A stretch of 64,000 nt of DNA from Halorientalis litorea (GTDB lineage: Archaea > Halobacteriota > Halobacteria > Halobacteriales > Haloarculaceae): NCBI RefSeq assembly GCF_023028225.1, contig NZ_CP095485.1:1-64000 (forward strand). Direction: 5' to 3'. Both the position numbers and the translations under genes were made by a program. Below the pieces are notes generated by a model. The model had not been told where the DNA came from. It saw only the letters and a program-made list of their open reading frames with translations, and made no database searches. This document shows, piece by piece, positions 1-64,000 of this stretch. Position 1 is the stretch's first letter. The number at the start of each line of letters is the position of its first letter.

Positions 1-27
1 GGCGTTAAGCGGGATGACTGGGAAAGT

Positions 28-258
28 ATGACTGATCCCTGTCCGGAGTGTGGAGGGCTTGAGTTCAACCATTTTTCAGTATCTGGCGGGCATTTCGGAT
101 CACGTGATTCTGCTATCGTAATGCGTTCTGATTTTTGGGATGCTGAGCAATCCCTATTCACACGATGCCGTGAGTGCCGCGAGATTCTTTACAAGCATCC
201 TGCATTTGATCTCCTCTTTCCCTCCGATGATAGTGGGGAATTCTCTTTAGACTTCTAA
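28..258 (+). CDS. Small zinc-ribbon protein, unknown function
   Basis: A 76-residue acidic protein. Two Cys-x2-Cys pairs (CPEC near residue 5 and CREC near residue 47) could form one zinc ribbon. No signal peptide or membrane segment is seen. It starts with ATG at 28 and stops before the repeat-rich region upstream of parA. Isolated small CxxC proteins are common on haloarchaeal plasmids and are often presumed nucleic-acid binding; nothing in the sequence shows a specific role. The left neighbour lies outside the window. Confidence 0.6.
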   Translation: MTDPCPECGGLEFNHFSVSGGHFGSRDSAIVMRSDFWDAEQSLFTRCRECREILYKHPAFDLLFPSDDSGEFSLDF

Positions 259-496
259 TCTCCTCTCACTAAAGCTAAAGTCGTCGTCTATCCGTTTAAG
301 CCTCGCCAGCGGTGACTGGAACTGGGCGTAGTTATTGCTCATGTACTCGATGGTGCTGGAATGACCGGATACACCTGACATAGTCGATGTCGAGGGAAGG
401 ACAGAGGCCGGTCTTTGGCACCCCGTCCTGATTTCCTCGCGGGTGTCGCTCGAATCCTGTGGGGTGGCCGAACGATTCGAAAAATCCCTGTTACTC

Positions 497-591
497 AACG
501 AACAAAATGAGCAGAACGAGTAAAACGAACGTAACGAATAGAACGAATTAGTTGATGGCAACGAGTGTGTTTATCTCAATGAGCGGAACGA
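497..591. repeat. 9-bp-phased AACGA array, cluster 1
   Basis: AACGA or AATGA begins at 497, 506, 515, 524, 533 and 542, then at 560, 578 and 587, all on one 9-bp register. The array is noncoding, upstream of parA. Short phased repeats next to a ParA gene are the usual form of a plasmid centromere; that role is inferred. Confidence 0.75.
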
Positions 592-623
592 ACAGTTGGT
601 TTTAACATCGTAGTAATCCTCTC

Positions 624-704
624 ACCGAGTGAAACACCCTCACCGAACGCACCGAACTAAACGAGAAAAACGAACGAAACGAACACAACGAGAGAAACGA
701 AGAT
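624..704. repeat. 9-bp-phased A(A/C)CGA array, cluster 2
   Basis: ACCGA or AACGA begins at 624, 642, 651, 660, 669, 678, 687 and 696, again every 9 bp (the unit at 633 is degenerate). The array ends two bases before the parA start codon, so it overlaps the promoter and leader. A protein bound here could both segregate the plasmid and repress parA. Same unit as cluster 1, shifted by one base in phase. Confidence 0.75.
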
Positions 705-705
705 A

Positions 706-1524
706 ATGACCGACACCAACACCGCACGAATCACGGTGGCGAATCAGAAGGGAGGCGCGGGGAAGACAACCGACGTCATTCATACTGGCGGCGCACTCGC
801 TGCCCGAGGCCACGACGTCCTCCTGGTCGACATCGACTACCACGGAGGGCTCACCTGCTCGCTTGGCTACAACGATCTGTACTACGATACCGACCGTACG
901 ACGCTGTTCGACGTCCTCGACTTCGACCAGATGGAGTCGGTGAACGACATCATCGTCGAGCACGAGGAATTCGACATCCTTCCCGCCAGCGAGAAACTCG
1001 CGAACAACAAGAACATCCAGACGCTGCTTGAGGCGCCGAAGAGTCGCGAGCGGTTGGAGATGACTCTCGACGAGCTCGACAAGGACTACGACTACATCAT
1101 TGTCGACACGCCGCCATCCCTGAACGTCCTCACCGACAACGCCCTGGTCGCGACCGGCAACGTCGTCATCCCCGTCATTCCCGAGAAGCTCAACGCCAAC
1201 AGCCTCCAGATTTTCGCGAAGCAGCTGAGTTCCCTCGAACAGGCGTACGGAGACATCAATCGGCTCGCTATCGTCTGTAACCGTGTCGAGCAGAACGCCG
1301 AGCACCGCAACACCATCGAGGAGATCAAGTCGGCGTACTCCCTCCCGGTGTTCGAGATCCCGAAGCGGACCGACCTCTCTCAGTCGATTGGCGAGGGTGT
1401 GTCCGTCTTCGGCTTCGGCAAGGAGAACCAGCGCGTCGAGGATGCACGCGATTTGTTCAACGAGATCGCGGACCTGTTCGACGAGACGTTTGAGAAGACT
1501 GCGCCTGAGGAGGTGGAAGCATGA
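706..1524 (+). CDS. parA: ParA-family partition ATPase
   Basis: 272 residues. Deviant Walker A motif KGGAGKTT at residues 15-22 (signature lysine K15), an A'-like segment VDIDYHGG near 41-48 and Walker B IIVDTPPS at 131-138 define the MinD/ParA family. There is no N-terminal helix-turn-helix, so it is of the short ParA type, which relies on a separate partner protein for DNA binding. The next gene overlaps its stop codon (ATGA) and is the likely partner. It is preceded directly by the phased AACGA repeats. Expected role: ATP-dependent positioning of plasmid copies on the nucleoid. The usual ParA 'DxDPQ' motif reads DIDYH here. Confidence 0.92.
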   Translation: MTDTNTARITVANQKGGAGKTTDVIHTGGALAARGHDVLLVDIDYHGGLTCSLGYNDLYYDTDRTTLFDVLDFDQMESVNDIIVEHEEFDILPASEKLANNKNIQTLLEAPKSRERLEMTLDELDKDYDYIIVDTPPSLNVLTDNALVATGNVVIPVIPEKLNANSLQIFAKQLSSLEQAYGDINRLAIVCNRVEQNAEHRNTIEEIKSAYSLPVFEIPKRTDLSQSIGEGVSVFGFGKENQRVEDARDLFNEIADLFDETFEKTAPEEVEA

Positions 1525-1928
1525 CCGACGGCTGGGGTGATGCTTCCGGCATCGAGGGCAACTACGAAGAGGAGGACCCCGAGGCTGATTCCAGCGAAAC
1601 GAGCGAGGTGAGTGAAACGGTGGAAACCAGTTCATCGACCGGAACGACCGAATCGACTTCAACGAGTGAAACGAACGAAACGAGCAAAACGAAGACGAAC
1701 ATCAAGGACGAGTGGAATGGGCGGACGATCTACATTCCCGACGATGTCCTCGACGAGATGGAGGACACTTACCTCGAGTCCCAGCTGAAGCTCCGCAAGG
1801 CGGGCCAGGACGAGTTCAAGAAGAACCGCCACTTCTACCCGCTACTCGTCCAGTTCGGTATCGAGGCGCTCTCTGATGCGGATTCTGAGGAAATTCAGGC
1901 TCGGCTTTCGGAACTCGGAGACGAATGA
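1521..1928 (+). CDS. Putative ParA partner (centromere-binding) protein
   Basis: 135 residues, starting at an ATG that overlaps the parA stop codon, so the two are translationally coupled. Residues ~20-60 are a low-complexity Ser/Glu/Thr tract (repeated SET/NET triplets) encoded by the 9-bp AACGA repeat itself. The C-terminal ~75 residues look folded and begin with a strand-like segment (RTIYIPDDVLDEM), which resembles the start of a ribbon-helix-helix or similar small DNA-binding domain. By position it should be the ParB-like adaptor. The family assignment comes from context; no close family was recognised. Confidence 0.65.
   Translation: MTDGWGDASGIEGNYEEEDPEADSSETSEVSETVETSSSTGTTESTSTSETNETSKTKTNIKDEWNGRTIYIPDDVLDEMEDTYLESQLKLRKAGQDEFKKNRHFYPLLVQFGIEALSDADSEEIQARLSELGDE
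1598..1692. repeat. 9-bp-phased AACGA array inside the parA-partner gene
   Basis: Units begin at 1598, 1616, 1625, 1634, 1643, 1652, 1661, 1670, 1679 and 1688 (AACGA, AACGG, AACCA, ATCGA variants), exactly 9 bp apart with one degenerate unit at 1607. Because 9 bp is three codons, the array is also a coding repeat giving Ser-Glu-Thr-like triplets. It is the same motif as the two noncoding clusters upstream of parA. Confidence 0.75.
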
Positions 1929-2202
1929 CCTCGCGCAGAAAGAGGACCGAGATTTTGTATAGCGATATACGATATACATTATCCTGTAGTGCGGAATTCC
2001 GGCGCTAAGAGACTTCAGTTCCTCGAATTCTCCCGATGGGTCGAATACAGAATGTGGTCCTGATTATGCTCGTAATCACGACCACTTTGAAGTACCCCGC
2101 CGCCGTCGGTGAAGCACGAATGCTGCAACCGCCTCACGACGGCGTTTCCCCCAGGGTAGAGGCACCGAGACCGGGCCCGCAGGACGGTGGAGGGCCGGTG
2201 GA
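1929..2202. other. Intergenic leader of the recombinase gene
   Basis: 274 bp with no convincing gene. A short AT-rich stretch with GTATA/TATAC inverted steps (about 1955-1980) could be a promoter. The last 130 bp are GC-rich and lead into the recombinase start at 2203. An attachment site may lie here but cannot be identified from this sequence alone. Confidence 0.35.
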
Positions 2203-2522
2203 TGCCTGATCGAGCGCTTTCGACGCCGCTCGACGACAGCTTCGAGCGCTACCTCCAGGACAAAGGGAAAGGCCGTGGTGGCGACGGCGGGAATTATCGA
2301 CGCAACGCAGCCCGCGAGCTTGAGCGGTTCGCCGAGTGGGCCGCCGGCGACCGAGGCGACGACGACCGGACCGGGATCGTCCCCGACGACGTCGACCGCG
2401 AGCCGACCTTCGACGATCTCGACGAACGTATCTTCCGCGAGTACGCCCGGCATCTCGCTGGTGACCGTGGCCTCAAGCAGAACACCGTCCAAACCTATTA
2501 CCGCTATATCTCTGGGTGGTGT
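2203..2522 (+). pseudogene. Tyrosine recombinase, 5' part (interrupted)
   Basis: This encodes about 106 residues of the N-terminal core-binding (SAM-like) domain of a XerC/D-type haloarchaeal integrase. It begins MPDRALSTPLDDSF and reaches a segment reading QTYYRYISGWC, where the reading frame is broken by foreign sequence (a short random tail stops at 2561). The missing catalytic part lies 22 kb away at 24803-25722 and would continue in frame. The fragment alone has none of the catalytic residues and cannot act as a recombinase. ATG at 2203 is chosen because the upstream in-frame GTG only adds a few atypical residues. Confidence 0.85.
2515..2522. repeat. Left 8-bp direct repeat (GGTGGTGT) of the 22-kb insertion
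   Basis: Identical to 24803-24810. Joining the two flanks at this octamer restores an uninterrupted recombinase reading frame (...SGWC-GWCVNEGY...). This is the pattern of a target-site duplication. Confidence 0.75.
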
Positions 2523-2714
2523 CTGGAAGTTGAGACTACAGCGGGATTAGCGGGGCTGTGATGCGTGGTTTCGGCCGAATCGATGACCAGAAACTGATTC
2601 AGATCGCTTTCTGGCCGGACGTTATAGTTGGATAGTCAACTCATCCGGGATGTTTCCGAGACCGCGGGTAGTGTAGCCACTCAGACATCGCGCTACCACG
2701 GTTAGATATCTTCG

Positions 2715-4391
2715 CTATCCGATGCCGGTTTCCTTCTTCAACAGCGTAAGCGTGTTGTCGGCCGTTACGATCGGCGAATGTTCATACTCACCGGTCAACT
2801 CGACCTGTACCAGCAAATCAACAGCGCGCCAGATCGAGTACAGCAGACACGCAAACGCGAAGTAAAAGAAGCGAAGCCCAAAATCCTTCGACGTCGTCGC
2901 CGCCATGAACCGTTTGATCGACCTGTACCCACTCTCGATCTCCCAGCGATAGCCGTACTCCGTGAGGTGACCACTCCCGCAATTCGTCATGAACACCGAA
3001 TATTGTCGATGGTCGTCGTGCTCTGAGTCTTCTTTTCGACGATAGATTAGCGTCGTCTCGTGCCACTCATTCTTCCCGAGATGTAGTTTGCGGTCAGTCT
3101 CGTACCGATCCTGGTCCCGCTGGAGCAATCGCTTCGCCTGGGCTTTCTCGCTGGTCTGCATCCGCTTGGGCACGACATACGACAAGCCACGCTGGCTGAG
3201 CATCTCTAGGACGTGCTGACTGTCGAACTCCCGATCCATCAGCACGTTATCGACGTGTACCATCTCCTCAGCAGAATCCAAGAGGTCCTTGACGATTTCC
3301 AAGCGTGACTCCCCCTTTCGAACTGGCCGTGCGTCCAGTACAACCGGAATGGCGTTCCCGACTAACTGGACGGTGGCCCACTGGTAGGCGTACTCGTCGG
3401 TGTTCTCTTTCGTGCCAATGATCTCGTCCTCGCGGCCGGTGCGGTCACCGGTAAAGGGGTCGTCCTCGGTGATGTCGATCGCGACGATTCCGGCTCGAAA
3501 GAACTGCTCTGTCTCCGCAACTTCGCTCAGGAGCCGAGTGATGGCCTGCCGGTACATCTCTTGCACTTGGTCAACCGAGAGGTCGCGGATGTGCTCGCGA
3601 TGGGCGTGCCCCAGCGGCGTCCGATCCCGAGTCGATTCGTAGAGGAAACTACGAGCCCCTTCGTTCGCAGCCAGCCGGTCGCGAAGTCCGAGATATGTCT
3701 GTAAGTCCCAGTAGGCGTTCTCGTGGATCTCACAGCCGTCCCCACGTTCCAGCGAAAACGCCGGGAACACGATGCGGCTGACGTGTCCGTTGATCTTCTC
3801 TGCCTGCTCCAACGTAGTTTGATCATTCGGGTCTGACTCACCAGACTCGTTCCCGTGGTATCGGAGCTTTCGTGTCGGTTCACGCGGAACCCCGACACCT
3901 GCATTCTGGGCTTTGATGAGGATCGTTCGAGCAGCTGTCTCCACTGTCTCTCGGAGGTCAGTGGTGAACCGCTCGTGCCAGCTTCGCCACAGTGTCGACT
4001 GGTCCGGGATCGCTTCGAAACCCAGTTGCTCGCGGAGTTCAGGGCGGTTCCTGAGGTAGCCAACGAGTGCGGTTTCGTGCTCCCACCCGTAGAGTTCTTT
4101 CAGTACGAACACCCGGAAGAGAGTGGCCATCTGGTAGCGTGTCGACCCCTCATACCAGTCGTGGGCACTGAACCGGAAGTAGGCTAAGGGGAGTGCACAG
4201 ACGAACTCCTCGACCGAGTCGTGGCTCTCGTGGTCGAACCACATCTCCGACACTGTCCGGATATCGGATTCCAGTCCAGCGAGCGACGTTCGATCGTACA
4301 GCGGTGTCGAATCGTACGCTGGCCAGTCGATATGGGGACGCTGTGCAACTCGTCGATAGACAGCGCGTCGAGAGTCACGAGTTGGTGGCAC
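2715..4391 (-). CDS. IS4-type DDE transposase (intact)
   Basis: 558 residues, full length for a haloarchaeal DDE transposase. The C-terminal signature Y479-x2-R482-x3-E486-x6-K493 matches the YREK motif of the IS4 group. Upstream Asp motifs (IVAIDITEDD and VLMDREFDS) supply the other catalytic acids. The start shown is GTG, the first codon matching the homologous N terminus of the second copy (12241-13062), which begins with ATG. It is transcribed towards the left edge of the 22-kb insertion. Its left IS end is probably at 2523-2540; the right end (about 4400-4500) could not be fixed because no clean inverted repeat is visible. Confidence 0.88.
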   Translation of the reverse strand: MPPTRDSRRAVYRRVAQRPHIDWPAYDSTPLYDRTSLAGLESDIRTVSEMWFDHESHDSVEEFVCALPLAYFRFSAHDWYEGSTRYQMATLFRVFVLKELYGWEHETALVGYLRNRPELREQLGFEAIPDQSTLWRSWHERFTTDLRETVETAARTILIKAQNAGVGVPREPTRKLRYHGNESGESDPNDQTTLEQAEKINGHVSRIVFPAFSLERGDGCEIHENAYWDLQTYLGLRDRLAANEGARSFLYESTRDRTPLGHAHREHIRDLSVDQVQEMYRQAITRLLSEVAETEQFFRAGIVAIDITEDDPFTGDRTGREDEIIGTKENTDEYAYQWATVQLVGNAIPVVLDARPVRKGESRLEIVKDLLDSAEEMVHVDNVLMDREFDSQHVLEMLSQRGLSYVVPKRMQTSEKAQAKRLLQRDQDRYETDRKLHLGKNEWHETTLIYRRKEDSEHDDHRQYSVFMTNCGSGHLTEYGYRWEIESGYRSIKRFMAATTSKDFGLRFFYFAFACLLYSIWRAVDLLVQVELTGEYEHSPIVTADNTLTLLKKETGIG

Positions 4392-4497
4392 TACGAGATA
4401 CTAGATTCACCACACTCAAGACTCAGTTTGTGGTGATACAGACCAGAGGTGGACTGTTATCCTCCCCGATCGCCTCTCGTGGTTAAGCGACACTGAC

Positions 4498-4645
4498 TAG
4501 ACCGAAGACAGTCCACACCGCGCCAGATTGGTGACGATGTCGGCCTCCCCGTCTGTGTCTGCCGTGACCGTCGCAGGAGCGTCCGCCGTGTCGCCACGTC
4601 GATACCACCCTCGTTGGCGGGTCGCCAGAAGCCCTGGTTCGACAG
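4498..4645 (-). pseudogene. Remnant of an HTH-10/GAF regulator gene
   Basis: About 150 bp, noncoding now, that align well with 11283-11432 inside the intact HTH-10 regulator. Both share blocks such as ACAGTCCACACCGC, GACGATGTCG and CGGAAGCCC with regular third-position differences. It corresponds to part of the GAF-like domain. It lies between the IS copy and the surface-protein gene, so an older regulator gene was probably destroyed when the IS arrived. Frame is not maintained throughout. Confidence 0.65.
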
Positions 4646-4667
4646 CAGGTCTTATCATGGACTCAAG

Positions 4668-7600
4668 TTACGACCGCCGCCGGAAGAAGACGATCACGAT
4701 CAGGAACGCACCGATCAGCACAAGAACGCCGAATCCAGGGCCACTCGCGTCGGTCGTCGTCTCCCTTGTTCCGTTGGCACTTGCTGTCTGGCTTGAGTTG
4801 TCTGTGGCGACGGTGGCCTGTTGTGTGGTCTCCTGCTCTGCTGGTGTTGGCTCGGTTAGCGTCTGGTCTGCTGATGTCGACTCAGCCGGCGTCTCGTCCG
4901 ACTGGACCGAGACGGCCCCGGCAGACACAGTGCCGACCGTCAGCGTGTACTCGCCGGGGTCCGATGGCGTGAACGAGAGCGATACAGTCCGCGATGAATT
5001 CGAAGCGAGGTCGACATCGCTAGTGGCGACGACTGTCCCGTTAGCTCGTAACTCGGCCGTGTAAGTCCCAGCCGCACCGCCGAGGTTGCGGACGGTCGCG
5101 TTGACAGTGACTGCCTCGGAGGCGGTGAGCGTCTCCGACCGGCTGCTGGCACGCATGACCTCGAACGCTGGCTGCGCCGAGGCGATTGTGAACAGCGACA
5201 GCCCGGGCGATGTCCCCTCGAAGACATAGTGGGTGGAGTTCTCACCGACTTCGTCGGTCGGGAGGCGCGTCCACCCGTCTGTTCCGTTGCGATAGAGCGC
5301 CACACCACTCGGGTCGACATCGCTCTCGTTCAGGGCATCTTTCCGGATTCGGAAGCGGAACGTGACGCTGTCGATGTCCGAGTCGGGGTTGGTGTGGGTC
5401 ACTTCGACGTAGCCCAGCGGGGACAAGCCGGTCTCGATCAAAAATGTCCGTGGATCCGTGTGGGCGCGGTCGCCGTCGGTTGCTCCCTGCGGATCGGACA
5501 CGTCTGTTGTGTCCGTCCCAGTGTCGTCGGACTCTGTCGCGCGCTCGCTGGTATCGATGTCGGCGTCCCACTCGCGCACCGAGATATCGAACTCGCGGGA
5601 TCCGCTCTCTGTCGGGGTGATCGACAGACTGTCGACGGAGACTGTATTCTCACCCTCGCCTTCGCTGTCGTCGTTCCCGCCACTCTCGTCCTCGCCATCG
5701 GTCCCGTCGGCGTCGGTCTCGCTGAGGTCGAGCGTGATTGGGCCGTCATCGTCGGAAGCATTAACGGTGAACGAGACGCTAGCGTCGCTAGACTGGGTGC
5801 CGCTGACGACGGTCTCGGTCCCAATGCTGGAATCGTCGGCAGTAGACTGATCGCCGCCAGTGTCGGTGGAGCCGCTACTCCCACTACTACTGCCACCATC
5901 GCTGCTAGCCGATTCAACGGTGACTTCGACAGTGTCCGTGTCGGTATTGCCTGCGGCGTCTGTGACGGTCAGCTCGACGGTGTAGGTACCTGGGCTGTCG
6001 AAGGTGTGACTCGTCGTCTGCCCGGTCGCGGTCGTCCCGTCGTCGTCAAAGTCCCAGTCGTAGCTGACGATGCCGACGTTGTCCATCGAGCCAGTCCCAT
6101 CGAAACTCACTGACTGTCCTTCGTCGATGGTCGTGTCCGGCCCAGCGCTTGCGGTCGGCGGTGTCGAGTCAGTAGTCGTGAAGCTCAGGGTGGTGTCGTC
6201 GCTGATGCCGCCGAAGTCGTTCGGAGACGAGGCGGTGTCAGTGAGTGCACCTGCATCAATCCGGACGGCGTATTCCGTGTCTGACGCGAAGTTGCTCGTG
6301 GGAGTGATCGTCAGCGTGCGTCCGGAAATCGAGACCGTTCCGTCACCGCTGCCAGTGTCGCTGCTCACGTCGAAGGCCTCCCGGTCACCGAAGCCGCCGT
6401 CGTCCTCTCGGAGTGTGACACTCCCAGACCCGAAGGCGATGTCCTCACTGAACGTGATCGTGATGTCGTCGCCCTCGCTGACGCCAGTTGCGTCGTCAGC
6501 CGGCGTGCTCGACGCGATGGTCGGTGCGATGCCGTCGGTGACGCTGACGGTGACTGCTTTCTGGTATGTTCCCCCGCTGCCGTCGTCGGCTTCGAGGCGA
6601 ACGTCGTAGTCACCCTCGGTGAGCGACCCGGCGTCGTCCGCGCGCAGGTCGCCGCCGCCAATGTTGAACTCGTCGTTGTCGGCGTCCCCGGTCCCGCCGA
6701 CCAGCGAGAACGTGTGGCTGCTGTCGTCGACGTCCGTGGCCGAGAGACTCCCGACTACCGCGTCGGTGCCATCGGACTGGTCGACGCTAGTGCTGGTCAG
6801 GCTGATGTCCGTGGGGTCGTCGTTGACGCCAGTGATGCTGACAGTGACCGTTCCCTGCGCGGTGTCGTCGTCGCTGTCCGCGACCGTGTAGGTGAACGTA
6901 TCCGTCGTGGAATCGCCGCTTGCGAGTGACTCGTACTGGCCGTTCGGGTCGTAGGTCCAACCTCCGTCGCTCTCGACCGTGACGGTCGCACCGGAGTCGA
7001 GCGTGACGGGATTTCCGTCGCTGAAACTGCTTCCGTCGACGGTGTCGAGCGACAGCGTGTCGCCGGCGTCGGGGTCGCTCGCCAGCACCAGCAGGTCGGC
7101 GCTGTCGCCGTCGGCGACCGAGACGGTGGTGTCCTCGTCGGTGCTCTGTGAACTGTCGTCGGGTGCGGTCGGTGGCTCGTCCACGTCGGTCACGCCGACA
7201 GTAACGGTCTGGGTGTTCGTGTTGCCAACGTCGTCGGTCGCGGTGACGGTGAGTTCGTAGTCGTTGTTGCCGTCGTCGTCTGCGGGACTCTCGTGGTCCA
7301 GTGCGCTATCGAGGGATAGCTTCCCAGTGCTGCTGTCGATGCTGAAAACACTGGCATCACTGCTGGCAGCACTGGACAGCGTGTACGCCGAGACTTCCGT
7401 GCCCGGTGGACCGTCGTCACCGGCATCCACGTCGAGGAAATCGCTCGCTGTGCTTTCCTCGTCGACCGACACGCTGTTGCTGGTGCCAGCACTGAATCCG
7501 GGGTCGGTGTTGTCGACGGTGAACGTCTCGCCGCTGGCGTAACTGCCGTCGGCAGTCCCGCTGGTGCCGTCACCGCCCAGCGGCACGCCGTTGCCGTTGG

Positions 7601-10250
7601 TGATGCCGTCGTCGTCGTCCAGATCGAGCCGGATGTCACCGTCGCCCGAAATCGAACCGACCGTGACCGTGACCGCGTTCACAGCCACACTGGTGACCTG
7701 CGACACATCTCCGCTCGCGTCACCGCTGACCCCCGTCGCGGTGAAATCGCCCGTGTCGACGCCGCTGACGCCCTCGGAGAAGCGCACGACGAACTCGACG
7801 CTGTCGGCGTTGGTGGGGTTCGATTCGCCACTCGACCGGTCGATAGCGGTGACTTCGGGCGCGTTCTGGACGGTGACGGTCGGCTCCGCCGAGACGGTCG
7901 TATCATCGGCCCACGCGAACTCGGGGGTGTAGGTGCCGTCGTCGGGTTCGTCGAAGGTGAATGTCGCCTCCCCGTCGGTGTCGGTGACCCTCGTGTCACT
8001 CGTGGCGAAGCCGTCCAGGCCGTCGTCGTCGACGATTTCGATGGTGACACCCTCGCCGGCGTCAGTTCCGCTCTCCTTGGCAGTCACAGTGATCGTACCC
8101 GACCCATCCTCGGCGACGGTCGGGCTGGTAGCCTCGACGCTGTCGACGGTGAGCGCCGTCGCTCCTTCCCAAGCGAGTCGCGGGTAGTCGGTGGTGACGA
8201 CCCAGACCGAGTCGAAGTCGAGATTGCCCATATTGACTTGTGGGGCGAACCGCTGCATCTGGGTAGTAATGAGGCTGGTGGCGTCGAAGGACCCTGTGCT
8301 GTCACTGTCTTGCCCGTTTCCGTTCACGTCTGCGTCCCAGTAGGAGTTGGATACTGAGCCGGCGTTGTTCCCGACGAGTCCACCGAGTGTGGAGGTTCCC
8401 GAGACGCTACCGGTCGCGAACGAGTTCTTCACGTTGGCGCCGTTGTCGTTCTTCCCGACGAGGCCACCGACATCGAACGAACCACTGACACTACCCTTCG
8501 CGTAGGACTGCTCGATCAAGTTTCGGTTTTCGCCGACGAGTCCACCTGCCTGATTCCCTGAGCCGGAGACATTCGCCGTCGACCCAGTTCGTCTGACGAC
8601 GCCGCTGGAGAGGCCGACGACGCCGCCAGTGTATCTGTCGCCACTGACCGAACCAGTCACCCGCGTCTCGACGATGTCTCCACCAGCGTTCCGGCCGACG
8701 ATTCCACCCGTCTGATCGCTCCCGGTGATGGTGACGCTGGTGAATATCACGCCCCTGACGAGGCCGCTGCTCCCGATGTAGCCGAACACGCCTACCTGAC
8801 TTGTCGAGGCTCGGTCGATTGTGAGTCCGGACACCTCGTAGCCGTCACCGTCGAAAGTGCCTGTGAACCCCGTACTGGAGTCACCGATGGGTTCGAAGCC
8901 GTTGTTGCTGTTGGCCGACGAACTGGCCACGGAACTGTAGCCCGCGGTACCCGAATTGAGGTCCGCCGTCAGGACAAAGTCCCCGCCGAGGTTCTGGCGG
9001 ACGTTGTCGAGGTGGTGCCAGTTCGCTATCTCGTACGGGTCGCCATCGCTTCCGTCACCGCCGGCGTAGGCGTTGACGTTCTGGGCGTCCAGTTGGGCCT
9101 GGCGGTCGACTGACTGCAAAATCGGGTAGCCGTCCCCGGTGGTATCGGCGTCGCCGCTCTCGACTGTCTCCCAGGTGTTCGTGAAGTCGAACCCACCCAT
9201 GTTCGATGAGGCGCTGGACCCCTGCATCTCCGGAGCGGGCGAGCTGTCGCCGGTCGACCCAAATCCTTGCAGATTGGTCCTAGTATTACTACCACTGTAC
9301 CCAAACGCACTCCCTTGGTTTGTGGTTCCCTTGTCCCAGTAGGAGTCGCTCCAATCGGTTTCGTAGCTATATCCGGCCAGCCCGCCTTCGTAGGTGTTGC
9401 CGGACGTCGAGCCCGTAGCGTAGGAGTCTCGCACGCTGACCTGGAAGTTAGTTTCACCGACGAGAGAACCGGCAACGTCGCCGTCGACTGTCCCCGTCGC
9501 GTACGACTCTGCCACTGTACCCCCGTTTCGCGTCCACCCGACCAGCCCGCCCGCTCTGCCTGTGCCGATCACATTTCCCGTCGCGTATGAGCGGGTTACC
9601 CTCCCATCAAGATTCTCACCGACCAGGCCGCCGACGTTCTCGTCGCCGCTAACTGGCCCGGTCGCGTGTGACTCTCGAACCGTTCCCTCCGTCGTTCCGA
9701 CAAGCGCACCGACTGAATTGGCTCCCGTGACATCGACCGACTCGAGACCGACGTTCTCCACGGTTGTCCCCGACCCGGCATATCCGAACAAGCCGACATC
9801 GTCACTACCTGACCGGTCGACGTACAGGCCCGTGATGGTGTGTCCGTTCCCGTCGAAAGTCCCCGTGAACTTCGTTCCGGAGTCGCCGATAGGGGCGAAC
9901 CCATCGCCGCCGTTCCAGTTACTCGTCCCGCTGGCGTCGATATTGTCCGTGAGCTCGTATTCTTTGCCCACCCCCTCGTTCTCGATACACTGGAGCCGGT
10001 CGATGGTGTCGACGTCGAGTTTCCCGTCACTGTCACCGTCGTTGTAGCTCACCGTGCTACAGTCCGGAGCCGTGTTGCCCGCCGCCGATGCGACGCCGAC
10101 GACACCAGTGCCGGTCACCAGCATCGCCAGGCCGACTAGGCCGACGAGATACACCGCCAGCAGTCTGCCGGCCGTGCGAGTCACACCGACCACCGCCCGA
10201 ACTGGGGCCGCCTCGCAGTCCGTCTCGGGCGCGCTCGACCGCTCGTCCAT
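4668..10250 (-). CDS. Giant PGF-CTERM surface protein with GLUG, Ig/cadherin-like and PKD domains
   Basis: 1860 residues, highly acidic. An unusually long signal sequence has its hydrophobic core near residues 28-55. Then come: GLUG-type repeats (GGLVG/GTV motifs, ~100-690) in two blocks; an Ig-like invasin domain (~700-790); a Big-type domain; a cadherin-like repeat; a VCBS-like domain (~1020-1130); a further Big domain; a PKD domain with YDWDFDDDG (~1330-1410); a Ser/Asp-rich linker; a PGF-pre-PGF-like domain; and a CARDB-like domain. It ends in a Thr-rich stalk and PGF-CTERM tail (SGPGFGVLVLIGAF...FRRRS), the archaeosortase A signal. It should be exported and lipid-anchored as an adhesin or S-layer-associated protein. 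The HTH-10 regulator lies directly upstream on the same strand. Confidence 0.9.
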   Translation of the reverse strand: MDERSSAPETDCEAAPVRAVVGVTRTAGRLLAVYLVGLVGLAMLVTGTGVVGVASAAGNTAPDCSTVSYNDGDSDGKLDVDTIDRLQCIENEGVGKEYELTDNIDASGTSNWNGGDGFAPIGDSGTKFTGTFDGNGHTITGLYVDRSGSDDVGLFGYAGSGTTVENVGLESVDVTGANSVGALVGTTEGTVRESHATGPVSGDENVGGLVGENLDGRVTRSYATGNVIGTGRAGGLVGWTRNGGTVAESYATGTVDGDVAGSLVGETNFQVSVRDSYATGSTSGNTYEGGLAGYSYETDWSDSYWDKGTTNQGSAFGYSGSNTRTNLQGFGSTGDSSPAPEMQGSSASSNMGGFDFTNTWETVESGDADTTGDGYPILQSVDRQAQLDAQNVNAYAGGDGSDGDPYEIANWHHLDNVRQNLGGDFVLTADLNSGTAGYSSVASSSANSNNGFEPIGDSSTGFTGTFDGDGYEVSGLTIDRASTSQVGVFGYIGSSGLVRGVIFTSVTITGSDQTGGIVGRNAGGDIVETRVTGSVSGDRYTGGVVGLSSGVVRRTGSTANVSGSGNQAGGLVGENRNLIEQSYAKGSVSGSFDVGGLVGKNDNGANVKNSFATGSVSGTSTLGGLVGNNAGSVSNSYWDADVNGNGQDSDSTGSFDATSLITTQMQRFAPQVNMGNLDFDSVWVVTTDYPRLAWEGATALTVDSVEATSPTVAEDGSGTITVTAKESGTDAGEGVTIEIVDDDGLDGFATSDTRVTDTDGEATFTFDEPDDGTYTPEFAWADDTTVSAEPTVTVQNAPEVTAIDRSSGESNPTNADSVEFVVRFSEGVSGVDTGDFTATGVSGDASGDVSQVTSVAVNAVTVTVGSISGDGDIRLDLDDDDGITNGNGVPLGGDGTSGTADGSYASGETFTVDNTDPGFSAGTSNSVSVDEESTASDFLDVDAGDDGPPGTEVSAYTLSSAASSDASVFSIDSSTGKLSLDSALDHESPADDDGNNDYELTVTATDDVGNTNTQTVTVGVTDVDEPPTAPDDSSQSTDEDTTVSVADGDSADLLVLASDPDAGDTLSLDTVDGSSFSDGNPVTLDSGATVTVESDGGWTYDPNGQYESLASGDSTTDTFTYTVADSDDDTAQGTVTVSITGVNDDPTDISLTSTSVDQSDGTDAVVGSLSATDVDDSSHTFSLVGGTGDADNDEFNIGGGDLRADDAGSLTEGDYDVRLEADDGSGGTYQKAVTVSVTDGIAPTIASSTPADDATGVSEGDDITITFSEDIAFGSGSVTLREDDGGFGDREAFDVSSDTGSGDGTVSISGRTLTITPTSNFASDTEYAVRIDAGALTDTASSPNDFGGISDDTTLSFTTTDSTPPTASAGPDTTIDEGQSVSFDGTGSMDNVGIVSYDWDFDDDGTTATGQTTSHTFDSPGTYTVELTVTDAAGNTDTDTVEVTVESASSDGGSSSGSSGSTDTGGDQSTADDSSIGTETVVSGTQSSDASVSFTVNASDDDGPITLDLSETDADGTDGEDESGGNDDSEGEGENTVSVDSLSITPTESGSREFDISVREWDADIDTSERATESDDTGTDTTDVSDPQGATDGDRAHTDPRTFLIETGLSPLGYVEVTHTNPDSDIDSVTFRFRIRKDALNESDVDPSGVALYRNGTDGWTRLPTDEVGENSTHYVFEGTSPGLSLFTIASAQPAFEVMRASSRSETLTASEAVTVNATVRNLGGAAGTYTAELRANGTVVATSDVDLASNSSRTVSLSFTPSDPGEYTLTVGTVSAGAVSVQSDETPAESTSADQTLTEPTPAEQETTQQATVATDNSSQTASANGTRETTTDASGPGFGVLVLIGAFLIVIVFFRRRS

Positions 10251-10372
10251 GGGTGCTGCCGTCGGCCGTCAGGACACTCCAGGCTCGTGACCACAGAACG
10301 ACTCCCATAGAGACACGGTACCAAAGACACGTTGCTGGCAACTACGCAGCATATCGGTGTAAAGATGGCTTG

Positions 10373-10384
10373 CATATATACGCA
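10373..10384 (-). promoter_or_regulatory. Possible TATA box for the surface-protein gene
   Basis: On the minus strand the AT-rich run GTATATATGC lies about 120 bp upstream of the surface-protein start, in the gap after the HTH-10 gene. This would give a leader of roughly 95 nt. It suggests the surface gene can be transcribed separately from the regulator. Position and composition are the only evidence. Confidence 0.35.
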
Positions 10385-10434
10385 ACAGTGACAACGAGGT
10401 AACCAGTACGTGAACACAACCGCACGGGGTCGAC

Positions 10435-12063
10435 TCAGTCGAGTCTCAGGTCGTGTGAAAAGGCGTCCTCGAAGACGGTCCGTTCGGCGTTGCGCAGGTG
10501 ATGGAGGAACGTCGAGGCCGAGGAGTCCAGCGTCTCGGCCACGTCCTCGGCACTGGCCTGCTGTGGGCGCTCGAAAAAGCCCGACAGCGAGGCCGCCCGG
10601 AGTGCGTTTTCCTGTTTCTTCGTTAGCCCGCTGAACGCGCTCGGGTGGTCGTCGTCGACGGGGCGCTCGGTACAGGCGTACATGGTCACCTCGGGCCAGT
10701 GGTCCTGTACGGCGTCGACGATGGCACTGAGATCAGTCCGGCACGGGAACTCCACGGTCAGATTCAGACGGCCGTCACAGACGGTAATCGAGCGCAGTAT
10801 CTCGCCGTACCCGCCCAGAACTCCCCTGATCGACCCTGTCTCGGCACGAATCGACACGATCGCAGTCGTCTCCGTTTCGGTGACGACGGTCGCCGCTGTG
10901 ACCGACGGGAGCTCCGCTGCAGTCGCCCGAACTGTCTCGGCGTCCACATCAGCCGTCTTGACGAGGTATGTCGAACCGGGGCCACCCTCGGCGTGCAGTT
11001 CCTCAACGACCAGCTCCGGGAACTCGTCGTCTTCCTCGTCGCCATCCTCGACAGCCAGTGCCCTCGACAGGGCTGTCAGGACGTGGTCGCCCGTGTACCG
11101 GAGCGAGAGTTCCGTTACTGTCTCACCGGCCAGCGCTTCCTGCTGGCGGTGGACCTGCTGTTTGAACGCGAGGGCGGCCGCCACTTCGTCGACCAACTGT
11201 CCTGCCACGTCGCTGCCGGTATCCGTCCGGACGACCGTGAGCGCGCCGTAGGACAGTCCTTCGTGGACCAACGGCACCGACCGCACCGAGAACAGTCCAC
11301 ACCGCTCCAGTTGGGCGACGATGTCGTTCTCTCCGTCCATGTCTGTCGTGACTGTCACGGGGTCGTCCGTGGCGAGTGTGCGTCGTGTCGCTGCGTCGAT
11401 GGCGCTCCCCTCACCGGGGTGCCGGAAGCCCCGGTCCGATCCGTGGTCGGCGATCACAACCGGATGCTGGTCGCCACCTCCTGGTCCTTGCTTCCGGACG
11501 ACCCAGGCCGACTCGTAGCCGTAGTCGTTGACGAGCAGGTGACAGACACTCGAAGCGATCTCCCGGTTGGTCGATGTCTGCAAAAGGAGTTGGCGGATGG
11601 CTTCCTTGCCGTCGCGTTCGGACTGGACTTGCTCTCGGGTCTGTTGTATTTCTCGTTCACGCTGTTTCCGTTCGGAGATATCCCGGGAGTTGATCACGTA
11701 GTTGCCATCGGGTGTCGGGTTCGACGATCCGACGGATTCGATCCACTTGTAGGAGCCGTCTGCCATCAGGTGCCGGTATTCGACCGTTTCGACGTGGTGG
11801 TCCTCTCTGGAGACGATGGCAGCAAACGCCTTGACGACCCGGTCCCGGTCCTCGGGATGGAAGTACTCCGCGACCTGTTTGCCGACCAGTTCCTCTTGAT
11901 CGTATCCGTAGAGGCGTTCGATGGACGGACTCTCGTACAGCACCACGCCTGACGGGCCCAGCAGAGTCAACAGATCGGTCGAGTGCAGCGGCAGCCGCTT
12001 GAGCGATGAGACATCCTCCAATTCAGGAGTTGTCTGTGACCTCGACTGCTCGTCCCTATCCAT
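10435..12063 (-). CDS. PAS-GAF-HTH-10 transcription regulator (Bat-like)
   Basis: 542 residues. A PAS domain (~25-135, with YGYDQEELVGK and HPEDRDRV) is followed by a coiled segment, a GAF-like domain (~150-320), a bacterio-opsin-activator-type central domain (~330-470) and a C-terminal HTH-10 domain (~485-540, SGLTKKQENALRAASLSGFF...). This order is that of haloarchaeal Bat-like regulators, which sense a small ligand, redox or light state and bind promoters. It has no receiver or kinase domain. It sits directly upstream of and co-oriented with the giant surface protein, which is its most likely target. The ATG start is at 12063. Confidence 0.88.
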   Translation of the reverse strand: MDRDEQSRSQTTPELEDVSSLKRLPLHSTDLLTLLGPSGVVLYESPSIERLYGYDQEELVGKQVAEYFHPEDRDRVVKAFAAIVSREDHHVETVEYRHLMADGSYKWIESVGSSNPTPDGNYVINSRDISERKQREREIQQTREQVQSERDGKEAIRQLLLQTSTNREIASSVCHLLVNDYGYESAWVVRKQGPGGGDQHPVVIADHGSDRGFRHPGEGSAIDAATRRTLATDDPVTVTTDMDGENDIVAQLERCGLFSVRSVPLVHEGLSYGALTVVRTDTGSDVAGQLVDEVAAALAFKQQVHRQQEALAGETVTELSLRYTGDHVLTALSRALAVEDGDEEDDEFPELVVEELHAEGGPGSTYLVKTADVDAETVRATAAELPSVTAATVVTETETTAIVSIRAETGSIRGVLGGYGEILRSITVCDGRLNLTVEFPCRTDLSAIVDAVQDHWPEVTMYACTERPVDDDHPSAFSGLTKKQENALRAASLSGFFERPQQASAEDVAETLDSSASTFLHHLRNAERTVFEDAFSHDLRLD

Positions 12064-12240
12064 GGGCCCTTATTTGTTCGATTCCGGATGGGTGCTTCGG
12101 TCAGGTCATTAGAAAACACACGGCTCTGTGATTCCGGAACTACGGGCAAAGGGCGGTTCAGTTTCACCGTCTAACCACTGTCTTCGACAGACTGCTCAGA
12201 TAGGTTCCATCCCGTATGCATTGAGAGCAGCAGTCTCAAC
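12064..12240. other. Promoter gap with an IS-like end
   Basis: No gene. The right edge (12212-12240) reads CCGTATGCATTGAGA then GTCTCAAC. It closely resembles 24774-24798, next to the right boundary of the 22-kb insertion. Both contain a short palindrome (TTGAGA...TCTCAA) and the inward-facing GTTGAGACT end. The upstream part should contain the promoter of the HTH-10 regulator. Confidence 0.4.
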
Positions 12241-13062
12241 TACCATTAACGTAGTTTGATCATCCGGGTCTGACTCACCAGACTTGTTCCCGTGATATCG
12301 GAGCTTTCGTGTCGGTTCACGCGGAACCGCGACACCTGCATTCTGGGCTTTGATGAGGATCGTTCGAGCGGCTGTCTCGACAGTTTCTCGGAGGTCAGGG
12401 ATGAACCGCTCGTGCCAGCTTCGCCACAGTGTCGATTGGTACGGGATCGTCTCGAACCCCAGTTTATCGCGGAGTTCAGGGTGGTTCCTGAGGTAGCCAA
12501 CGAGTGCGGTTTCGTGCTCCCACCCGTGGCATTCTTGCAGGACGAACACCCGGAAGAGAGTGGCCATCTGGTAGCGTGTCGACCCCGCATACTGATCATG
12601 GCATCCGTCTTTAGCTAATACACACAGTAATACCGAATCGCCGTGATTTACGACTGATTTTCGTCCGAACAGCACCTCAAGGAACCGAAATCCCTCCTTG
12701 CCATTGCCTCTCATCGCTCGATTTCACACTGTATGGTGTCTCGATGGACTGAATCAGCCTGTTGAATACCACCAATTATCATTAGAGAGAAAATTATTAC
12801 CGTCAGTCTTAGCTAAAGACGAATGCTGATCATGGGCGCTAAACCGAAAGTAGGCTAGCGGGAGTGCACAGACGAACTCCTCGATAGAGTCGTGACTATC
12901 GTGATCGAACCACGTCTCTGAGACTGTCCGGATATCAGATTCCAGTCCAGCGAGCGACGTTCGATCGTACAGTGGTGTCGAATTGTACGCCGGCCACTCA
13001 CTATATTGTCGTTGGGCGATCCGTCGAAACACAGTCCGACAGGACTGACTGGTGTAGGGCAT
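12241..13062 (-). pseudogene. IS4-type transposase, second copy, truncated and MITE-interrupted
   Basis: N-terminal ~190 residues of the same transposase as 2715-4391. It starts at ATG 13062 (MPYTSQSCRTVFRR...) and is interrupted after ...FRFSAHD by a 226-bp MITE at 12601-12826. It resumes at 12600 with STRYQMATLFRVF... and ends abruptly at about 12245 after ...DQTTL, where the sequence switches to an unrelated IS-like end. The C-terminal two thirds, including most catalytic residues and the YREK motif, are absent. Not functional. Confidence 0.88.
12601..12826. mobile_element. 226-bp MITE with 18-bp terminal inverted repeats
   Basis: The ends are GCATCCGTCTTTAGCTAA (12601-12618) and TTAGCTAAAGACGAATGC (12809-12826), inverted copies with one mismatch. 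The 8-bp TGATCATG is duplicated on both sides (12593-12600 and 12827-12834). Removing the element and one octamer recreates the transposase sequence found in the intact copy at about 4160. It is AT-rich, encodes no protein, and must move with a transposase supplied elsewhere. Confidence 0.88.
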
Positions 13063-13287
13063 CAGTCTATAGAAAGTAGAACGAACTCAAAATGCGTGTT
13101 ATATTTAATTAAACGGGGGTGGGTGGTGGGGTGGGTGTGCCTCTGACGCTTCGCTGGATACCAGTTTGAGAGGTATCCGGTTCTATTATTATTGAGGAAG
13201 AACATAATTCTGAACCCAATAGATATACCTGATCAATATTGTCAACGTCTAAGTATTGGCCTTACTATCTATCTTCTAACAGCGAGA
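13063..13287. other. AT-rich intergenic region
   Basis: No gene supported. It contains a G-rich tract (about 13115-13138) and a hairpin GGATACC...GGTATCC (13156-13178). The rest is AT-rich sequence leading into the left end of the TnpB element. Confidence 0.3.
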
Positions 13288-14722
13288 GAATCCCGGCGTT
13301 CACGCCGGGCGTGAATCGCGTAAGCCCGGTGCCACAGTCCACGCGGGTCTGTCGGGCCGGATATTCCACTTTCACTCCGGTTGGCACACCATTATGTAGC
13401 CACTCCGCCACAGGCTATGTATGGCGAATCTGGTCACGCGCACCTACGTTGCGTCCATTCGCAACCACCAGCAGGTGCGCGACGACCTCAATTCGCTTGG
13501 GTTCGCCGCCTCGAAACTCTGGAACGTCGCCCGGTGGACCTGCGACTGTATCTGGAGTGAAACCGGCACGATTCCAGACCACGGCACGCTCAAAGCGTAC
13601 CTCAAGAGTCACGAACGCTACGCGGATTTGAACGCTCAATCCAGTCAGGCAATTCTCGAAGAATTAGCTGAAGCGTTCGACTCGTGGTACGCCCACCGTC
13701 AAAAGGGCAACGGGGACGCGAACCCACCCGGCTACCGCAAGCAGGGCGACGAGCATCCCCGCTCGACGGTCACGTTCAAAGAGGACGGTTTCAAACACGA
13801 CCCCGACCACAACAGGATTCGACTCTCGAAAGGAGCGAATCTCAAAAAGTCGTGGTCGGACTTCGTTCTCTGCGAGTACGCCACCGACCCGGATGTGGAC
13901 GTACAGCACGTCCAGCAGGTCCGGGCGGTCTGGACCGGTAAGGAGTGGGAGTTGCACATCGTCTGTCGCGTCGACACTGGCGACCCGGACCCTCCCGGCG
14001 ACCGGGTGGCAGGTATCGACCTCGGCATCTGCAACTTTGCCGCCGTCGCGGTCGGAGACGAGGCCCTGCTGTACCCCGGCGGCGCACTCAAAGAGGACGA
14101 CTACTACTTCCAGAAGGAGCGAGCGACGTGCGACGACAGCGACTCCCACAAAGCGCAACGACTAGACCGGAAGCGCCGGGGGCGGCGTGACCACTTCTTG
14201 CACGCCGTCTCGAAGGATGTGGTAGCTGAGTGTGCGGCCCGCAACGTCGGGACGATTGCCGTGGGCGACCTCTCTGGTATCCGCGAGGACGCCGATTGGG
14301 GCGACCACGGCAATCTGGACCTGCACGGATGGGCGTTCGACCGCTTCATCGAGATGCTGGAATACAAAGCCGCCGAGCGCGGCATCAGCGTCGAGCTCGT
14401 GGACGAGCGCGGCACGTCCAAATCGTGTGCATCCTGTGGGACGACCGACGACAGCCAGCGCGTCGAACGTGGGCTGTACGTCTGCGACGAGTGCGGGGTG
14501 GTCGCCAACGCCGACGTGAACGGAGCCGAGAACATCCGACAGAAGGTACTCCCGAATCTCGTCTGTGACGGGGGAGATAGGGATAACGGCTGGATGGCAC
14601 AGCCAGCGGTGCGCCTGTTCGACAAATCCACGGGGCAAGTCGCCCCACAAGAGTGGGCGTCCCGCGAACCATAAGATCCCAACGCTTGGGAAACCGCGCC
14701 GTTCACGGCGCGGAGGATGTCA
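13288..14722 (+). mobile_element. Solo TnpB (IS1341-type) element
   Basis: The left end carries the hairpin CCCGGCGTTCACGCCGGG (13292-13309). The right end has two hairpins, TCCCA...TGGGA (14676-14690) and CCGCGCCGTTCACGGCGCGG (14694-14713), followed by AGGATGTCA. Subterminal hairpins around a lone tnpB with no tnpA are typical of IS1341-type members of the IS200/IS605 group. The right-end hairpin region is where a TnpB guide (omega) RNA scaffold would be expected. Exact ends are inferred; such elements leave no target duplication. Confidence 0.7.
13421..14674 (+). CDS. tnpB: TnpB, RNA-guided nuclease-like protein
   Basis: 417 residues, with an N-terminal OrfB helix-turn-helix region and a RuvC-like core. 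RuvC-I Asp is D200 (AGIDLGICNFAAV) and the RuvC-III Asp is D365 (NADVNGAENI). A zinc finger is formed by C336, C339, C355 and C358. At RuvC-II, where TnpB normally has Glu (E-D/N-L), this protein reads V-G282-D283-L, so the canonical Glu is missing; D283 might substitute. The second TnpB in this window (57776-59038) has the normal FEDL. No TnpA is adjacent, so the element is probably not self-mobile. Confidence 0.85.
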   Translation: MANLVTRTYVASIRNHQQVRDDLNSLGFAASKLWNVARWTCDCIWSETGTIPDHGTLKAYLKSHERYADLNAQSSQAILEELAEAFDSWYAHRQKGNGDANPPGYRKQGDEHPRSTVTFKEDGFKHDPDHNRIRLSKGANLKKSWSDFVLCEYATDPDVDVQHVQQVRAVWTGKEWELHIVCRVDTGDPDPPGDRVAGIDLGICNFAAVAVGDEALLYPGGALKEDDYYFQKERATCDDSDSHKAQRLDRKRRGRRDHFLHAVSKDVVAECAARNVGTIAVGDLSGIREDADWGDHGNLDLHGWAFDRFIEMLEYKAAERGISVELVDERGTSKSCASCGTTDDSQRVERGLYVCDECGVVANADVNGAENIRQKVLPNLVCDGGDRDNGWMAQPAVRLFDKSTGQVAPQEWASREP

Positions 14723-14943
14723 TGTATAGTGTAACTCGTAGATTGCCTCTGCTAATAGGTGTCAATACTCTATCCAGTTTTAATCCGTGAATTGCCGCTG
14801 CGATAATGCATCCCCCTAAACCGTTTATAAAATGAGGGTTTCGGACCTTCATTGCAGAAATTAAAGCAGAGAAAGCAGCATAGCAAATGATATAATTAAG
14901 ACAATTGAAACATATAATAATAAACCGACAAACTCGATCAATC
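14675..14943. other. TnpB right end and AT-rich spacer
   Basis: The first 48 bp hold the TnpB right-end hairpins. The remainder is AT-rich, with no gene and no clear terminator for the leftward sensory operon ending at 14944. Confidence 0.3.
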
Positions 14944-15327
14944 TCATATCCAAATGAGTACCATATTATGAAGCGACACAGCGCTCCATACGACCAAAGC
15001 TGAAAGGTATGCTACATTGCTCCACAGATCGATATTATGTCTCGATTGTGCGACCCAGGGAAGCAGGTATTCACCAAGAAAGAATAATAACACTAGTGAC
15101 ACCGACGAGAGAAAGAATAGGCCGGGGATGATTCCGAGAGTCTCAACAATAAGTACGACAATCGGATTGGCTTCTCGCAGTCCGATGCTTAGCCCATAGT
15201 ACGTGAGACTCGCATCTATAGCTCGTACGAAGACCAATCCGATGAGCAGCGGATATTTATTTTCTGCGAGTACTTCGATACTGCTGCTGGGAGCACAATT
15301 AGTGGATGCCACGGCTCCTCGCACCAT
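14944..15327 (-). CDS. Small polytopic membrane protein (DUF5658-like)
   Basis: 127 residues with three or four hydrophobic segments (about 25-50, 55-85, 105-125). The pattern of an N-terminal ASLTYYGLSIGLREANP stretch followed by two long helices resembles haloarchaeal DUF5658 membrane proteins. The ATG at 15327 is one base from the stop codon of the upstream response regulator, so translation is coupled and the start is supported. It is the last gene of the leftward sensory operon. Function unknown; it could be a membrane partner or input for the regulator. Confidence 0.65.
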   Translation of the reverse strand: MVRGAVASTNCAPSSSIEVLAENKYPLLIGLVFVRAIDASLTYYGLSIGLREANPIVVLIVETLGIIPGLFFLSSVSLVLLFFLGEYLLPWVAQSRHNIDLWSNVAYLSALVVWSAVSLHNMVLIWI

Positions 15328-15328
15328 A

Positions 15329-15922
15329 TCAGAACTGCTCTACAGGTTGGGATCCGATACGCTGGTCTCTGACCAGCATATCGATCTGATAATCTGTTTC
15401 GAGACGCTGAAGTGTCGTATCAGCTTCCTCCTCCAACTCCCGTATTCTCTGGAGGAGATCGCCGTATCGATCGTCCTTTTCCAGCTCTGTTTTGTCAAGG
15501 TTCGCTTCTAACGTGGCTTTCCTCGCGGTGAGTGAGAGAAGCTCTGTGAGTGAATCTTCGTATGTTAGAATCAGCTCTGCAGCTTCCACAGCTCGAAGAA
15601 GCTTTGTCCGGTCGATTGGTTTGAGAAGATAGTCATCCACATCGATGGACGCTAGGTCTTCCGTTGGCTGAACAGCTGTTACCATGATCACCTGCTGGGC
15701 ATCGCCGCCTTCACGAATTGATTGTAGCACCTCCGTGCCAGAGAGGCCCGGCATTCGACGATCTAAAAGGACAATATCAATCGGTTCCTCAGCGAAGATT
15801 TCCAGTGCATCTTCCCCGGAATAGGCCACATGAACCTCGAACTGCTCCTGTAGCCAAATGCCAAACAAGTCAGCGAGATTCTCTTCGTCTTCGACGATCA
15901 GAACGGTACTGGAATGGGTCAT
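15329..15922 (-). CDS. HalX-type response regulator
   Basis: 197 residues. Receiver domain at ~6-115 with acidic pocket ED at 11-12, phospho-acceptor D54 (IVLLDRRMPG), conserved T82 and K102. It is followed by a HalX domain (~125-190), a helical/coiled region found only in haloarchaea. There is no DNA-binding domain, so output is through protein contact. The ATG start lies 10 bp after the HalOD1 gene and 1 bp before the membrane-protein gene, which makes a compact operon. Its kinase is probably the multi-PAS protein encoded upstream on the same strand. Confidence 0.88.
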   Translation of the reverse strand: MTHSSTVLIVEDEENLADLFGIWLQEQFEVHVAYSGEDALEIFAEEPIDIVLLDRRMPGLSGTEVLQSIREGGDAQQVIMVTAVQPTEDLASIDVDDYLLKPIDRTKLLRAVEAAELILTYEDSLTELLSLTARKATLEANLDKTELEKDDRYGDLLQRIRELEEEADTTLQRLETDYQIDMLVRDQRIGSQPVEQF

Positions 15923-15932
15923 CTGTTCTCAC

Positions 15933-16256
15933 TCACGCATCTCGTTCGACGATGACACGCACTGTTGACCCATACAGAACCGTCACAAGGGCGTGCTGAA
16001 AGAGAAACTCCACAGAGGGCATATGGCTGGTCTCGTCGACTGCACGCGTTTTGAACAGGCCATCTAACTTGTCTGCATCCACGAATTCGAACACCGGAGG
16101 AGATCTATTGAGGTCCGGCCAGTCTTCGACAGCTTCCATAAGTGTCTCAATGACCGCCTCCGAGACACAAACGGGCCTGTCAAATTCCCGTATAATGAGC
16201 GAATCCGTACTCCATCCTTTGGGTCTGGACTCTCGGTGCGGAGAGCTTTCGGCCAT
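15933..16256 (-). CDS. HalOD1 output-domain protein
   Basis: 107 residues. The central part (about residues 25-100: VSEAVIETLMEAVEDWPDLNR, then FEFVDADKLDGLF and a terminal VRVIVE strand) matches the haloarchaeal HalOD1 output domain, commonly encoded next to HalX regulators and sensor kinases. No membrane segment. It is the first gene of a tight three-gene set (HalOD1, HalX regulator, membrane protein). Its biochemical role is not established for the family. Confidence 0.8.
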   Translation of the reverse strand: MAESSPHRESRPKGWSTDSLIIREFDRPVCVSEAVIETLMEAVEDWPDLNRSPPVFEFVDADKLDGLFKTRAVDETSHMPSVEFLFQHALVTVLYGSTVRVIVERDA

Positions 16257-16414
16257 ACAGGATACATCTATTCTACAATGAAACGTCTTCTACCCTCTAA
16301 TATCGGGTTGCCAAATTTAATGCCTATATGGAAAGGCCCACTATTTGGAGCCAGTTTTCCGAATGTCGACAATCAGGACAGCCCGAGTACTGTAGAACGT
16401 GGTACTGAGGCAGG

Positions 16415-19123
16415 TCACGGCTCGGTTGAATCCTGATAGAGAGTCGTCAGCAGATTAGACTCAGCAGCTCGAAGATGCTGGTTGAACGTTGACTGTGCGA
16501 TATCGAGAGTCTTGGCAATCGACGTCGAATCTGCATCCCGCGGCCAATTAAAATATCCTGCGTAGAGCGCCGTCTGTAAGACTTCTTCTTGCCGGGCGGT
16601 AAGAGCTCCATCAAGACGTGCTGAGAGAGAGGTATTAGTTTCTCCTCGCTCACTATCCAGTTTGGATAACAGGGTGAGATCGCTGTAGTCTTCCCGGAGT
16701 GAACTCAGATATTCCCCGACGTCGACGGTGAATGGCACGGTTACTGAAACCACGATCTCGTTGGACTCGGAAGCGTTTGTGATTTGATTTATCGCAACTC
16801 CTTGGTCGGTCAGTTTCTCGCAAAAGCTGCTGTTCCGCACCGGGACTTTACAGTAGATACCATTTCGAGAGTCGCTCAAAATGACCGTCTCTGGATCGAA
16901 ACCAGCAGCTTCGAACGCCTCGGGAGTAACGTTTTCACCGGTCACTCGCGCGAACAGGAGGTGATGTGGACTCTCAGTCACTACATTCAACACTTCGAGA
17001 TCAGTCTCCATATCCGAAACAAGGGTTGTGAGGCCAGTATCGTCCTCAAACTGGATCTCGAGGAGTGTGCCCCCACCGGATAGGAGCGCCGCTTTTTGCC
17101 GGAGTGCTGATATCCCGTGACCTATTATCTGACCGAGTTCTGTGAGGGCTGTCACCTCTTCTTCAGCGAAGGCGTTTGGCAGTTTGGAGTGGACTTCTAA
17201 TACGCCAAGGCTCGAAGCCTCGCTCTGTAGTGGTACAGCCACAATCGAGTTGGTGCCATTTTTCAGTGCGTCTTGTTCCCACTCCGTTTCGGAGCGAGCG
17301 GTCATTAAGTCGCTCTCCACGACCGAATCTTCAATCCTGTATGCCCGTTCAGCAGGTGGCAATGTAGAGTTACTCCGTTGGGTATTGTCATCTGCTGGAC
17401 CGTCGTCCGCTCCCACGTTTTGATATGTGAGCGACTCCGTTTTGGCTCTGACCTCGATCGTATTCGTATTAATATCTTTTTTACCTATCCACGCCCCGCT
17501 AATCAGATTCAGATGAGCTAAAGCATTACAGACCTCCTGCTCCAGTTCTTCTCGTGTATTTGCACTGATAACCGTGGCACTTATCGACCGTATCAGTGTG
17601 TTGATGCGATCCAGTCGTGTCAGCCGTTCGTTTTGCTCGTTTAACCGCTGGTCGCGTTCCCGAAGGGCCGCCTCTTGTGCTGTTCGTTCGAATGCGCTTG
17701 CTGCGTTCGCTGCTAACGTTTTTGCCAATTTGTTCTTTCTCGAGGGGATCTCTGGCGTCGTGGTCATACCCACCAACAGAACCCCCTCTGATTCTAGTGA
17801 GTAGAGACGCCACGACGAGAACTCCTCTGTCAACCACTGGCTTGACTGGGTATCTGTAACGTCTTCGTCTTCGGGACTCAACTGTTCTGTTCGAGTCACG
17901 TAGGCTGTCCAGACTGGTGTGTCTCCTTCAGAGATAGTGGGAAGGTCAATTTCAATAACATCTTCCGTGGATGCGTGTGCTAGTGGGACCAAGCGTCCTG
18001 TGTGCTCTTCTCGTGTATATATCGCGGCAAACTCGAATCCGAGTTCCCCGACTGCGGCAGTTGTCACGGTCTCGCCGATGCTACGTTCCGAGTCCGCTGT
18101 CATTAGATCGCGGGAAACCGCATGCAGATCCTCAAGCTGTTGTTCATACGCGTACCTCTCTGTAATATTGTGGTAGTGTTCAATCCGCCCGCCTGCATAA
18201 AGACCAGTTTGAATCGGCCCGCTCCAGTACTCCAACCACTGCTGCTCTTTCGAAGCCGTCTCAGGGATACGGACGATGGCTTCGACTTCGGAATTCATGT
18301 TCTCTAGAGAATGAGTTACGAGGTCAGACAGTGTTTGCTCACCTGAGGGATATTCCTGGTACGATTCAGAAGCAATTCGACTGTAGTCAGACCCTTGGAT
18401 ATCGTCTCTATCAACTCCGAGTAATTCTTCGGTAGTTTCGTTTGCCCACACCACTTGTCCATCACGGTCAATTACAATGACCCCTTCCTGTGATGTGTCT
18501 AATACGTCTTCAGTGAGGGACTGGTACTGCTGTTGTTCCCTGCGCTCTGCTGCTGTTCGTTGCAGACGCTCGATAGCCACTCGAAAATCCCTGTCTGGCA
18601 GGTTCTGGAGGTACCGTTCGACTTTATCCTCGAGTTCTGTGATTTGGTCCGTGAGTGCCTGGTATTTCGGGCTCGTTTCGAGGGTATCTGCGTCCATGAC
18701 CGCTTCCAGGGTCGATTGGCGTTCTATCAGCGAGAACAGCTCTTGCAGATCTTCGTTGTACTCGGCTCGAGTGAGCATCTGGGAGATAACGTCTTCGAGG
18801 TCGTCAGCTTCAACGGGCTTTTCGAGATACGCATCGAATCCCATTTTGACGATATCGAAGTCCGGTGTCACCGCAGAGACGATAACCACCTGGCAGTTCG
18901 ACTCATATTGTCTGAGTCGCGTAAGAACCTCTCCGCCGGATAACCCAGGCATCATCCGATCCAGAAGGACGATATCGACAGTCGCATCAAACGCTTCTAA
19001 GGCTTCTTCGCCAGAGTACGCGGTTTCGACAACATAGCGGTCTGCGAGCCACTCTGCATACAGCTCAGCCAAACTCTGGTCATCCTCGACGACCAGGATT
19101 TTTGTGTTTCCGTTTTGGGTCAT
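16415..19123 (-). CDS. Receiver-HalX-PAS-GAF-GAF-HTH-10 transcription regulator
   Basis: 902 residues. Receiver (~7-120, phospho-acceptor D55 in IVLLDRMMPG), HalX (~130-190), PAS (~205-325), GAF (~335-480), coiled segment, GAF (~515-670), bacterio-opsin-activator-like domain and C-terminal HTH-10 (~840-895). It therefore joins two-component input to a Bat-like DNA-binding output in one chain. The start codon is 3 bp downstream of the stop of the 1490-aa kinase, so the two form a cognate pair in one transcript. Phosphorylation by that kinase is the likely control; its promoters are unknown. Confidence 0.88.
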   Translation of the reverse strand: MTQNGNTKILVVEDDQSLAELYAEWLADRYVVETAYSGEEALEAFDATVDIVLLDRMMPGLSGGEVLTRLRQYESNCQVVIVSAVTPDFDIVKMGFDAYLEKPVEADDLEDVISQMLTRAEYNEDLQELFSLIERQSTLEAVMDADTLETSPKYQALTDQITELEDKVERYLQNLPDRDFRVAIERLQRTAAERREQQQYQSLTEDVLDTSQEGVIVIDRDGQVVWANETTEELLGVDRDDIQGSDYSRIASESYQEYPSGEQTLSDLVTHSLENMNSEVEAIVRIPETASKEQQWLEYWSGPIQTGLYAGGRIEHYHNITERYAYEQQLEDLHAVSRDLMTADSERSIGETVTTAAVGELGFEFAAIYTREEHTGRLVPLAHASTEDVIEIDLPTISEGDTPVWTAYVTRTEQLSPEDEDVTDTQSSQWLTEEFSSWRLYSLESEGVLLVGMTTTPEIPSRKNKLAKTLAANAASAFERTAQEAALRERDQRLNEQNERLTRLDRINTLIRSISATVISANTREELEQEVCNALAHLNLISGAWIGKKDINTNTIEVRAKTESLTYQNVGADDGPADDNTQRSNSTLPPAERAYRIEDSVVESDLMTARSETEWEQDALKNGTNSIVAVPLQSEASSLGVLEVHSKLPNAFAEEEVTALTELGQIIGHGISALRQKAALLSGGGTLLEIQFEDDTGLTTLVSDMETDLEVLNVVTESPHHLLFARVTGENVTPEAFEAAGFDPETVILSDSRNGIYCKVPVRNSSFCEKLTDQGVAINQITNASESNEIVVSVTVPFTVDVGEYLSSLREDYSDLTLLSKLDSERGETNTSLSARLDGALTARQEEVLQTALYAGYFNWPRDADSTSIAKTLDIAQSTFNQHLRAAESNLLTTLYQDSTEP

Positions 19124-19126
19124 AGT

Positions 19127-22100
19127 TTACGACACGATGCCCGGTTTTTGTGAGTCCTCTCGAGCCGGTTGGGTGGGGACTTCCAGTCTGATCTCACTCC
19201 CATCGCCCGAGGTGTCGACTGAAATCGATCCCCCAGCACGAGTCACCAGTGCCCGCACCATCCACAATCCGAGCCCCTGACCGTGACTTAGCGGTGTTTC
19301 TTCGCCAGTTTCGAGGAGATTTTTCTCCATTTCCGGGAGTCCAGGCCCAGTATCGGACACACAAACCTCTACCCACCGTTCATCGGGTTGCGAGACACTG
19401 ATCTGTACGGATGGATGCTCAGTATCGTTCGCTGTGATGGCGTTCTCAACGAGCTCAGAAATCGCCTTCTCAAGGTCACTCGGTATTTGTGATTCTATAT
19501 CGTGGTCGGCTGTGATAGTGATATTCGCATTAGCATGCTCGTCTTCTTTTTTGGCTTGAATATCCTCAGCTATTTGCTGAGCACTCTGGTGGGAAGCGAG
19601 AGCGCTCTCGCTCGTGAGTATATTCTGGAGCTCTTGGGTCTTGTTTGCCATTCTTTCCCACTTGTCGAGAATGTCTCGGATCGTCGCAGCGCGCTGTTCA
19701 CGAGTGTCTGTCTCTGTGTCCGACGCAAGCAGATCGACATACCCTCTCAGTTTCGTCAGATCATTTCGGATATTGTGCCGCATAATCCGGTGTAAGACCT
19801 GGACGTGTCGCCGACGCTGCTCCTGAGCTGTAACATCTCGTGCCTCGAATACCAAGAAGCTAAGCTCCCCGCGCTGGCTTGAGATCGGCTTGACCGAGAA
19901 GTCGAAGCTGGCGAGTCCATCAACGCCTTCTGCTTCCACGTTGAACCGAACGAATGAACCCGAAGATGCTTCAGTAACTGCTTGTCTGATTTGAGTTTGC
20001 ACTTCAGACGAATGCGCGAACAGAGGACACTCCCAGAGTGGTGTGCCTCTGCTCTCTTCGACACCTGTGCCGCCGAACTCCGTGAGGGGGTCGTTTAGCT
20101 CGAGGATTTCACCACTCTGGGTCAGCAGTCCCGTCAATTGGAACGTTTGATTGAATACGGATTCGAATTTTTTCGTCTGTTTTCTTATATTACTGATATC
20201 ACGCATATATAACAAAAACCCGCCAATTGCTTCATCGTGAAAGAGATTCCGTCCCCGTGCCTCTACAGTAATCCACTCCTCATCCGCATCCATTGCTTGG
20301 AACTCTAGCTGAACGCTTGAATCGGAATCCTCCACGGCGGCGAAAAACGCTTCCATTACACGTTCCCGATCCTCAGGATGGATAATATCAAAGACACTCT
20401 CTTGATTTAGCTGAGTTGGATCATATCCAAGAACCCGTTCAGCAGAGCCACTAAGATAGGTGAAACACCCGTCGCGATCTAAGATAGACACGACGTCGAC
20501 TGATTCCTCAACGAACCGCTCTGTTCTACGCCGCTGTTGACGCTGGTTAGTAAGATCTCTGATGACCATCCCGTATCCCAGGAACACTCCATCTTCAGTT
20601 TGAAGCGGGACGTATGAGACTTCTGCAGGAAACGACGATCCATCCTGACGGACTCGCTGTCCTTCGTGAGTACTTTCTCCTGCGAGTGATGCCTGTTTTA
20701 ATAACCGATCAGCAATCCCACGTTTTTGATCCTGTTCAGGGTGTAACTCTGCTGCTGGCATACCAATTGCAGCTTCTTCGTCATATTCGAAGATGTCGGC
20801 TGCTCCATCATTCCAGCTGTCGATCTGTCCATCGTCATCGAGAAGTACAAAGGCGTATTCCTCGAGACTTTCCGAGAGGATCTGGAATCGCTTCCGCTCC
20901 TGTTGAATCTGCCGAATCCGTCGTTTTTGCTCCGTTATGTCCGTGGCAATCGCGACAAGTCTCTCTCCAGTTTCGTCATCGGGTATCAGAACAGCATCTG
21001 TGTGTATCCATCGCGTTTGTTCGTTGGCATCAATAACTTTGAAATCCGCAGACAAGTCGTTGGTCTCGCCGACTCGTTCTAGTGACTCACGAACACGGTC
21101 CCGATCTTCCGGCGCGACGATCTGTACGAACTCTTCATAGTTGTCCGGATCATGGCCAAGTAAATCGACAAGCGTGTCGTCGAATGATATCTGATCCGTC
21201 TCAAGACTCCACTCTGCAATACCAGTGTCCGTTCCAGAAAGAACCAATTCGAGTTTCCGGTTCTGTTCTGCCAGGCTCCGAGTCCGTTGCCTCCGACCTG
21301 TTACGTCCTGCTGTATGCCAATAAACTTCGAAAGCGTTCCATCTACATCAGTGACTGGCGTGACAGACAATCGATTCCAGTATTCACTCCCGTCTTTTCG
21401 GTAGTTTTTCAATTCTACTGTCACCGGTTCACCGGCCGCAATCGCCTCTCGGAGCTTCGATATTTCGTCTGGGTCTGTCTCGGGTCCCTGGAGGAAACGT
21501 GGATTACGACCCAACGCGTCGTCCTCTTCGTAGCCAGTAATGTCGGTGAATCCTTCATTTACGTACTCGATCGGGTTGCCTTCTCGCTGTGGGTCGGTGA
21601 TCATGACCCCAACATTCGAGGAGTCAATCGCTTGCTCCTTGAGTTCGAGTTCACGTTCCCGTTGCTGTCTTTCAGTTTCATCGCGCACAGTACACACGAG
21701 GGGACCATCATCGATGATAGTCAGAGAGATCTCTGCCGGGAACGTCGTTCCGTCCGGTTGGGATCCGGTTACTTTGCCCCGCCAGTGCCCCTCCGACTCG
21801 AGAACAGGGAAGGCTTCTGACTCAAGACGCTCTACCTCATCTTCGTCATAGAGCATCCGCCAGGAGTTCCCGATGAGTTGATCAGTATCATCGAATCCAT
21901 ACATATTCACGTGCGTCTCGTCGATGTAGGTGTACTCTCCATCTTCGAGAATGGCGAAGCCGTCTTTCGCATCCTCGACAGCCTGTTGGAACGTCTCTAA
22001 TTCGCGACGGCGCTGCTCACGGGGCGTAATATCACGACTGGAAATAACGAGCGATTCGACTCCTGATTCCCCTATAACGGGACGGATGGTCCCGGTAAAG

Positions 22101-23599
22101 AACCGAATCTCTCCATCCGGTGTTGGGTATTCGGATTGGAAACTGACGTACTCACCTGACGCTGCTCGATCGATCCAGTCTTTTAGATCGTCCTGCAGAG
22201 TCTGAGAGTGTGACCACCACTCCCCCTCCCAAATCGGTTCCCCCAACATCTCATCTTTAGCGTGCGAAACGTACTCCAGGGCTGTTTCATTCACATCGAT
22301 CACTTCACCAGTGGTTTCCAGTAATCCGACCAGCATCTCAGGATCTTCGAACACCGACTCGAAACGCCGCTCATTCTCCCGAAGTTCCGCTTGACGCCGA
22401 CGTTTTTCAGACACGTCACGGACAACACAGACGATTCGATCGTCTTCCAAGCGTGTCAGGGATAGTTCGGTCGGAAATTCTCCTTTGCCTTCTGGAGAGG
22501 CAGTTACAGTGCCTCTCCACTCACCATCAGATCGGAGCGCTGAAAGCGCCTCATCCTCTATGCGCTCGATTTCAACGGCATCAGTATACAAATCACGCCA
22601 AGTCTGCCCCAGTAACTCATCTTGGTCCTCGAACCCGTACATTTCGGCATGCGTTTGATCAACGTACGTGTACTCCTCGTTCTCCAGAATAGCAATCCCA
22701 TCACTCGCGTTCTCGATAGCCGACTTAAACGACTCGAGGCGACGCCGGCGTTCCCGCTGTTCCGTCACATCTCTCGCAACGGTATGCATATAGGCCGCCC
22801 CATCGCGCTCGATCCGACGGTTCGAGAACTCGACATCGATTTTACTGTCGTCGCTCCGAAGTAGTTTCGCTTCAGTGGTTGCTGGTTCGCCGGCTAAAAT
22901 TTGGTCGTGGTAATCCTGATAGGCATGTAAGTCGACCTCTTCGTGAAGATCGGGAATACGCATCGAGAGGAGTTCCTCTCGCGCATAGCCAGTTAACTGG
23001 CAAGCAGCCTGATTCACTTGGACGAAATTCGCATCTGAATCACTAATGAAAATGGCATCGTTGGAACCTTCAAACAACGTGTGTGTCCAATCACGCTCAG
23101 CCTGTAACTCCTCGAGGTATCGGATTTGTGAAATTGCAGGTTCGAGATTCGAGGCGACGAGTTTCGCCAGTTCTGCATCTTTCTGAGTAAAGGCATCCAC
23201 TTCAGTAGCTCCGACACTCAAGACGCCGAAATCTGAAATTGGCACAAGAATTTCGCTCCGAATCGGGGTGTCTGAATTATACGTGCCGTCGGCCTCGTGG
23301 ACATCGTCGAACACTTCCGGACGATTCTGTCTGTACACACGCCCGGCGAGAGAATCAAGTGGAAGGATAGGTGCATCGCCGATCACCTCTTGTGCCTCAG
23401 TTGATTCGGCGATTGGGCGGAGTTCGTTTCCCTCCTCATCGTATTCCCAGATCGCCGAAAGAGGCGCATCAAAATTGAGATCCAACATTCGGACCGCAAC
23501 GACAGAGACGTCCTCGATAGAACCAGCTTGATTCAGTTCCGAAGACAACTCGAGAAGTCCTGCGGGGGTATGTTCCGTGTACGCGTCTCCATCGCTCAT
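19127..23599 (-). CDS. Multi-PAS histidine kinase (GAF + nine PAS + HisKA/HATPase)
   Basis: 1490 residues with no membrane segment. A GAF domain (~10-155) is followed by nine PAS units starting near 165, 290, 410, 540, 660, 785, 905, 1030 and 1150. The kinase core comes last: H-box RHNIRNDL (~1275), N-box ELVENAITAND, G1 DTGPGLP and G2 GQGLGLWM. PAS 2 and 4 are close copies, as are 3 and 9, so the array grew by duplication. PAS 5 is LOV-like (GRNPRFLQG), but the flavin-reactive Cys is Pro, so no LOV photoadduct is expected. It is a cytoplasmic multi-input sensor that probably phosphorylates the receiver protein encoded 3 bp downstream. Confidence 0.88.
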   Translation of the reverse strand: MSDGDAYTEHTPAGLLELSSELNQAGSIEDVSVVAVRMLDLNFDAPLSAIWEYDEEGNELRPIAESTEAQEVIGDAPILPLDSLAGRVYRQNRPEVFDDVHEADGTYNSDTPIRSEILVPISDFGVLSVGATEVDAFTQKDAELAKLVASNLEPAISQIRYLEELQAERDWTHTLFEGSNDAIFISDSDANFVQVNQAACQLTGYAREELLSMRIPDLHEEVDLHAYQDYHDQILAGEPATTEAKLLRSDDSKIDVEFSNRRIERDGAAYMHTVARDVTEQRERRRRLESFKSAIENASDGIAILENEEYTYVDQTHAEMYGFEDQDELLGQTWRDLYTDAVEIERIEDEALSALRSDGEWRGTVTASPEGKGEFPTELSLTRLEDDRIVCVVRDVSEKRRRQAELRENERRFESVFEDPEMLVGLLETTGEVIDVNETALEYVSHAKDEMLGEPIWEGEWWSHSQTLQDDLKDWIDRAASGEYVSFQSEYPTPDGEIRFFTGTIRPVIGESGVESLVISSRDITPREQRRRELETFQQAVEDAKDGFAILEDGEYTYIDETHVNMYGFDDTDQLIGNSWRMLYDEDEVERLESEAFPVLESEGHWRGKVTGSQPDGTTFPAEISLTIIDDGPLVCTVRDETERQQRERELELKEQAIDSSNVGVMITDPQREGNPIEYVNEGFTDITGYEEDDALGRNPRFLQGPETDPDEISKLREAIAAGEPVTVELKNYRKDGSEYWNRLSVTPVTDVDGTLSKFIGIQQDVTGRRQRTRSLAEQNRKLELVLSGTDTGIAEWSLETDQISFDDTLVDLLGHDPDNYEEFVQIVAPEDRDRVRESLERVGETNDLSADFKVIDANEQTRWIHTDAVLIPDDETGERLVAIATDITEQKRRIRQIQQERKRFQILSESLEEYAFVLLDDDGQIDSWNDGAADIFEYDEEAAIGMPAAELHPEQDQKRGIADRLLKQASLAGESTHEGQRVRQDGSSFPAEVSYVPLQTEDGVFLGYGMVIRDLTNQRQQRRRTERFVEESVDVVSILDRDGCFTYLSGSAERVLGYDPTQLNQESVFDIIHPEDRERVMEAFFAAVEDSDSSVQLEFQAMDADEEWITVEARGRNLFHDEAIGGFLLYMRDISNIRKQTKKFESVFNQTFQLTGLLTQSGEILELNDPLTEFGGTGVEESRGTPLWECPLFAHSSEVQTQIRQAVTEASSGSFVRFNVEAEGVDGLASFDFSVKPISSQRGELSFLVFEARDVTAQEQRRRHVQVLHRIMRHNIRNDLTKLRGYVDLLASDTETDTREQRAATIRDILDKWERMANKTQELQNILTSESALASHQSAQQIAEDIQAKKEDEHANANITITADHDIESQIPSDLEKAISELVENAITANDTEHPSVQISVSQPDERWVEVCVSDTGPGLPEMEKNLLETGEETPLSHGQGLGLWMVRALVTRAGGSISVDTSGDGSEIRLEVPTQPAREDSQKPGIVS

Positions 23600-23729
23600 A
23601 CATCCGATTTTGTTGTTCCGCTGTATTATGTTTTCGCTTAGGGAACCATTTCATATCGGCCCCAATAGAATTGGTTCGATAAATATAGGGTACAGCTATT
23701 CACCCTTGAGAATCAATTGTGGTAACAAG

Positions 23730-24431
23730 ATGTCGACGGAAGCAGTTGAGGTACTCGGGCGGAAATACAGCGTAGATATATTGCGGGCGGCGAAGGAACC
23801 GCGATCAGTTAGCTGGCTGAGTCAAGAGCTAGATATCCCGATTGCCACCTGTTATAGACGTGTGAAGGAACTTTCTGAGAATATGTATTTAGAAGAGGTC
23901 ACTGCGGACGAGAGCAGGGATAGAACACAGTACTGTCGAACGGCGGATAGTATTGAACTCAACCTTGCATCTGACGTATTACTTAGCGGCTCTCGATCTT
24001 GGGAAACTCGAGAAGTACCAAGGGATACAATACCGTTAGATTCCGTTACGCTTGATGAGTTCTCCCAAACGATTGATATTGTCGAAGCCTACTTCGGGAG
24101 TTTGATCGACGATGTTGCTGTTCATGCATCCATTTCACGCCGGCAGCTTGTGGCGGTGCTGGCACGCGCTCAGCTCTCGGGTCGTCAACTTGACACCGAG
24201 GGACTGACCGATAACGGCGATATCATTTATCAGTCGAACGACGAGACACTCTTTTGGCTTGACGGTGATTTCTGGACGGAGCTGGGCGGGCTCCACTACT
24301 TGAGCCCAGACGAGGGACGAGCAGCCAGAGAAGTTCATCGCCGACTCATCGAAGCGGTCGCCGGAGACGTCGCCGACTACAATCGCGAGCGCGATCCGTT
24401 TATTTTCATCACGGAAACTCCTGGCTGTTGA
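23730..24431 (+). CDS. Winged-helix regulator, divergent from the sensory operon
   Basis: 233 residues from ATG 23730, chosen because upstream codons in frame encode unlikely sequence overlapping the kinase promoter. Residues ~5-75 form a winged helix-turn-helix (RKYSVDILRAAKEPRSVSWL, then DIPIATCYRRVKEL) as in ArsR/HTH_20-like haloarchaeal regulators. The C-terminal half (~100-233) is unrecognised and ends FIFITETPGC. It is divergently transcribed from the kinase across a 130-bp gap, which places it to control that operon and itself. Confidence 0.8.
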   Translation: MSTEAVEVLGRKYSVDILRAAKEPRSVSWLSQELDIPIATCYRRVKELSENMYLEEVTADESRDRTQYCRTADSIELNLASDVLLSGSRSWETREVPRDTIPLDSVTLDEFSQTIDIVEAYFGSLIDDVAVHASISRRQLVAVLARAQLSGRQLDTEGLTDNGDIIYQSNDETLFWLDGDFWTELGGLHYLSPDEGRAAREVHRRLIEAVAGDVADYNRERDPFIFITETPGC

Positions 24432-24557
24432 CATCGTTTTATCTGCTCCGTTCAATATTCAGTGTCTATTGTGAGCTTCAACCGCTACCGACCGTAGTAT
24501 GTCGGACAGAAGAAGTCCTCGGTCGGGTATCATCGTTCTCGCTTCTTGACGGGTTGA

Positions 24558-24734
24558 TTGGCGTTACTTGTGGAAGCGTCGGACTCACTGTTTGAGAAAG
24601 GCCCCTTCGTGCGGCTTGACCAAATTCGAGTCGTGTCTGTCGAGAACCGAATCCATTCGGTGGCTGGCAGTCTCGACGACTCGACAATGGCCGAGATCGA
24701 CGACGCGCTCAAATTAAGTCACGGGTTCGGCTGA
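24558..24734 (+). pseudogene. MazF/PemK toxin remnant (C-terminal part)
   Basis: An open stretch of about 58 codons ending at TGA 24732-24734 reads LALLVEASDSLFEKGPF..., then VRLDQIRVVSVENR and ends MAEIDDALKLSHGFG. This matches the C terminus of MazF/PemK-family RNases (the DQIR...LDD...M.E...AL pattern). A stop and apparent frameshift at 24555 remove the N-terminal half and no antitoxin precedes it. It is a dead fragment, just left of the right edge of the 22-kb insertion. Confidence 0.72.
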
Positions 24735-24802
24735 TCGAGAGACCCTGTACAAAGAAATCAGTGTCAGATCCGTATGCATTGAGACGACTAGTCTCAACAT
24801 CT
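24735..24802. repeat. Right end of the 22-kb insertion
   Basis: Contains the palindrome TTGAGAC-GACTA-GTCTCAA (24779-24797) and the terminal decamer TAGTCTCAAC, inverted relative to 2529-2538. Almost the same end sequence occurs at 12212-12240. Confidence 0.6.
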
Positions 24803-25722
24803 GGTGGTGTGGCTGGTGTGTCAACGAGGGTTATCTCGAGGCGCACTACGCCCAGCGGGCGAGTGCGATGGCGCCACTGCCGGAGGACGACGGTCGCAAG
24901 CCTGGCGACCAGCAGGCCTGGACGTCCGAACAGCGCCACGCCCTCACCCGCCACGTCGACGAACGGGCCCGCGACGCCGTTGAGGCGTACACGACGCTCC
25001 CGGAGGATACTAACCCACTCGACAAGCAGCGAGCACGCTACGCGGCGCTGAAGGCGGCTCGTGACCGGGTTCTGGTGTTCGTCCTCTCCTACACCGCCGT
25101 TCGAGTTGGGGAGCTACTACGGGATCCGAACGACCCGCGCCGGCGCGGCGTCCGCTGGGAGGACCTCTCCCTTGACGACGGGAGTATGGACGTCTATCGG
25201 AAGAAACAGCAGTGGGACGCCGCGAGTCTCCCCGACCCGGTGATCTCGCCGCTGCGGAGCTACCGCAAGCTGATGGACCCGCCGACGGAGCGCTGGCCTG
25301 TGTTTCCGACATTCGACCAACGGACACTCGCAGAGCTCGTCCAAGAAGAGCTAACTGAACGAGGGGAACGCCCAGAAGCAATCACTGAACGCCGTGAAGA
25401 ATACGCTCGCGACCTACTGCTTGCGTTCGATGAGGACATTCGGCCGCCGTCGATTACAACGGATGGAGCACGGTCGGTTCTCCAGCGACTCTCAGAGGCT
25501 GCCGAGATCGACATCGACCATCCGAAACACGACTATCTTGCACCCCACGGCGGTCGACGTGGGATGGGTGAGGTCCTCGTCCGCGCGTTCGGGTACACCG
25601 TAGCAGCCCGGTATCTCGATAACTCCGAAGAGATGGTTCGCGAACGATACTCACATATTGAGGCTGGCGAGTTGGGGGACGTGGCCACGGAGGCTCTCGA
25701 AGAAATTGATGATGTCGGGTAG
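24803..25722 (+). pseudogene. Tyrosine recombinase, 3' part (catalytic domain)
   Basis: Starting at the GGTGGTGT repeat, the frame reads WCGWCVNEGYLEAHYAQRASAMAPLP... and runs to 25722. The catalytic residues are all present: Arg in AVRVGELLRDP, the HxxR-type box in APHGGRRGMG, and the nucleophile Tyr in VRERYSHIEAGEL. An internal ATG at 24868 could produce a 284-residue protein with the catalytic domain but without the core-binding domain. Joined to 2203-2522 it would make a complete integrase of about 410 residues. Activity of the isolated part is doubtful. Confidence 0.85.
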
Positions 25723-25812
25723 ATCTGAATCTCCAGTAGATGAGGTAGACATCATAGAGCCAATCCTATGATCCGGACTGGTGTCTTCGGCTATGGAGAC
25801 GCTCTGACTCGC

Positions 25813-27678
25813 TCAGTTGGATTGATTCTCTTCAACTGCTTCACGGACAATCTCATCCATCTCATCTCGGACAATTTGGCGTATATCTTCTTCCGAAAAT
25901 CCACTATCATGTCGTTCAACGGCGAGCTGACCACTCAACGTGCGCAAAGCTAATTCAAGAGCTTCGATTTGATCACTGAACTCGGATAACGTCCCGTGGA
26001 CTGCATCTGACCCGAATTGGGCACTATCGCCAACCTCAATGTCAGCACCACGCTCGTCTAGTATTCGTTTCGCAGGCCTGTCACCAACGATCTCTTCTTC
26101 GGGAAGATCCGGCGACACAGATACCGGATGCATCATTCCCGTCAACTGGATCTTGGAAACCGAGTCTAGATTATCTCTCAGGTGCTGCGCCATCTTCTCT
26201 TGTTGCTCCTGTTCACCGTGAATAAGGTACACTTGGGACGGTGAGACTTGGCGAGCGAATTGAAGCAACGTATTTCGCGCTGCGTGAGCTGAGAGGCCGT
26301 GATATCGACTTATCCAGCTTACGGGCACCTTCACGCGGGTTCCCTCGCCCTCATCTGGTATCCCTCCGTTAAGTCCGTTCGAGGGAAGAGTGACACCAAC
26401 TCTCTCGAGATCTTCCTCAATAGCGTCCTCCAATTGACGACCAGGTGTCCCCTCGGCTTGATACCCACAGAGAATTACGCGTGCATCATCGTACCGCTGG
26501 CAGAATTCAAGTAAGTAGGTCGGTGAGAACCCACCCGAGAGCATTCCAGATGGAGCAATAATGATCGGTGTCTCATCAGCTTCGAGCAATTCCTCGCGAG
26601 ACATCGGCATTCGTCTAGCGGCCGATGCCTGATCGAAGAGGAATGGTTGTTGGTCACCTGAATTTACTATGTAGTTTCGGATCGATTCGGCTGCGAACTC
26701 GCTTCTACAGTGCTCGTTATACGTGCCAGTGGCGCTTTGCGCCATGCCATCATAGACTACGTTGAGCTGCTTTCGGTCCTCTTCAGGAAGCGTGTGAACC
26801 CGGTTTTTGAACATATAGAGCAGCTCTTGGGATCGCCCAACCCCGAAACAGGGGATGAGTACTGGCTTCCCATCGGTAGCTGCGTCGATGGCTTCGTTGT
26901 AGATGTCCGTTCGGGTGTCAGTGGCACTAGTATGCGAATGGGTGTCCCCATACGTCGATTCAAGGAAGAGGGCGTCTGCCTGTGGAGGTTCATCAATTTC
27001 GGGGAGATGATTCGACCGGCCGCCAATGTCTCCTGAGAAGACAACCCGTGAACCGTCTACTGTTAGCGCTAACCAAGCACTGCCCAGTAGGTGGGCTGCA
27101 TTTCCGAATTCGAAGTGGAGGGTTTCCGTATCTTCGATATGTGCGACGTGATCACTCAGGTCTGCCGCCTGGTATCCACAGGGTCGGAATCGGTCGATAA
27201 CTTTCCTCAGGTCTGTTTTCGAGTACTGTTGTTCTCTCCCTGGTTTTTGCGTCGCTCGTCGGTGAAGCTTCAGTGAATCTCGAAGTAATGTGTCTGCAAG
27301 CGCAGCTGTTGGTCTCGTTGTAATCACTGGTGCCTGATCAGAGAGAAAGCCGTAGCTCTCCAACAGGGGGAGCGAGCCGACGTGGTCGATATGAGCGTGG
27401 GTGAGAAAAACCGCGTCTATCTGTCCCTCATCGAGTCCCCTTAGATCAGGGAATAATCCCCCGTCACCTTGATTCAGTCCGACGTCGACGAGATACGTTC
27501 CATTACGCGTCTCAACCTGATAGCAACTCCGGCCGATCTCCTTTGCTCCCCCACGAGGGATAACCACGAACGGGGATTCGCTGTCAACCGAAATATCGAG
27601 ATCAATCTCCCCACCGACTCGTGGGATGTACTCATTTTGCGACCCCTCGTCATCAGATTCTTGAACTGCTTCACTCAT
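25813..27678 (-). CDS. Metallo-beta-lactamase/beta-CASP nuclease
   Basis: 621 residues. Glycine motif PRGGAKEIGRSCYQVE (~41-56), metal site H94-A-H96-I-D98-H99, a further His motif (NAAHLLGSAW), FSGDIGG, a beta-CASP insert (about 240-420, with PCFGVGRSQELLY and APSGMLSGG), and a C-terminal HGLSAHA / LIHGE RMMBL region. This is the architecture of CPSF73/RNase J-type ribonucleases. The ~35-residue acidic N terminus and coiled C terminus (last 90 residues) are extra. The start overlaps the stop of the upstream unknown gene, so the two act as a pair. A chromosomal housekeeping copy would be expected elsewhere; this plasmid-borne, lower-GC version may have an accessory role such as RNA degradation in defence. 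Confidence 0.85.
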   Translation of the reverse strand: MSEAVQESDDEGSQNEYIPRVGGEIDLDISVDSESPFVVIPRGGAKEIGRSCYQVETRNGTYLVDVGLNQGDGGLFPDLRGLDEGQIDAVFLTHAHIDHVGSLPLLESYGFLSDQAPVITTRPTAALADTLLRDSLKLHRRATQKPGREQQYSKTDLRKVIDRFRPCGYQAADLSDHVAHIEDTETLHFEFGNAAHLLGSAWLALTVDGSRVVFSGDIGGRSNHLPEIDEPPQADALFLESTYGDTHSHTSATDTRTDIYNEAIDAATDGKPVLIPCFGVGRSQELLYMFKNRVHTLPEEDRKQLNVVYDGMAQSATGTYNEHCRSEFAAESIRNYIVNSGDQQPFLFDQASAARRMPMSREELLEADETPIIIAPSGMLSGGFSPTYLLEFCQRYDDARVILCGYQAEGTPGRQLEDAIEEDLERVGVTLPSNGLNGGIPDEGEGTRVKVPVSWISRYHGLSAHAARNTLLQFARQVSPSQVYLIHGEQEQQEKMAQHLRDNLDSVSKIQLTGMMHPVSVSPDLPEEEIVGDRPAKRILDERGADIEVGDSAQFGSDAVHGTLSEFSDQIEALELALRTLSGQLAVERHDSGFSEEDIRQIVRDEMDEIVREAVEENQSN

Positions 27679-28571
27679 CGTGACAGTACTTCGTTTGCGT
27701 AGAATCGTTCACTCGTCTCAGTGCGTCCCTGTAGCTGAATGAACTCGAGGAGATCAGTCTCTGCGAGCTGTGGGAAAAATCGTTCAATTTCGGAGAGTAC
27801 CGGATCAAGCGGCCGATGACTCTCAGATGCCGCAGCAACTTGGTCCAGCATCCAGGCGGCAGGAGTTGCATCAAGTTTGTCTACCCGCTCAGCTTCACCC
27901 TCTGTGAAGTATTTGTGTCGTCCCGCTGGTTGCTGTGTCTCTCGACTTGACCGAGCCGGTTTAGCCGTTGCTTCAGTGATCTGGATGAGCTGTGGGGGAG
28001 ACCGCGTTTCACCAGGCATTGCAGTATCGAGGGAATCCCGAACTTCGGTTGCAGAGAGACTCCCCTCACGCCGGAAATACCCGAGGGTGATGTCCCCCTG
28101 GTCACCGTACAATTCTGGCGTGGCGACGGTGTCACCTGTTTGTGGGTCGCTGGTAGTATACCGGGGGGCTATTTCGGCCACACAAAGGTCGGTGAATTGT
28201 AACCGATCTGGATCGACATGTGGTGAGTCCTCGATTTCATCTAATAGCTCAGAGAGCGCACCAACGAATTCTCGTGGTCGCCAGGCCGCTGCATTTCGTG
28301 GTGGCCGCTCTGCAGGATTATCGAAATAGACTGTAGATTGCGGAATGTATGCTCCCTGTGGAATTCGCACGTCTACAGGGTAATCTGGTGTCCTTAGCGA
28401 CTCGTGTGTCCGGTCACCACTCGTCGATTTCTGGAGAGCAAATCGAATCATGACCGGGAAGACGGTATTTGGTAAGCGTTCTATCACCGTTCGCGGATCT
28501 GATTCATCCAAAATAACAGCTCCCCGGCTGCTTGTCTCTACAGAACTTGTATCGGAACCACTGTTGCTCAT
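27675..28571 (-). CDS. Unknown protein coupled to the beta-CASP nuclease
   Basis: 298 residues from ATG 28571 (MSNSGSDTSS...); an upstream ATG at 28610 is possible but adds an odd hydrophobic stretch. No family recognised. It has an N-terminal half rich in strands, a middle with short acidic helices, a Ser/Arg/Gln-rich linker (~205-225), and a helical C-terminal ~75 residues. There are no Cys clusters, membrane segments or nucleotide motifs. Stop and start codons overlap with the beta-CASP gene (ATGA), implying joint expression and perhaps a complex. Divergent from the ExoVII/conjugation module. Confidence 0.7.
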   Translation of the reverse strand: MSNSGSDTSSVETSSRGAVILDESDPRTVIERLPNTVFPVMIRFALQKSTSGDRTHESLRTPDYPVDVRIPQGAYIPQSTVYFDNPAERPPRNAAAWRPREFVGALSELLDEIEDSPHVDPDRLQFTDLCVAEIAPRYTTSDPQTGDTVATPELYGDQGDITLGYFRREGSLSATEVRDSLDTAMPGETRSPPQLIQITEATAKPARSSRETQQPAGRHKYFTEGEAERVDKLDATPAAWMLDQVAAASESHRPLDPVLSEIERFFPQLAETDLLEFIQLQGRTETSERFYANEVLSR

Positions 28572-28700
28572 AATCCAGCCAAGGGCCCAACGGAATCTAA
28601 ATGTCATCAAAGCGGAGTGAAAGTAAAAATCGGGAAATGTTGAACGAATAACAGCAAAGATACCTTTTTCAGGCTTCTGTCCAGAAGATAGTAGACATAT

Positions 28701-29753
28701 ATGGCGGACGCATCGGATGCTGACCGGCAGGCGGTCGAACCTGATGCGGGAGAGGTCCTTAGCGTGTCCCAGCTAAACGACCGGATCGCGTCGGTCGTCC
28801 AGGACACGCCTGCCCTCAACAGCGTCCGCTGTATTGGCGAAGTCACTGACCTCCACCAGAACAGTACGGCGCTCTACTTTACGCTCACCGACGGCGACGC
28901 CGAGCTCCCATGTCTGCTCTGGGCAAACCGCTATCGGGAGATGGATGCCGACCTCGAAGACGGCACCGAAGTCATCCTTGAGGGCGATATCGACTACTGG
29001 GTCGAAGGTGGGAAAATCGACCTCAAACCGTGGGAGGTGATCGTCGTCGGCTACGGCGACCAGGCGGCGGCTGTCGAGCGACTGCGAAGCGAACTCGAAG
29101 AGCGTGGCTGGTTCGAAGACGAGCAGAAACAGCAACCGCCGGCGTTCCCGGAGCGGGTCGGCGTCGTCACGTCCCTTCGAGGAGACGCCCGGTACGACAT
29201 CCAGAACGCAATCCACGAACAGGACCCGACCGCCGACATTCTGGTGAAGGACGCCACCGTCCAGGGGTCAGAGGCGCCGACGTCCATCGCGAACGGCATC
29301 CACCATCTCGACCGTTCGGAGGACGTCGACGCGATTATCGTCGGCCGTGGCGGTGGGAGCGATTCGAACCTCCAGGCGTTCAACACCGAGCGAGTGGCGG
29401 AGGCAATCATCACCTCGAACACGCCGATCGTGACCGCCATCGGACACACCGATGACCGGCTCATCGCGGATCAGGTGGCGGACATCGCTACGATCACGCC
29501 GACGGCTGCCGGCGAGTATATCGTGAATTCTCGCGAGGAGTTCCTCGCGAGCGAAGTCAAGCCGCTGGAGCAACACCTCGAAGCTGAGTACGAAACGTTC
29601 CAGCAGGAGCACGAACACGAGCAGGAACTCGCCGAAGCAGTCGGCGAGGCAGCCGCACCAGAGGGTGTTGCCCCGGTTTACTACAAGGCCGCAATCGCTG
29701 TGCTGCTGTTGCTGTTGTTACTCATAACCGGGCTGTGGCTGGGGGTGATCTAA
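28701..29753 (+). CDS. xseA: Exonuclease VII large subunit with C-terminal membrane anchor
   Basis: 350 residues. N-terminal OB-fold (~20-110, SVSQLNDRIASVV...RCIGEVTDLH), then the XseA catalytic domain with D166 in ARYDIQNAI, R216 in GRGGGS, H249 and D251/D252 in GHTDD. Bacterial XseA is ~450 residues with a long coiled coil; here that arm is short (~280-315) and the protein ends in a strong transmembrane helix (~328-347, mostly Leu). This tethers a ssDNA exonuclease to the membrane. The small subunit follows 2 bp later and the transfer genes follow that, suggesting ssDNA processing at the channel. Confidence 0.9.
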   Translation: MADASDADRQAVEPDAGEVLSVSQLNDRIASVVQDTPALNSVRCIGEVTDLHQNSTALYFTLTDGDAELPCLLWANRYREMDADLEDGTEVILEGDIDYWVEGGKIDLKPWEVIVVGYGDQAAAVERLRSELEERGWFEDEQKQQPPAFPERVGVVTSLRGDARYDIQNAIHEQDPTADILVKDATVQGSEAPTSIANGIHHLDRSEDVDAIIVGRGGGSDSNLQAFNTERVAEAIITSNTPIVTAIGHTDDRLIADQVADIATITPTAAGEYIVNSREEFLASEVKPLEQHLEAEYETFQQEHEHEQELAEAVGEAAAPEGVAPVYYKAAIAVLLLLLLLITGLWLGVI

Positions 29754-29755
29754 CC

Positions 29756-29938
29756 GTGGCAAACGATGCAGAAATCCACGACCGGCTGAGTCGTGTCGAG
29801 GAAATCATTGGACAGCTCGATGCGGATGAGTGTGATCTCGAAGAAGGCACACAGCTCCACGAGGAAGGACAGGAACTCCTGGCCGAAGTGCGAGAAATCC
29901 TTGACGAGGGAAGCGGCGAAGTTGTGGAGCTTGAGTAA
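29756..29938 (+). CDS. xseB: Exonuclease VII small subunit
   Basis: 60 residues from GTG 29756, two bases after the xseA stop. The helical pattern (RVEEIIGQLDADECDLEEGT, then QLHEEGQELLAEVREIL) matches the XseB signature, in which two helices pack on the large-subunit arm. A longer reading from GTG 29735 would overlap xseA and is less likely. Confidence 0.82.
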   Translation: MANDAEIHDRLSRVEEIIGQLDADECDLEEGTQLHEEGQELLAEVREILDEGSGEVVELE

Positions 29939-29956
29939 GTGAGCTGATTCTCACTA

Positions 29957-29998
29957 TTAACCAACAAACTCCCAATCGTGTGTGCCTCTGTTGGTTAA
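29957..29998. promoter_or_regulatory. Spaced inverted repeat, copy A
   Basis: TTAACCAACA, 22-nt spacer, TGTTGGTTAA; both arms are perfect. It lies 18 bp after xseB and upstream of the transfer operon. Identical arms recur at 45120, 54999 and 57317. The arm centres are about three helical turns apart, as for a dimeric or tetrameric repressor. Confidence 0.75.
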
Positions 29999-30146
29999 GA
30001 TCTTTTCTACGGGAGCAACAAGTAATTTGGGTATAATTTACTCGACAAACTTGCACCACTTGATAGCCAGAAAGCATTTAGGTATCATCCAGCTACCGCG
30101 CCAATGTGTACCGGGACTCAACCGGTGCAGACACATACCCGCATGT

Positions 30147-30425
30147 ATGATTACAAGGTCAGTCACCATCGAAGACATCGATGATCTGTACCTGATGTGG
30201 AACGACCACATCAACGCTTCCGCCCTCTATCGCCGTGCCCTCCGCGAGGAGATGGACGTCCGCGGCGTTGACCCTGATGAACTCCGTGACCTCCTCGAAC
30301 GGGCCCGTGAGCAGGGCTATACACTCGAAGAGATCGCTGAAAACACCAATCGCTTCGCTGATCTCCAGTCGCTCGTGGACGACCAGCAAAGCCAGCCAAC
30401 GGCTGGAGACGCCAAGGATGATTAA
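30147..30425 (+). CDS. Ribbon-helix-helix-like small protein
   Basis: 92 residues from ATG 30147. The N terminus has a strand (RSVTIEDIDDLYLMW) and then NASALYRRALREEM, which resembles the helix pattern of ribbon-helix-helix repressors. The C terminus is helical and Gln/Asp-rich. As the first gene after repeat copy A and 6 bp before the pilin-like gene, it is a good candidate for a local regulator of transfer. DNA binding is inferred. Confidence 0.6.
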   Translation: MITRSVTIEDIDDLYLMWNDHINASALYRRALREEMDVRGVDPDELRDLLERAREQGYTLEEIAENTNRFADLQSLVDDQQSQPTAGDAKDD

Positions 30426-30431
30426 CCCGCT

Positions 30432-30851
30432 ATGTCACAGGACCAGACTTCCTCCGACCCTGAGCGTAGCACTGAAAACAAGTCACTGCTGACCGGGACA
30501 ATCCCTCGGCGGGCAGCACTCACCGTCGTCCTGCTGAGCCTGTTCGCTGTCCAGCCGGTCGCCGCCCAGAGTAACGCGGTCTGTAGCGCAGACAACCTCC
30601 CGAGCATGATTGAGGGGTTCTTCCAGCTGACCACCGCGCTGGGGATCGTCGGCCTCGCCATCGTTTGGCAGGCTGACTCCCTCATCGAGATGTTTACCCT
30701 CAATCCCGAGCAGAAGAAGGGGCTCAAGCGCCACAAGCGCTCGGCGATGAAGTCCGCCGTCGTCCTCGTCGTCCTCGGCCCGCTGTACACCGTCGCCGGG
30801 TCGATGATGGGCCTCCCGCTGGCGCAGTGCGTCGACCTCGTCCCCTGGTAA
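30432..30851 (+). CDS. VirB2/TrbC-like pilin candidate
   Basis: 139 residues. N-terminal basic tract then a hydrophobic signal (RRAALTVVLLSLFAVQPVAA, ~26-45) with an AQS cleavage-like site, and two further transmembrane helices (~60-82 and ~107-127) separated by a short basic loop (KKGLKRHKRSAMK). This topology, size and position at the head of a VirB operon match VirB2-type pilins. Two Cys (C51 and near the C terminus) lie on the outside. Sequence identity to known pilins cannot be judged by eye. Confidence 0.6.
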   Translation: MSQDQTSSDPERSTENKSLLTGTIPRRAALTVVLLSLFAVQPVAAQSNAVCSADNLPSMIEGFFQLTTALGIVGLAIVWQADSLIEMFTLNPEQKKGLKRHKRSAMKSAVVLVVLGPLYTVAGSMMGLPLAQCVDLVPW

Positions 30852-30879
30852 GCACTCCGCAACCCCCGGTGCGAGCCCT

Positions 30880-32613
30880 ATGAACCATCGAGAGCTCTCC
30901 GTGATCATGGCCGGCTTGCTCGCGACGAGCCTAGTCACGGGTATCGTCGCCGCTGACCCGCCACGACCGGGTACAGAGGGGAACGGGCTCACGGAAAACG
31001 AGTCGGCAACGCTGTGGTCTCGGGATGCGGACAACTACATCACGCAAGAGGAGTACCGCCAGCGCTACGGTGAGAACCGCTCCGCCGTCCATCAGGTCGC
31101 TAACGGGACGGACGTCACATTCAAACAGCCGCCAGCGACCGCGTCGACGTGGACGCGGAACGACTTCGAGGACCTCAACGCCGGCGGCCCAGATACTTCC
31201 GTCCACCCCCCGCACGCGGACCTCGAGGACGGCGTCTTCATTGAGGATGCTCACGCGACGATCTTCGCGGTCCAGCCCTCTACTCGCGGACACCTCGAGT
31301 CCGGTGAAAACCCACTGTATATCGCGCCGAACGGGACGATGCGGGGCTTCGTCGATTATCGTGTGCGCGTCCCCAATGGGAGTTCCTCTGGCAACAGGAC
31401 TATCTCGTGGTCGCTCACGGAGCACGAGATCGAAGAAGTCCGGTTGAAGAAGGACGGCGAGACCATCGCCGAGCGTGACGAGGCCCATACGCCTGCCCTC
31501 GACTACCAGATCGAGGACGACTGGAGTGCGAATCTCACGCTGGAAGCGGAGATAAGCGTCCGGCTGAAGAAGACCGTCAGAACCGACCTAGGTGACCGCA
31601 CGGACGTCGACGTCACCTATCGGACGGAATCCCGGAACGTCTCCGATTCGATCGCCGTCGAGATCTACGACCTCTCGGCGTACCCCTACTACGCCGAGTA
31701 TCCGAACGGCGATGCCGGCGTGGCCATCTTCCAGTCGCGGCCGTGGCAGGGGTACACGCTCACGGAGGACGGTGAGGCACGGGTCCGTGGCATCTGGCGG
31801 TTCTACACCGCTCGGAACACCAACTGGGACACGCTCGTCCGGTCGAATCGCACGGATAGCGCCACCGTCGAGTCAGACGCGATTCCGGTGTACGTCCACG
31901 CCTATCCCTCGCGGATCGGGCCGCGTGCCGAGCCGGTTCGAGACGGACCGGAACTCATCGAGACTTGGGGGACTGACCGCCTGTCGCCAGTCGGCACCAT
32001 CGGTGAGAACATCAATATCGACATCGTCAACCAGTCGTACACGACGACGTACGGCGTCGCCGTTCGAGCCGAGAACGTCGATCGAGAGGCGCTCCATGTT
32101 GCGGGAATCGTCCGGGGCGTGAATGCGTCAATCGTTGAGCCGGATGCCGGGTCCGAGCGACAGCTCCACCGCAGCAATCTCACTGTCCAAGTCATCCAGC
32201 AGAATCAGTCGCAAGCAACGCTCAGGGTTGAACTCCGGGACAATCAAACTGGTGCGCCGATCGCGCTCGACAATAGCCGTCAATATCCAATCGGCGGCAC
32301 CACCCGAAACGGGTACATCACGGTCGCGGATCAGCGCGTCGAGACCAACGCCTCAGGAGTGGCGATCGTGACCATTGACGAACCGGGCATCTACACGGCT
32401 CGGTACCATCCGGGCTCGTGGCTCGGGCACGACCCGGCATACGTGAGTGATACCGCGACGGCCCGCTGGCACCCTCTAGGGACGATCGACGGCTGGTTTG
32501 CGCTGGTGTTCGAGGTCGGCTGGCAGCTCCTGCCGTTCTTCGTGATGTTCTACGCTGGCAAGCGCATCCTGCGGATGCTTGGCCCAGAAGACATCTTCCA
32601 ACGGAACCCATAG
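30880..32613 (+). CDS. Large secreted, membrane-anchored transfer-operon protein
   Basis: 577 residues. Signal peptide at ~5-25, then a ~490-residue extracytoplasmic part rich in beta-strands and N-glycosylation sequons (NGT, NRT, NVS, NQT). A C-terminal transmembrane helix (~545-565, WQLLPFFVMFYAGKRIL) leaves a short cytoplasmic tail. An Ig-like segment with NASGVAIVTIDEPGIYTARY (~485-505) precedes the anchor. No named family recognised. It lies between the pilin candidate and the lipoprotein in the VirB-like operon and probably forms the outer, cell-contact part of the machine. Confidence 0.72.
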   Translation: MNHRELSVIMAGLLATSLVTGIVAADPPRPGTEGNGLTENESATLWSRDADNYITQEEYRQRYGENRSAVHQVANGTDVTFKQPPATASTWTRNDFEDLNAGGPDTSVHPPHADLEDGVFIEDAHATIFAVQPSTRGHLESGENPLYIAPNGTMRGFVDYRVRVPNGSSSGNRTISWSLTEHEIEEVRLKKDGETIAERDEAHTPALDYQIEDDWSANLTLEAEISVRLKKTVRTDLGDRTDVDVTYRTESRNVSDSIAVEIYDLSAYPYYAEYPNGDAGVAIFQSRPWQGYTLTEDGEARVRGIWRFYTARNTNWDTLVRSNRTDSATVESDAIPVYVHAYPSRIGPRAEPVRDGPELIETWGTDRLSPVGTIGENINIDIVNQSYTTTYGVAVRAENVDREALHVAGIVRGVNASIVEPDAGSERQLHRSNLTVQVIQQNQSQATLRVELRDNQTGAPIALDNSRQYPIGGTTRNGYITVADQRVETNASGVAIVTIDEPGIYTARYHPGSWLGHDPAYVSDTATARWHPLGTIDGWFALVFEVGWQLLPFFVMFYAGKRILRMLGPEDIFQRNP

Positions 32614-32616
32614 TCC

Positions 32617-33453
32617 ATGACTAGAAATCACCCACACATCAGTCGGCGAACCGCCCTCCGAACAGTCGCCAGCGCTGCGCTTGTAGGCGTCGCTGGCTGT
32701 CTAAACAACAATAGCGGGTCTGGAACACCCAGTGATGGAACGACCTCTCCAGATGGTAAAGGCCCACTCACGCGTATCGCTGTCGAGGGGGCAACACTCG
32801 TCGTCGAACTCTCCGGAGAGGCCGACGTCGACCAAATCAACCTTATTCAACCGAACGGCGAGCTATTTGGGAAACGTGACGTAGCCGCAGGTGCTCAACA
32901 GGTTTCGTTCGAGATCGGCACCGCGTATGCGCCCGGTGAGTACCGTGTACTCGCGTTGAAGGGTGGGGAAACAATAGTCGAGACCACGACTGAACTCCGC
33001 TCAGAGATCCAGGTACAGGATGTTGGACTCTATCGGAATAATCCAGATAAGCCGTGGGACGAAGTCTATGGAGAATCCGAGACGGACCGGATCAAGAATG
33101 GCGAGGCATTCGTCACGGTAGAGAATACAGGGAGTGGTCCGGAAGCGATAACGGAACTGATCTTCTCCGGGGATGTCCCCAATCCAATTGAGAACCCCAG
33201 AGGCAGTGGAATGCACGAAACCGATCGGGTAGTAGTCTCCCCTGGCGAAACGGCCGACCTGTACAGTAGTTCGTTTCCGTTCGGCACAGAAACTGAGGAC
33301 GGAATGGGCTGTTCCCCAGGCGGGAATAGTGGCCAGTTCACGGTTATCGTCGAGACCCGAGTCAGTGGCAATCGAGTTACGAGTGCCTACAATGTCCAGT
33401 ACTCCGGGTCTGACGATATGACTGATTGTGAGGTCACGATTACTGGAGCATAA
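32617..33453 (+). CDS. Tat-exported lipoprotein of the transfer operon
   Basis: 278 residues. Twin-arginine signal SRRTALRTVASAALVGVAGC with lipobox Cys at ~28, followed by a low-complexity Ser/Gly/Thr linker. The rest is a beta-rich domain (Ig-like, VEGATLVVELSGEADVDQ... near 50-65). It should be lipid-anchored on the outer face of the membrane. It is 3 bp from the preceding gene and followed within 2 bp by the VirB6-like gene, so it belongs to the transfer apparatus. Specific role unknown. Confidence 0.75.
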   Translation: MTRNHPHISRRTALRTVASAALVGVAGCLNNNSGSGTPSDGTTSPDGKGPLTRIAVEGATLVVELSGEADVDQINLIQPNGELFGKRDVAAGAQQVSFEIGTAYAPGEYRVLALKGGETIVETTTELRSEIQVQDVGLYRNNPDKPWDEVYGESETDRIKNGEAFVTVENTGSGPEAITELIFSGDVPNPIENPRGSGMHETDRVVVSPGETADLYSSSFPFGTETEDGMGCSPGGNSGQFTVIVETRVSGNRVTSAYNVQYSGSDDMTDCEVTITGA

Positions 33454-33455
33454 CG

Positions 33456-34571
33456 ATGGTCGATCTTATTGATGTCGTCCTCGAAGGAATAAAGGACGTT
33501 GTTGAGTGGTTCATCGGGCTGTTCATGGACGGTCTCAGGTCGGGGTATGAGACTCTGACCGAGGGAATGTTCGGGACGCCCACTCCAGAGACGAACGGGG
33601 CCTTTGTGTTCGGTGATCCGACCAATGCACCTTGGCCAGCGATCCACGATGCTCTCATCGGCGGCGAAATCATGCTGGTCGCCCTTTTACTCCTCGTGAT
33701 AACCGTCCAGGGGCGTCACACGGTTCGAATCTTCAATATCGGGAGTGCCTATGAAGCCCGAAAAACCAAGAAGACAGCCTGGGTCGGAGCCTTTCTGATT
33801 ATCACGTGGTACTGGATTGGGACTCTCGCGCTCTACCTCGTTGACGGATTCACTATCGCCCTGATGCCGGAACTCTCCTCAGTTACGGAGGCAATGCTTG
33901 GGTTCTTGCAGGTATCTATCACAAATCCAGGGTTGGGGCTGTTGTTCGCCGTGATTGGTGGAATCTCGATGTGGGCTCTAGAGGCGCTGTTCTACATCCG
34001 GATGATTCTGCTCTATGTCTACCTGTACGGAATGCCGATTGCATTTGCACTGGCTTACGGAAACATTCCAGTCGTATCCGATATCGCGATGGGGTTCTAC
34101 AAACGATTTGTCCCGTTAGCTGTCCTCCCGCTCCCCGCTGCGATGGTACTCAAGGGATACGACTTGATCTACGGTGGGGGGACGCTCACGCCAGGAACAG
34201 CGTTCCTCAAATATCTCGTCGCTGCGTCCCTCCCACTGGTCGCACTCTTCATCACGTGGAAGACGTTCAAATACGCGACTCCGTTGACGGCCAAAGTCGT
34301 CGGCGGTGCGACGAAAGGTGCAGCCCTCGTTGGCGGTGTCGCCGCCGGGGCCTACGTCGGTGGCGCGGGCGTCGCGACGACCGCCGCTCGCTGGGGGCCG
34401 AAAGCCGCCGCTGGCCACGCCGTCGCCCAAAAAGCAGCTGCCCGCGGTGGGCACGGAGAAGACGGTAGCGGCACGCCATCGTACCGTCGAACGGAGAATG
34501 ACCCAGGTGGAGCGACAGCGGAATCGGCGAGTGACGACCGCGGGATGGACTTTGATCGAGGGATCCACTAA
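33456..34571 (+). CDS. VirB6/TrbL-like polytopic membrane protein
   Basis: 371 residues with about six transmembrane helices between residues 68 and 270 (including IMLVALLLLVITV, AFLIITWYWIGTLALYL, GLLFAVIGGISMWAL, ILLYVYLYGMPIAFALAY and YLVAASLPLVALFITW). A Gly/Ala-rich helix follows (~285-310), then a disordered cytoplasmic tail. Topology, length and position between a lipoprotein and VirB3/VirB4 genes are those of the VirB6/TrbL inner-membrane channel component of type IV secretion systems. Confidence 0.75.
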   Translation: MVDLIDVVLEGIKDVVEWFIGLFMDGLRSGYETLTEGMFGTPTPETNGAFVFGDPTNAPWPAIHDALIGGEIMLVALLLLVITVQGRHTVRIFNIGSAYEARKTKKTAWVGAFLIITWYWIGTLALYLVDGFTIALMPELSSVTEAMLGFLQVSITNPGLGLLFAVIGGISMWALEALFYIRMILLYVYLYGMPIAFALAYGNIPVVSDIAMGFYKRFVPLAVLPLPAAMVLKGYDLIYGGGTLTPGTAFLKYLVAASLPLVALFITWKTFKYATPLTAKVVGGATKGAALVGGVAAGAYVGGAGVATTAARWGPKAAAGHAVAQKAAARGGHGEDGSGTPSYRRTENDPGGATAESASDDRGMDFDRGIH

Positions 34572-34573
34572 CA

Positions 34574-35695
34574 ATGTCGATAGACAAAGACGCAGCCGCA
34601 CGGCGCATCATGGACCAGTTCGGCGAGGAGAGTCGTATCCCCTACCTCAATATCGAGGAGGGTGACGTGGGCGTCCTGATCGCCTTCCCGATCGTCGGCC
34701 TGTTCATCGCCGGCCTCACGGGCATCGAATCGCTTGCGCTTCCGTTCGTCGCCGGCGGCTTCGGCTTTGGCGTCGCCATCGTCTACGTCTCTCCCGATCA
34801 CCTGAATGCGTGGACGTGGACCAAGGACGTCTATCGGTACGTCAAGCGGCCGCAGATTACATTCAGTGCTCCCGAAGACGCCGACGGGACCACCAACGAA
34901 ACAGAGCGCAACGAGGGCGGCCTAGCGAACTACACGCCCTTCAAGCCGGACGAGCGAACGCAGGACCTCACGAACATCGAGCGGGCGTGGCCGGGCGCAG
35001 GAGCCATTCAGCGGGACGACGGGACGATGGAGGCGTTCATCGAGATCGACCCCGACAACATGGACTTCGCGATGTCCGACGACTGGGCCCAGCTCCAAGA
35101 CGCTGGCGAGGACTTCGCCAACAAAGAGCTGGACTCGAAGCTCAAACTCCACGCGACGACCCGCTCGTTCCCGGTCGAACAGATTACGGAGAACATCGAA
35201 GACCGCCTCAACGACGAGGACGTCACGGAGAACCCGATCTTCAAGGAACTCCTCGAGGAGTACCGGGAGACCCGACCGAAGGAGATGCGGGAGCGCGGCA
35301 TCCAGCAGGTGCGATACTACATCGGCGTCCAGGTCAGCCCGTTGGAGGTCTACGACCGCTTCCGCGACGAGGGCACACCCGCCGAGAAGCTGACGCAGTT
35401 CCCCGTCATCGGCTTCCTGTTCAACCCGTTCGTCACCCGTCGCGAGGACCTCACTGACGTCGAACGTCGCGCTCAGATGTTCGAGAAGCTGGACAGCCGA
35501 GTCAACGACGTGCGGTCGGAGTTCATCCAGCAGGCGTCGGGCTGGTCCGCTCGGCGGCTCAGCACGGTCGAACTCTTCGTGTTGAATATGGACTTCTGGA
35601 ACGGTCGGGAACACGACTACGACGAGGCAGAGCGTGTCGTTCGCGAACAACCGATCATCGGCCAGTCGCGCCGGGAGGATGCGTTCGATGCGTAG
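34574..35695 (+). CDS. VirB3/PrgI-like membrane protein fused to VirB4-N-like domain
   Basis: 373 residues. Two close transmembrane helices at ~35-75 (VLIAFPIVGLFIAGLTGI and LALPFVAGGFGFGVAIVYV) precede a ~270-residue soluble domain. The two-helix hairpin resembles VirB3/PrgI. The soluble part resembles the N-terminal, non-ATPase domain of VirB4-like proteins (RYYIGVQVSPLE). Its 3' end overlaps the VirB4 gene by 8 bp. In many bacteria VirB3 and VirB4 are fused, so this split layout is consistent. It probably anchors the ATPase to the channel. Confidence 0.7.
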   Translation: MSIDKDAAARRIMDQFGEESRIPYLNIEEGDVGVLIAFPIVGLFIAGLTGIESLALPFVAGGFGFGVAIVYVSPDHLNAWTWTKDVYRYVKRPQITFSAPEDADGTTNETERNEGGLANYTPFKPDERTQDLTNIERAWPGAGAIQRDDGTMEAFIEIDPDNMDFAMSDDWAQLQDAGEDFANKELDSKLKLHATTRSFPVEQITENIEDRLNDEDVTENPIFKELLEEYRETRPKEMRERGIQQVRYYIGVQVSPLEVYDRFRDEGTPAEKLTQFPVIGFLFNPFVTRREDLTDVERRAQMFEKLDSRVNDVRSEFIQQASGWSARRLSTVELFVLNMDFWNGREHDYDEAERVVREQPIIGQSRREDAFDA

Positions 35696-37913
35696 CGCGG
35701 TCCTTCAAGCAGGGGGCGGCGTGGGCAGCCAGCTCGTCAGATGGCTCTCCAGTCCGACCTCTACGGAGGGTGCGGCGCTCTATCTCCTCATCGTCGTCCT
35801 GCTCGGTATCGGGGGAAAACTCCTCTGGGACTGGTACACCGAAGACGACACGGAAGAAGTCGAGTTCTCGGATGTTCTCGACGAGGAGACACTCGAACAG
35901 GGCGAGGCCGAACGCCAGCTCCTTGACGACATCGCTGAGTCTCACAAGACGGTGACCGCGCCGGCTGCCGCCGAGTGGGAAACGCGAGCCGCCCGAGTCG
36001 GCGAGCAGTGGACGACGACGCTGTACATCGCCGACTACCCGGACTACCCCAACGACGGCTACCTCAGCGATCTCTTCGAGATGACCGACGTGCAGTTCGA
36101 CCTGACGGCCCACATCACGCCAAAGAATCAGGAGCGGGCCCGGAACGAACTACAGGACATCGCTGACGATCTTCAGGTGGATGCCGACCTCGAACAGAGC
36201 GTCCGGAGTGCCTACCTTCAGGAGCGGGCCAACGAGGCCGCAGCGACGTACACAGCTGTCGAGAACGGCGCGAGCGTCTTCGACCAGGGGATGTTCATCA
36301 CCGTTCGGGCCGACGAGAAGGACGACCTCAGAGACGCCGTCCAGAAGGTCAAGAGTGCGCTTCGTGACGACCCGGCGAATCTCACGCCGAAGACCGCAAT
36401 CTGTCGGCAGGACCTCGCCCTACAGTCAGCCGCGCCCATCGGCGACAACGAGTTCGGCCGTACGTCAATCGCACTCGGCGGCGCCGTCGGTGCGTTGCTC
36501 TCCTCGCCGCACAACGCGACGATCCTCGAGGAGGGTGGCGTCGAGTTCGGGATTCACAAGGACAACCAGAGTCCGGTGGTCATCGACCCGTTTGCTCGGG
36601 ACAACGGGTACGCGATGTTCACCGTCGGCGACACGGGCTCGGGGAAGTCGTTCAGTTCCAAGCAGAACTTTATCCGATCCATCGAACAGAGCAAGGACCG
36701 CATCGGCATCATCCTCGAACCGCTGAACAACTGGGCCGGAGTCTCGGAAGCCCTCGATGCCAAACGAATCACGGTCGGCGGGACGCTCGGGCTGAATCCG
36801 CTGGAGATCCGGGAGACCCCGGAGCACGTCCAGCGGGCGATGGGTGAGGACGCGAGCCCGTTCAACGAGAAGCTCGACGACGCGATGAGCTTCCTCACGA
36901 ACTTCTTCGCCCTCCGCGGTATCTCGCTGGGCGACCGGCGGACGACGCTCGAACTCGGGCTCAAGCGTGCCTACAAGCGCCAGGACATTACTGACGACAT
37001 CTCCACGCACAGCAATCCGAGCCCGACCATCCGCGACATGATGGACGTATTCGAGGATATGGTCGACGACCCCGAGGAGTTCGTCGTGCGGTCCGACGAG
37101 GAAGCCGGGAAGATCAAGGAGGACGCAACGTGGCTGCTCGATCAGCTCCGCCCCTTCGAGGACGACGGTCGCCACGCGAATCTCGGCCAAGAATCAGACT
37201 TCGACATCCGGGACGAGAAGGTCATCTATCTCGATCTCGCCCAGCAGGAGGGGAGCGTGGACAGCAGCACGGCACTGACGATGCAGCTCCTCATCTCGCT
37301 TGTGTACGAGCGAGCGAAGGTCTCGGACAAGGAGGTCGTGTTCTACATCGACGAGGCCCGCTATATCATGCAGGACGCCGCCAGTCTGGCGTTCCTAGAG
37401 ACTGTCTTCCGGCACCACCGTCACCACGACCTCTCGATCCGGCTGGTCACCCAGACGGTCGACGAGTTCTTCGAGCACGCCGAATCCGAAGCGATCCTCG
37501 ATCAGTGTGCCGTCAAGCAATTCCACCGCCTCGACGGGATGGACGAAGACTGGGCCGACGAGTTCGGTCTGAACTACGCACAGATGCGGTTCGTCCAGGA
37601 TGCGGTGCCCGGCAACGAGGACGCTGGCTTCTCCGAGGCACTGGTCGGCGTCGACGGCGAGTGGCGCGGCATCCAGGTCAAAGCGATGCCCAAGGAGAAA
37701 CAGGTCATCGACTTCGACCCGACTGCCCAGGTCCGCTCCTCGCTCCCCGGCGCCGGCGACAGCGCTGTCGATAGCGAGATGGAGGAATTCCAAGCGGACC
37801 TAGAAGAGCAAGTAACGAACGGAACGAGCGAAACGAACACCACCGAGGATGAATCCGACGCCGTCGCAGCCGAGCCAGACGGCGGGTCAACGGAGGGAAC
37901 CGACGATGGCTGA
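35688..37913 (+). CDS. virB4: VirB4-type conjugation ATPase
   Basis: 741 residues from ATG 35688, chosen because a GGAGG stands 9 nt upstream (35674-35678) and the longer form would overlap the previous gene by 60 bp. One transmembrane helix (~28-45), then a VirB4/TraC/HerA-type motor: Walker A GDTGSGKS (~314-321), DE Walker B in VVFYIDEARYIM (~551-556) and a TQ-type sensor (LVTQTVDEFFEHAE). The acidic C terminus is encoded partly by three 9-bp AACGA repeats (37814-37836), the same motif as at parA. It powers pilus assembly or DNA movement. Confidence 0.92.
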   Translation: MRSAVLQAGGGVGSQLVRWLSSPTSTEGAALYLLIVVLLGIGGKLLWDWYTEDDTEEVEFSDVLDEETLEQGEAERQLLDDIAESHKTVTAPAAAEWETRAARVGEQWTTTLYIADYPDYPNDGYLSDLFEMTDVQFDLTAHITPKNQERARNELQDIADDLQVDADLEQSVRSAYLQERANEAAATYTAVENGASVFDQGMFITVRADEKDDLRDAVQKVKSALRDDPANLTPKTAICRQDLALQSAAPIGDNEFGRTSIALGGAVGALLSSPHNATILEEGGVEFGIHKDNQSPVVIDPFARDNGYAMFTVGDTGSGKSFSSKQNFIRSIEQSKDRIGIILEPLNNWAGVSEALDAKRITVGGTLGLNPLEIRETPEHVQRAMGEDASPFNEKLDDAMSFLTNFFALRGISLGDRRTTLELGLKRAYKRQDITDDISTHSNPSPTIRDMMDVFEDMVDDPEEFVVRSDEEAGKIKEDATWLLDQLRPFEDDGRHANLGQESDFDIRDEKVIYLDLAQQEGSVDSSTALTMQLLISLVYERAKVSDKEVVFYIDEARYIMQDAASLAFLETVFRHHRHHDLSIRLVTQTVDEFFEHAESEAILDQCAVKQFHRLDGMDEDWADEFGLNYAQMRFVQDAVPGNEDAGFSEALVGVDGEWRGIQVKAMPKEKQVIDFDPTAQVRSSLPGAGDSAVDSEMEEFQADLEEQVTNGTSETNTTEDESDAVAAEPDGGSTEGTDDG
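37814..37836. repeat. Three 9-bp-phased AACGA units inside virB4
   Basis: AACGA begins at 37814, 37823 and 37832, the same 9-bp register and sequence as the parA-region arrays. It encodes part of the Thr/Asn/Glu-rich tail of VirB4. Confidence 0.6.
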
Positions 37914-40900
37914 CTACCTGCGCGTCACCCCGACCTCCGAGCAGCTCGATGCCGAAAGCATCCCCCGCGTCCTCGACAGCCTCCACAAACTGACTACGCC
38001 GGGGTCGTCAGGCCTCGGAGCAAAGCTGAACCCGCTCAACAGTGAGACACCACCTCGGTTCGAATTTCTCGCGATCAGTGATGGACCGGATGAGCCGGTT
38101 GAATTCTTCTACGGCGCCGATGCTCACCTCGATACCCTCGAGAAACGCCTCCGCTCGATCTACCCGTCAACGTTCGATATCGAACGCGTCGACATCGATG
38201 TCGCCGACCGTCTCATTCAGCCGGTCGAGTTGACACCGGAGGAGTTCGTCGAGCATTACGAAGCGGGCTGGCTTCAGTACGAGTTTGGTCCAGGGGAGCA
38301 GTACGAGCACGTCGACGAAGAGCCCGCTGACGCCGACGCAGCCGATACGGACCCGGTCGTCGACGGCGGCACGGTATCCGCCACAATTCCCGACCATCAC
38401 GTTGTCATCGGCGACTCCGTTCTCGAACTTGCCTCCCCCGAGACGCTTCCTGAGGATGAGCAGCAGCCATCGATCGAGAAGCCGACGATGACGACGAGGG
38501 GGACGATCCTGGCACGGCCAACCGAGGACACCGTCTCCCCGCTCGGTGTCCAGTGGTGTGGGTCCGCGTCTCGGAAGCAGGATTGGATGACGTCGCTGAC
38601 GCCGTTCACAGCGGACGAGTCAGACGGGAATATCTCCTCGGTCGACCAACCCGGTGCCGCGCTCGCGACGCTGATCGACCACCTGATGGAGGCGACAGCC
38701 CCGACCGCGTTCCAAGTCGTCTTCCAACGACGCAGCAGCTGGCAGTCCGACGCGGAAGTGCGGAAAGAGGACCTCGTCGACGGCCGAGACACGTTCTTCC
38801 AGGAGGTCGTCGGGTCGTTCCTCGAGGTCGAGGACCACCGGAGCGACCAGGACGAACGACAACTCAGTGAATCCGTCGAGAAACGGATCGAGTACATCGA
38901 CGCGAAGAACGCCAAACGGTCGTTCACGGCGAACATTCGCGCCGTCGGCGTGCCTGCTGATGGCTCTCGCGAGGATCTCGATGCTCGCATGGATTCGCTC
39001 CTCCCGGTGTTCGATACGCTCGATGGGCCGTTCTACGAGGTGGAGGGACAACGGCTCCGGGAGAGTGGTTTTCGTGAGAAAACGAAGGAGAAGAACGCAG
39101 GGGCGGCGCTCCAGCGTCTTCTCAACCGAGAGTTGACGACGGGACGGGGGAAGACCCGCCCCGAGCTGGTCCTCTGTGGGACGGAGCTCGCGAACTTCGT
39201 CCTTGTCCCCTCCTCCGAACAGTTGACCGTTGAGGGAACACGGGGGACTCGGGCCGAACAGCAGAGCCGCAATCCGCTCCCGTGGCCGAATCCCGACCTG
39301 ATTCAGCAGTTCCAGGACGGGATGGAGATCGGGTACGCCCTCGACGATAACGGGGAGCCGCGACCAGACCCCATCCGGATCCCGCCGGACCTGTTGCCAA
39401 CGCATTACGGGCGGTTCGCCTCGACTGGTGGCGGGAAGTCGAAGGCCATCATCAACGACGCGCTCTCGCTCCGCGAGACGACGGGTGGCCCTGTCGTGCT
39501 CGTCGACCCGAAGGGCGACGGGATGTGTGAGAACTACCTGCGCTGCCACTACGAGCGGTTCAGTGGCCTCGACGACGTCTACCACTTCCGCGTCCCGGAG
39601 ACCATCCCCGCGTTCTCCTTCTTCGACATCCGGCCCGCACTCGAAGCGGGTCGCAACCGAGAGGACGCGATTCAGGACAAGGTCGACCACTTCCACGACA
39701 TCCTCCGGATGATTATGGGCCGCGAGCAGTACGGCCAGGCGTTCGTCGCGAACGAGATCCTCAGCTACCTGATCAAGGCGCTGTTCGACGAGGAGTACGG
39801 GAACGACGTCTTCGGGCTGGACGACCTCTTCGCCGCCGCGCTCCGGATGCAGCGCGACCAGACGATTCCCCCGGTCTCGGCGGACAACCAGAACATCGAG
39901 GAATCGCTGACGCGTCACTTCGCGAAGGACAACCACCAGTTCCAGGTGTCGATGGACGCCGTCGGGAACCGCCTCGACAAGCTCAAAGAGGACGCGCATC
40001 TCCGGCGGATCTTCAGCCACGTCCCCGAGCAGAATGACGCCGGCGAGTACGTCGACAACCGGTTCGACTTCCGCGAGTTCCTCGATGAAGACGCGACCAT
40101 CATCTTCGACCTCGGCGACCTTCGGCCGGAGGCACAGCGAGCGATCACACTCCTGCTGTTGAGCAACCTCTGGGACGCCGTGCAGGTGCGCCGTCGCGAC
40201 GGTCAGACCGACTACGAGAAGCTCACGAACCTCATCATCGAGGAGGCGGCGCCGGTCGCGTCGACAAAGCTCGTCTCCGAGCAGCTACTGCCGCAGGGCC
40301 GGTCGTTCGGCCTGAGTATGGGGCTCGTGATGCAGTTCCCCGAGCAGGTGCGGAATCGGAACGAACGGGCCTACGACGAGGTGCTGAACAACATCAAGAC
40401 GAAGCTCATCGGCAACATCTCGATTGAACGCGATCTCGCGGAGTCGCTCGCCCACGAGGACCTCAGTCCGACCGAACTTCGCAACCGAATCAACACGCTC
40501 CCGAGCGGTGAGTGGATCGCCCAGCTCCCGAGCCCCTCGTTCGGGGAAACTGGCCCACCGCCGTTCTCGCTGAAGCCGCTCCCCATCGCGCCGGGGCATC
40601 CAGAAAGCGACCAGCCGCTCACAGAGCCGCAGGAAGACCATTTCGAGTCCGTGTCCCGGCCACGGATGGTCGAGCGGACACAGGCCCAGTACGGGCTGAC
40701 AGCGACGACTGAAACGAGCCCTGCCCCGGAGGAGGCGGGCTGGGGAAGTTCAGGAGCCGACACGACGGGCTCATCGGTTGATGGAGAGACGGGGAGCGAC
40801 CCGACCCAGTCCGCGTTCATCAGCCAAGCGACGACCAAGAACGGGTCGACATCGACGACTCAGCCCGAGACGGACACCGAGTCCGGTGGAGACCACGGGG

Positions 40901-41724
40901 AGATCAGTTCGTTGTTCGGGGAACCCGCTGCTAGCGATAGTGACCCAGCTCCCGACCAAGCAGCGCAACCGGCGAACGGATCAACGCCCGTTCAGGACAG
41001 CGGCATTCCCGTTCCCGATGACGAGCTTCGAGAACGCGGGCTCAGTCGCGACGATGTCCGATTCCTGGGCCGAGTCCTCGACGTGATGAACAGGGACGAC
41101 GAGTACACGCTCTTGAAGAGTATGCGCCAGCTGCGAGACGATTACGAGGACCTCCATCTGGAGCGGCTCACGGAGCAGGAGCTATTGGATGAGGGATCCG
41201 CCGCTGGGCGCAAGTACTACACCGTGCTTCCGGCCGGGCGAGAGCTCCTCGGCAGGGAACTGAACGCCGGCCCCGGCGAGGGTGACCTCGGCGAGAAAAC
41301 CCCGCACAAGGTTGGCGTCCGGCTCCTCGAGTTGTGGCTCCAGCAGCAGGACGACGTCGTTCGCGTGGAGCCGTACTACGAATACGACGATGGAACGGTA
41401 CTGGATGTAGCCGGGTTCGACGATGAGGGCAACCTCGTCTGGGCTGGTGAAGCAGAGCTCGCGAGTAACAACAGGCACGCCCCGGTCGAGGATTACGACA
41501 AGCTCAGCGCCGTGGACGGCGACGCAGTTTGGGCGTTCAACACTCGGGAGACGGCCATCGACGTGCTTGATGCGCTTGCCGACGCCGACAGGATCGACGA
41601 GCGTGTCAGTGGGCGGTCGGCGCGGTCGTTCGCGAACATCAGAGACGCCGTCGACGACCTCGATGCTAACGGCCTGACCACCGTTCGGGGCTTCAAAAAT
41701 CTCAAAGAGGAACTCGAGTCATGA
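37906..41724 (+). CDS. VirD4/TraG-type coupling ATPase with C-terminal extra domains
   Basis: 1272 residues from ATG 37906, overlapping the virB4 stop. Residues ~1-480 are a large N-terminal region; the motor follows with Walker A STGGGKSK (~506-513) and Walker B ATIIFDLGDL (~730). A disordered Ser/Thr-rich linker (~930-1030) leads to a winged-helix-like segment (~1035-1115, SRDDVRFLGRVLDVM). The final ~140 residues carry VLDVAGFDDEGNLVWAGEAEL (Asp, then Glu-x-Glu), reminiscent of a PD-(D/E)XK core. No transmembrane helix is seen, unlike bacterial VirD4. It probably brings DNA substrate to the channel; the nuclease-like tail could nick or recognise it. Confidence 0.82.
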   Translation: MADYLRVTPTSEQLDAESIPRVLDSLHKLTTPGSSGLGAKLNPLNSETPPRFEFLAISDGPDEPVEFFYGADAHLDTLEKRLRSIYPSTFDIERVDIDVADRLIQPVELTPEEFVEHYEAGWLQYEFGPGEQYEHVDEEPADADAADTDPVVDGGTVSATIPDHHVVIGDSVLELASPETLPEDEQQPSIEKPTMTTRGTILARPTEDTVSPLGVQWCGSASRKQDWMTSLTPFTADESDGNISSVDQPGAALATLIDHLMEATAPTAFQVVFQRRSSWQSDAEVRKEDLVDGRDTFFQEVVGSFLEVEDHRSDQDERQLSESVEKRIEYIDAKNAKRSFTANIRAVGVPADGSREDLDARMDSLLPVFDTLDGPFYEVEGQRLRESGFREKTKEKNAGAALQRLLNRELTTGRGKTRPELVLCGTELANFVLVPSSEQLTVEGTRGTRAEQQSRNPLPWPNPDLIQQFQDGMEIGYALDDNGEPRPDPIRIPPDLLPTHYGRFASTGGGKSKAIINDALSLRETTGGPVVLVDPKGDGMCENYLRCHYERFSGLDDVYHFRVPETIPAFSFFDIRPALEAGRNREDAIQDKVDHFHDILRMIMGREQYGQAFVANEILSYLIKALFDEEYGNDVFGLDDLFAAALRMQRDQTIPPVSADNQNIEESLTRHFAKDNHQFQVSMDAVGNRLDKLKEDAHLRRIFSHVPEQNDAGEYVDNRFDFREFLDEDATIIFDLGDLRPEAQRAITLLLLSNLWDAVQVRRRDGQTDYEKLTNLIIEEAAPVASTKLVSEQLLPQGRSFGLSMGLVMQFPEQVRNRNERAYDEVLNNIKTKLIGNISIERDLAESLAHEDLSPTELRNRINTLPSGEWIAQLPSPSFGETGPPPFSLKPLPIAPGHPESDQPLTEPQEDHFESVSRPRMVERTQAQYGLTATTETSPAPEEAGWGSSGADTTGSSVDGETGSDPTQSAFISQATTKNGSTSTTQPETDTESGGDHGEISSLFGEPAASDSDPAPDQAAQPANGSTPVQDSGIPVPDDELRERGLSRDDVRFLGRVLDVMNRDDEYTLLKSMRQLRDDYEDLHLERLTEQELLDEGSAAGRKYYTVLPAGRELLGRELNAGPGEGDLGEKTPHKVGVRLLELWLQQQDDVVRVEPYYEYDDGTVLDVAGFDDEGNLVWAGEAELASNNRHAPVEDYDKLSAVDGDAVWAFNTRETAIDVLDALADADRIDERVSGRSARSFANIRDAVDDLDANGLTTVRGFKNLKEELES

Positions 41725-42605
41725 CGTGGCGACAGGCAACGCGTGAGGAGATCTACGCCTACTACGCCGAGGAGTTTCCTCGCTATGTCGATGACCTGCC
41801 GGACTTTATCTCGGCGACGGGCCCGAAGCAGTACGCCGTCGCCTTCCGCGAGCCCCATCCGGTGCGCAACGATGAGGTGCCGGACAAGGACTTCATCCGG
41901 CGGGATACGTGGCAAACGGATCCATCAGGCGATCGAACGACGGCGGAGTTCAGTAGCTTCGAGGACGTCGTTGAGTTCGTTCGCCATCCCGCACGGAACG
42001 ACCCACTCGGCCGAAGCGAATTCGCACTCGCTGACCCAGAAGTCTTGGAGCAACCAGATCCACGCCCCGATGCCGTCTACTACGCGCTCGACCACTGGGA
42101 GCGGCCGTGGGTCCTCCTCGTCGATATCGACGCCAAGGAGATCGCTCGGGAACGAGCCGCGGATACGGTCTCGGACGACGTCGACGACCGGGACGACGAG
42201 GCACTCCTCGACGCCGCCGGCATCCTCGACGCCGAGCCAACCGGATATCCGTACGCCTTCGAGGACGTCGACCAAGCCATCGAGTACGGGTTCGAGGTAC
42301 GGGACATCTTCGAGGACGATTTCGATGCCGAGGAGACGATGGTGGTGTACAGCGGGCAGGGTGTCCACGTCTACCTGCTGGATACGGACCCGGGTCACCG
42401 GTACGACGAGCAGAGTCGCGAGGTGTTGAACGATCTCCTTCTGGAGACGTACGACATCCCGATCGACCCCGTCGTCACGGCCGACCGCCGGCGCGTCGCC
42501 CGCCTCCCCTACTCGCTCCACGCCGACGTGTGCAGCATCGTCCAACCCATCGAAAGCCCGGCGTTCGACGTGCGGTCGGCGACACCTGAGGTGATCGGCG
42601 AATGA
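41721..42605 (+). CDS. priS: PriS-like primase catalytic subunit
   Basis: 294 residues, overlapping the coupling-ATPase stop by 4 bp. Archaeo-eukaryotic primase motifs are in order: D135-x-D137 (WVLLVDIDAKE), S211-G-x-G-x-H216 (YSGQGVHVYL), and a third block with D250, D255 and RLPYSLH (~261-267). It is a little shorter than chromosomal PriS (~330-390) and lacks a clear zinc finger. The next gene encodes the PriL-like partner. Expected activity: RNA/DNA primer synthesis, probably to convert transferred single-stranded plasmid DNA to duplex. Confidence 0.85.
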   Translation: MTWRQATREEIYAYYAEEFPRYVDDLPDFISATGPKQYAVAFREPHPVRNDEVPDKDFIRRDTWQTDPSGDRTTAEFSSFEDVVEFVRHPARNDPLGRSEFALADPEVLEQPDPRPDAVYYALDHWERPWVLLVDIDAKEIARERAADTVSDDVDDRDDEALLDAAGILDAEPTGYPYAFEDVDQAIEYGFEVRDIFEDDFDAEETMVVYSGQGVHVYLLDTDPGHRYDEQSREVLNDLLLETYDIPIDPVVTADRRRVARLPYSLHADVCSIVQPIESPAFDVRSATPEVIGE

Positions 42606-44125
42606 GCCCCAGTACGCCCACCGACGACGATGACGCAGCGTATCGAGTTGCGGCACTCCCGCTGGAGTACGGTGAGACCCGCATCAACCAGCTGTTTACG
42701 CGTGGCTACAACCGATACGTCGTCGAGGGCGAGGACCAGCCCGAGGACCTCGTGAACGATCTCGAGCGGTTCGGGACGGCGGCGTTCAAAGAGCAGGTTC
42801 GTGCCGACGCCGCTGAGGAGCCGTTCGTCGACGAGCCCGGGACGCTCGCCGTGCTTGCAACGCTGAGTGCGATCTGTGTAAAGGAGCACCCGAAGTTCGA
42901 GCACGCATCGCCCCGGAACATCCAGGTGCTCTACGACATCCGGGAGCTGTACGTCAACAATCTCGCCTCCCTCATCCGTGCTCGCGGTGATGGGGCGCTC
43001 CAGCAGGACATCGCCGACGTGCTGTACAGCAAGGAGCCCGGCGAGGATGGCCCACACCCTGGTCGTGTCTGTACGGGCATCACAGAGATGCCGGAGTTCG
43101 GGGAGGGTCTCTACCTCGAAATCCCGATGGCCGCAGCGTCACGCAAATGTCTCGTTCGGGAGAACCAGGGGTCGACGGGGAGTGACGATGGCGGGGAGAT
43201 ACTGACGCGAGTGAAAGACAACAAGCTGTACGTCCCGGTCGGTAATTTCGACAGCAAGTATCGGGACTATGCTGAGCGGGCGTTCAAAAAGCTCCTGCGG
43301 GTGCAAGAAGACGGGCTCTCCGACGACCAGCTGACGTGGCTGACGACGAACGAGTCTGCGATAACGGAGCGGATCGACCGCTTCCTCGAGACCGGCCATC
43401 ACGAGCGGATCTGGCGGAACTGGGACCGTGGCGAACGGACGATCCGCGTCCTCCGGCGAGCCCTGAGTGACGCCCCCGACGACGTCGCCCAGAAAGGGGA
43501 GTTCCTTACAGCGAAAGAGCTCTATCGAGCGGTCGAGGCGTACGAGGCCGAGGACGACTGGGAATCATCCGTGACGGATTGGATCTCGAGTCCGAGCAGT
43601 CTCGCCAAGACGTTGGCCGACCACGAGTCACATTCGGCGGTCACCATCGACCGCGACGGGCGCGTCAACACCTATCGAATCGGGCGGGCCGGAACCGGCG
43701 CTGAACAGATCGAGGTGCGGGAAATCGAGGACCTCTTCCAACTCCCCTGTCTGGCGAATATGGAGGAGCGACTCCACGAGAAGAAGCCGGTTCGGAAGGA
43801 TCTCTACAACTTCGCGCGGATGGTGATGTGGCTGCCGCAGTACCAAGACAGCAGCCTCGACGAAATCGTCGCGGACCTCAAGGACGTCTTCTCCAGGTGG
43901 CCGTGGTACGACGAGCAGGAAACTGAGTACCAAGTCCGCTACGAGTTCTCGAACACGATCGGCGGAGACACCCCGTTGCCGATGAACTGCGATAACGACG
44001 ATATGCAGCGCTACTGCATCGGCCAGGACCAATGTCCCTACTCGATCTGGGGCAGTCTTCCGTTCCCGGACGAGATGTACGAACAAGTTGACGAGCAGTC
44101 CGCCGGCCCCGCTGAGCAATTCTAA
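42602..44125 (+). CDS. priL: PriL-like primase large subunit (Fe-S domain)
   Basis: 507 residues, overlapping the PriS-like stop by 4 bp. The C-terminal ~130 residues match the PriL iron-sulphur domain: LPCLANMEERL with C383, a helical stretch RKDLYNFARMVMWL, DEQETEYQVRYEF, and then C463, C472 and C478. The four Cys are spaced as in cluster-binding PriL. The N-terminal ~370 residues are divergent and longer than usual, with a helical region like PriL-N (SAICVKEHPKFEHASPRN). PriL regulates initiation and primer length, so the plasmid carries a full two-subunit primase. Confidence 0.85.
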   Translation: MSPSTPTDDDDAAYRVAALPLEYGETRINQLFTRGYNRYVVEGEDQPEDLVNDLERFGTAAFKEQVRADAAEEPFVDEPGTLAVLATLSAICVKEHPKFEHASPRNIQVLYDIRELYVNNLASLIRARGDGALQQDIADVLYSKEPGEDGPHPGRVCTGITEMPEFGEGLYLEIPMAAASRKCLVRENQGSTGSDDGGEILTRVKDNKLYVPVGNFDSKYRDYAERAFKKLLRVQEDGLSDDQLTWLTTNESAITERIDRFLETGHHERIWRNWDRGERTIRVLRRALSDAPDDVAQKGEFLTAKELYRAVEAYEAEDDWESSVTDWISSPSSLAKTLADHESHSAVTIDRDGRVNTYRIGRAGTGAEQIEVREIEDLFQLPCLANMEERLHEKKPVRKDLYNFARMVMWLPQYQDSSLDEIVADLKDVFSRWPWYDEQETEYQVRYEFSNTIGGDTPLPMNCDNDDMQRYCIGQDQCPYSIWGSLPFPDEMYEQVDEQSAGPAEQF

Positions 44126-44669
44126 ATAATAGACTTCCCCTCAGATTTTCGAGAATCGTGTTGCAGACCAAAGCCAGTCTTTTCAGAATCCCCGTCGAGC
44201 AATTTTCAGCGGCTAACACAACCGGAATCGAGGGAATCGGGGTGTTTCACGATTCGAAGTACCGAGCCGGGGAGCCTCGAGAGACACAGAACAGGTGAAG
44301 CAGCGGCCCGGTGAAATTTAGATACCTCCGAAATCACCTTCATCACCCCCTCGTCGAGCAAATTTTGGGACTCCAGTATCGCTCCCGAACTCGTCGAGGT
44401 GTTTTCTACTGCCTCAAATCGGCCCGACGGAGTTCTTCTTCGATTTGAGGCCGTCATATCGTCTTGCATATCGCGGATTTCGTCCAAAGAAAGAGGCGAT
44501 ATGCAGTGTGCGAAGGCCGCCGGCTCTCTCAGGCCGAGGGGCCGTCATCCAGAGTTTGGATCCAGTAATCTATCAGATTTAGCGCATAGGTTGACAGGGT
44601 GTGTGTGTCAGTGGTGTCTGTCGCCCCCGCGAGGGGGTGGCGGGGCGCATCACGTGCCCCCGATAGACG
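44126..44669. other. 544-bp noncoding region with spaced inverted repeats
   Basis: No gene. It holds two inverted repeats of the same geometry: GCCTCAAATCG/CGATTTGAGGC (44411-44421 and 44441-44451, 19-nt spacer) and TGCATATCGC/GCGATATGCA (44465-44474 and 44496-44505, 21-nt spacer). It also has a direct repeat around CGTCGAGCAA(A)TTTT (44187 and 44349) and a leader hairpin at 44622-44647. Position after the primase pair makes it a candidate replication or transfer origin; this is inferred. Confidence 0.55.
44622..44647 (+). promoter_or_regulatory. GC-rich leader hairpin, copy 1
   Basis: CGCCCCCGCGAGGGGGTGG, followed by CGGGGCG. C-rich and G-rich arms pair; the downstream ATG (44670) is 22 nt away. 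The same block precedes the starts at 57715 and 59261. It may be a leader RNA structure controlling translation or transcription. Confidence 0.6.
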
Positions 44670-45110
44670 ATGGCTTCGGAACGACGCAGCAAGACACGAG
44701 CAGCGCATCAGGCAGGAACTACCCCCGACGGTCAAGCACCGTGGGAAGACATCGAGGTAACGGTTCCGACCGACCGGGATCACGCGTCCGTCGTAGCGCT
44801 CGTGGAGTGTGCTCTCGTCGAACTCACGCACGAGACCGTGGGCGCCGTCTTCATCTCCCGGCAGGTCGGGCGGTCGACGCGGACGCAGTACGTCGCAGCC
44901 GACGACGTCGGCGAGCAGTTCCAGAAACGGCACTTCGACGACCGGCTGGGCTGGCACGAGACCACCGTCCCTCGACGAACCGTTCGCGACGAGCTCATTA
45001 CTCAGCTCACGCGGTCGGCATCAACGACGGCGGAGCGGTCAGGTAAAGAAGCAGCCAGCGAGCCAGATACCTTCGTCGTGAAGCCAGTTCGAGAGCTCCG
45101 AACGCCGTAG
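44670..45110 (+). CDS. Unknown protein behind a leader hairpin
   Basis: 146 residues, mixed charge. Central strands and helices (VTVPTDRDHASVVALVECAL, then LTHETVGAVFISRQVGRSTRT) suggest a compact alpha/beta domain; the N terminus (SERRSKTRAAHQAG) and C terminus are disordered. No family recognised. It follows the 544-bp noncoding region and leader hairpin copy 1, and inverted repeat copy B lies 9 bp after its stop. Confidence 0.65.
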   Translation: MASERRSKTRAAHQAGTTPDGQAPWEDIEVTVPTDRDHASVVALVECALVELTHETVGAVFISRQVGRSTRTQYVAADDVGEQFQKRHFDDRLGWHETTVPRRTVRDELITQLTRSASTTAERSGKEAASEPDTFVVKPVRELRTP

Positions 45111-45119
45111 CGGCTAGAC

Positions 45120-45161
45120 TTAACCAACATTCCGAACCGATACCGACACACTGTTGGTTAA
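45120..45161. promoter_or_regulatory. Spaced inverted repeat, copy B
   Basis: TTAACCAACA, 22-nt spacer, TGTTGGTTAA, with perfect arms. It lies 9 bp after the stop of the preceding gene and 130 bp upstream of the BglII-like nuclease. Confidence 0.75.
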
Positions 45162-45292
45162 CGTTGAGGGTGGGTCCACTCCCTCGCCCCCACCCACCGC
45201 CCTGATACTCGAGTATGTGTATCCTGGCGGCCGGTCCGCTCGAACGGCAGTCGCGACGGGTTTTATCGGCCCGCTACTCCTCGAGAGCGAGT

Positions 45293-45838
45293 ATGGTCGT
45301 CGTCGAGGAGGTCACCAAACTAAGCGAGCGCCGCACCCAAACCTCGTCCGAGGCATTTCCGGATGAGTCGCTGGCGTCGATTCAGACGGCCGTCGAGGCC
45401 GTCCCAGCAAGCGTTTTCGACGGCTCGACGAAACACACGGAGGTCGGCGGCTTCGATGCCGCGATCGCCGACGAGCTCTCGCAGTACGAGTACGAAGGGG
45501 ACGCCGCCGGCGGCTACAACCCGAACTGCAAGCTCTGGTCGCATCAGGGGTTCAACTACAGCGTCGATCTCTACGACGCCGACGCCCGCATCGCCATCGA
45601 GGTCGAGAAGAGCGAACGGAAGAACGTCAGCGACGATCTCCTCAAGTTCCAGAAGGGGTACCGCACCCAGAAGGACGGCCGGCCGAAAATCGAGTTCGGT
45701 TGTCTGGTGGTGCCGGTGAACTACCTTGGCCGGCATAACCTCTACCAGCACAGTCTGACCAAGCTTGACTTCATGAAGGGCGTCCTGTTCATCGACGACG
45801 TCGCGGTCATCGGCTATCGCGACCCGCGACCGGACTGA
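45293..45838 (+). CDS. BglII-like restriction endonuclease (orphan)
   Basis: 181 residues from ATG 45293. The core NYSVDLYDADARIAIEVEKSE has the Asp...Glu-x-Glu-Lys arrangement of a PD-(D/E)XK nuclease, set in the fold order of BglII-family type II enzymes (the preceding NPNCKLWSHQGF and following GCLVVPVNYL are typical). No methyltransferase gene is nearby. It could be a restriction remnant, a plasmid self-maintenance nuclease paired with a distant methylase, or an enzyme with a non-restriction role. Confidence 0.72.
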   Translation: MVVVEEVTKLSERRTQTSSEAFPDESLASIQTAVEAVPASVFDGSTKHTEVGGFDAAIADELSQYEYEGDAAGGYNPNCKLWSHQGFNYSVDLYDADARIAIEVEKSERKNVSDDLLKFQKGYRTQKDGRPKIEFGCLVVPVNYLGRHNLYQHSLTKLDFMKGVLFIDDVAVIGYRDPRPD

Positions 45839-45911
45839 TACTGTCGGCCCTGACTGTTTATCTGCGCCAGGAGGCGTGCAGCGCGCAATAGCGTGCGCTG
45901 CGTGACTCACC

Positions 45912-46202
45912 ATGCCTGGTCCCGATCCGCACGACGACACGAGTCGCGACTACGAACAGTTCGAGAAAGAACTGCTCGCTCAGGACCGTGACGCCGCCCG
46001 GGTTGACACGGCGGACATCGACGACGCGACGGCCCAGCGACTGGTCAACGACCTCGTCGACGCGGACGTCATCACTCCGGTTCCTGAAGACCACGTTCTG
46101 GTTCACGAACCGAGCGGCACCACGTTCGACTCGACGACGCAGCTGGCCGTCTTCCATCGTGGCTGGACGACCGGCCGCGACGCCGACACGGAGGGCAAGT
46201 GA
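45912..46202 (+). CDS. Small acidic protein, unknown
   Basis: 96 residues, strongly acidic N terminus (DDTSRDYEQFEKELLAQDRD), a short helical central part (DDATAQRLVNDLVDADVITP) and a C-terminal strand region. No family recognised. Its stop overlaps the start of the zinc-finger gene (TGATG), so the two are co-translated. Confidence 0.65.
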   Translation: MPGPDPHDDTSRDYEQFEKELLAQDRDAARVDTADIDDATAQRLVNDLVDADVITPVPEDHVLVHEPSGTTFDSTTQLAVFHRGWTTGRDADTEGK

Positions 46203-46534
46203 TGCAGCAGACCCTCGTCGGCTGTGCGTTTTGCGACGCCCCGCCTGGTACCGAGACTGGCGAGGCCCACACTTGGGGGCAGGACGAACGGGTCACCCAC
46301 CCGATCTGCGTCGACTGTGCCATCCAGACCGAGCCGGATCCCGACGAGCGCGATCACGTCACTTGTGATGGTTGTGGGCTGGTCGTCGACACGCTTGCGG
46401 CGCTCACCCGGTTCCGGGTGGAACTCGGGCACCTCGAAGGCCCGTTGCAGCTGTGCGCCCGCTGTAGCCCGGGCGGGCTCGCGACCTACTGGACGCGTGA
46501 CCTCGATGAACACCTCGTGGCGCCGGTGGAGTGA
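46202..46534 (+). CDS. Multi-zinc-ribbon protein
   Basis: 111 residues with four CxxC pairs: CAFC (~9-12), CVDC (~38-41), CDGC (~55-58) and CARC (~83-86). They could make two zinc ribbons. It is co-translated with the preceding acidic protein and lies just upstream of the HTH-PIN pair. Likely nucleic-acid binding or a structural adaptor; no function shown. Confidence 0.7.
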   Translation: MQQTLVGCAFCDAPPGTETGEAHTWGQDERVTHPICVDCAIQTEPDPDERDHVTCDGCGLVVDTLAALTRFRVELGHLEGPLQLCARCSPGGLATYWTRDLDEHLVAPVE

Positions 46535-46583
46535 CCCAAACACTCTTTACTGATTCGCTGTAAACTGTAATCGAGAACGACCC

Positions 46584-47174
46584 GTGTCACGCACTTCAAA
46601 TCACGCCGACGGCGACATCGTCCGGGACTTCCTCTCGGTCGCGGACCTCCTCGAGGAGCCACAGCTGGCTCAGCTGTACGCGTACCTCGCTCGGGAAGGC
46701 GAGGCGACGGTCCAGGACGTGATGGACGACCTCGAACTTGCCCAGGGGACGGCCTACAGCTACGTCAACAGGCTCGTCGACGCCGGCGTCGTCGACGTCA
46801 CCAACGACGAGCAACCCCGTCGGTACGCCGCCCGGGAGATCGACCTGACCGTGACGACGGCTGCCGGCGACCGCGAGTACACGATCACGCCGGCGCTCAT
46901 CGACGCCGTCGGCCGCCGAGAGACGGACGCCGACATCGACACCTACATCGACCGTCACGGTGTCGCCGGCCTCGCGACTGCGCTCACGTACGCAGTTGCC
47001 CGCGAGCGCGGCGAGGTGACCCACCGGCTGATGGCGGAAGATCTCGACATCTCGCCGCTGGCCGCGGAGATGATTCTGCAGGCGCTGCGGCCCGTCGTCC
47101 ACGAGCACCACGACATCAAGGAAGCTGGCGCGTCGCTCGAGGAGCTGGACATCGACGATGCCGACGACGCGTGA
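46584..47174 (+). CDS. HTH protein of an HTH-PIN pair (putative antitoxin)
   Basis: 196 residues from GTG 46584. A winged helix-turn-helix at ~25-85 (AQLYAYLAREGEATVQDVMD, then LAQGTAYSYVNRLVDAGVV) is followed by a helical domain with no named family. The stop overlaps the start of the PIN-domain gene. Haloarchaea carry many such HTH-PIN pairs, in which the DNA-binding partner is thought to neutralise the PIN RNase and repress the operon. Confidence 0.78.
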   Translation: MSRTSNHADGDIVRDFLSVADLLEEPQLAQLYAYLAREGEATVQDVMDDLELAQGTAYSYVNRLVDAGVVDVTNDEQPRRYAAREIDLTVTTAAGDREYTITPALIDAVGRRETDADIDTYIDRHGVAGLATALTYAVARERGEVTHRLMAEDLDISPLAAEMILQALRPVVHEHHDIKEAGASLEELDIDDADDA

Positions 47175-47680
47175 GCCGGCTCCACATCGCAGATACGGGC
47201 CTGTTCGTCGCGATTGGGAAGCCCTCAAACAGCCGGTACCAGGCAGTGCGACGATTCGCCCGCCGGAACAACGTTACCTTCGTCCTTCCCGAACGGGTGT
47301 ACGAGGAGCTGACGGTCGACGACCCTGATATCGAGGAAGTGCCGATTGACACCGCGATCGACGAGGGGTGGGCGACGGTAGCGGCGCCGCTCGAGTTCTC
47401 CGAACCCATCGTCTCGCGGGTGATGGACGGCGTCCAGCGGTACATCGCGAACGCCGACGACCGCCCTGCTGACGAGGTTGAACGGGCGGACCCCTCCCTT
47501 GCTGCGCTAGCTGCTCAGGAGCTCAGTGCAGGGACGGCAACCGAGGTCTACATCTACACGACCGATATTGCGGCTGGGGAGGGGGCTGAAACCGTACTCG
47601 GGAGTGAGGGGTATGGGGATTCAGTGACGTTCGTGAACGGGTTCCGGTTCATCGAGGACCTGGTCGCCGGAGACGGCTGA
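47171..47680 (+). CDS. PIN-domain protein (putative toxin RNase)
   Basis: 169 residues from GTG 47171, overlapping the antitoxin-like gene by 4 bp. PIN acidic residues are in place: D8 (HIADTGLFVA), E45/E46 (VYEEL), D107 (ADPSLAALAAQ) and D132 (YTTD). Length is slightly above VapC (~130). Predicted Mg-dependent RNase, held inactive by its HTH partner; stabilises the element after loss. No tRNA or rRNA target can be inferred. Confidence 0.8.
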   Translation: MSRLHIADTGLFVAIGKPSNSRYQAVRRFARRNNVTFVLPERVYEELTVDDPDIEEVPIDTAIDEGWATVAAPLEFSEPIVSRVMDGVQRYIANADDRPADEVERADPSLAALAAQELSAGTATEVYIYTTDIAAGEGAETVLGSEGYGDSVTFVNGFRFIEDLVAGDG

Positions 47681-47682
47681 CG

Positions 47683-47943
47683 CTATTCGGAGTCGAGATC
47701 ACGAGCGTCGATCTCGCCAGCGAGATACTGCTCTCCCGTTCGCGTGATATCATAGACGCCGTTGCCGAGGTGGACGAGGAGGCCATAGGTGACCAGCGTC
47801 TTGCAGCGAGCGTTGATGTGTTGCCGGGAGAAGCGCACGCGATCGCTATCCGCCATTTCCTTCGGGGTGTCGGGGCCGGCTTCAGAGAGATGCTCTAGAA
47901 TGCGGTCATCGGCGCGAGACATCCAGTCGGCGTCAAAGCGCAT
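47683..47943 (-). CDS. PhiH1-repressor-like winged-helix protein
   Basis: 86 residues. The MSRADDRILEHLSEAGPDTP start, a winged helix and the C-terminal GNGVYDITRTGEQYLAGEID match haloarchaeal PhiH1-repressor-like proteins of viruses and plasmids. It is convergent with the PIN gene (2 bp between stops). It may repress its own promoter or the HalOD1 gene to its right, from which it is divergent. Confidence 0.82.
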   Translation of the reverse strand: MRFDADWMSRADDRILEHLSEAGPDTPKEMADSDRVRFSRQHINARCKTLVTYGLLVHLGNGVYDITRTGEQYLAGEIDARDLDSE

Positions 47944-48064
47944 AATCGCTTGTGGTTGCGCCGACGCTATCCCGAACGCGCTAAGTCAAGTAGCAAAGCT
48001 CTTCGCTTCTGTGGTTGACTCCTAACGTTTTAAACGCCTGCCACCCTAACCCCCGAGCGTTCAG

Positions 48065-48325
48065 ATGCATTCCCCTCCATCGGACAGTTCGGGCGGACCG
48101 AATGACCTTCTCGTCGAGATAATTGAGACGCTGGAGACGTGTGGACTCGAGGACGATTCCTACCAGCTCCACGATTACGTCGACCCCGATGCGCTCGAAC
48201 AGGTGATCGCCTCCGCCGATGAGAACATCACCGTTCAGTTCACTGTCGAGGGGATCCCACTCGATGTATCACCGGACGGTGTGGACGTCATCGTCGAGGA
48301 CGAATCGCAGTCCGTCGGCGAATAA
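48065..48325 (+). CDS. HalOD1-domain protein
   Basis: 86 residues. Residues ~14-80 (LLVEIIETLETCGLEDDSYQ, then LHDYVDPDALEQVI and VEGIPLDVSPDGVDVIVED) match the HalOD1 domain. It stands alone rather than beside a kinase, unlike the copy at 15933. Followed by a long structured noncoding region. Confidence 0.75.
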   Translation: MHSPPSDSSGGPNDLLVEIIETLETCGLEDDSYQLHDYVDPDALEQVIASADENITVQFTVEGIPLDVSPDGVDVIVEDESQSVGE

Positions 48326-48917
48326 CGACGTGCGGGTCCGAGATAGGGATCGTTCCTGAAAGCCCTCGGCCGCTCGACGTCCCGCGACCACCGCTGCGCG
48401 CCTCGTGCCTGCGGTGCTTGCGGGGTCGGGGGACGGCCGAGGCGGCCTCGCCCTTTCTGAGTCCACCAGGACGGTGAATGGCTCACCGAGCGACGTGGCC
48501 GGCTGGACAGGTGGGTACGTGACGGCCCGCCCCGCTCGCCGCTGCCGCCCTCCGCGTCGCTCGCGACCGACCATTCCGGGCGTGCGGGCGCTCTCCGCAC
48601 CGCCCGCGCCCGTTCCGGGCTAAAGTGCATGTGCCCTCGACGCCAGCGGGTAAGCGCGAGGGGTTGCGCGGCGTAGCTGCTCACCCCCCACGCTTACTCC
48701 GCTGGCCGCTCGCTCCGGGCGGGTCGGCGCGCGGTCCTGGTTGGGGTCACCTCATGCAGGCGCGCTCTCGCTCGCGCCCGGTAGGGCGCTCGCGAAGGCG
48801 CGAGCGAGAGCGCGCAGATGGTTCTGTCGGTCGTTGTCGTCGGAAAACCGCGATGTAGTAGCATCGCGGTGTCGGCGCGTGAGCGCCTTCGTCGGAAATC
48901 ACCGGTGAGTGATTCCA
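48326..48917. other. 592-bp very GC-rich, structured noncoding region
   Basis: No gene is supported despite long accidental open frames. It contains a perfect 19-bp stem (48760-48778 with 48797-48815, 18-nt loop), then hairpins at 48847-48870 (9-bp stem, TAGTAG loop) and 48874-48887 (GGCGC/GCGCC). There is also an imperfect inverted repeat GCCAGCGG...CCGCTGGC (48642-48706). It ends at the start of the RPA-like gene. Candidate leader RNA, ncRNA or origin. Confidence 0.6.
48760..48815. other. Perfect 19-bp hairpin upstream of the RPA-like gene
   Basis: The left arm starts GCGCGCTCTC and the right arm ends GAGAGCGCGC; all 19 pairs are Watson-Crick, with loop 48779-48796. It is far stronger than chance even at this GC content. 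It is not followed by a T-run, so a simple terminator is unlikely. Confidence 0.7.
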
Positions 48918-49784
48918 ATGTCTAGTAACAACGCTAGCGGAAAGGTCGTTTCGGTCGATGAACAGGCATTCGAGAAAGCGGGCGAGCAGGCGGTCGATGA
49001 AGACGGCTTCCCGGTCGTCGACGAGACGCCGGAGTTCGAGGCGGCGGTCGAGCAGGAGACGCAGGCGAAGGTGGATGCGAACCACCCGGACGGGATCGCG
49101 GACACGAGCGAGGACCGGATTCACGGCGTCACCCTCGAACAAGAGGAGCGCATTCGGGCGCGGGAAGCCGAACTGGAGCGCATCAGTGCCCAGGCCGAGC
49201 TGGGAACGCAGGACGGCCGGGAGCAGCGCACGCGAGAGGTCGTCAGCGAGCAGTGTGGTCGTGACGAGCCGGATTCGGTGGAGCGCACGGATCCCCGGGA
49301 GAAGCTGACGCAAGACGAACTCGCGGAGGTCAACGAGCAGGCGATGCGGATCAGCGACGAAGTGCAGGGCGGCTGGTCGAGAGCGGTCGTCGCGAAGCAG
49401 CTGGCCGAGAAGGTGCAGCGCGGGCGGGACGTCACGAAGGCGGTGCTGGAGACGCTCGAAGAACTGAAGGCAGCTCCGGGGGCAATCGTGCCCATCGCGG
49501 ATGTACCGGATGTCCCAGTCGGTGAGGTGACGGTCGAAGGGACCGTCGAGACCCTCTGGGAGCCGTCGTCGACGAGCATCCAACAAGTTGGGCTGATAGC
49601 GGATGACACCGGTAAGATCAAGTTCACCTGCTGGGAGAAGAGCAATCAAACCGTGGTGCGTGAAGGTCAGAAAGTCCGGTTCCGGGCAGCAGCCAAGAAC
49701 TGGTACGAAGGTCGGTGCTCAATCGCGCTGACCGGGTGGTCGCGGATCGAGTTCCCGGAGCGCGGTCGGTGGTGGGAAGAATAG
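48918..49784 (+). CDS. OB-fold (RPA-like) single-strand DNA-binding protein
   Basis: 288 residues from ATG 48918. A long charged N-terminal region (1-155) with helical Glu/Gln-rich stretches leads to a small helical segment and a C-terminal OB-fold (~205-288: GEVTVEGTVETLWEP, then GLIADDTGKIKFTCWEKS and VREGQKVRFRAAAKNWYEGR). The OB part resembles RPA/SSB proteins and haloarchaeal plasmid OB proteins. Likely binds plasmid ssDNA during replication or transfer. It is preceded by the structured GC-rich region and followed by a T-run. Confidence 0.78.
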   Translation: MSSNNASGKVVSVDEQAFEKAGEQAVDEDGFPVVDETPEFEAAVEQETQAKVDANHPDGIADTSEDRIHGVTLEQEERIRAREAELERISAQAELGTQDGREQRTREVVSEQCGRDEPDSVERTDPREKLTQDELAEVNEQAMRISDEVQGGWSRAVVAKQLAEKVQRGRDVTKAVLETLEELKAAPGAIVPIADVPDVPVGEVTVEGTVETLWEPSSTSIQQVGLIADDTGKIKFTCWEKSNQTVVREGQKVRFRAAAKNWYEGRCSIALTGWSRIEFPERGRWWEE

Positions 49785-49798
49785 CCAGCTGACGCAGC

Positions 49799-49812
49799 CC
49801 TCTTTTTTGTTG
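49799..49812 (+). terminator. T-run terminator after the OB-fold gene
   Basis: A C/T-rich stretch with six consecutive T (49803-49808) lies 15-25 bp after the stop, the usual form of archaeal intrinsic termination. Confidence 0.45.
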
Positions 49813-50060
49813 TGTGCCGGACCAACCCAAGCCCCGCCACCCCACCCTCCGCTCCGTGCTCGCTTCGCTGCGCGCGCAGCCACGACCTCGTTACGGAGGT
49901 CAGTGATTCACGGAGACTCCTATCAAAAGAACGATGAGAGGGGTTTTTCTGGGTCGGAAGCGGCGACCTTTCGTCAGCGTCCTGATTTCCGATTGGGTCA
50001 GAGAAACGATTGAGGTTCACAAAATTTGGGGAACGGATTGACCGAACCGCTAAGTTGGGT

Positions 50061-50076
50061 GAAACCAATTGGTTCC
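50061..50076. promoter_or_regulatory. Near-perfect palindrome upstream of the 647-aa gene
   Basis: GAAACCAATTGGTTCC (14 of 16 positions symmetric) is centred 21 bp before the ATG at 50090. It overlaps the region where a leaderless haloarchaeal promoter would sit, so it may be an operator. Confidence 0.5.
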
Positions 50077-50089
50077 AACATCTCCTCGT

Positions 50090-52033
50090 ATGACTGACGA
50101 TCCTCTCGAAGGACACGAGTTCACGACCGGTGAGGACGAAGAACGCTCCCCCGAGGAATTCATCGACCTCCTACACGACCCGGATATACTGTACTACCAC
50201 ATCAAGGATTCTCACGCGAAGGCGCAGAAGGGGCTCGATGTCGACGCCGGGGACAAGGTCGAGAAGGTTCAGGCGTTCGCAAAGGTCGAAGTGTTCCAGT
50301 CAGCTATTCAGTACGTCGAAGCCTTCAGTATCTATCTAATCGCGTACCTCAAAGGCCGCGAAAACCTGATCGACGATCTCACTACGACATACCCCGGCGC
50401 TGTGGAGGACTTCTATTCAGCTCTCGAAGGAGACCGGATCGAAGAGTGGCTGGAAGCCGAGGGGATCGAAGAAGACTACCAGACACTCCTTGAGACCGTG
50501 TTCGGCTACCTCTACCTCGAAACCGTCGAACACCCGGAGGAGGGCGAGCTGGATGACGAGGAACTGCAGGAGAAGATCGAGGAGTCAACAGAAGTTCTGG
50601 ACAGGGAAATTCGTTCAATCGGTGAGTTCTATACGACCTTCCACGACATTTACAACGCCGTCAAGCACGGGAATCGAGTTATCCCGGAAACTCAGAATGA
50701 GTTCGTACTTACCCCTTCCGACGAGGATGGCGAATCCATCGAGGCCGAAGTGGATATGGACTTCGTCTTGTTCGTTTGTAAGAACCACGACGGCGACCCA
50801 TACACAGTCCTTCTCCCAATTGACTACCTCCTCGAAAAAACGCTCTCTATCACGGAGACTGTACACGACCTGTTCAATCACCTCAAGGAGGTTTCAGAGG
50901 CTGTTATCGAGGAAAAAGAGTTTGACATCTCGTTCTTCGCGTACAAGGAGGCTGAAGAAGGCTCCGCAGAAAGCGATCCAGACTGGATACGTGGCCACCA
51001 CAAGAGTGGTATTTTCATCTTGCCTCGGACTGAGGAAACTATCGACTTCCTCTCCGAACCGTCAGAATGGACGTTCTCGGGGCGTCTCGAACTGAAGGGA
51101 GATGAACTCCACGTCTCCACGCAGAACGACGACGAGATCTCGGACAAATTTCCGATCGAAGTGAGCGTTATGGAGAAGGGATTCAAAGGAATGACTCCCC
51201 AGCCACTGATGGGCTTCTCTGTCACGTTCACGATCAACGACCTGGACGCGACACAATACTACGAGTTGCTCAGGCTGCAGGATTTCCTGAGCGACGATTC
51301 GTTGGCTGGAATCACCGTCCACGATGAGCAAACAGGAACAACATACCCGACTGGGGTTCCTGACGACTTCCCGCTGCCCAATCTCGAAGAACTGCTCGAG
51401 GAGGAACGGATGGAGCAGGTGGCGCTGCTCCAGACGATTACCCAGCGGCACATCCCTGTCCCTCTCGCGGTCTCCGAGGAACAGATCGAGGTGATTGACG
51501 AGGCTATTGAAGCCGATCTTGAGCGGGATGACGCGTTCGAGGCTGTGGATAAACTCAAAGAAATCGGCCAGTCGGAACAGTACACCGAGATCGTAGTCGA
51601 GAAAATCAACCCGGATGTGGAGGTGATCGAGTCCGAGTACATTGACGCACTCCCCGGGACGGTGAATATCTCCCTGACCGACGATAAGTCCGGGGAGCAG
51701 TATGACCCCGAAAAAATCCGCGTCCCGACGCGGATAACGGACGCAACGTACGAGGAGGTTGTGGAGTCTCTCAAGTCGGATCCGGACGCACTGGACAAGA
51801 TACTAAGACAGATACCCCGCACCGCGGTTTGGGAGCTTGAGAACACTCCCTCGAATCTATTCGTCCTCTATCAGGAGAACGAACCGGGCTTCTGGTTCAC
51901 GAAAGACGAACTCCACATCCAAGTGGGTGAAACATCTGTTGCCCATCCGCCGATCCGTTGCAACCTCTGTGGTCAGTCGACCAGTGATGTCGAGTCCCAT
52001 CTCCTCGGCGAATGTCCTGTGTTGCAAGACTGA
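50090..52033 (+). CDS. Unknown 647-aa protein with HEPN-like helical region and C-terminal zinc finger
   Basis: 647 residues from ATG 50090. The first ~270 residues are helical and include FHDIYNAVKHGNRVI (~185-200), a Tyr-Asn-x2-Lys-His-Gly block found in HEPN/Abi-like helical domains. The middle (~300-400) looks beta-rich, ~420-560 helical again. The last ~25 residues form a CNLC...H...C zinc finger (about 627-643). Base composition is lower in GC than its neighbours and it stands alone after an operator-like palindrome, with a nuclease gene downstream in the opposite direction. Abortive-infection or other defence role is a guess; no family recognised. Confidence 0.65.
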   Translation: MTDDPLEGHEFTTGEDEERSPEEFIDLLHDPDILYYHIKDSHAKAQKGLDVDAGDKVEKVQAFAKVEVFQSAIQYVEAFSIYLIAYLKGRENLIDDLTTTYPGAVEDFYSALEGDRIEEWLEAEGIEEDYQTLLETVFGYLYLETVEHPEEGELDDEELQEKIEESTEVLDREIRSIGEFYTTFHDIYNAVKHGNRVIPETQNEFVLTPSDEDGESIEAEVDMDFVLFVCKNHDGDPYTVLLPIDYLLEKTLSITETVHDLFNHLKEVSEAVIEEKEFDISFFAYKEAEEGSAESDPDWIRGHHKSGIFILPRTEETIDFLSEPSEWTFSGRLELKGDELHVSTQNDDEISDKFPIEVSVMEKGFKGMTPQPLMGFSVTFTINDLDATQYYELLRLQDFLSDDSLAGITVHDEQTGTTYPTGVPDDFPLPNLEELLEEERMEQVALLQTITQRHIPVPLAVSEEQIEVIDEAIEADLERDDAFEAVDKLKEIGQSEQYTEIVVEKINPDVEVIESEYIDALPGTVNISLTDDKSGEQYDPEKIRVPTRITDATYEEVVESLKSDPDALDKILRQIPRTAVWELENTPSNLFVLYQENEPGFWFTKDELHIQVGETSVAHPPIRCNLCGQSTSDVESHLLGECPVLQD

Positions 52034-52278
52034 CCTTGGCTGCGGCCACCGGCATTCTTCCGAGCTAGCGTCGACCGCGGAAGCGATGGGACGGAACACG
52101 ACGTGTGTTAAGTACGTTGCCCTGTGGAACTCGAGATCTATTACGAAGAATATGCGGAATGTCCTTAGTTCGGGTGGGGCTGCAGGTGACGAAATAACGG
52201 GGATAAACTGAACGTGGAATGGGTTGGCGCTAATCCAATCCAACATTGGCTACAACCAACCGATTTATCCTGTACGTG

Positions 52279-52710
52279 TTACCGAGAGTCGGTTGCCTCT
52301 CGAATTTTGAGGAGAGTCTCGCCTATCGAGAAATCTCTGGGCAGGTTCGCCTGTTCACGATGCCAATCACTGGGCATTTCTTCGGGAGGATTGAAATTTA
52401 CACGTTGCGTCTTTCCCATTTCGTGAGCAGGTACGTATATCGCCGTACCCTCTTCGTGGATGGCACCAGCGAATATATCGACGGTTCCATCGGGGTACCG
52501 TTCTGGAGAGATTTCTAACTCGTAACGGTATTCATCATAATCGCTCGCAGTCTTCACTTGGACTCGTAACAGCCCCCACCCAACGTCGGTTATCAGGTCG
52601 TATTTTTGCTCGTGACCATGGGGATAAGCTACACCATACCCATTTCGAAGGATGTCTGCGGCGACTAAGGCTTCGGACGCATCACCCCGCCAACCTCGTT
52701 CTAAATCCAT
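52279..52710 (-). CDS. PD-(D/E)XK nuclease, group-I-intron-associated type
   Basis: 143 residues. The start ERGWRGDASEALVAADILRN (Glu, helix), then GVAYPHGHEQKYDLITDVG and LLRVQVKTASDYDEY, carry the E...D...QxK pattern of the small PDDEXK_5 family. Such proteins are found as orphan or intron-linked endonucleases and in archaeal mobile elements. The gene is convergent with the 647-aa unknown gene, separated by ~245 bp that hold no other gene. Confidence 0.75.
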   Translation of the reverse strand: MDLERGWRGDASEALVAADILRNGYGVAYPHGHEQKYDLITDVGWGLLRVQVKTASDYDEYRYELEISPERYPDGTVDIFAGAIHEEGTAIYVPAHEMGKTQRVNFNPPEEMPSDWHREQANLPRDFSIGETLLKIREATDSR

Positions 52711-52924
52711 ACCAACCTACTAATGGTACTACTACAGAAAAGTACGTCCGATTAGTCCCGGTTTCGATGAGCCGAGTGCCCCCACTCCGTTGTAGGTGAC
52801 TACAACACCGTAATTCAATCACGCCAGATCTCAGTAGGTGCGCCAGTCCTGCACTGAGTCTTTCATCCCCTCAATGGGTGAGGGGCTCGCTGTACTGGCG
52901 AGTTCCCAAAACACGGTGAGAACG

Positions 52925-53845
52925 ATGGCAACCAGAGACATCTATGAAACTGGCTTCGACGAAGACGTCCGAACGGAATCGAGTGCGAACCAGTGTCCCG
53001 AATGCGACGGACGGGTCACCACAAACGCGGTCGAAACGCTCTGCGAGGACTGTGGCCTAGTCATCGACGAACAACGTATCGATCACGGGCCGGAGTGGCG
53101 GGCGTACGACGACGAGGAGTGTGAACGAACGGGCGCCCCACTCACTGCAGCCCGTCACGATCGAGGCCTCTCGACCGAGATCGGCCACGGAACCGATGCG
53201 CACGGGAACGAACTCTCAGGCCAGAAACGCCGACGGCTGGCCCGGATGCGACGTGAGCAGACCCGTGGTCGCTGGCGGTCGAAAGCGGAACGGAATCTCG
53301 CACACGGGTTGGGCGAGGTACGCCGGCTGGCAAGTGCGCTCGAGCTCTCCGAATCGATTCGTGACCAGGCGTGCCAGCTCTTCCGGAGCGCTCAGAGCGA
53401 GGATCTGCTTCGTGGCAGATCCATCGAAGCCATCGGCGCAGCGAGTATCTACGGTACCTGTCGATGTAACCAACACCCACTCCTCCTCGAAGACGTCGTC
53501 GATGCCGCCCGAGTCGAGTCCACTCGTGTCATCAACGCCTATCGAACACTGAATCGCGAATTAGAGCTCCCGGCGCCGCTAATGCGCTCGACGTCGTTCA
53601 TTCCACGCCTGATCTCGGAGCTGGAGTTAGACCACGACATTCACCGACGCGCGAACGAACTCGCAGAACGCGCCGAGGGGACAACCCTCACGAACGGCTG
53701 TCAGCCATCGGGCGTCGCGGCCGCCTGTGTCTATCTGGCTGCCCAAGAGCAGGGCGCGTTGATTACCCAATCCACCGTCGCGTCGGCAGCAGAGGTGTCA
53801 GTCGTGACGCTCCGAAGCCGGCGAGACGAACTCCAAGCGATCTGA
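52925..53845 (+). CDS. tfb: Transcription initiation factor TFB
   Basis: 306 residues from ATG 52925. Zinc ribbon C24/C27/C40/C43 (CPEC...CEDC), B-finger/linker region (GPEWRAYDDEE, then TGAPLTAARHDRGLST), and two cyclin repeats (~110-200 and ~205-300). Haloarchaea use several TFBs to direct RNA polymerase to gene subsets. A plasmid-borne copy could redirect transcription to the element. A TFB C-terminal fragment lies 1.2 kb downstream (55078-55233), so tfb genes have been duplicated or replaced here. Confidence 0.92.
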   Translation: MATRDIYETGFDEDVRTESSANQCPECDGRVTTNAVETLCEDCGLVIDEQRIDHGPEWRAYDDEECERTGAPLTAARHDRGLSTEIGHGTDAHGNELSGQKRRRLARMRREQTRGRWRSKAERNLAHGLGEVRRLASALELSESIRDQACQLFRSAQSEDLLRGRSIEAIGAASIYGTCRCNQHPLLLEDVVDAARVESTRVINAYRTLNRELELPAPLMRSTSFIPRLISELELDHDIHRRANELAERAEGTTLTNGCQPSGVAAACVYLAAQEQGALITQSTVASAAEVSVVTLRSRRDELQAI

Positions 53846-53898
53846 GACGCCTCCGGTAGAGGAATACCTACATACAGGCAGAGAGTCTACAAGGGGGT

Positions 53899-54003
53899 AT
53901 GGATCTGGACGAGACTGTCGAGTATCTGTCGACAGAACTCGATATCGAGCGGAGTGAGCACGTTCGCGAGGTCGGTCGAGCGGTCGCCGAGCTCCGTGAC
54001 TGA
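53899..54003 (+). CDS. Possible 34-residue protein
   Basis: ATG 53899 with a GGGGG Shine-Dalgarno-like stretch just upstream, coding a helical, very acidic peptide (MDLDETVEYLSTELDIERSE...). It could be a real small protein or the tail of a decayed gene. No family can be assigned. Confidence 0.4.
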   Translation: MDLDETVEYLSTELDIERSEHVREVGRAVAELRD

Positions 54004-54108
54004 ATCGGCCTCAGGCGGTCAGATTTATCCCGTCGTCGCCGAATCCGTCCCCGCATTTTCTCACCCCTGAGTTTAAATACCAAACCGGGGGAAACGCGGA
54101 CCGAATCG

Positions 54109-54978
54109 ATGACTGACCACAACTCAGACCGAGACGCGTTCCAACCTGTCGGGGAAGGCGCTCTGGTGCCGGACCCAGCACTGGATCAGCCAGCGGACGG
54201 CCAGCCAACCCGCCAGCGTGAAGCCGCGCATTCGGGCGGATATCCGGACGGAACAACCGACACAGACCGAGCCTGTGTCTCCTGTGGTGCATCGATCCCG
54301 GCATCGCAACAAAAATGCCGGTTCTGTCTCGAACACGAACTCGACGCCGCCTCAGCGTCGGATGCTGCGAGTTCCGAGCAAACACTCCGTGGTGTGATCC
54401 AGTTCCTCGTCAAGTCGTCGACGTTCTACGGCGCCGTGGCAAAGGGAGCAGCTGCAGCGACACTCCTCACGTCAGGTCACGACGAGCCGATCGACGACTG
54501 TACGCTCATCTACGATCTCGACGACGAGCCCGCACCCCAGTTAACCGAGCGCTGGCCTACGCTCCCCGCTGCTACTGAGGTGACCACAGCGGCTGGCGAC
54601 GCGTTGCTAACAGCGGCCCGTGAGCGGACAGCGTGGAACGAGAGGAGCGATCGTTCTCAGACGGAGATTCCACGCGTCTATGACGAGCGTGGCCAGGGAA
54701 TTCGTGATGAGTCGTCCCTCGAGCACACGCTCGACGACAGCGATCAGCTCTGGATCGTCCCAGCAATCGCTGTTGAAACAGTACCCCACGAAACGGAATC
54801 CAGCAGTGCCGGAGCCGAAATTCCGACCGTGACAGCCCTCGAGTGCCAGCACTGTACGAGAGAAACAGAACATCGGTTCAGGACACGCGAGTCGCTCCCT
54901 GACGAGACCTGGACGGGCCAACCAATCTGGGAGTGCCAGGTGTGCGCCACGGGTCGCTACGGACCTGCTCCCAAATAG
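54109..54978 (+). CDS. Zinc-ribbon protein, paralog 1
   Basis: 289 residues. An N-terminal acidic region precedes a zinc ribbon (CVSCGASIP...CRFC, ~49-67). A central alpha/beta domain follows (~90-210: STFYGAVAKGAAAATLLTSG and CTLIYDLDDEPAPQL). A second zinc ribbon sits at the C terminus (CQHC...CQVC, ~246-281), with a TWTGQPIWEC motif. The gene at 56412 encodes the same arrangement with about half the residues identical. Both are followed by the TTAACCAACA inverted repeat. Function unknown; two ribbons around an unnamed domain suggest a nucleic-acid or protein adaptor. Confidence 0.75.
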   Translation: MTDHNSDRDAFQPVGEGALVPDPALDQPADGQPTRQREAAHSGGYPDGTTDTDRACVSCGASIPASQQKCRFCLEHELDAASASDAASSEQTLRGVIQFLVKSSTFYGAVAKGAAAATLLTSGHDEPIDDCTLIYDLDDEPAPQLTERWPTLPAATEVTTAAGDALLTAARERTAWNERSDRSQTEIPRVYDERGQGIRDESSLEHTLDDSDQLWIVPAIAVETVPHETESSSAGAEIPTVTALECQHCTRETEHRFRTRESLPDETWTGQPIWECQVCATGRYGPAPK

Positions 54979-54998
54979 GGCAGGAGGAATCTCGCCGA

Positions 54999-55039
54999 TT
55001 AACCAACAATCTCCGACAGAGATGGATTCTGTTGGTTAA
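54999..55039. promoter_or_regulatory. Spaced inverted repeat, copy C
   Basis: TTAACCAACA, 21-nt spacer, TGTTGGTTAA. It begins 20 bp after the stop of zinc-ribbon paralog 1. Confidence 0.75.
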
Positions 55040-55077
55040 CACGGTGAGTACCCGCAAGTCCGACGGCAGTCACGGCA

Positions 55078-55233
55078 GGCGTTCATTCGGCAGGGTTCGC
55101 AGCGGCCTGTCTCTACAAAGCGGGGCGGGAACAGGGGGAGTGGGTAACGCAACGTGACATCGCCGAGTCCGGAAACGTCACGCCGACCACGACACGGACG
55201 CATCACCAAACGCTCGATGAACTCGCGGTCTAG
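55078..55233 (+). pseudogene. TFB remnant (C-terminal cyclin repeat)
   Basis: An open stretch of 51 codons ending at TAG 55231 reads GVHSAGFAAACLYKAGREQG, then EWVTQRDIAESGNVTPTTTR and ends LDELAV. This is the TFB second cyclin repeat, matching PSGVAAACVYLAAQEQG...in the intact TFB. There is no start and upstream frames shift, so it is dead. Confidence 0.75.
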
Positions 55234-55718
55234 ACGGGCCAGGTAGGGAGCGAGGGCGCTCCATTCTTCCAGTGAATCGCATCTAGCGTGGGCGGGAACT
55301 GCTGGAGTCGGTCATCGAGGACGGCAAGTGGATGCGCATCGAGGAACGTCGCCTCGTGGCGATCAACCGGCGTGTCTTCGTGATTGAGTTGGATGTGACA
55401 GGGCCCGAGGTCCGGATGGTCGGCGTCATGGTGGAAGCCGAGCATCAGGTTCCGGTCCGGTTCGACCCAGTTGATGCGGTAGTATTCGTGGTCGACACCA
55501 GCGGGGTACCAGAAGCGAATCTCCAGTCGTGCGGTCTCCGCATCGTACGAGCCACTCAGGAACGTCGTCGGGTCAACATCCGCGATGACGTACCGAGGGC
55601 GTCGTCGAGACGGGCGATAGCGCACGTTCTCACACCCAGCCTGCCTCGTCAATCGGTCGTGAACGTCGCGGAGGAGGGTGCGCTGTGTGTAGCGGTCGCG
55701 ACCGGCAAGAAAGATCAT
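55230..55718 (-). CDS. Unknown protein paired with an HTH gene
   Basis: 162 residues, rich in Asp, Arg and aromatic residues. Beta-strand pattern (RLEIRFWYPAGVDHEYYRIN, then LMLGFHHDADHPDLGPCHIQ and a final HWKNGAP) suggests a compact beta-rich fold with several conserved-looking His. It begins 17 bp after the stop of the HTH gene on the same strand. The pairing of a DUF7342-like HTH with such a protein is common in haloarchaea and has the look of a toxin-antitoxin or regulator-effector pair. The 3' end overlaps the TFB remnant by 4 bp. Confidence 0.68.
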   Translation of the reverse strand: MIFLAGRDRYTQRTLLRDVHDRLTRQAGCENVRYRPSRRRPRYVIADVDPTTFLSGSYDAETARLEIRFWYPAGVDHEYYRINWVEPDRNLMLGFHHDADHPDLGPCHIQLNHEDTPVDRHEATFLDAHPLAVLDDRLQQFPPTLDAIHWKNGAPSLPTWPV

Positions 55719-55735
55719 ACTGTGAGAGAGGAGGA

Positions 55736-56287
55736 TTAGCTCGTGGCGCGGTCAGCCACGTTGGTCATCTGTTCGCGGGCGGCTTCCACATCCGAGTAGA
55801 GTTCCAGTGCGTGCTTGATGAGGCGGCGGTCCTCCTCGTTCTCGCACCAGAACGCGATGACATCACGACGTTCTCGGAGCTCGCCACTTGAGAGATCCCC
55901 ATCAGCAAGCGACTGTTCGAGGTCTTCCCATGTCTCGACGTCGTAGGTCGCCTGCCACTCTTCGATCTCCTCGGTGATCGCGGCCAATTCGTTCCGCAAC
56001 TCCTCGCGCGTGTTCTCCTCGATGAGCGTGCGGATTTCCTCGAAGAGCAGTCGCGTGTAGTCCGGCTGGTAGCGCGTCGTCTCGCCGGCCTCGACGCGGC
56101 GCAGCTGCCCCTGGTCGACGAGATCTTGGAGCTCCTCGTTGGTCGTGCTCCAGGCGGCGTCGGCCTGCTCGCTGATCCAGTTAACCGACCGGGGTTCACG
56201 AAGCGTCTCGGCGACGGCTCGAATACGGTCGCGAGCGCTCATCGACTCAGTCCACGAGTGGACGCCATTCCGTGGGGGTTCCGACAT
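55736..56287 (-). CDS. DUF7342-like winged-helix protein
   Basis: 183 residues from ATG 56287 (MSEPPRNGVHSW...), preferred over an upstream ATG at 56350 that adds 21 atypical residues. Winged helix at ~25-80 (SVNWISEQADAAWSTTNEEL, then QDLVDQGQLRRVE), followed by a long charged coiled coil (~90-130) and a C-terminal helical segment. Probably a dimeric transcription regulator that controls its own two-gene operon. Divergent from zinc-ribbon paralog 2 across a ~125-bp gap. Confidence 0.78.
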   Translation of the reverse strand: MSEPPRNGVHSWTESMSARDRIRAVAETLREPRSVNWISEQADAAWSTTNEELQDLVDQGQLRRVEAGETTRYQPDYTRLLFEEIRTLIEENTREELRNELAAITEEIEEWQATYDVETWEDLEQSLADGDLSSGELRERRDVIAFWCENEEDRRLIKHALELYSDVEAAREQMTNVADRATS

Positions 56288-56411
56288 GCTTAGCACCTCT
56301 TGCAACAGTGTTCGTACCCCACTCCCATATATGTTTGTACCTTCTCGCATAATCTAGAGTGCATTACGAGCATACACGTCCGGACATTGAAATGCGAAAC
56401 CGACAGAAGCT

Positions 56412-57320
56412 ATGAGCCAACCGATGCACAACAGATATTCTGACTTTGAGGAACTGCGGCCGACTGGCGAGGCGTCCCACATTCCGGACACGAGGCTGGA
56501 CGATGGGTTTGAGGGTGACCCCAAGCGACAACGCGTCGCGACGACCACGGGTGGCTACCCTGACGAGCCGTCGACCACCGACGGCGAGTGCCGGTCCTGT
56601 GGGGCGTCAGTCCCAGACAGGCAGACGAAATGCCGGTTCTGTCTCACCAACCATCTCGAGAGTGACGCCACCAGCTCGGTTGAGTCAGCGTCGACGACGT
56701 ATCTCGGTATCATCCACCTGGTCGTCGAGTCGACCACGTTCTACGGGGCCGTCGCGAAGGGCGGTGCCGGGGCGAACCTCCTCTCTGCCAACGAGGCGGA
56801 GCCGGCCGTCGACGACTACACGCTCATCTACGATCTCGACGAGGCGCCGGCGCGCCAGGTGGCCGAGCAATGGCCCTCACTCCCCGACGCGGTACAGGTG
56901 TCGTCAGAGGAGGGAGAGGGGCTTCTCAGTGCCGCCTGTGACCGGACTGGGTGGTACGGGCAGGGAGTGTCGAAGCGCCAGGAGCAGGCCCCGATACGGC
57001 TCTACGACCAGCGGGGGAATGGCATCCGCGACCCGTCGCGTCTCACTGAGGTCCTCGACGACGCCGACGGCGCGGTGTGGCTGGTCCCAGCGATGGCGCT
57101 GACCGAATCCGCTGGCGAGGCTGCGGCTGAACGTCAGGTGTCGTCGGTACCAACGACGCAGGAGCTCGACTGTCAAAACTGTGGACGGGCAACCGACCAT
57201 CGGTTCAAGACCCATGAATCAGTCCCGGATGCGGCGTGGACGGGCCAACCGATCTGGGAGTGCCGGGTGTGTGGCTCAGCTCGCTACGGGCCGAGTCCAT
57301 CGACGCACCGTTCGTCTTAA
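56412..57320 (+). CDS. Zinc-ribbon protein, paralog 2
   Basis: 302 residues with the same domain order as the gene at 54109: zinc ribbon CRSC...CRFC (~61-79), central block STTFYGAVAKGGAGANLLSA and TLIYDLDEAPARQV, and C-terminal ribbon CQNC...CRVC with AWTGQPIWEC. The stop codon lies inside the left arm of inverted repeat copy D, so repeat and gene moved together. The segment between the paralogs holds the HTH/unknown pair and the TFB remnant, which suggests tandem duplication with later insertions. Confidence 0.75.
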   Translation: MSQPMHNRYSDFEELRPTGEASHIPDTRLDDGFEGDPKRQRVATTTGGYPDEPSTTDGECRSCGASVPDRQTKCRFCLTNHLESDATSSVESASTTYLGIIHLVVESTTFYGAVAKGGAGANLLSANEAEPAVDDYTLIYDLDEAPARQVAEQWPSLPDAVQVSSEEGEGLLSAACDRTGWYGQGVSKRQEQAPIRLYDQRGNGIRDPSRLTEVLDDADGAVWLVPAMALTESAGEAAAERQVSSVPTTQELDCQNCGRATDHRFKTHESVPDAAWTGQPIWECRVCGSARYGPSPSTHRSS

Positions 57321-57357
57321 CCAACAAAATGGCTATATGATTCTCAATGTTGGTTAA
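57317..57357. promoter_or_regulatory. Spaced inverted repeat, copy D
   Basis: TTAACCAACA, 21-nt spacer, TGTTGGTTAA. The left arm contains the TAA stop of zinc-ribbon paralog 2. Confidence 0.75.
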
Positions 57358-57431
57358 TAGGCGCACTCAGTTCCACAGCTACCCGCAGCCGGAGAGGTTT
57401 CTCTGCGCCGTGAATCGGCGAGGCGCTTCAA

Positions 57432-57620
57432 ATGGACCCACGCAACACGCCCGGATATCGACTGCATCGCTCACTCACCAATCTCAAGCGCATCGAGACG
57501 GCCGGACTCGACGACGCAGATCAGGAGCGGATCGAGGCAGCGAGAGCTCTCCTGCAGGACGTGAGTCTGCTCACCCAACCGCAACACAGCGGGGACGCCG
57601 ATACACAGATCGAGTCTTGA
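57432..57620 (+). CDS. Small helical protein
   Basis: 62 residues (MDPRNTPGYRLHRSLTNLKR...). One long amphipathic helix covers residues 10-48 and a polar tail follows. No family recognised. It stands between inverted repeat copy D and leader hairpin copy 2. Coding potential is supported by high third-position GC and the absence of a better overlapping frame. Confidence 0.55.
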   Translation: MDPRNTPGYRLHRSLTNLKRIETAGLDDADQERIEAARALLQDVSLLTQPQHSGDADTQIES

Positions 57621-57670
57621 TCGACGTCGCAGGCCGGAATTCGGGTATCTCGTTCCAGAGGCTGTTTATT

Positions 57671-57692
57671 GCCCCCCAGAAGGGGTGCGGGG
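57671..57692 (+). promoter_or_regulatory. GC-rich leader hairpin, copy 2
   Basis: GCCCCCCAGAAGGGGTGCGG, then GG. Same block as at 44622 and 59201. It is 22 nt upstream of the ATG at 57715, exactly as copy 1 is before its gene. Confidence 0.6.
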
Positions 57693-57753
57693 GAGAGAAC
57701 CCCGAGGCCAACAGATGACCCACCTCACTGAACAATTCCATATTACCGAAAAG

Positions 57754-59100
57754 TAACAACGAAGGTGAATCACAAATGGACGACACGCTACGACGTACGG
57801 TACGAATCAAACTCGACGTACCCAGAGAACGTCGTGGCGATCTCCATCAGACCAAGACTCAATTCCTCCACTGCGCTAACCGAACGAGCGAGTGGGCGTG
57901 GCGGTACGACGACGACTGTATCACCAGCAAGAGCAGGGCCGAAGAGGCCCTGTATGACGAGTTGAGGGAGGAAACCGAGCTCACCGCTAACCTCGTTCAG
58001 AAAGGTATTCGTCGCGCTATCACAGCCGTCAGGGCCGGCGTCGAGAAATTGACGCAGGGCAAGAAGACCAGCCAACCAAAGTTCGACTCGTGGAGCATCG
58101 TGTACGACAAACGCTCCGCGACGTTCAACGACGACCACGCTACCCTCTCGACGCCGAACGGAAGAGTCACCGCCGAATACGTTCTCCCACCTGAAAATCA
58201 GCGAGAGAACACGCCGTTCGGACGGTACTACGAGAGTGACAACTGGAATACGTCAAGTGCCACGCTCCAATATGACGAGAACGAGGACACGTTCTACCTG
58301 CACGTTACGCTGAAAAATCCCGATTATGGGAGTGACGGACCGGAACGCCAAGAAAGCGAGTCATGTGATGATCTCCCCGAGAACGGAGTGGTTCTCGGCG
58401 TGGACTTGAACGTGACTGGCGCGTTCGTCGTCACCTCCACAGGCGAGTTCATTGGCAGTGCAGACTTCCTCACCCACAAGCGCGACCAATACGAGCAACG
58501 CCGCGGCTGCCTACAACAGACGGGTACTCGATCGGCCCACCTCACGATTCAATCTATTGGTAGTCAGTTCAGCGAGTGGTCATTAAACTGGCTCCACAAC
58601 CAGGCCAACGACCTCATCGAGGAAGCCGGTGATGCGGATGTAGACGGGATTATTTTCGAGGACCTCACTCACATCCGCGAGAACATTGCGAACGGGAGCA
58701 AGTTCCAGCAGTGGGCCTACGCGAAGTTCGTGGAACTCGTTGAGTACAAGGTCGAATCTACTGATTTGTTCGTCGATTTCGTGAACCCAGCGTACACGAG
58801 CCAACGTTGCTCATATTGTGGGTGTACCCACGAGGATAATCGCGACGACAAGCAGTTCGAGTGCCGGTCATGTGGGTATGAGGTGAACGCTGATTACAAC
58901 GCGGCGAAGAACATTGCAAACCGATACTGCAAGTATATCCATCGCGGGCAGAAGTCTCGCGGTGGATGGGCCACCAGTCAACTGGCCCTGAAGTCAGGGA
59001 TGCTGAACGTGAATGGTGAATACAAGCCTTCCGCCTAGCGCGGATAGAGCGGGAGTCCACTGACAAGTCTCTGGGCTTGACCCGGAGACGGTTGACGAAG
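57754..59100 (+). mobile_element. Second solo TnpB element
   Basis: About 1.35 kb, almost entirely the tnpB gene plus ~60 bp after it. Boundaries come from the apparent interruption of the small gene around it. No tnpA is present. The 3' segment (59039-59100) is where a guide RNA scaffold would be expected. Ends are less clear than for the 13288-14722 element. Confidence 0.5.
57776..59038 (+). CDS. tnpB: TnpB, RNA-guided nuclease-like protein
   Basis: 420 residues. RuvC-I D210 (VLGVDLNVTGAF), RuvC-II E295 (GIIFEDLTHI), RuvC-III D373 (VNADYNAAKNI) and zinc finger C345/C348/C363/C366 are all present, so this copy has a complete canonical active site. It belongs to a different branch from the TnpB at 13421, as the two share only motif-level similarity. 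It is probably active as a guide-RNA-directed nuclease that helps element persistence. Confidence 0.88.
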   Translation: MDDTLRRTVRIKLDVPRERRGDLHQTKTQFLHCANRTSEWAWRYDDDCITSKSRAEEALYDELREETELTANLVQKGIRRAITAVRAGVEKLTQGKKTSQPKFDSWSIVYDKRSATFNDDHATLSTPNGRVTAEYVLPPENQRENTPFGRYYESDNWNTSSATLQYDENEDTFYLHVTLKNPDYGSDGPERQESESCDDLPENGVVLGVDLNVTGAFVVTSTGEFIGSADFLTHKRDQYEQRRGCLQQTGTRSAHLTIQSIGSQFSEWSLNWLHNQANDLIEEAGDADVDGIIFEDLTHIRENIANGSKFQQWAYAKFVELVEYKVESTDLFVDFVNPAYTSQRCSYCGCTHEDNRDDKQFECRSCGYEVNADYNAAKNIANRYCKYIHRGQKSRGGWATSQLALKSGMLNVNGEYKPSA

Positions 59101-59200
59101 TGCCGCTTTCCCATACTGCCAAACCAGTACGTCGTTCGCGACGGCGAAGTCCTCCACGCGGATCTCAGTTCCCTCGACCCGATCGACGAGTAGCGTTGTT

Positions 59201-59225
59201 CGTCCCCCGAGAGGGGTGCGGGGCG
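59201..59225 (+). promoter_or_regulatory. GC-rich leader hairpin, copy 3
   Basis: CGTCCCCCGAGAGGGGTGCG, then GGGCG. Located 35 nt before the ATG of the DUF6735-like gene. Confidence 0.6.
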
Positions 59226-59260
59226 ATCCAGTCGCGGTCGCCCCGTGAGGTGATTGCTCG

Positions 59261-59950
59261 ATGGGACACCGCGCACTCGTTGCGTACGACCGCACAGACG
59301 GACAGTACACGCTCCACTACAGCCATTGGGGTGCAGCGAACCTGAAGCTCAAGCACCGAATCTCGGCTGAGTCGCCATTCGGTGGCGACGACACCGACTC
59401 CAAGTGGGCGAAACAGCTGCTGGCAGAACTGGCCGATGGCCTCGAGGCAGATGCGGTCGACGGCTACCTCGCTGGCGAAAATCGACCGTCGACGGTCGTC
59501 GAGCCGAAGCCTCGTGCCACCGGGCTCACCCTCGACGAGATCGTCGCTGACCATCTCGACTACCTCCACCACGAGGCGTTCTTCGTGGTGTCGACGACGT
59601 TCGAGGTGACCGCCTATCGGACGCTGTGGTTCGGGCTCCAGTACGACTCGGAGACAGTCGAACAGGGAGAGACGGTCGGGAACGGCGCGCTCGCGACGGT
59701 GCGCTGGTACGACGGCGAGCCGGTCGGCGACGGCCACCTGCAGGGCCAGTTCGCGGCCCTCAAAGACGTCGTCGGCGACATGCTCGACAAGGGCGTCTTT
59801 ACGCCGTCGACGGCGAGACAGTACCTGAAACGGAAGCTCGCTGAGCGGGTCGGGGACCGACAGGAGCTGCTCATTCCAACCGGAGAGTCACCCTTTGAAA
59901 CGGCCGGAGAGAGTCATCAGCAACTACGGGATAACAACGTAGGAACGTGA
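59261..59950 (+). CDS. DUF6735-like haloarchaeal protein
   Basis: 229 residues. The start MGHRALVAYDRTDGQYTLHY followed by SHWGA is characteristic of the haloarchaeal DUF6735 family of plasmids and viruses. Strand-rich N terminus, a helical middle (SKWAKQLLAELADGLEADAV), and a central FFVVSTTFEVTAYRTLWFG segment. Soluble, no known motif. It is expressed from behind leader hairpin copy 3. Biochemical role unknown. Confidence 0.75.
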   Translation: MGHRALVAYDRTDGQYTLHYSHWGAANLKLKHRISAESPFGGDDTDSKWAKQLLAELADGLEADAVDGYLAGENRPSTVVEPKPRATGLTLDEIVADHLDYLHHEAFFVVSTTFEVTAYRTLWFGLQYDSETVEQGETVGNGALATVRWYDGEPVGDGHLQGQFAALKDVVGDMLDKGVFTPSTARQYLKRKLAERVGDRQELLIPTGESPFETAGESHQQLRDNNVGT

Positions 59951-59986
59951 GACACCGACTCAGTAGGATTCTTTCATAACGGACAG

Positions 59987-60985
59987 CTACTGGGTCACGC
60001 CTGAAATTTCGAACCGGGGCCCACCAGCTTGGCTTTCCTTGACTGTGATCTCCCAGCCGTGTGTCTCTACGATTTGTTCGACAATACTTAGCCCGAACCC
60101 GGTGCCGTCTGTAGCCGTCGAATAGCCCGCGTCGAAGATTGCCATCATATCGTCCTCCGGAATCCCCTCGCCATCGTCCGCAATATAGAACCCATAATCG
60201 AGATCTCCAACGGTTATCGTGACGTCACTACCACCGTGTTCGACAGCGTTGCGCATCAGGTTCTCGAACAGCTGCTGGAGTTGGTCACGGTCGCCATGAA
60301 CAGTACGGTCGGTCTCGATTTTGAGTGACGCATTTTGTGTTACCACCGTCTCCCAACAGGTCTCCACAAGCGTCTCTAGTTCGACTGCTTCTCGCTCCAT
60401 CGCTGCATCACCATCTTGAGCGAGGGTCAGCAGATCCTCAATCAGTGCGTCCATCCGATTCAGCGCACGCTCAATGTCTTCAATATGCTCGCTGTCACAG
60501 TCTTCTTTGAGGAGTTCTAATCGACCTTCAGCAACTTGTAGTGGGTTTCGGAGATCATGGCTTACGACACTAGTGAACCGATCCAACCGTTCGTTTTGCT
60601 GCCTGAGTCTTTCTTCCCGTTCCTGCTGGTCGGTGATGTCACGGTCCATCGCCACGAATCGATCGTCTCCGTCCAAATCTAAGCGGATGAGATGAATCTC
60701 GATCGGGAATATCGATCCGTCCTTCCGTTTGAGCTTCCCTTCGAATCGTCGCGGTGTTTCCGTCGAGAGGTCCGTCCAGAAGGATTTCGCCTCCGAGGGC
60801 TCAACTGTCGGATCCAGTTCCCAGACTCGTTTCCCAATCAGTTCCGACTCCGTGTAGCCCAGCTCATCACACATCCGCTCATTCACGTCGCGAATAACGC
60901 CGTCTGAATCGTGGATAGCGATGAGATCAGGAGACTTCTCGAATAGTGCCTCAAGCTGTGCTTCTCGTGAGGAAGACGGGGTCAT
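59987..60985 (-). CDS. PAS histidine kinase
   Basis: 332 residues, soluble. PAS domain at ~10-120 (NERMCDELGYTESELIGKRV), short coiled linker, H-box VVSHDLRNPLQ with H143, N-box NLMRNAVEHGG, G1 DDGEGIPE and G2 GTGFGLSIVEQIVE. The ATG overlaps the stop of the upstream receiver-kinase gene by 4 bp, so the two are made together. It has no transmembrane input, so the signal is cytoplasmic (redox, small ligand or partner). Confidence 0.9.
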   Translation of the reverse strand: MTPSSSREAQLEALFEKSPDLIAIHDSDGVIRDVNERMCDELGYTESELIGKRVWELDPTVEPSEAKSFWTDLSTETPRRFEGKLKRKDGSIFPIEIHLIRLDLDGDDRFVAMDRDITDQQEREERLRQQNERLDRFTSVVSHDLRNPLQVAEGRLELLKEDCDSEHIEDIERALNRMDALIEDLLTLAQDGDAAMEREAVELETLVETCWETVVTQNASLKIETDRTVHGDRDQLQQLFENLMRNAVEHGGSDVTITVGDLDYGFYIADDGEGIPEDDMMAIFDAGYSTATDGTGFGLSIVEQIVETHGWEITVKESQAGGPRFEISGVTQ

Positions 60986-62769
60986 TGCGGCTCTGCAATC
61001 CCAGTAAATTCGAATCGAGCACCACCAGCCTCGCTTTCGTCGATCGTAACTTCCCAGCCGTGTGCTAAGGCGATCTGTTTGATGCTCACCATTCCGAAGC
61101 CGGTTCCATCTTCTTTCGTCGTGAATCCTGGCTTGAAGACATCATCACGTTCACTCTCAGGGATTCCGGGACCATCGTCCTCGTAGTAGAAGCCATCTGC
61201 GAGCGTCCCGACTCGCATTGCCGTTCCGTCGCCTGCGTGTTCGACGGTGTTTTTCACAAGGTTGTCAGCCAGCCTAACGAGGGCATGCTCGTCGGCTAAG
61301 ATCGGTTTCGAATCGAGAACATCGAGCGATTCCGGGTTAGTCTCAAAAGCGTCCCACGACCGGAACACGTCGCCGAGTTCCACCGGCTCGACCTCGGTTA
61401 CCAGGTCGCCCTGTTGCATCACATTCGCCAGATCGTCAACGAGGGCCTCAAGGCGGTCGGCCGCATCGACCGCATCGTCCAATCGGTCCGTGTCGTCCAG
61501 TTCCTGCGCGAGTTCGAGATTCCCTTGAATGACTGAGAGGGGCGTCTTCAAGTCATGGGAGAGGACATGGCCGAATTCCCCGAGCCAGTCGAGCTGTGAT
61601 TCGATATCTTCCGTGTGCGCCCGTCGGTCGGAGATCTCACGCTGGAAGCCGACAAAGTTCGTGATATCGCCGGTTTCGTCCGCAATAGGGAATATTTCGA
61701 GCAGGTTCCAGAACGGGTTACCGTCCGCGTCGTAGTTGAGAATGTCCGTCGAAATCGACTCACCGGTATCGACGGCCTCTCGGATGGCAGCCACAGTGTC
61801 GGGGTTCGTATCCTCACCTTGTAGGAATCGGCAATTCCGACCCAACACCTCCTCTTCGTCGTAGCCAGTCAGTTCCTCGAACCCTTCGTTCAGGTAGATG
61901 ATCGGGTTATCCTCTTGAGATGCGTCGGTGATGACGACCCCGAGACCGGTTGCATCAAGCGCCCGATTCTTCAACGCGAGTTCAGCCTCGAGTTCGTCGT
62001 TCTGATCGAGTTCTTGAACGATACAGACGTGGCCACCACTGTCCATCTGGGTGAGGACCAGACGCTCAGGGACAGGGTCACCCTGCTTGGTGACACCGGT
62101 CGAGACGCCGCGCCAGGCTCCCGTCGTTTCGAGCTCTGGAAGGATCTCATCGTGGAAGCGCTCAGTCTCCTCTGGCGGGTATAACATATCCCAGTGCTCC
62201 CCGACTAGCTCGGCGCGGTCACGGTTGTATACGCCAGCATAGGCCTCGTTCATATATTGGTAGACGCCGTCCTCGTCGATGATACCGATCCCCTCTTCGG
62301 CGGATTCAATGGCTAGAAACCCCCGCTGGACTTGCGTCTCCGCCCAGTATTTCTCGACGAGATTTTCAATCTTATTCGCGAGGACGGGGTATTCCTCCGT
62401 TCCCCCTTTCTGCAAGTACTCGTCGACACCAGCGGTGATAGCTTGACTGGCAATTTCCTCGCTTCCCTTCCCTGTGAACAGGACGAACGGGATCTCGACT
62501 CCGTCTTCACGAAGCTTGGTGAGTAGTTCTAAGCCGTCCAAACGTGGCATATCGAAGTCGCTCACGATACAGTCATAGTTCCCATCATCAACCTCATCGA
62601 GAACAGCTTCCGGATCAGTAAGCGTCGTCGTCTCGATATTGTCGATTTCTCGCTCCAGGAAGACCGAGGACATATCGACGAGAGACTCATCATCATCAAC
62701 GAGTAGCACCGACATAAGACGATGATCGAGATTAAACGGAGCCATCTCACTCAGCGGGGAGGTTGCCAT
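60982..62769 (-). CDS. Receiver-PAS-LOV-histidine kinase hybrid
   Basis: 595 residues from ATG 62769; the start fits a leaderless transcript from a TATA box at ~62795-62806. Receiver (~20-135, DCIVSDFDMPRLDG, K in FTGKGSEEI), PAS (~145-255), a LOV-type PAS (~265-380) with the signature GRNCRFLQG containing the flavin-reactive Cys, and a C-terminal kinase core (SHDLKTPLSV H-box, VKNTVEHAG N-box, DDGPGIPE, GTGFGMVSIKQIA). The Cys suggests blue-light sensing through an FMN adduct. Co-transcribed with the following PAS kinase. Confidence 0.88.
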   Translation of the reverse strand: MATSPLSEMAPFNLDHRLMSVLLVDDDESLVDMSSVFLEREIDNIETTTLTDPEAVLDEVDDGNYDCIVSDFDMPRLDGLELLTKLREDGVEIPFVLFTGKGSEEIASQAITAGVDEYLQKGGTEEYPVLANKIENLVEKYWAETQVQRGFLAIESAEEGIGIIDEDGVYQYMNEAYAGVYNRDRAELVGEHWDMLYPPEETERFHDEILPELETTGAWRGVSTGVTKQGDPVPERLVLTQMDSGGHVCIVQELDQNDELEAELALKNRALDATGLGVVITDASQEDNPIIYLNEGFEELTGYDEEEVLGRNCRFLQGEDTNPDTVAAIREAVDTGESISTDILNYDADGNPFWNLLEIFPIADETGDITNFVGFQREISDRRAHTEDIESQLDWLGEFGHVLSHDLKTPLSVIQGNLELAQELDDTDRLDDAVDAADRLEALVDDLANVMQQGDLVTEVEPVELGDVFRSWDAFETNPESLDVLDSKPILADEHALVRLADNLVKNTVEHAGDGTAMRVGTLADGFYYEDDGPGIPESERDDVFKPGFTTKEDGTGFGMVSIKQIALAHGWEVTIDESEAGGARFEFTGIAEPQ

Positions 62770-62793
62770 ACGACAAACACTTCGGCGCAACAT

Positions 62794-62808
62794 TATAAAT
62801 TAAATCCA
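62794..62808 (-). promoter_or_regulatory. TATA box for the LOV-kinase operon
   Basis: Minus-strand TTTAATTTATAAT centred ~30 bp before ATG 62769, the spacing for a leaderless haloarchaeal transcript. This supports the internal start over the longer reading from 62793. Confidence 0.5.
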
Positions 62809-62909
62809 CGAGTATTGGGCATCCACCGCTATATTAAACGTAGATAGTAAGCGAATAAGAAGGGTAGTTCAGGATAACCTCTTTCAAGCTCTGCTTAAAA
62901 TAGCCTGAC

Positions 62910-64000
62910 ATGGCTGACTCTATTCGGGTCCTTCATATCGATGATGAGCCGGATTTTGCGAGTCTCACTGCCGATTTCCTAGAACGAGAGAGCGGCTATT
63001 TTGACGTGGAAACGGAGACGCACGCTACGAAGGGGCTGGAGCGGATACGAAGCGAGGATCTCGATTGTGTCGTCTCAGATCACGATATGCCCTCAATGAC
63101 AGGGATCGAGTTGCTCGAATCAGTACGTGACGAGTACCCTGATCTTCCGTTTATTCTCTTTACTGGGAAGGGCTCAGAGGAGGTTGCGAGCGACGCCATT
63201 TCGGCCGGGGTCACGGACTACCTACAAAAAGAGGGTGGCACAGAGCAGTACACGTTGCTCGCAAATCGAATCGAAAATGCTGTCGAACGCCAGCAGTCAC
63301 AACGAGCCGTCAAAGAGCAAAAACGGCGGCTCGAAACAATCATAAGCAACGTTCCGGGCCTTATCTACAGATGTCGAAACGAGCCAGGATGGCCGATGGA
63401 CGAGGTCGCCGGCGAGTGCGAGGAGCTCGCCGGTTACTCTCCTGGAACAATCGAATCGGGGGGCGTCTCGTGGGGCGAGGACGTTATCCATCCGGACGAC
63501 CAAGAAGAGGTCTGGGATGAGGTCCAGGCAGCGCTCCAAGAGGGTGTGCCGTTTGAACTCACGTATCGAATCGAAACAGCTGACGGGCAGACCAAATGGG
63601 TGTGGGAGCGCGGCCGAAACGTCACGGATTCCGATGGTGAGGTTATTGCGCTTGAAGGATTCATCACAGACATAACAGAGTCGAAACGCCGTGAGCGTCG
63701 CTTTGAAGCAATTTTCAATAACACCTATCAATTCACAGGGCTCCTCAAACCGGACGGAACGATCATCGAGGCAAACGAGGCAGCGCTTTCGTTTGCCGGC
63801 ATCGATCGGAACGAGGTCGTCGGAAAGCCGCTGTGGGAAGGGAAGTGGTTCGAATCAAGCCAGCAAGCGAAAGATGTTGCCCGTGAAGCAGTTGAGACGG
63901 CACAGAACGGCGAGTTATTCCGGGACGAAATCAAAATCCAGGGCGCCAATGAAGAGGCCTTCGTCGACTTCTCCGTTCGACCGGTAACCAACGACGACGG
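62910..64000 (+). CDS. Receiver-PAS sensor protein (partial, runs off the window)
   Basis: At least 363 residues, open to the right edge. Receiver domain (~1-125: RVLHIDDEPDF, SDHDMPSMTGIELL with phospho-acceptor near 56, FTGKGSEEVASD), then a PAS domain with PAC segment (~150-255: GYSPGTIESGGVSWGEDVIH, ITDITESKRRERR) and a second PAS starting ~258 (FEAIFNNTYQFTGLL). That second PAS is of the same subtype as PAS 9 of the 1490-aa kinase. A kinase core is expected beyond the edge. Divergent from the LOV-kinase operon across a ~140-bp AT-rich gap, so the promoters face away from each other. Confidence 0.88.
   Translation, partial: MADSIRVLHIDDEPDFASLTADFLERESGYFDVETETHATKGLERIRSEDLDCVVSDHDMPSMTGIELLESVRDEYPDLPFILFTGKGSEEVASDAISAGVTDYLQKEGGTEQYTLLANRIENAVERQQSQRAVKEQKRRLETIISNVPGLIYRCRNEPGWPMDEVAGECEELAGYSPGTIESGGVSWGEDVIHPDDQEEVWDEVQAALQEGVPFELTYRIETADGQTKWVWERGRNVTDSDGEVIALEGFITDITESKRRERRFEAIFNNTYQFTGLLKPDGTIIEANEAALSFAGIDRNEVVGKPLWEGKWFESSQQAKDVAREAVETAQNGELFRDEIKIQGANEEAFVDFSVRPVTNDD

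Follow-up and report, generated by a model that had tools for sequence, protein, structure and literature searches.

What is the purpose of the noncoding DNA that separates the conjugation and primase genes of a haloarchaeal plasmid from the reading frame that follows them? The DNA analysed here (the window) is 64,000 nucleotides long and comprises positions 1-64000 of C4, a 140,250-bp plasmid contig of Halorientalis litorea (NZ_CP095485.1). Among public plasmid records, those closely related to it come from haloarchaea (e.g. a Halorubrum trapanicum plasmid). An operon that includes the first five genes below lies upstream of the gap, and orf146 follows it:

33456-34571, + strand: TrbL/VirB6-like channel gene (PF19590, 463 bits)
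35634-37913, + strand: VirB4-like conjugation ATPase gene
37849-41724, + strand: gene for a 1291-aa ATPase (likeness to HerA weak, under the cut-offs)
41721-42605, + strand: archaeal primase small-subunit-like gene (PF01896, E 2e-5, slightly below the cut-off)
42602-44125, + strand: primase-associated protein gene (NF038197, 859 bits)
44126-44669, + strand: noncoding gap of 544 bp, with ORF 42602-44125 on its 5′ side and ORF 44670-45110 on its 3′ side
44670-45110, + strand: orf146, a 146-aa ORF (no Pfam or NCBIfam match)

The primase-associated protein contains conserved cysteines at residues 383, 463, 472 and 478 and gave a weak match to PriL (E 0.007); at a guess, these four cysteines, near its end, may recall the PriL iron-sulphur domain. 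Its predicted structure (pLDDT 49) was set aside, and sequence searches of solved structures with this protein and with orf146 returned no meaningful match. Adjoining the conjugation operon is a gene resembling the exonuclease VII large subunit (28701-29753, OB fold, PF02601, E 1.2e-51), and three TnpB-like genes are found on C4 (13421-14674, 57776-59038 and, beyond the window, C4 110650-112035).

The gap does not encode a protein. Overlapping ORFs were intact in 6/46, 1/46 and 1/46 aligned sequences, compared with 40/46 for the 146-aa ORF, and the variation within the gap of these 46 sequences was without codon phase; a hidden gene was ruled out on both grounds. A first-pass annotation had drawn attention to two inverted repeats within this region and had proposed, on their account, an origin of replication or of transfer:

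44411-44451, no strand: inverted repeat 1 (11-bp arms, 19-nt spacer), arms GCCTCAAATCG at 44411-44421 and CGATTTGAGGC at 44441-44451
44465-44505, no strand: inverted repeat 2 (10-bp arms, 21-nt spacer), arms TGCATATCGC at 44465-44474 and GCGATATGCA at 44496-44505

Both were recovered exactly as described, 54 bp apart centre to centre, and the 544-bp region proved to be noncoding and to contain a direct repeat as claimed (CGTCGAGCAATTTT at 44193 and 44352; a weaker third copy starts at 44392). The annotation had likewise compared their spacing with that of the TTAACCAACA elements of the same plasmid. Those elements have 10-bp arms and spacers of 21-22 nt and share no arm sequence with inverted repeats 1 and 2, such that the likeness is one of geometry only. 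When perfect 10-bp arms with spacers of 3-30 were sought in dinucleotide shuffles of the gap, two inverted repeats were found in 0/500 and one in 8/500. Across the 140-kb contig at least two occurred in 7/514 overlapping 544-bp windows, 2 of which overlap the gap. The pair of inverted repeats is not due to chance.

Homologs of the gap, whole or in part, were found in 85/391 genomes of the class, representing 40/86 genera. In the plasmid set 54 records matched positions 44186-44672; according to the listed query ranges, 46 of them extend upstream of the element termed box D and 8 cover box D only. Comparison of these loci defined the following features:

44136-44192, + strand: variable 5′ edge of the gap, with other DNA inserted in many relatives
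44186-44546, + strand: conserved noncoding module (ABC), ~360 bp, its edges taken from homology matches and alignments
44193-44206, + strand: direct repeat A, CGTCGAGCAATTTT (CGTC in 46/46 group-1 sequences)
44352-44365, + strand: direct repeat B, CGTCGAGCAAATTT (CGTC in 44/46 group-1 sequences)
44392-44405, + strand: direct repeat C1, CGTCGAGGTGTTTT, the weaker copy (CGTC in 43/46 group-1 sequences)
44508-44547, + strand: 40-bp G+C-rich block, the part of the module recognisable in all three groups
44616-44668, + strand: box D, two neighbouring hairpins inside an outer stem, stopping right before the ATG of orf146

The loci fall into three groups. Group 1 (46 sequences including the window) has the same layout as the window; its alignment was built from 45 loci plus the window, after dropping L001 (the window itself), L005 (the same record as L004) and loci whose match was shorter than 800 bp or began after 44200. 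Group 2 is diverged and retains the 40-bp block and orf146. In group 3 (9 loci) the module lies downstream of a TTAACCAACA inverted repeat and upstream of other genes, which encode a protein with the N-terminal sequence MDCPACGG and, in several loci, a protein that we read from its sequence as ribbon-helix-helix-like. A replicon usually carries one or two copies of the module. The carriers include pNRC100 of Halobacterium salinarum NRC-1 and also contigs of chromosome size (e.g. G106:C1, 3.5 Mb). A search of phages gave no match to the module, nor did a search of viral contigs with one exact 23-mer.

Three direct repeats and the 40-bp block, rather than the inverted repeats, are the constant features of the gap. 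GTC was present at each of the A, B and C1 sites in all 9 group-3 sequences. By pattern search, 40 of the 41 group-2 sequences contain at least one A/B-like copy, 30/41 at least two, and 33/41 the C1 form. The A-B spacing is 157-161 bp and the B-C1 spacing 39-40 bp in groups 1 (n=46) and 3 (n=9); in group 2 the pairs found by patterns, from most of the 41 sequences, are separated by 158-160 bp and 39-40 bp, respectively. The spacing is thus rigid despite the divergence of the intervening A-B DNA. Mean variability per site was 0.11 for 44386-44550 and 0.09 for box D, compared with 0.18 for the third codon positions of orf146; the module is under purifying selection and conserved beyond synonymous sites. 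Inverted repeat 1 is lost in group 2 and, in group 1, is paired in 81% of cells, which is not above shuffles. Inverted repeat 2 is retained in groups 1 and 3, while group 2 (compared without L083) has different arms at this place (TGYACC / GGTACA type), often with one mismatch.

Homology in relatives resumes at ~44136 or at ~44181-44192 after inserted DNA, marking 44126-44192 as a frequent insertion place, and in pNRC100 an arsenic-resistance (ars) gene cluster sits between the primase-associated gene and the module. In front of several module copies just the final 70-140 codons of this gene remain, the breakpoints differing from copy to copy (e.g. the shortened 3′ end at G358:C21:98738-99052). 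From the sequences, it looks as if the module had been retained while the primase-associated gene decayed.

Repeats and hairpins in noncoding DNA downstream of primase genes would suit a vegetative origin of replication, and this was one half of the first-pass proposal. It was not supported. The nearest orc1/cdc6-like genes found (C4:104776-106122 and 113052-114080) do not adjoin the gap; the former lies 60 kb from it on the same plasmid. That orc1/cdc6 gene is next to a B-family polymerase gene and is flanked at either end by ORB-like repeats, nine in all (104519-104725 and 106265-106797), while a search of C4 for ORB-like repeats (at most 6 mismatches) found none in the gap and one stray at 53291. 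Origins adjacent to orc1/cdc6 with ORB repeats are known in haloarchaea (PMC3528665). The gap resembles them as plasmid-borne noncoding DNA with repeats, but has neither an orc1/cdc6 neighbour nor an ORB-like repeat. The orc1/cdc6 locus with its ORB-like repeats is therefore most likely the vegetative origin of C4, as judged from sequence. The annotation had named GC skew as a check: over the contig the cumulative curve has its minimum at 40663 and its maximum at 116345 without a clean V, and the minimum, 3.5 kb from the gap, is shallow, making it weak support for an origin at best. Of the two findings it had said would tell against its proposal, an origin elsewhere is predicted here, whereas a lack of repeat conservation is not what we observe, the gap being strongly conserved.

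A second type of origin was also considered. The archaeal rolling-circle origin described in PMC13107129 lies downstream of a Rep-Arvir gene and has a variable palindrome before a conserved stem-loop. The gap is alike in being noncoding and 3′ of a DNA-replication gene, and may also share the order of palindrome and hairpin: inverted repeat 1 varies and the blocks after it are constant, with no assignable nick site. It differs in that the gene upstream is the primase-associated gene, that three direct repeats are fixed, and that the Rep-Arvir initiator PF25227 had no match in the whole genome, in a search whose control was positive in Haloferax volcanii. Moreover, small plasmids carrying all or part of the module (NZ_CP034146, NZ_CP054590 and NZ_CP011951) each have their own orc1/cdc6 elsewhere. 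On pNRC100 the search for a replication gene found two 1128-aa ORFs carrying DUF5817 only, and RepH was not identified. Taken together, a vegetative origin in the gap is most improbable.

The 3′ part of the gap belongs to a separate unit. Box D stops at the ATG in every context, including paralogues without the ABC module, and box D, orf146 and the inverted repeat 3′ of it are found without the module on other plasmids, including C3 of the same genome. Because each also occurs without the other, two units meet in the gap, namely ABC (~44186-44546) and box D-orf146. DNA related to orf146 was found in 157/391 genomes of the class. Its AlphaFold model (pLDDT 74) gave nothing at E <= 0.001 with Foldseek and no match at Z >=8 with VIA-align (best Z 6.6 over 86 residues), and we therefore draw no function from the fold; a search for viral relatives of orf146 found none. 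The gap might be merely the promoter or operator region of orf146, conserved through recent spread, and it does always lie directly upstream of a gene. This is very unlikely, since few promoters would be expected to span ~360 bp and hold three spaced repeats, the groups are not young, their orf146 proteins differing by up to 55%, and the ABC module and box D-orf146 also occur apart.

The orf146 unit ends in one of a family of inverted repeats:

45120-45161, no strand: TTAACCAACA-N22-TGTTGGTTAA inverted repeat that closes the orf146 unit on its 3′ side
29957-29998, 45120-45161, 54999-55039 and 57317-57357: copies of the TTAACCAAC/GTTGGTTAA repeat in the window
88809, 98112, 101380, 104111, 106847 and 112241: remaining copies of this repeat on C4

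In total, the plasmid has ten inverted repeats of the form TTAACCAAC-N23/24-GTTGGTTAA, each 41 or 42 bp long with a spacer that varies, and all half-sites are paired. The repeat occurs in 271/391 genomes of the class, compared with one genome for a reversed-pattern control. Homology between related loci often stops at or just past a TTAACCAACA repeat (45129-45234; C4 104111 versus L065), a pattern that looks as if modules had been exchanged at these repeats; they may serve site-specific recombination or act as shared operators. A tyrosine recombinase of C4 was rejected as an explanation of the sites: PF00589 has nine matches in the genome and none on C4. Searching the literature for the TTAACCAACA 10-mer returned no haloarchaeal paper among the matches listed. 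Among the matches listed, the literature searched, which covered few subscription papers, gave no description of the module or, in haloarchaea, of the TTAACCAACA repeat.

If the + strand of the gap were transcribed, it could act as a structured RNA or a long 5′ leader governing orf146 or the alternative downstream genes; box D would be its portion adjoining the start codon. Several observations favour this. The orientation to the next gene is identical in all three groups, and box D stops at the ATG everywhere, even where ABC is missing. A single-sequence fold of 44380-44672 beats 200/200 shuffles (z -3.7), and RNAalifold of group 1, with near-identical sequences thinned to 38, favoured the + strand in several windows, with z scores of -4.5 (44387-44506) and -3.9 (44546-44662), compared with -0.9 and -2.2 on the - strand. 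When G.U and A.C cells were counted (near-identical sequences thinned to 42), they stood at 50 to 4 in the outer stem of box D and 40 to 2 in its second hairpin. Counts were 64 to 4 for an alternative helix (44391-44400/44422-44430), 45 to 5 for a G+C stem, 8 to 3 for inverted repeat 2 and 0 to 3 for G+C stem 2.

Other observations argue against an RNA. Many of the G.U cells stem from one fixed pair, and both the first hairpin of box D (2 to 5) and inverted repeat 1 (14 to 29) lean the opposite way. Covariation in group 1, where informative changes are few, was not above shuffles, with 97.4% of cells paired versus 97.2% and 67/500 shuffles as high. In group 2 (thinned to 25 sequences) the strand signal was weak and mixed, the - strand being clearly better in 3/9 windows. 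An Rfam search of the gap, which would miss a novel family, gave a single chance-level match on the other strand (E 1.2), and our own stem search of 58 sequences (L083 and L085 left out) found mostly short, chance-like stems, the best of them near box D. Large RNAs of the GOLLD/ROOL type are carried by mobile elements and comprise several hundred noncoding bases that are conserved; the module is alike in these respects, but differs in having no Rfam match beyond chance level and no covariation above shuffles. Finally, tolerance of a few bases in spacing amid sequence divergence fits DNA phasing better than RNA loops. Since the spacing is rigid across diverged sequence, we prefer a DNA-bound protein array for ABC, and consider an RNA or leader function of the gap the main rival, possible but rather doubtful. 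Box D itself is a fair candidate for an RNA leader of orf146, because it always ends at the start codon and G.U exceeds A.C in two of its stems.

What, then, would a protein array on ABC serve? A context table covers 56 places of group 1 and 9 of group 3; further matches that were weak or short did not enter it. A VirB4 relative (at least 60% identity) was encoded on the same contig in 46/56 group-1 places, and a primase-associated gene in the same orientation ended no more than 9 kb upstream in 45/56, within 100 bp in 14/56, with DNA often inserted between this gene and the module. For group 3 the corresponding figures were 3/9 for VirB4 and 0/9 for a primase-associated gene within 9 kb. The closed plasmids NZ_CP034146 (41 kb) and NZ_CP054590 (53 kb) combine the module with orc1/cdc6. 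No conjugation genes were found in the annotation of the former or, past its first 3 kb, of the latter, and a VirB4 search of the genome-set contigs taken as their counterparts (G172:C2 and G074:C4) found none. NZ_CP011951 (35 kb) carries just a 150-bp, 80%-identical part of the module, and no VirB4 relative from pNRC100 was present among the best 60 of 132 records. Carriers without a T4SS are as expected of a site that is served in trans; equally, they could carry a gene leader. Because these plasmids keep the group-3 downstream genes, the module may have travelled with its neighbours.

The genome includes another conjugation plasmid, C3, which carries box D-orf146 without the ABC module (G000:C3:38649 and 44811), and also a 417-aa ORF that is maybe another kind of primase. 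As C3 has a closely related VirB4 together with orf146 and no module, a T4SS of this type can do without the module, which counts against a transfer role.

Fixed-spacing direct repeats are also what a maintenance site (partition, incompatibility or copy control) would offer to a plasmid or host protein bound via the three repeats. The usual one or two copies per replicon agree with such a role, as does the presence of the module on plasmids both with and without conjugation genes. The module, however, mostly adjoins conjugation-primase genes rather than genes of the parA/parB type, and it is also found on chromosome-size contigs (G106:C1), where partition would be needless. We regard a maintenance site as unlikely.

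We therefore return to transfer, the other half of the first-pass proposal. As a cis-acting site for conjugative transfer, oriT- or clt-like, the ~360-bp module finds its best single reading, one that we hold tentatively and that may well be wrong. The proposal does not survive on the strength of the two inverted repeats, the first of which is lost in group 2; because inverted repeat 1 is not kept, the transfer reading rests instead on the three direct repeats with fixed spacing. In its favour, the module is noncoding, selected and modular, contains three spaced repeats and hairpin-forming blocks, and usually follows the conjugation-primase operon. Against it, the module is oriented alike toward the next gene in all groups, which a leader also explains, and the group-1 alignments fold better on the + strand.

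The proposed site can be compared with known systems. A bacterial oriT is noncoding and lies beside T4SS genes. The module shares the noncoding character and the proximity to conjugation genes, and is also carried by replicons in which no T4SS was found, but differs in having no recognised relaxase. The clt loci of Streptomyces consist of direct repeats recognised by the TraB translocase, with no relaxase involved. The module is similar in presenting direct repeats beside genes for DNA-moving ATPases without a recognised relaxase, but is longer, has just three widely spaced repeats, and neighbours an ATPase whose likeness to HerA is weak. For the module itself we identified neither a cognate relaxase nor a nick site, and no protein that binds it. 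MOB-suite typing (via PLSDB), which would miss novel relaxase families, classified 110/110 matching plasmids (20 of them among the matches listed) as non-mobilizable, and therefore no known relaxase site competes. PMC9905601 reports no apparent relaxase homologues in archaeal genomes or conjugative plasmids.

How such a site might work can be outlined. The module would be a cis-acting DNA locus serving the plasmid's own mobility or upkeep, and is a candidate for the point of recognition and loading in conjugative transfer. A plasmid-encoded protein would bind the three repeats as a phased array, bending or opening the DNA, and the bound array would mark the plasmid for the transfer or maintenance machinery. 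The ATPase and the VirB4-like machinery might then take up the DNA from this array. Box D would be a separate 5′ leader tuning orf146, the first gene past the site. In its most specific form, the proposal is that of a relaxase-free haloarchaeal transfer site, its three phased repeats being read by the plasmid's ATPase-primase apparatus, with other plasmids carrying the site so that they can be mobilised in trans; we consider this conceivable, if somewhat improbable.

How DNA is chosen for transfer in archaea is an open question, there being no apparent relaxases according to PMC9905601. The module offers a defined 360-bp segment with three repeats, also present on pNRC100 of the model organism Halobacterium salinarum NRC-1, and its role is thus directly testable by cloning and mating. 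Even if it turned out to act as an RNA or in maintenance, the module would remain a plasmid element of wide distribution for which no description was found in the literature searched. If the transfer reading is true, the module would supply the cis-acting transfer site that has long been missing for conjugative plasmids of haloarchaea.
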